Below, in pieces: positions 1 through 8,509 of a stretch of DNA of 8,509 nt; position 1 is the first letter of the stretch; each line of letters opens with the position of its first letter. The stretch lies in NCBI GenBank assembly GCA_017627975.1, contig JAGAFT010000218.1:1-8509 (forward strand). The letters are read 5' to 3'. The translations under genes were made by a program, and so were the position numbers. The notes beneath the pieces were generated by a model. It did no database searches. It was not told the origin of the DNA and saw only the letters and a list, made by a program, of their open reading frames with translations. The stretch comes from Oscillospiraceae bacterium. Its GTDB lineage: Bacteria; Bacillota_A; Clostridia; Oscillospirales; Oscillospiraceae.

Positions 1-199
1 AGCCGTCGATGCGGATGCTCCCGGCATCCGGCCGTTCCAGAAAATTGATGCATTGTACCAGCGTGGACTTGCCAGCGCCGGAATATCCGACAATCCCGTA
101 GACCTGACCTGCCTCGACCCGGATGTTCACATCTTCCAGTGCGATGACCTTTTTGTCCGGTGCGACGTAGGTCTTCGAGATGTGGCTGAGTTCAATCAT
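1..199 (-). CDS. metN: MetN, methionine ABC importer ATP-binding subunit (partial, N-terminal 66 codons)
   Basis: This is the start of the ATPase subunit of a MetNIQ-type importer, which couples ATP hydrolysis at the inner face of the membrane to uptake of methionine. The window holds only the first 66 residues; the rest lies beyond base 1. The translation starts MIELSHISKTY and contains the Walker A loop GYSGAGKST at residues 38-46, followed by CINFLERPDAGSI. The GYSGAGKSTL and INxLERP forms are typical of MetN rather than of other ABC ATPases. The ATG ends at 199. The best ribosome-binding site is AGGAG at 213-217, with a rather long 13-nt spacer. The gene lies just downstream of a terminator and a methionine-rich leader ORF, which independently supports a methionine role. 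The methionine specificity is inferred from family resemblance and this leader; metI and metQ would be expected further left. Confidence 0.9.
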   Translation of the reverse strand, partial: MIELSHISKTYVAPDKKVIALEDVNIRVEAGQVYGIVGYSGAGKSTLVQCINFLERPDAGSIRIDG

Positions 200-233
200 A
201 AAACCTGTCCAACTCCTGTCCTGTTCCGGCAAT

Positions 234-268
234 AAAAAAAGACCCGGACGCTCGCTCGCATCCAAGTC
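234..268 (-). terminator. Intrinsic terminator (attenuator) in the metN leader
   Basis: On the minus strand an 11-bp stem (5' arm at 258-268, 3' arm at 241-251, three G-U pairs, six-base loop at 252-257) is followed directly by seven T residues (234-240). This is a textbook Rho-independent terminator. It lies after a promoter and leader ORF but before metN, so its likely role is conditional termination of metN transcription. The 5' arm can also pair with a segment near the leader ribosome-binding site (410-421). Confidence 0.88.
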
Positions 269-291
269 CTCTTCTTGTCAGAATATTGAAA

Positions 292-306
292 ATCTGATTT
301 TCAGAT
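292..306 (-). other. Small hairpin between leader stop codon and terminator
   Basis: ATCTGA and TCAGAT flank a three-base loop (6-bp stem), starting 6 nt after the leader-peptide stop. The TCAGA part of its downstream arm (293-297 as RNA) could instead pair with TCTGA at 278-282, so two exclusive small hairpins are possible just before the terminator. It may act as a pause or alternative-structure segment of the attenuator. The pairing is seen in the sequence; the role is inferred. Confidence 0.4.
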
Positions 307-312
307 GGCTTA

Positions 313-408
313 TCAATCGGGCGAAGCGTAATTCTGCGCGCGCATCATCATGCACATGCCGCACATGTGCATCGCCATCATCATGAAGCTGTGACGGTTG
401 TTACGCAT
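313..408 (-). CDS. Methionine-rich leader peptide (31 aa) of the metN attenuator
   Basis: This short ORF of 31 codons plus TGA begins MRNNRHSF and then has methionine at positions 9, 10, 11, 13, 15, 18, 20, 21 and 22. Nine of 14 successive codons are therefore ATG, interspersed with Ala, His, Cys, Gly and Cys, and ten of the 31 residues are Met. It ends RAQNYASPD. A strong purine-rich ribosome-binding site (AGGAAGGAG, 421-429) lies 12 nt before the ATG, and a consensus promoter lies about 30 nt upstream. The stop codon is 44 nt before the terminator stem. The peptide is probably not functional itself. By analogy with the trp and his leader peptides, the codons would stall the ribosome when charged Met-tRNA is scarce and so change folding of the downstream RNA. 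Direct evidence is the ORF composition and the setting; the attenuation mechanism is inferred. Confidence 0.85.
   Translation of the reverse strand: MRNNRHSFMMMAMHMCGMCMMMRAQNYASPD
350..372 (-). other. Hairpin formed by the Met-codon stretch of the leader
   Basis: ATGCACATG and CATGTGCAT form a perfect 9-bp stem around a 5-nt loop, inside codons 13-20 of the leader ORF. A further outer stem is possible between GCGTAA (codons 2-4) and TTACGC (codons 26-28). The Met-codon region would thus fold when untranslated and be opened by a translating or stalled ribosome. Part of the symmetry simply follows from ATG/CAT-rich codons, so the regulatory role is uncertain. Confidence 0.4.
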
Positions 409-409
409 C

Positions 410-421
410 AGAACTGGACGC
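410..421 (-). promoter_or_regulatory. Candidate antiterminator segment next to the leader ribosome-binding site
   Basis: As RNA this 12-nt stretch reads GCGUCCAGUUCU and lies between the leader Shine-Dalgarno sequence and its ATG. It resembles the terminator 3' arm (GCGUCCGGGUC) and can pair with the terminator 5' arm: eight contiguous pairs (414-421 with 258-265), one mismatch, then three more pairs. That pairing excludes the terminator stem. The complementarity is seen directly; use as an antiterminator is inferred. Confidence 0.5.
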
Positions 422-429
422 TCCTTCCT
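421..429 (-). promoter_or_regulatory. Ribosome-binding site of the leader peptide
   Basis: AGGAAGGAG on the minus strand is a strong Shine-Dalgarno match, 12 nt before the leader ATG. It shows that the methionine-rich ORF is meant to be translated and is not a chance reading frame. Confidence 0.75.
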
Positions 430-441
430 GTTGATGGGCTG

Positions 442-470
442 ATTATATGCCCGTGTGATTTGTTTGTCAA
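442..470 (-). promoter_or_regulatory. Consensus sigma-70/A promoter of the metN leader
   Basis: TTGACA (465-470) and TATAAT (442-447) are separated by exactly 17 bp on the minus strand, a perfect match to the vegetative sigma consensus. The expected start of transcription is the A near 435, giving a leader of about 235 nt ahead of metN. A promoter this strong fits control exerted after initiation, by the attenuator, rather than by an activator. Confidence 0.9.
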
Positions 471-554
471 CGAAAAGCCGCATTTTCATGCATGCTTCTG
501 AATTTTCCTATCTCATCGGTCGAATTTCTTGTGCAACTTTTTATGCTGCTTTAC

Positions 555-582
555 AGAATAATAATTCTAGAATAATAATTCT
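555..582. repeat. Two tandem copies of a 14-bp palindromic repeat
   Basis: AGAATAATAATTCT occurs twice, back to back and without mismatch (555-568, 569-582). Each copy is an inverted repeat (AGAAT/ATTCT around AATA). It abuts the hairpin at 582-620 and lies about 85 bp upstream of the metN-leader -35 box. It could be a binding site for a dimeric regulator, part of a small repeat element, or the AT-rich tail of the adjacent terminator. I do not recognise it as a known operator. Confidence 0.6.
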
Positions 583-620
583 CATGCTCTCTCCCCGCCT
601 CCGGCGGGGAGAGAGCATGA
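582..620 (-). terminator. Long perfect hairpin downstream of sbcC, probable terminator
   Basis: An 18-bp perfect stem, GC-rich in its inner half, with a three-base loop (600-602), starts 41 bp after the sbcC stop. Read in the sbcC direction it is followed by an AT-rich stretch (GAATTATTATTC) rather than an uninterrupted T run, so terminator activity is plausible but not textbook. It separates sbcC from the metN-leader promoter. The symmetry is long and exact for a plain terminator, so a repeat-element origin is also possible. Confidence 0.6.
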
Positions 621-661
621 TGCAGCAGATAACATCATTTTGGAGCATAGCTGAGTATCGC

Positions 662-3424
662 TCAGATGATTTCGGCGTGGCTGCCACCGCTCCGGTCTTT
701 CTTCACGACGATCTGCCGGTCGATCCGCTCCTTCAGCTCCGAAACGTGAGAGATGATTCCAACGAGGCGGTTGCTCTCCGTCAGGCCCGAGAGCGCCTTC
801 ATTGCCTGCTCCAGCGATTCTTCGTCCAGGGAGCCGAAGCCCTCGTCCACGAACATGGTGTCGAGCTGGATGCCGCCCGCCGAGGACTGGATCTCATCGG
901 AGAGCCCGAGCGCCAGGGAGAGCGACGCCTTGAAGGATTCTCCGCCCGAGAGGGTCTTGACGCTGCGCTCCGTGCCGTTAAAGTGGTCGATCACGCTGAG
1001 CTCCAGGCCGCTCTGGGATCTCAGGTTATCCGCGACATCCCGCCGTTTCAGATCATACTGTCCGCCCGACATGATGAAGAATCTTGTGTTCGCCCGGTTG
1101 ATCATCCGGTCAAAGAAGCTTGTCTGGACATAGGTCTCCAGCATGATCCGCTCTTTGCCCGATACGGTTCCGTTGGCGGTGTCGGAGAGCGCCTTCACCC
1201 AGGTGAGTTTCTTTTCCAGCTGCTCAAGCTCCGCTCCCTGTTTCAGGATGCCGCTCCGGGCAGTGTGATTGGCGTTCAGCCGCAGCAGAACATCCGCGTT
1301 CAGCTGGCTCAGCTCCTGCTTCTCTTTGCTGAGCCGCTCGCTCTCTTCCCGCAGCGCCTCTCGGTCAGGTTTCTCTGCCGATGAGAGCTGTTCTGTCAGC
1401 TGGGTGACACGGCCTTCCAGCGTCATGCAGACCGTTTTTCCCCGGCGCTGCGCTTCCTCAGCCCGGGTCAAGGCCTCTCGGATCCGCTGCTGGGCACCTT
1501 TCAATCTCGCGAGTTCTCGGTTTGCCTCCCCTTTGCTCGGGAAGGGCAGTTTCTCTTCTGTCTGCCGCAGGAGCTCGTCCCACTGTCGAATCTTCGTCTC
1601 GCAGGCCGTGATTCGTTCCCTGCAGCGCTGCATGCTCTCCTGCAGGCGCTGCTGCTCCTTCTCCGTCTGGGGGATCAGCTCCTCAAGTTCCGCTTTGCGC
1701 TTGATCTTCTTTTCTTCTGCTGTAACAGCTGCACTCAGCTCCGCATAGCGCTCCCGAAGGGCCTTTCGCTCGCTTTCCGCTGCTTCCCGGATTTGTTCCG
1801 GTGGCAGTTCCGGCCAGAGTTCTGCCGCCTTCTGGCTCAGTTCCTTTCGGGTCGCCTCTTCCTGCCCGAGGAGGCTGCCCGCTTCGCTGCTGGCCAGTTC
1901 CGCAGTTCGGCGGCACCGGTCTGCTTCCATCTTTGCCTGTTTCAGCTGGGTCTCCGTCGGTGCAGCTTCGGACAGCTCCGCCGGATGAGGATGTACCGTC
2001 GCGCCGCAGACCGGGCAGGCCTCTCCCTCTCTCAGTGTCTGCGCAAGGATACCCGCCTGCTCGCTCAGGAACGCGCGATTCATGTCATCATAGCGCTGCT
2101 GCGTCAGCTCATACTTTTTCTGAGCAGCAAGATACTTCAGCTGAGCCTCTTCCAGGTTTGCCTTCAGGCGATCCGCCGCATCAAGCTTCTTCAGCACGTC
2201 TGCAATCTGCTTTCCTTTTGCTTCGACACTGTCCTTTTCCCGCAGCAGCGCTTCCCGCTGTGCTCCCGCGGCCTCCAATGTCTTCCGTTCGGCCTGCAGC
2301 TGCTCTGTCTGCTGGGTATTGGTATTCAGCGCCTCACTGTCCTTCTCCCGTGCCTTCTTTTCCGCTATCAGCTGAAGCTCGGCATTCCTCCGTTCGAGAA
2401 GGGTCTTCTCTCTGGCGTCATATTCCGGAAGCAGTGTATCCAGGGCGGCTGCCTCTGCGGCGAGTCGATCAGCCTCAGGCTGTCTGGCCGCGGCCTCGTC
2501 AAAAGCGGCGTCCAGAGCTTTCTGTCCTTCCGCTGCCTTCTCCAGCTCTGCCCTGGTTTTCTCCAGCGCCTGTTCCGCCTTCTCCAGTTCTTCTGCCCGA
2601 CCGAGCCGTGTGTTCAGTACGTTAAGTTCGGCATCCAGGCCGCTGAGCCTGTCGCCGCACCGGTCGAGAAGTTCCGTATCTTTTCCGATGAGCCGGTCAA
2701 GCAGCTCCATCACCTCTTCCGTCGGGAGCTCTCCCGCCTGGGCTTTCCGGATCTTCTCGGCATACAGATCGCCGTCGGCGCACTTCATGCCGCTGATATA
2801 CTGGCGGATGCTTCGCCGTTCGTTTTCACATTCACGGGAAAGCTCCCGGACGTCGTCCTTCAGTCTCTCCTGAAAGACCTGGTAGTAGCCGGTATGGAAG
2901 ATCTCGCGGAAAATCGCCTGGCGGTCTTTCGTCTCTGCCAGCAGCAGGCGCAGGAAGTCTCCCTGGGCGATCATGGCGATCTGGGAAAACTGGTTCCGGT
3001 CGATGCCGAGAATGTTCTGGATGGCCGCGGTCACTTCCCTCTGCTTTGTCACGCTTCTGCCGTCGGGGCAGATGAGCTCGGCTTCCGCTGCCTTTTTCGT
3101 CGTGCCGGTTCCGCGGCTTTTTGCCTTCTCGTACTCCGGCTTTCTCGTCACGGTATACTGCTTCCCCGCGTAGGAGAAGGTCAGTGTCACGAAGGTCGGC
3201 CGGTCCGGGTCGGCGTACTTGGAACGCAGCATGGAGGCCTCGCGGTTGTTTCCGCTGGCCTCTCCGTACAGGGCGAATGTGATCGCGTCGAAAATGGTCG
3301 TCTTCCCCGCGCCGGTATCGCCGGTGATGAGGTACAGTCCGCTCTTCCCCAGCTTCTCAAAGTCGATGGTCTCCTCCCCCGCGTAGGGGCCGAAGGCCGA
3401 CATGATCAGATTCAGCGGTCTCAT
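662..3424 (-). CDS. sbcC: SbcC, ATPase subunit of the SbcCD exonuclease (Rad50-like)
   Basis: This is the SMC-like ATPase of the SbcCD complex, which with SbcD opens and trims DNA hairpins, palindromes and blocked double-strand ends. The 920-residue product has the full family layout. The N-terminal half of the ATPase domain carries Walker A (GDTGAGKTT, 35-43). A long charged Glu/Lys/Ala-rich coiled coil follows, interrupted near the middle by the zinc hook CPVCG (Cys470, Cys473). A second coiled-coil arm leads to the C-terminal half, with signature LSGGES (825-830), Walker B TMFVDE (856-861), D-loop SLDEE and the switch histidine His893. Family members are roughly 900-1200 residues long, so this is a complete, slightly short example. 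The ATG overlaps the sbcD stop by 4 bp, which implies translational coupling. All key residues are present. Confidence 0.97.
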   Translation of the reverse strand: MRPLNLIMSAFGPYAGEETIDFEKLGKSGLYLITGDTGAGKTTIFDAITFALYGEASGNNREASMLRSKYADPDRPTFVTLTFSYAGKQYTVTRKPEYEKAKSRGTGTTKKAAEAELICPDGRSVTKQREVTAAIQNILGIDRNQFSQIAMIAQGDFLRLLLAETKDRQAIFREIFHTGYYQVFQERLKDDVRELSRECENERRSIRQYISGMKCADGDLYAEKIRKAQAGELPTEEVMELLDRLIGKDTELLDRCGDRLSGLDAELNVLNTRLGRAEELEKAEQALEKTRAELEKAAEGQKALDAAFDEAAARQPEADRLAAEAAALDTLLPEYDAREKTLLERRNAELQLIAEKKAREKDSEALNTNTQQTEQLQAERKTLEAAGAQREALLREKDSVEAKGKQIADVLKKLDAADRLKANLEEAQLKYLAAQKKYELTQQRYDDMNRAFLSEQAGILAQTLREGEACPVCGATVHPHPAELSEAAPTETQLKQAKMEADRCRRTAELASSEAGSLLGQEEATRKELSQKAAELWPELPPEQIREAAESERKALRERYAELSAAVTAEEKKIKRKAELEELIPQTEKEQQRLQESMQRCRERITACETKIRQWDELLRQTEEKLPFPSKGEANRELARLKGAQQRIREALTRAEEAQRRGKTVCMTLEGRVTQLTEQLSSAEKPDREALREESERLSKEKQELSQLNADVLLRLNANHTARSGILKQGAELEQLEKKLTWVKALSDTANGTVSGKERIMLETYVQTSFFDRMINRANTRFFIMSGGQYDLKRRDVADNLRSQSGLELSVIDHFNGTERSVKTLSGGESFKASLSLALGLSDEIQSSAGGIQLDTMFVDEGFGSLDEESLEQAMKALSGLTESNRLVGIISHVSELKERIDRQIVVKKDRSGGSHAEII

Positions 3425-4557
3425 GTTCTCTCCTCCCAGATGTCCTCAATCAGCGCCGTGACATAAGCCGTCTGTTCTTCCGAAAGCGGAGTTCCGTTCT
3501 GTTTTTCATACAGCTCGCCGAAGAGTTCCAGCGGGCTCTTCCGCTCCACTTCCTCCGCGCCTCCGACCAGGTTCATGCTTCTGGTCCGCTGGTTGTCATA
3601 GCTCAGCTTCATCACGTTCGGATAAATCACCCGGAGCCGGTTCATGGCTTCCGGAATCTCTTCCGCGTCCGTCAGAATGATGTGGAGATAGTCCTCCACC
3701 GCCGTCCCGATGTAGTTCGGTCTCGCCGTCAGCTCCATATAGCTGCCGCGGAGGACTCTCATGTCGTGCTTCGGAATCAGGGGAACTGTCCGGATCTGCA
3801 GCGTCCCTTTCTCCGCCAGTTCGGCCACCGTCACCGACTTGATATGCTCGGCTTCCGAGAAAGAGTACTTCAGCGGTGTCCCGCAGTAGCGGATTCTCTC
3901 GGAATCGATGTTCTGCGGGCCATGGATGTGTCCGAGCGCCACATAGTCAAAGTCGTCAAAGACCTGCGCATCCACATTGTCAGATCCGCCCACCGAGGTC
4001 TCTTCCGATTCCGAGCGCGTCGCCCCCGTCACAAACTGGTGCGTCACCAGCACGTTCCGGGCCGAGCGGTCCACGCCCATCTTCCGGATCGCCGTGCCCA
4101 CGGCATCGGTGTAGCTCTCGATTTCCTCATCCGGGAAGCAGCGGCGCACATGGGTCGGCTTGATGAACGGCAGCATGTAGATGCAGACCGGTCCGTACGG
4201 ATCCTCCAGCACAACCGGCTCCACCTCCCCGTGATATACCGGGGACAGATGCACGCCGCTCCGGTCCAGGAGGCGGGAGCCGAACGCGATTCTCTCCGGA
4301 GAATCGTGGTTCCCGCTGATGACGAAGATCTGCAGTTTTCTTTTTGCGAGATTGTACAGGAAGTCGTCAAACAGCTGCACGGCTTCGGCCGGCGGAACAG
4401 ACTTGTCGTAAATGTCGCCCGCCAGGATCACCGCATCGGGTTTCTCCCGGTCGATGATGTCCAGGATTTTTTTCAGAATATCCCGCTGGTCTTCCAGCAT
4501 GCTGAATTCGTTGACCCGCTTTCCCAGATGCAGGTCCGAGAGATGAATCAGTTTCAA
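3421..4557 (-). CDS. sbcD: SbcD, nuclease subunit of the SbcCD exonuclease (Mre11-like)
   Basis: This is the calcineurin-like metallo-nuclease that cuts DNA in partnership with SbcC. From the TTG at 4557 the product is 378 residues and starts MKLIHLSDLHLGKRVNEFS, the classic family N-terminus. Metal-binding motifs appear in order: Asp8-x-His10, GD (Asp48), GNHD (Asn83-His84), VTHQ (His173) and GHIH (His210, His212). A C-terminal capping region follows. The start is a TTG preceded by GGAAAGGAAG nine bases upstream. The frame stays open to an upstream start at 4710, but the extra 51 residues are basic and low in complexity, lie inside the preceding gene and have no counterpart in the family, so I rejected them. 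The gene follows the FMN oxidase gene by 26 bp and overlaps sbcC by 4 bp. Confidence 0.95.
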   Translation of the reverse strand: MKLIHLSDLHLGKRVNEFSMLEDQRDILKKILDIIDREKPDAVILAGDIYDKSVPPAEAVQLFDDFLYNLAKRKLQIFVISGNHDSPERIAFGSRLLDRSGVHLSPVYHGEVEPVVLEDPYGPVCIYMLPFIKPTHVRRCFPDEEIESYTDAVGTAIRKMGVDRSARNVLVTHQFVTGATRSESEETSVGGSDNVDAQVFDDFDYVALGHIHGPQNIDSERIRYCGTPLKYSFSEAEHIKSVTVAELAEKGTLQIRTVPLIPKHDMRVLRGSYMELTARPNYIGTAVEDYLHIILTDAEEIPEAMNRLRVIYPNVMKLSYDNQRTRSMNLVGGAEEVERKSPLELFGELYEKQNGTPLSEEQTAYVTALIEDIWEERT

Positions 4558-4583
4558 GTCGCAGAACTTCCTTTCCTGATTTT

Positions 4584-5591
4584 TCAGCGTACCATGTCCG
4601 GGCAGAGATCCGCGAGCTTTCGCGCTCCGACCATGTACATGGCCCCGGTAAACTCGTCGCGCAGCTTTTCGACATAGGTCTTGATCCCTTCCGCGTCTCC
4701 GCCGAACCACGCCACCGCAAAGGGTCTGCAGATCATGACCGCGTCCGCGCCGAGGGCGAGGGCCTTCACCATGTCCGATCCGTGCCGGATCCCGCCGTCC
4801 ACGATAATCTTTGTCTGGCCCTTCACCGCCCGAGCAATCTCGGGGAGCACCTCTGCCGTCGAGGGGACATCCGGCAGCACGCGGCCGCCGTGGTTGGAGA
4901 CGATGATGCCGTCCGCCCCGGCCTCCACGGCCTTCAGCGCCGCCTTTGCCGTCATGATGCCTTTTATCAGAAACGGTTTCTTCGTGCAGGACTTCAGGAA
5001 CTTCAGATCCTCCACAGTCTTCGAGCCCGGACCCTCGCCCTTGAATCTCCAGTGGCTGAGTCCGGCGCTGTCCACCACCACACAGGTCGCCAGCGTTCCG
5101 CTCGACTCAAAGCGTTCGATCTTCTCGCAGATCTGCGCATTCGGCAGGGGGTTGAACACCGGGATCGCACAGTCCGGATGTTCCGCAACGGCCTCCAGCG
5201 CACCCGCGACGGTCTTCTCGACGATGCCGTCCCCGAAGCAGTCGACGATACCGGTTTCGGCACAGGCGCGGATCATCGCGGCGTTGAACCCGACGGTAAC
5301 GTCTTCCTTGCTGTACTGGGTCATGGAGCCGATGGGTCCCGTCAGGATCGGCAGGCTGAAGCGGTGTCCGAACAGGTCCATCCCGGTGTCGACCGCCGTG
5401 TCGGGCACAAAGGTGTCGACGTTCAGGCGGATCGCCTTCCAGCCCTTCCAGTTTTCGTGTGCGCCGTTTCCGGGCGCCTTGGATCCCGGACCGGGTAGGG
5501 TATTCCCGCAGCCGAGTCCGTTGCACTCCGGACATACCTTGCAGTTGAGAATGGTCTTTCTTGCGTTTTCAAGTACTTCCTGATAAGTCAT
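4584..5591 (-). CDS. FMN-dependent alpha-hydroxy-acid oxidase family protein with N-terminal Cys cluster
   Basis: This is a cytoplasmic TIM-barrel flavoprotein of the glycolate/lactate oxidase family, members of which oxidise 2-hydroxy acids with FMN. From the ATG at 5591 it is 335 residues. Seen in order: a Cys-rich N-terminus (Cys17, Cys20, Cys23, Cys28), PILTGPIGSM (81-90), a lysine at 210 in FLIKG, the active-site motif SNHGGR (232-237, His234 the presumed base), and the FMN-phosphate loop VDGGIRHGSD followed by KALALGADAV (264-285). The tyrosine-bearing segment usual in canonical oxidases is not evident; the region reads VFNPLPN, so substrate and reaction are uncertain. An in-frame GTG lies at 5600, but AAGG (5601-5604) is well placed for the ATG at 5591. 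The gene begins 5 bp after the ATPase stop and ends 26 bp before sbcD, so it is probably cotranscribed. I cannot name a substrate. Confidence 0.85.
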   Translation of the reverse strand: MTYQEVLENARKTILNCKVCPECNGLGCGNTLPGPGSKAPGNGAHENWKGWKAIRLNVDTFVPDTAVDTGMDLFGHRFSLPILTGPIGSMTQYSKEDVTVGFNAAMIRACAETGIVDCFGDGIVEKTVAGALEAVAEHPDCAIPVFNPLPNAQICEKIERFESSGTLATCVVVDSAGLSHWRFKGEGPGSKTVEDLKFLKSCTKKPFLIKGIMTAKAALKAVEAGADGIIVSNHGGRVLPDVPSTAEVLPEIARAVKGQTKIIVDGGIRHGSDMVKALALGADAVMICRPFAVAWFGGDAEGIKTYVEKLRDEFTGAMYMVGARKLADLCPDMVR

Positions 5592-5596
5592 GATCA

Positions 5597-6907
5597 TCAC
5601 CCTTTTTCAATAATACTTGGCAGGCGTACTGCAGCATATAGCGGGATGTTTGTCAGCCAATCCTGCTCTCTGTAATCGGACATTGAAATCCGATAAGCTT
5701 TTGCATCAGGATAATCCAGGCAAAACTGCCGAAGGGATTTTGAACGCAGATTTTCCTCTGCCTTCACTTCGATCGGTGCAAGGAAGTTTTCACCCTGCAT
5801 AAGGAAATCAAGTTCCAGTTTGGAGCTCTCGCTGTCATAATAGAAAATACCTGTTTCCGCGCTGCAGATCAGCTGTTCATATACATATTGCTCCGTGAAG
5901 GTCCCCCTGTATTCCTCGAAGACATTGCTTTTCAGAAGTATTTCGGAAATCGGTGCGTCAACCTGTGCACCCATCAAACCATGATCGACAGTAAACAGTT
6001 TAAAAGCAGAGAAATCTTCATAGAACTTCAACGGCAGTCCGGCTTTTCTTACTCTGGGCACCTTATAAACAATTCCCGCATCTACCAGCCATTCGATCGC
6101 GAGTTCGAAATCCTTTGCGCGAGCCCCTTTCTGTATATCAGCGTAGACGAACTTTTTGTTGCTCTTTGCAAGCTGCTGCGGAATGGAATTCAATACCTGA
6201 TGAATTCTTCCCAGGATCTGAGGATCTGCATGTTTCGAAATATCCAGCGCATAGTCTGAAAGAATTTGTTTTTGAATGTTACGTAAAGACTTATAGTCTT
6301 TACCGTCAACTGCTCCTTGGACTACTTCAGGCATACCGCCTGTGAAATAGTACTCCCTCAATGAATCAACAAAAACAGATCGGAGGCTTGCAAGATCTGC
6401 CAGCGGATCCATCATCAAGCGCACATAACTGCTCTCCCCGAGTCTGGCACGTACGAATTCCGCGAACGAAAGAGGATACAGCGTCAGTTCGTCCACTTTA
6501 CCCACCGGAAAAGAAACGCCTTTATGGATGGCCAGTCCCAGCAATGAACCCGCAACGACAATATGATACTGTGGTGCATCCTCGCAAAAATATTTTAAAG
6601 CCGCAAGTGCTTTCGGTGCATCTCCCACCTCATCGATAAAGATGAGCGTTCTTCCCGGCACAATTGTCTGTCCGCTTAGCACCTCCATGTCGGAGATGAT
6701 ACGGTCAATTCGAAATCCGCGCTCGAATATCTCACGTACACGAGGATCTTTATCTGCATTCAGCACCACAAAACTATCAAATTCGTGGTTCCCGAAATCC
6801 TTGATAAGATATGTTTTTCCAACCTGACGTGCCCCTTTGACAACAAGAGGTTTTCGATCAGGTTTTTCTTTCCATTCCAGCAATTTCTGATAAAGATCAC
6901 GTTGCAT
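5597..6907 (-). CDS. AAA ATPase with DUF4143 domain (AAA_14 family)
   Basis: This is a predicted 436-residue ATPase of a large, poorly characterised prokaryotic family in which an AAA domain is joined to DUF4143. The N-terminus MQRDLYQKLLEWK is followed by Walker A GARQVGKT (25-32), Walker B TLIFIDEV (87-94), a sensor-like VVAGS (117-121) and ELTLYPLSFAEF (140-151), typical of the family. The C-terminal half carries a nuclease-like signature, LELDF (Asp367) followed by IEVK (Glu380, Lys382), resembling the PD-(D/E)xK fold; activity is not shown. The frame is open to 6997, but that extension runs across the promoter at 6966-6994. The ATG at 6907 has GGGGGA at 6916-6921 and is the family start. 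The gene looks more AT-rich than its neighbours, which hints at transfer. Its cellular role is unknown; some relatives are suggested to act in mobile-element or toxin-like contexts, but nothing here proves this. Confidence 0.88.
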   Translation of the reverse strand: MQRDLYQKLLEWKEKPDRKPLVVKGARQVGKTYLIKDFGNHEFDSFVVLNADKDPRVREIFERGFRIDRIISDMEVLSGQTIVPGRTLIFIDEVGDAPKALAALKYFCEDAPQYHIVVAGSLLGLAIHKGVSFPVGKVDELTLYPLSFAEFVRARLGESSYVRLMMDPLADLASLRSVFVDSLREYYFTGGMPEVVQGAVDGKDYKSLRNIQKQILSDYALDISKHADPQILGRIHQVLNSIPQQLAKSNKKFVYADIQKGARAKDFELAIEWLVDAGIVYKVPRVRKAGLPLKFYEDFSAFKLFTVDHGLMGAQVDAPISEILLKSNVFEEYRGTFTEQYVYEQLICSAETGIFYYDSESSKLELDFLMQGENFLAPIEVKAEENLRSKSLRQFCLDYPDAKAYRISMSDYREQDWLTNIPLYAAVRLPSIIEKG

Positions 6908-6965
6908 AGCAGCTTTCCCCCAGTTTTCCACCCTTTTATTCGTATGGTTTAAAGTAGGCAATTTC

Positions 6966-6994
6966 ATTATATCGTTCGCCGGTGAGCATGTCAA
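6966..6994 (-). promoter_or_regulatory. Consensus promoter of the ATPase-oxidase-sbcDC gene set
   Basis: TTGACA (6989-6994) and TATAAT (6966-6971) are spaced by exactly 17 bp on the minus strand. Transcription should start near 6959, giving a 5' leader of about 50 nt before the ATPase ATG at 6907. The promoter overlaps the longer reading frame to 6997, which settles the ATPase start. Given the tight spacing downstream it may also drive the oxidase, sbcD and sbcC. Confidence 0.85.
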
Positions 6995-6997
6995 CAT

Positions 6998-7046
6998 AAA
7001 TTGGAACGAATATTTCCGTGTTTCTCGCGCAAATCGGAACGAATAT
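6998..7046. repeat. Pair of 16-bp direct repeats upstream of the ATPase promoter
   Basis: AAATTGGAACGAATAT (6998-7013) and AAATCGGAACGAATAT (7031-7046) differ at one base and lie 33 bp apart start to start, about three helical turns. The first copy begins 3 bp upstream of the -35 box. Position and phasing suggest a regulator binding region. Each unit lacks clear internal symmetry, so the regulator type cannot be guessed. Confidence 0.6.
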
Positions 7047-7209
7047 GTTCTATGTCTCTCCGGCAGTTCAAAGGGACCAATCTCAGAGACGTCGCTGCTC
7101 TATAACTTCTTTGGGTATTTATATACTCGCCGACTTGTTTGACGCTTACAGACCGACGGTAGAAATTTACCGTTTTAAAATCTTTTCCGTCAAATCTTCC
7201 ACCAAAAGT
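7047..7209. other. Intergenic stretch without a recognisable gene
   Basis: Within the 340-bp gap at 6908-7247, this part holds no supported ORF on either strand. A short hairpin (CGGTA/TACCG, 7157-7172) followed by TTTT on the plus strand could be a weak plus-strand terminator, but I see no plus-strand gene that would need one. The rest is AT-rich and unassigned. Confidence 0.4.
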
Positions 7210-7229
7210 GGACCGCCTTTCGGCGGTCC
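7210..7229 (-). terminator. Hairpin terminator after the DUF2779 gene
   Basis: GGACCGCC and GGCGGTCC form a perfect 8-bp stem with a GAAA tetraloop on the minus strand, 18 bp past the DUF2779 stop. The minus-strand tail is only ACTTTTGG, whereas the plus-strand side reads GTCTTGTTTCTCTT, so it may work in either direction. It probably ends the DUF2779 transcript. Confidence 0.65.
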
Positions 7230-7247
7230 GTCTTGTTTCTCTTCAAT

Positions 7248-8509
7248 TTATGATTGTATCGTTTCTCTGAGTTTCTCCCAGACCTTCACCATGGCAAAGG
7301 TATCCAGTCCGCAGTATTTTAACAGGTTTTCCCGGCAGACCGGCAGCTCTTCTTCCGTCATGTTCTCCATCGCGGCAAACGCGGCCGAAGCCTCTGTGCC
7401 GTTGTGCACGCCTTCGAGATTGTGATAGTTCAGCGCCGGATCATCCGGGAACAGCGCCGGAAGCACATACTTGATGGAATAGGAGCCTTCCATCGCCCTG
7501 GTGTAGTACTGTTTCTTCTGAAACGGTACCATCAGGTCCTGAATATGGTCATGGATATCCATCAGATGGTCCGAGAGGTCCGGATACAGCCCGGCCAATT
7601 CCCGGATCCTGGTTTTTTCAAAAGTCATATTATAAGCCAGGGTGCAGACGCCTCTCGGAATATCCCGGCAGAGCTGCTCGGCAAGCTTCCGCCTCGGGTC
7701 TTCTCCCGGCCAGGCCAGATACTCCTTATGCTGCAGAGCCTTCCCCTCCCCTTCGATCAGGTGCAGAGAATACTGAAAAACAATCTGATCATAGGGGCTG
7801 GAGTTTTCATACAGAGGCACCGCCGGCTGGAAAGACTCGAAGTCCAGGAAATACAGCGGATAAGAAAGGCCGGAGAGGAAGCTGCGTATGCTTGCTCTGT
7901 CAATCTGATCGGGCAGCTCCGCCAGGGCATGGGAAATCTGAAGGCGCTGGCCGTCGTTCAGCTTCGCCCCCGACGCCAATTCCTCAAATGAAATGACTCC
8001 CTGATTATAATACTTGAACTTGGTCCTCTTCTGCATGCCGGAGACATCAAAGACGTTGGGCACGGGAAGATGTTCCGTGCAGTGATGCCAGAATCCGCAG
8101 TCATACGGATCGGAGCAGTGCGGTCCGATATCGTCTCCCGGTTCATCCAGATTCAGGATCGTCTGTTTCAGAGAAGCAGTTCTGGACTCAACATCGCCCT
8201 GCATGGCCCGCACCTGATCGGTCAGGTCCTCGATTTTGAAGAGCTTCTCAATCTCCAGTTCTTTTCCGCGCACATAACTGCGGTCCAGATGGACCAGGCA
8301 GACTTTCGTGACGGTAAAGCCGAGATGCTCCAGCACATACATCTGGTAGGCCACATCATGGTAATAGATCTCATGTACCGAGGTGGAGCTCTTTACTTCA
8401 TAGAGCTCTGCTTTTCCGTCCGGCAGATTCCGCAGAATATCCACACTGCAGAACATTCCGTCATAGGCGAAAGATGCTTCCGCGATGTTTTCCACACCAT
8501 CTGCAAGCA
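7248..8509 (-). CDS. DUF2779 nuclease: Cas4/RecB-like domain fused to DnaQ-like exonuclease (5' partial)
   Basis: The frame is open to the right edge, so the N-terminus is missing; about 419 residues are visible. Numbering here starts at the GTG at 8495, which is probably not the true start because the frame continues upstream as LADG. The first part has RecB/Cas4-type nuclease motifs: VDIL (Asp19), LYEVKSST (Glu33, Lys35) and AYQMY (Gln51). These are followed by Cys127, Cys133 and Cys139 in C-x5-C-x5-C spacing, resembling the C-terminal cysteines of the Cas4/AddB iron-sulphur cluster; the fourth would lie upstream, outside the window. The second part is the DUF2779 region with an RNase H/DnaQ-like layout: FLDFES (Asp218, Glu220), AYNMTFE (287-293), MDIHD (Asp313) and YCGLD (Asp398). 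It would be expected to degrade DNA or RNA ends; substrate and pathway are unknown. No CRISPR array or cas gene is visible nearby. Confidence 0.82.
   Translation of the reverse strand, partial: LADGVENIAEASFAYDGMFCSVDILRNLPDGKAELYEVKSSTSVHEIYYHDVAYQMYVLEHLGFTVTKVCLVHLDRSYVRGKELEIEKLFKIEDLTDQVRAMQGDVESRTASLKQTILNLDEPGDDIGPHCSDPYDCGFWHHCTEHLPVPNVFDVSGMQKRTKFKYYNQGVISFEELASGAKLNDGQRLQISHALAELPDQIDRASIRSFLSGLSYPLYFLDFESFQPAVPLYENSSPYDQIVFQYSLHLIEGEGKALQHKEYLAWPGEDPRRKLAEQLCRDIPRGVCTLAYNMTFEKTRIRELAGLYPDLSDHLMDIHDHIQDLMVPFQKKQYYTRAMEGSYSIKYVLPALFPDDPALNYHNLEGVHNGTEASAAFAAMENMTEEELPVCRENLLKYCGLDTFAMVKVWEKLRETIQS

What the first reader, a model, noticed from the sequence alone, without database searches (positions are those of the whole stretch)
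199..470. Methionine-rich leader peptide and terminator: apparent ribosome-mediated attenuation of a methionine importer
A perfect consensus promoter, strong Shine-Dalgarno sequence, 31-codon ORF with 10 Met (nine in 14 codons) and a strong intrinsic terminator precede metN in that order. Bacillota met genes are usually described as controlled by SAM riboswitches or methionine T-boxes, neither of which I can find here. Leader-peptide attenuation is well known for trp, his, leu, ilv, thr and phe genes, but a methionine-codon version would be unusual and perhaps undescribed. Methionine poses a special case: starvation lowers elongator Met-tRNA and also the initiator fMet-tRNA, so initiation and elongation on the leader could both report supply.
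Basis: partly seen in the sequence, partly recalled or inferred. Interest (0 to 1): 0.9.

Follow-up and report, generated by a model that had tools for sequence, protein, structure and literature searches.

The report
Methionine-counting switch before methionine importer
A gut bacterium seems to decide whether to make its methionine importer by letting a ribosome try to read a short run of methionine codons: if methionine is scarce the ribosome should stall and the importer gene be read, and related bacteria keep the same arrangement.

Summary
On the minus strand a promoter, Shine-Dalgarno sequence, 31-codon ORF with 10 Met and intrinsic terminator precede metN, without any Rfam hit. I gathered 66 more Met-rich leader loci from relatives; most precede a metN-like gene, four metQ, four metY. 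In the genus of the closest relative 37 of 61 genomes match. Swap tests show the ORF tail co-varying with two partners: the terminator (antiterminator) and the leader's own RBS/start region (protector helix); both replicate on 24 leaders fetched afterwards. Some other metN genes of the family have a T-box instead.

Best reading: ribosome-mediated attenuation sensing charged tRNA-Met, a new variant of a known kind. Met leaders were predicted before (C. jejuni metBA, S. lividans metNIQ), so 'undescribed' is too strong; my nine paper searches showed none with a terminator in Clostridia and no RBS-tail helix. Not shown: any response to methionine. In equilibrium folding the terminator wins in nearly every modelled state, so antitermination would have to be kinetic.

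The parts
442..470 (-). Promoter: TTGACA, 17 nt, TATAAT
   Evidence: 12 of 12; the same order read in L001 and L002
421..428 (-). Shine-Dalgarno GGAAGGAG of the leader ORF
   Evidence: read; conserved block in alignment A5
313..408 (-). Leader ORF, 31 codons plus TGA, 10 Met
   Evidence: relatives
343..384 (-). Met run, codons 9-22 (MMMAMHMCGMCMMM), the proposed control codons
   Evidence: chance control; the invariant columns of A4 (28 rows) are all Met
350..372 (-). Possible Met-core hairpin ATGCACATG..CATGTGCAT
   Evidence: in the window's MFE fold; not more stable than codon-order shuffles in the window (z 0.01), so weak
398..433 (-). 5' arm of protector helix P1 (predicted transcript 5' end, RBS, start codon)
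313..348 (-). 3' arm of protector helix P1 = ORF tail
319..329 (-). Core of the proposed antiterminator 5' strand (ACGCTTCGCCC), 13 nt beyond the last Met codon
   Evidence: by co-variation across leaders
248..263 (-). Proposed antiterminator 3' strand (terminator 5' arm, loop and start of 3' arm)
234..270 (-). Intrinsic terminator
   Evidence: too long a loop for the pattern scan to list it; a terminator in 24 of 24 leaders of the later set
2..199 (-). metN, 5' part (the window ends inside it)
   Evidence: 92% identical to the start of metN in L001, which is followed by metI, metQ and an amidohydrolase

Best explanation
A ribosome-mediated transcription attenuator that reads charged elongator tRNA-Met and controls metN (by synteny with L001, metNIQ). 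When methionine is ample the ribosome runs through the Met codons to the stop codon, covers the ORF tail, and the terminator forms. When Met-tRNA is short the ribosome stalls in the Met run; the tail, whose core begins 13 nt beyond the last Met codon, stays free and pairs with the terminator's 5' arm and loop as RNA polymerase makes them, so metN is transcribed. When the leader is not translated at all, the tail pairs with the leader's own RBS and start region (P1), which leaves the terminator free to form. Shown by sequence: parts, order, conservation, co-variation of the tail with the terminator and with the RBS. Inferred: the stalling, the direction of the response, and that a stalled ribosome keeps P1 from forming (by holding its arms apart, or through a queued ribosome on the RBS), which is the least secure step.
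For: Leader and terminator precede metN in L001, before a second metN of the same genome (L083) and in diverged relatives. 19 of the 21 metN rows most like the L084 query (itself included) carry a Met-rich leader; 28 of 90 rows examined overall. 37 of 61 genomes of the genus match the profile. Four class-level leaders precede metY-like genes (two tested, both over the TIGR01326 cut-off). Swap tests, discovery set: antiterminator z -4.1 (1 of 20000) and P1 z -5.9 (0 of 20000) in 24 leaders. Later set, 21 non-redundant leaders: antiterminator z -4.0, P1 z -5.1 (0 of 20000 each), controls z -0.5 to -1.1. Scanning 24-nt windows against the terminator, z is -5.3 for the one ending 10 nt before the ORF end, -2.7 for the last one, and between -1.7 and +0.8 elsewhere. 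Last core Met to stop: median 14 codons, quartiles 14 and 15, n=51. In a transcript cut before the terminator's 3' arm, mean tail pairing is 0.29 (stall mid-run), 0.34 (stall at last Met) and 0.08 (ribosome at stop), n=37. T-boxes before other metN genes of the family serve the same logic by another device (recalled).
Against: No expression data. On the full-length RNA the terminator dominates in the stalled state too (0.82 or more, except L105 in both stalls and L108 at the last Met). The truncated-transcript contrast exceeds 0.1 in only 23 of 37 leaders. A run-length test of the antiterminator is only modest (462 and 540 of 20000). With a 54-nt tail, reversed and shuffled tails still reach z -1.9 and -2.0, so part of that signal is composition. 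In the second sequence group (9 leaders, near relatives among them) the antiterminator is weak, z -2.1. In one of two alignment subsets P1 shows no both-side change, although 76% of cells pair against 30-45% when slid. The map also gives a Met-run by ORF-end signal (z -4.2) that this model does not explain. One ribosome stalled in the Met run does not cover the RBS arm of P1. 62 of 90 metN rows had no such leader in the 450-600 nt searched. The metY leaders are poorer in Met (5 in 14 codons), and L219 is atypical (72 codons).
Confidence: 0.82

Rival explanations
1. Nascent-peptide arrest: the Met-rich peptide itself stalls the ribosome, perhaps with methionine or SAM bound, rather than empty Met codons.
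For: The core MxMxM(C)xMCM is recognisable in many genomes of the family.
Against: Leaders of the second group (such as MTHGYGMMMRGMDMAMMPMP) share little with it but Met; the conserved C-terminal residues (RAQK..SPCF) are explained by RNA pairing of the tail.
Confidence: 0.07
2. The attenuator senses cysteine or general sulfur supply as well as, or instead of, methionine.
For: Cys is 93 of 318 non-Met core residues against 71 of 1225 in the flanks of 61 leaders.
Against: Leaders without core Cys exist (L108, L211, L213, L216); 90 of 93 core Cys codons are TGC and 223 of 318 non-Met core codons end in C, which would also follow if they serve RNA pairing between CATG blocks.
Confidence: 0.15
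3. The leader mainly reports initiation: low fMet-tRNA or any block of initiation lets P1 form and terminates, so the RBS-tail helix is the true switch and the Met run only modulates it.
For: P1 is the strongest co-varying pairing after the terminator stem (z -7.5 among 190 window pairs; later set z -5.1).
Against: It would turn the importer off when methionine is short, and it leaves the Met run unexplained.
Confidence: 0.06
4. A Met/His/Cys-rich metal-binding small protein that happens to lie before metN.
For: The window's core reads MHMCGMCM.
Against: His and Cys are not kept (L108, L211); a terminator and two co-varying helices tie the ORF to metN, and in relatives to metQ or metY.
Confidence: 0.03
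5. An undetected T-box or SAM riboswitch controls metN and the ORF is incidental.
For: SAM-I riboswitches and T-boxes occur in the family.
Against: No Rfam hit in the window or in 15 related leader loci; the predicted leader RNA of about 200 nt is largely taken up by ORF, P1 and terminator.
Confidence: 0.01

Closest known systems
Streptomyces lividans metL leader before metNIQ (PMC8079986, passages read)
   Same: Short Met-containing ORF before the methionine importer, called an attenuator; it too has a Met-Cys core (CMCRRMC)
   Different: Leaderless transcript, three Met with the start, and the authors state that a typical Rho-independent terminator is missing; another phylum
Campylobacter jejuni MetL before metBA (PMC3847290, passages read; Ribo-seq support in PMC11955535, passages read)
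   Same: Met-codon leader peptide on a short RNA that ends just after the stop codon; the same proposed logic
   Different: 20 aa with 3 Met, before biosynthetic genes, reported from C. jejuni, C. coli and C. doylei only; no sequence relation tested here
Classical trp/his/leu leader-peptide attenuators (recalled)
   Same: Control codons, and protector, antiterminator and terminator as mutually exclusive helices
   Different: Methionine as signal; the protector arm is the leader's own RBS and start region rather than the control-codon segment
Histidine leader peptides in bacilli (PMC2965389, passages read)
   Same: A leader peptide in place of a T-box in Bacillota
   Different: Histidine; hisS/hisZ genes
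T-box (RF00230) before metN
   Same: Found before other metN genes of this family (9 of 60 loci scanned); signal tRNA-Met charging presumed, specifier codon not checked
   Different: tRNA is bound directly; no ORF (recalled)

Membership tests
Ribosome-mediated (leader-peptide) transcription attenuator | Promoter, RBS and short ORF upstream of the controlled gene | tested here: met
   relatives
Ribosome-mediated (leader-peptide) transcription attenuator | Run of control codons for the amino acid that the downstream genes supply | tested here: met
   9 of 14 codons Met; chance control; downstream metN, metQ or metY (metN by Walker A motif only)
Ribosome-mediated (leader-peptide) transcription attenuator | Intrinsic terminator between ORF and gene | tested here: met
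   24 of 24 later leaders
Ribosome-mediated (leader-peptide) transcription attenuator | Antiterminator that excludes the terminator | tested here: met
   co-variation of ORF tail with terminator in two sets, weak in the 9-leader group; equilibrium folding does not favour it
Ribosome-mediated (leader-peptide) transcription attenuator | Stop codon placed so that a terminating ribosome masks the antiterminator strand | tested here: met
   window core 319-329 lies 4-16 nt before the stop codon (313-315); last core Met to stop median 14 codons; ribosome footprint recalled
Ribosome-mediated (leader-peptide) transcription attenuator | Expression rises on starvation for the amino acid and depends on leader translation | not testable with these tools
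   needs an experiment
T-box | Rfam RF00230 match | tested here: not met
   by contrast 9 of 60 leaderless metN loci match upstream of metN
SAM riboswitch | Match to a SAM riboswitch model | tested here: not met
   the SAM-I hits of G001 and G176 lie before metK
Nascent-chain arrest peptide | Conserved peptide sequence beyond the control residues | tested here: not met
   only Met columns are invariant in A4 (28 rows); tail residues follow RNA pairing

The most novel reading that the evidence does not exclude
A methionine-specific attenuator class of Clostridia in which the leader's own RBS and start codon form one arm of the switch, so that a single RNA reads both initiation (fMet-tRNA) and elongation (Met-tRNA) and is decided by one ribosome; it stands in for the methionine T-box in part of the family and also serves metY.
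Probability: 0.35. Interest if true: 0.75.

Novelty: new variant of a known kind. Interest (0 to 1): 0.62.

Why it matters
It gives methionine, the one amino acid that also starts proteins, a well-supported leader-peptide attenuator in Clostridia, with dozens of natural variants. Family members have a T-box, this leader, or neither identified before the same gene, so the exchange between two tRNA-Met sensors could be followed. The RBS-tail helix makes it possible to ask whether attenuators also gate their own reloading.

Tried and rejected
Viral contigs: no relative. The 78 more distant metN loci (L003-L080, mostly Bacilli) show no ORF of this Met density (best counts within 600 nt, density). 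Leader hits rejected on inspection: L085-L090 and L103, L106, L107; the weaker hits (L109 onward) were only scanned by script, which gave L110 and L115. ORFs with 5 Met in L157, L173, L195 and the distant one in L139 were taken as chance. L220-L222 hold no Met run; L126 was not opened; nine of the genus matches had no locus and were not opened. L250 (contig edge) and L247 (no start with an RBS called) were left out of the tests, as were L229 and L235 as repeats of L002 and L097. Non-redundant sets drop seven near relatives or three. Some upstream stretches were short (L133 257 nt, L131 408, L169 97, L192 375). The Met-core hairpin as a main element: mean z -1.04 (se 0.11, n=51) against codon-order shuffles, 8 below p 0.05, but 0.01 in the window, so kept only as a possibility. 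Overlapping windows in the map are prone to artefact and were not used. The first parse of L157-L216 failed on a motif and was redone by position. The pair count used 23 of the 28 rows of A5 (L002, L244, L084, L096 and L136 left out), split in two groups because the RBS arm shifts by one base; groups and registers were chosen by eye after seeing the duplexes.

Full report
What is there. The window (8509 nt) ends inside metN on its minus strand. Reading 5' to 3' on that strand: a 12-of-12 sigma-70-type promoter (470-442), a Shine-Dalgarno sequence (428-421), a 31-codon ORF (408-313) with ten Met, nine of them in codons 9-22, a spacer, a 12-bp terminator stem with a T run (270-234), and metN from 199. 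No Rfam family matches the window, nor 190-520 at E up to 1, nor the 15 related leader loci scanned with the window.

More than chance. In 1.10 Mb of DNA fetched by then, 42,535 open stretches of at least 14 codons were scanned. 43 reached 7 Met in 14 codons: 41 are leaders already listed, the other two (L110, L115) proved to be leaders as well. Overlapping loci are counted more than once and the set is enriched for leaders; the useful number is that nothing else exceeded 6 (six such stretches).

Relatives. No genome is held for the window itself. The nearest relative in genome contigs is L001, an Oscillospiraceae metagenome-assembled genome from roe deer abomasum (metN start 92% identical), with the same promoter, leader (MRTNRHSFMMMAMHMCSMCMMMRAQNSASPD), terminator and metN, followed by metI, metQ and an amidohydrolase (MetN, MetI and MetQ are the best NCBIfam matches but lie below the curated cut-offs). 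The same genome has a second metN with nearly the same leader and a changed terminator (L083). L002 (68%) and L084 carry diverged versions.

Spread. Profile search of 400 genomes of the family: 30 at E up to 0.1; the hits of 14 of them are real by inspection. Order sample: 3 of 295 at E up to 0.01: G001, one new real leader before metQ (G485), and one not opened. Class sample: 7 of 245 at E up to 0.05: G001; G827 (two places), G749 and G716 with leaders before metY-like genes (L217 and L219 pass the TIGR01326 cut-off, the other two were not tested); three without a Met run. The metY leaders are the weaker cases: E 3e-4 to 0.03, 5 Met in 14 codons, a hairpin with a T run in three, while the ORF of L219 runs through that place. 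Genus of the closest relative: 37 of 61 at E up to 0.01. Of the 28 loci L224-L251, 26 show a MetN-type Walker A motif downstream; L245 runs off its contig after 354 nt and L250 is a fragment. By my count this makes 67 leader loci with the window: 37 in the discovery set, 24 in the later set, L110, L115, L217, L218, L219 and L223; the first 61 have 60 distinct peptides. MetQ of L110 and L115 is by reading, of L099 and L125 by NCBIfam below cut-off.

Census of metN. MetN of L084 matched 97 of 200 family genomes at E up to 1e-60, 107 rows. I looked upstream of 90 rows; the weakest 17 were left out, one of which, the window-like metN of G001, has a leader. 28 of 90 have a Met-rich leader, among them 19 of the 21 most similar (the query included); 9 of the 28 are of other sequence types. 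Of the 62 without, 60 were scanned with Rfam: 9 have a T-box upstream of metN at gathering score (the hits in L152 and L155 lie elsewhere), and 6 more carry TGGTACCACG within about 210 nt (T-box motif recalled). For the rest no device was identified; some metN genes lie inside operons (in G104 the leader is before metQ). The SAM-I riboswitches of G001 and G176 lie before metK.

Conservation pattern. In 28 aligned leaders the invariant columns are all Met, the start included. In 61 leaders lengths run from 26 to 43 codons and Met counts from 6 to 12. The distance from last core Met to stop is 14 codons at the median, quartiles 14 and 15 (n=51).

Pairings. I tested pairing by swapping partners: if two segments co-evolve, the duplex energy of own pairs should beat that of partners taken from other leaders. 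Over 190 window pairs in 30 non-redundant leaders, the terminator stem scores z -16 (a positive control); next is the RBS/start region with the ORF tail, z -7.5. Tail with terminator halves scores -3.1 to -3.5 there; against the whole terminator, the window ending 10 nt before the ORF end scores z -5.3. One search also shows a Met-run by ORF-end signal (z -4.2), which I cannot explain. In separate groups: P1 z -5.9 (24 leaders) and -3.9 (9 leaders); antiterminator z -4.1 and -2.1; reversed-sequence controls, run in the larger group only, between -1.2 and +0.5. The 24 genus-level leaders were fetched after the hypothesis was formed, though some are close kin of discovery leaders: 24 of 24 have a terminator; in 21 non-redundant ones P1 has z -5.1 and antiterminator -4.0, controls -0.5 to -1.1. 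Weaker or contrary: the run-length test and the residual z near -2 of reversed and shuffled 54-nt tails. Examples, partly by eye, of tails changed together with their partner: GCTTCGC with GCGAGC in the window (one T bulged) and GCTTCAC with GTGAGC in L002 and L244; GCTGTC with GACAGC in L100; TCCGCTCACC with GGTGAAAGGAGA in L245, with a changed terminator. On 23 of the 28 rows of alignment A5 the P1 core pairs in 92% of cells with both-side changes in 4 of 8 pairs (11 leaders; slid controls 33-48%), and in 76% with none (12 leaders; slid 30-45%). The conserved C-terminal residues (RAQK..SPCF) are thus best read as RNA constraint.

How it probably works. Free RNA of the window folds as P1, a Met-core hairpin and terminator (MFE -79.8, z -4.9): the untranslated leader should terminate. 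A ribosome at the stop codon covers the tail: terminator. A ribosome held at the Met run leaves the tail free for the antiterminator; in the window the tail core begins 13 nt beyond the last Met codon. On RNA cut before the terminator's 3' arm, mean tail pairing is 0.29 (stall mid-run), 0.34 (last Met) and 0.08 (stop), with a contrast above 0.1 in 23 of 37 leaders. Against this: on the full-length RNA the terminator nearly always wins, so the antiterminator must act while the RNA is being made; and a single stalled ribosome does not cover the RBS arm, so how P1 is kept open is inferred (steric separation, or a second ribosome).

Literature. Nine searches of the held open-access library. Found: S. 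lividans metL before metNIQ (PMC8079986, passages); C. jejuni MetL before metBA (PMC3847290, passages), with translation support and a further Met-rich sORF before a D-methionine transport gene (PMC11955535, passages); histidine leader peptides in bacilli and the exchange of T-box and leader peptide (PMC2965389, passages). PMC5794164 (leucine-rich attenuator peptide, S. aureus) and PMC9413887 were seen only as search listings. None of these searches showed a Met leader with terminator in Clostridia or an RBS-tail helix; most subscription papers are not covered. The trp/his mechanism is recalled.

Verdict. A conserved, co-varying methionine leader-peptide attenuator, not yet tested at the bench: a known kind of device, a new variant in signal, lineage and protector helix.

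Noticed in passing
L217, L218, L219, L223, L125 (after the leader hairpin): A second small conserved ORF (like MSF.FEKLVR.NYRFGRM; MIRLIEELVRANFRFGRT in L125) lies between the leader hairpin and metY or metQ; L099 and L110 have other short ORFs there, around a TGTGTC..GACACA-like hairpin (by eye).
   Followed up: partly
L125, L217, S. lividans metL (PMC8079986): Leaders of different phyla share a Met-Cys pattern (MCMCGRMCMAF, MCMWICQMC, CMCRRMCAF); common descent was not tested.
   Followed up: no
window 343-384 and relatives: Cys is strongly enriched in the Met core (93 of 318 non-Met residues, 90 of 93 as TGC): cysteine sensing or CATG-based RNA pairing, unresolved.
   Followed up: partly
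L219, leader ORF: The leader ORF runs on to 72 codons through the place where its relatives have stop codon and terminator; a weaker hairpin follows.
   Followed up: partly
window 582-620, minus strand: 18-bp perfect inverted repeat (TCATGCTCTCTCCCCGCC..) followed by an AT-rich stretch, between sbcC and the leader promoter; probably the terminator of the sbcDC operon.
   Followed up: no
window 6966-6994, minus strand: The only other 12-of-12 promoter, at the 5' end of an AAA_14/DUF4143 ORF (5597-6997).
   Followed up: no
window 662-5600 and 7248-8507, minus strand: Neighbours by Pfam: SbcC, SbcD, an FMN-dependent dehydrogenase, and a DUF2779 protein.
   Followed up: no
L167 70-148, minus strand: NiCo riboswitch just over the gathering threshold (37.3 against 37 bits) near a metN-like gene that also has a T-box-like motif.
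   Followed up: no
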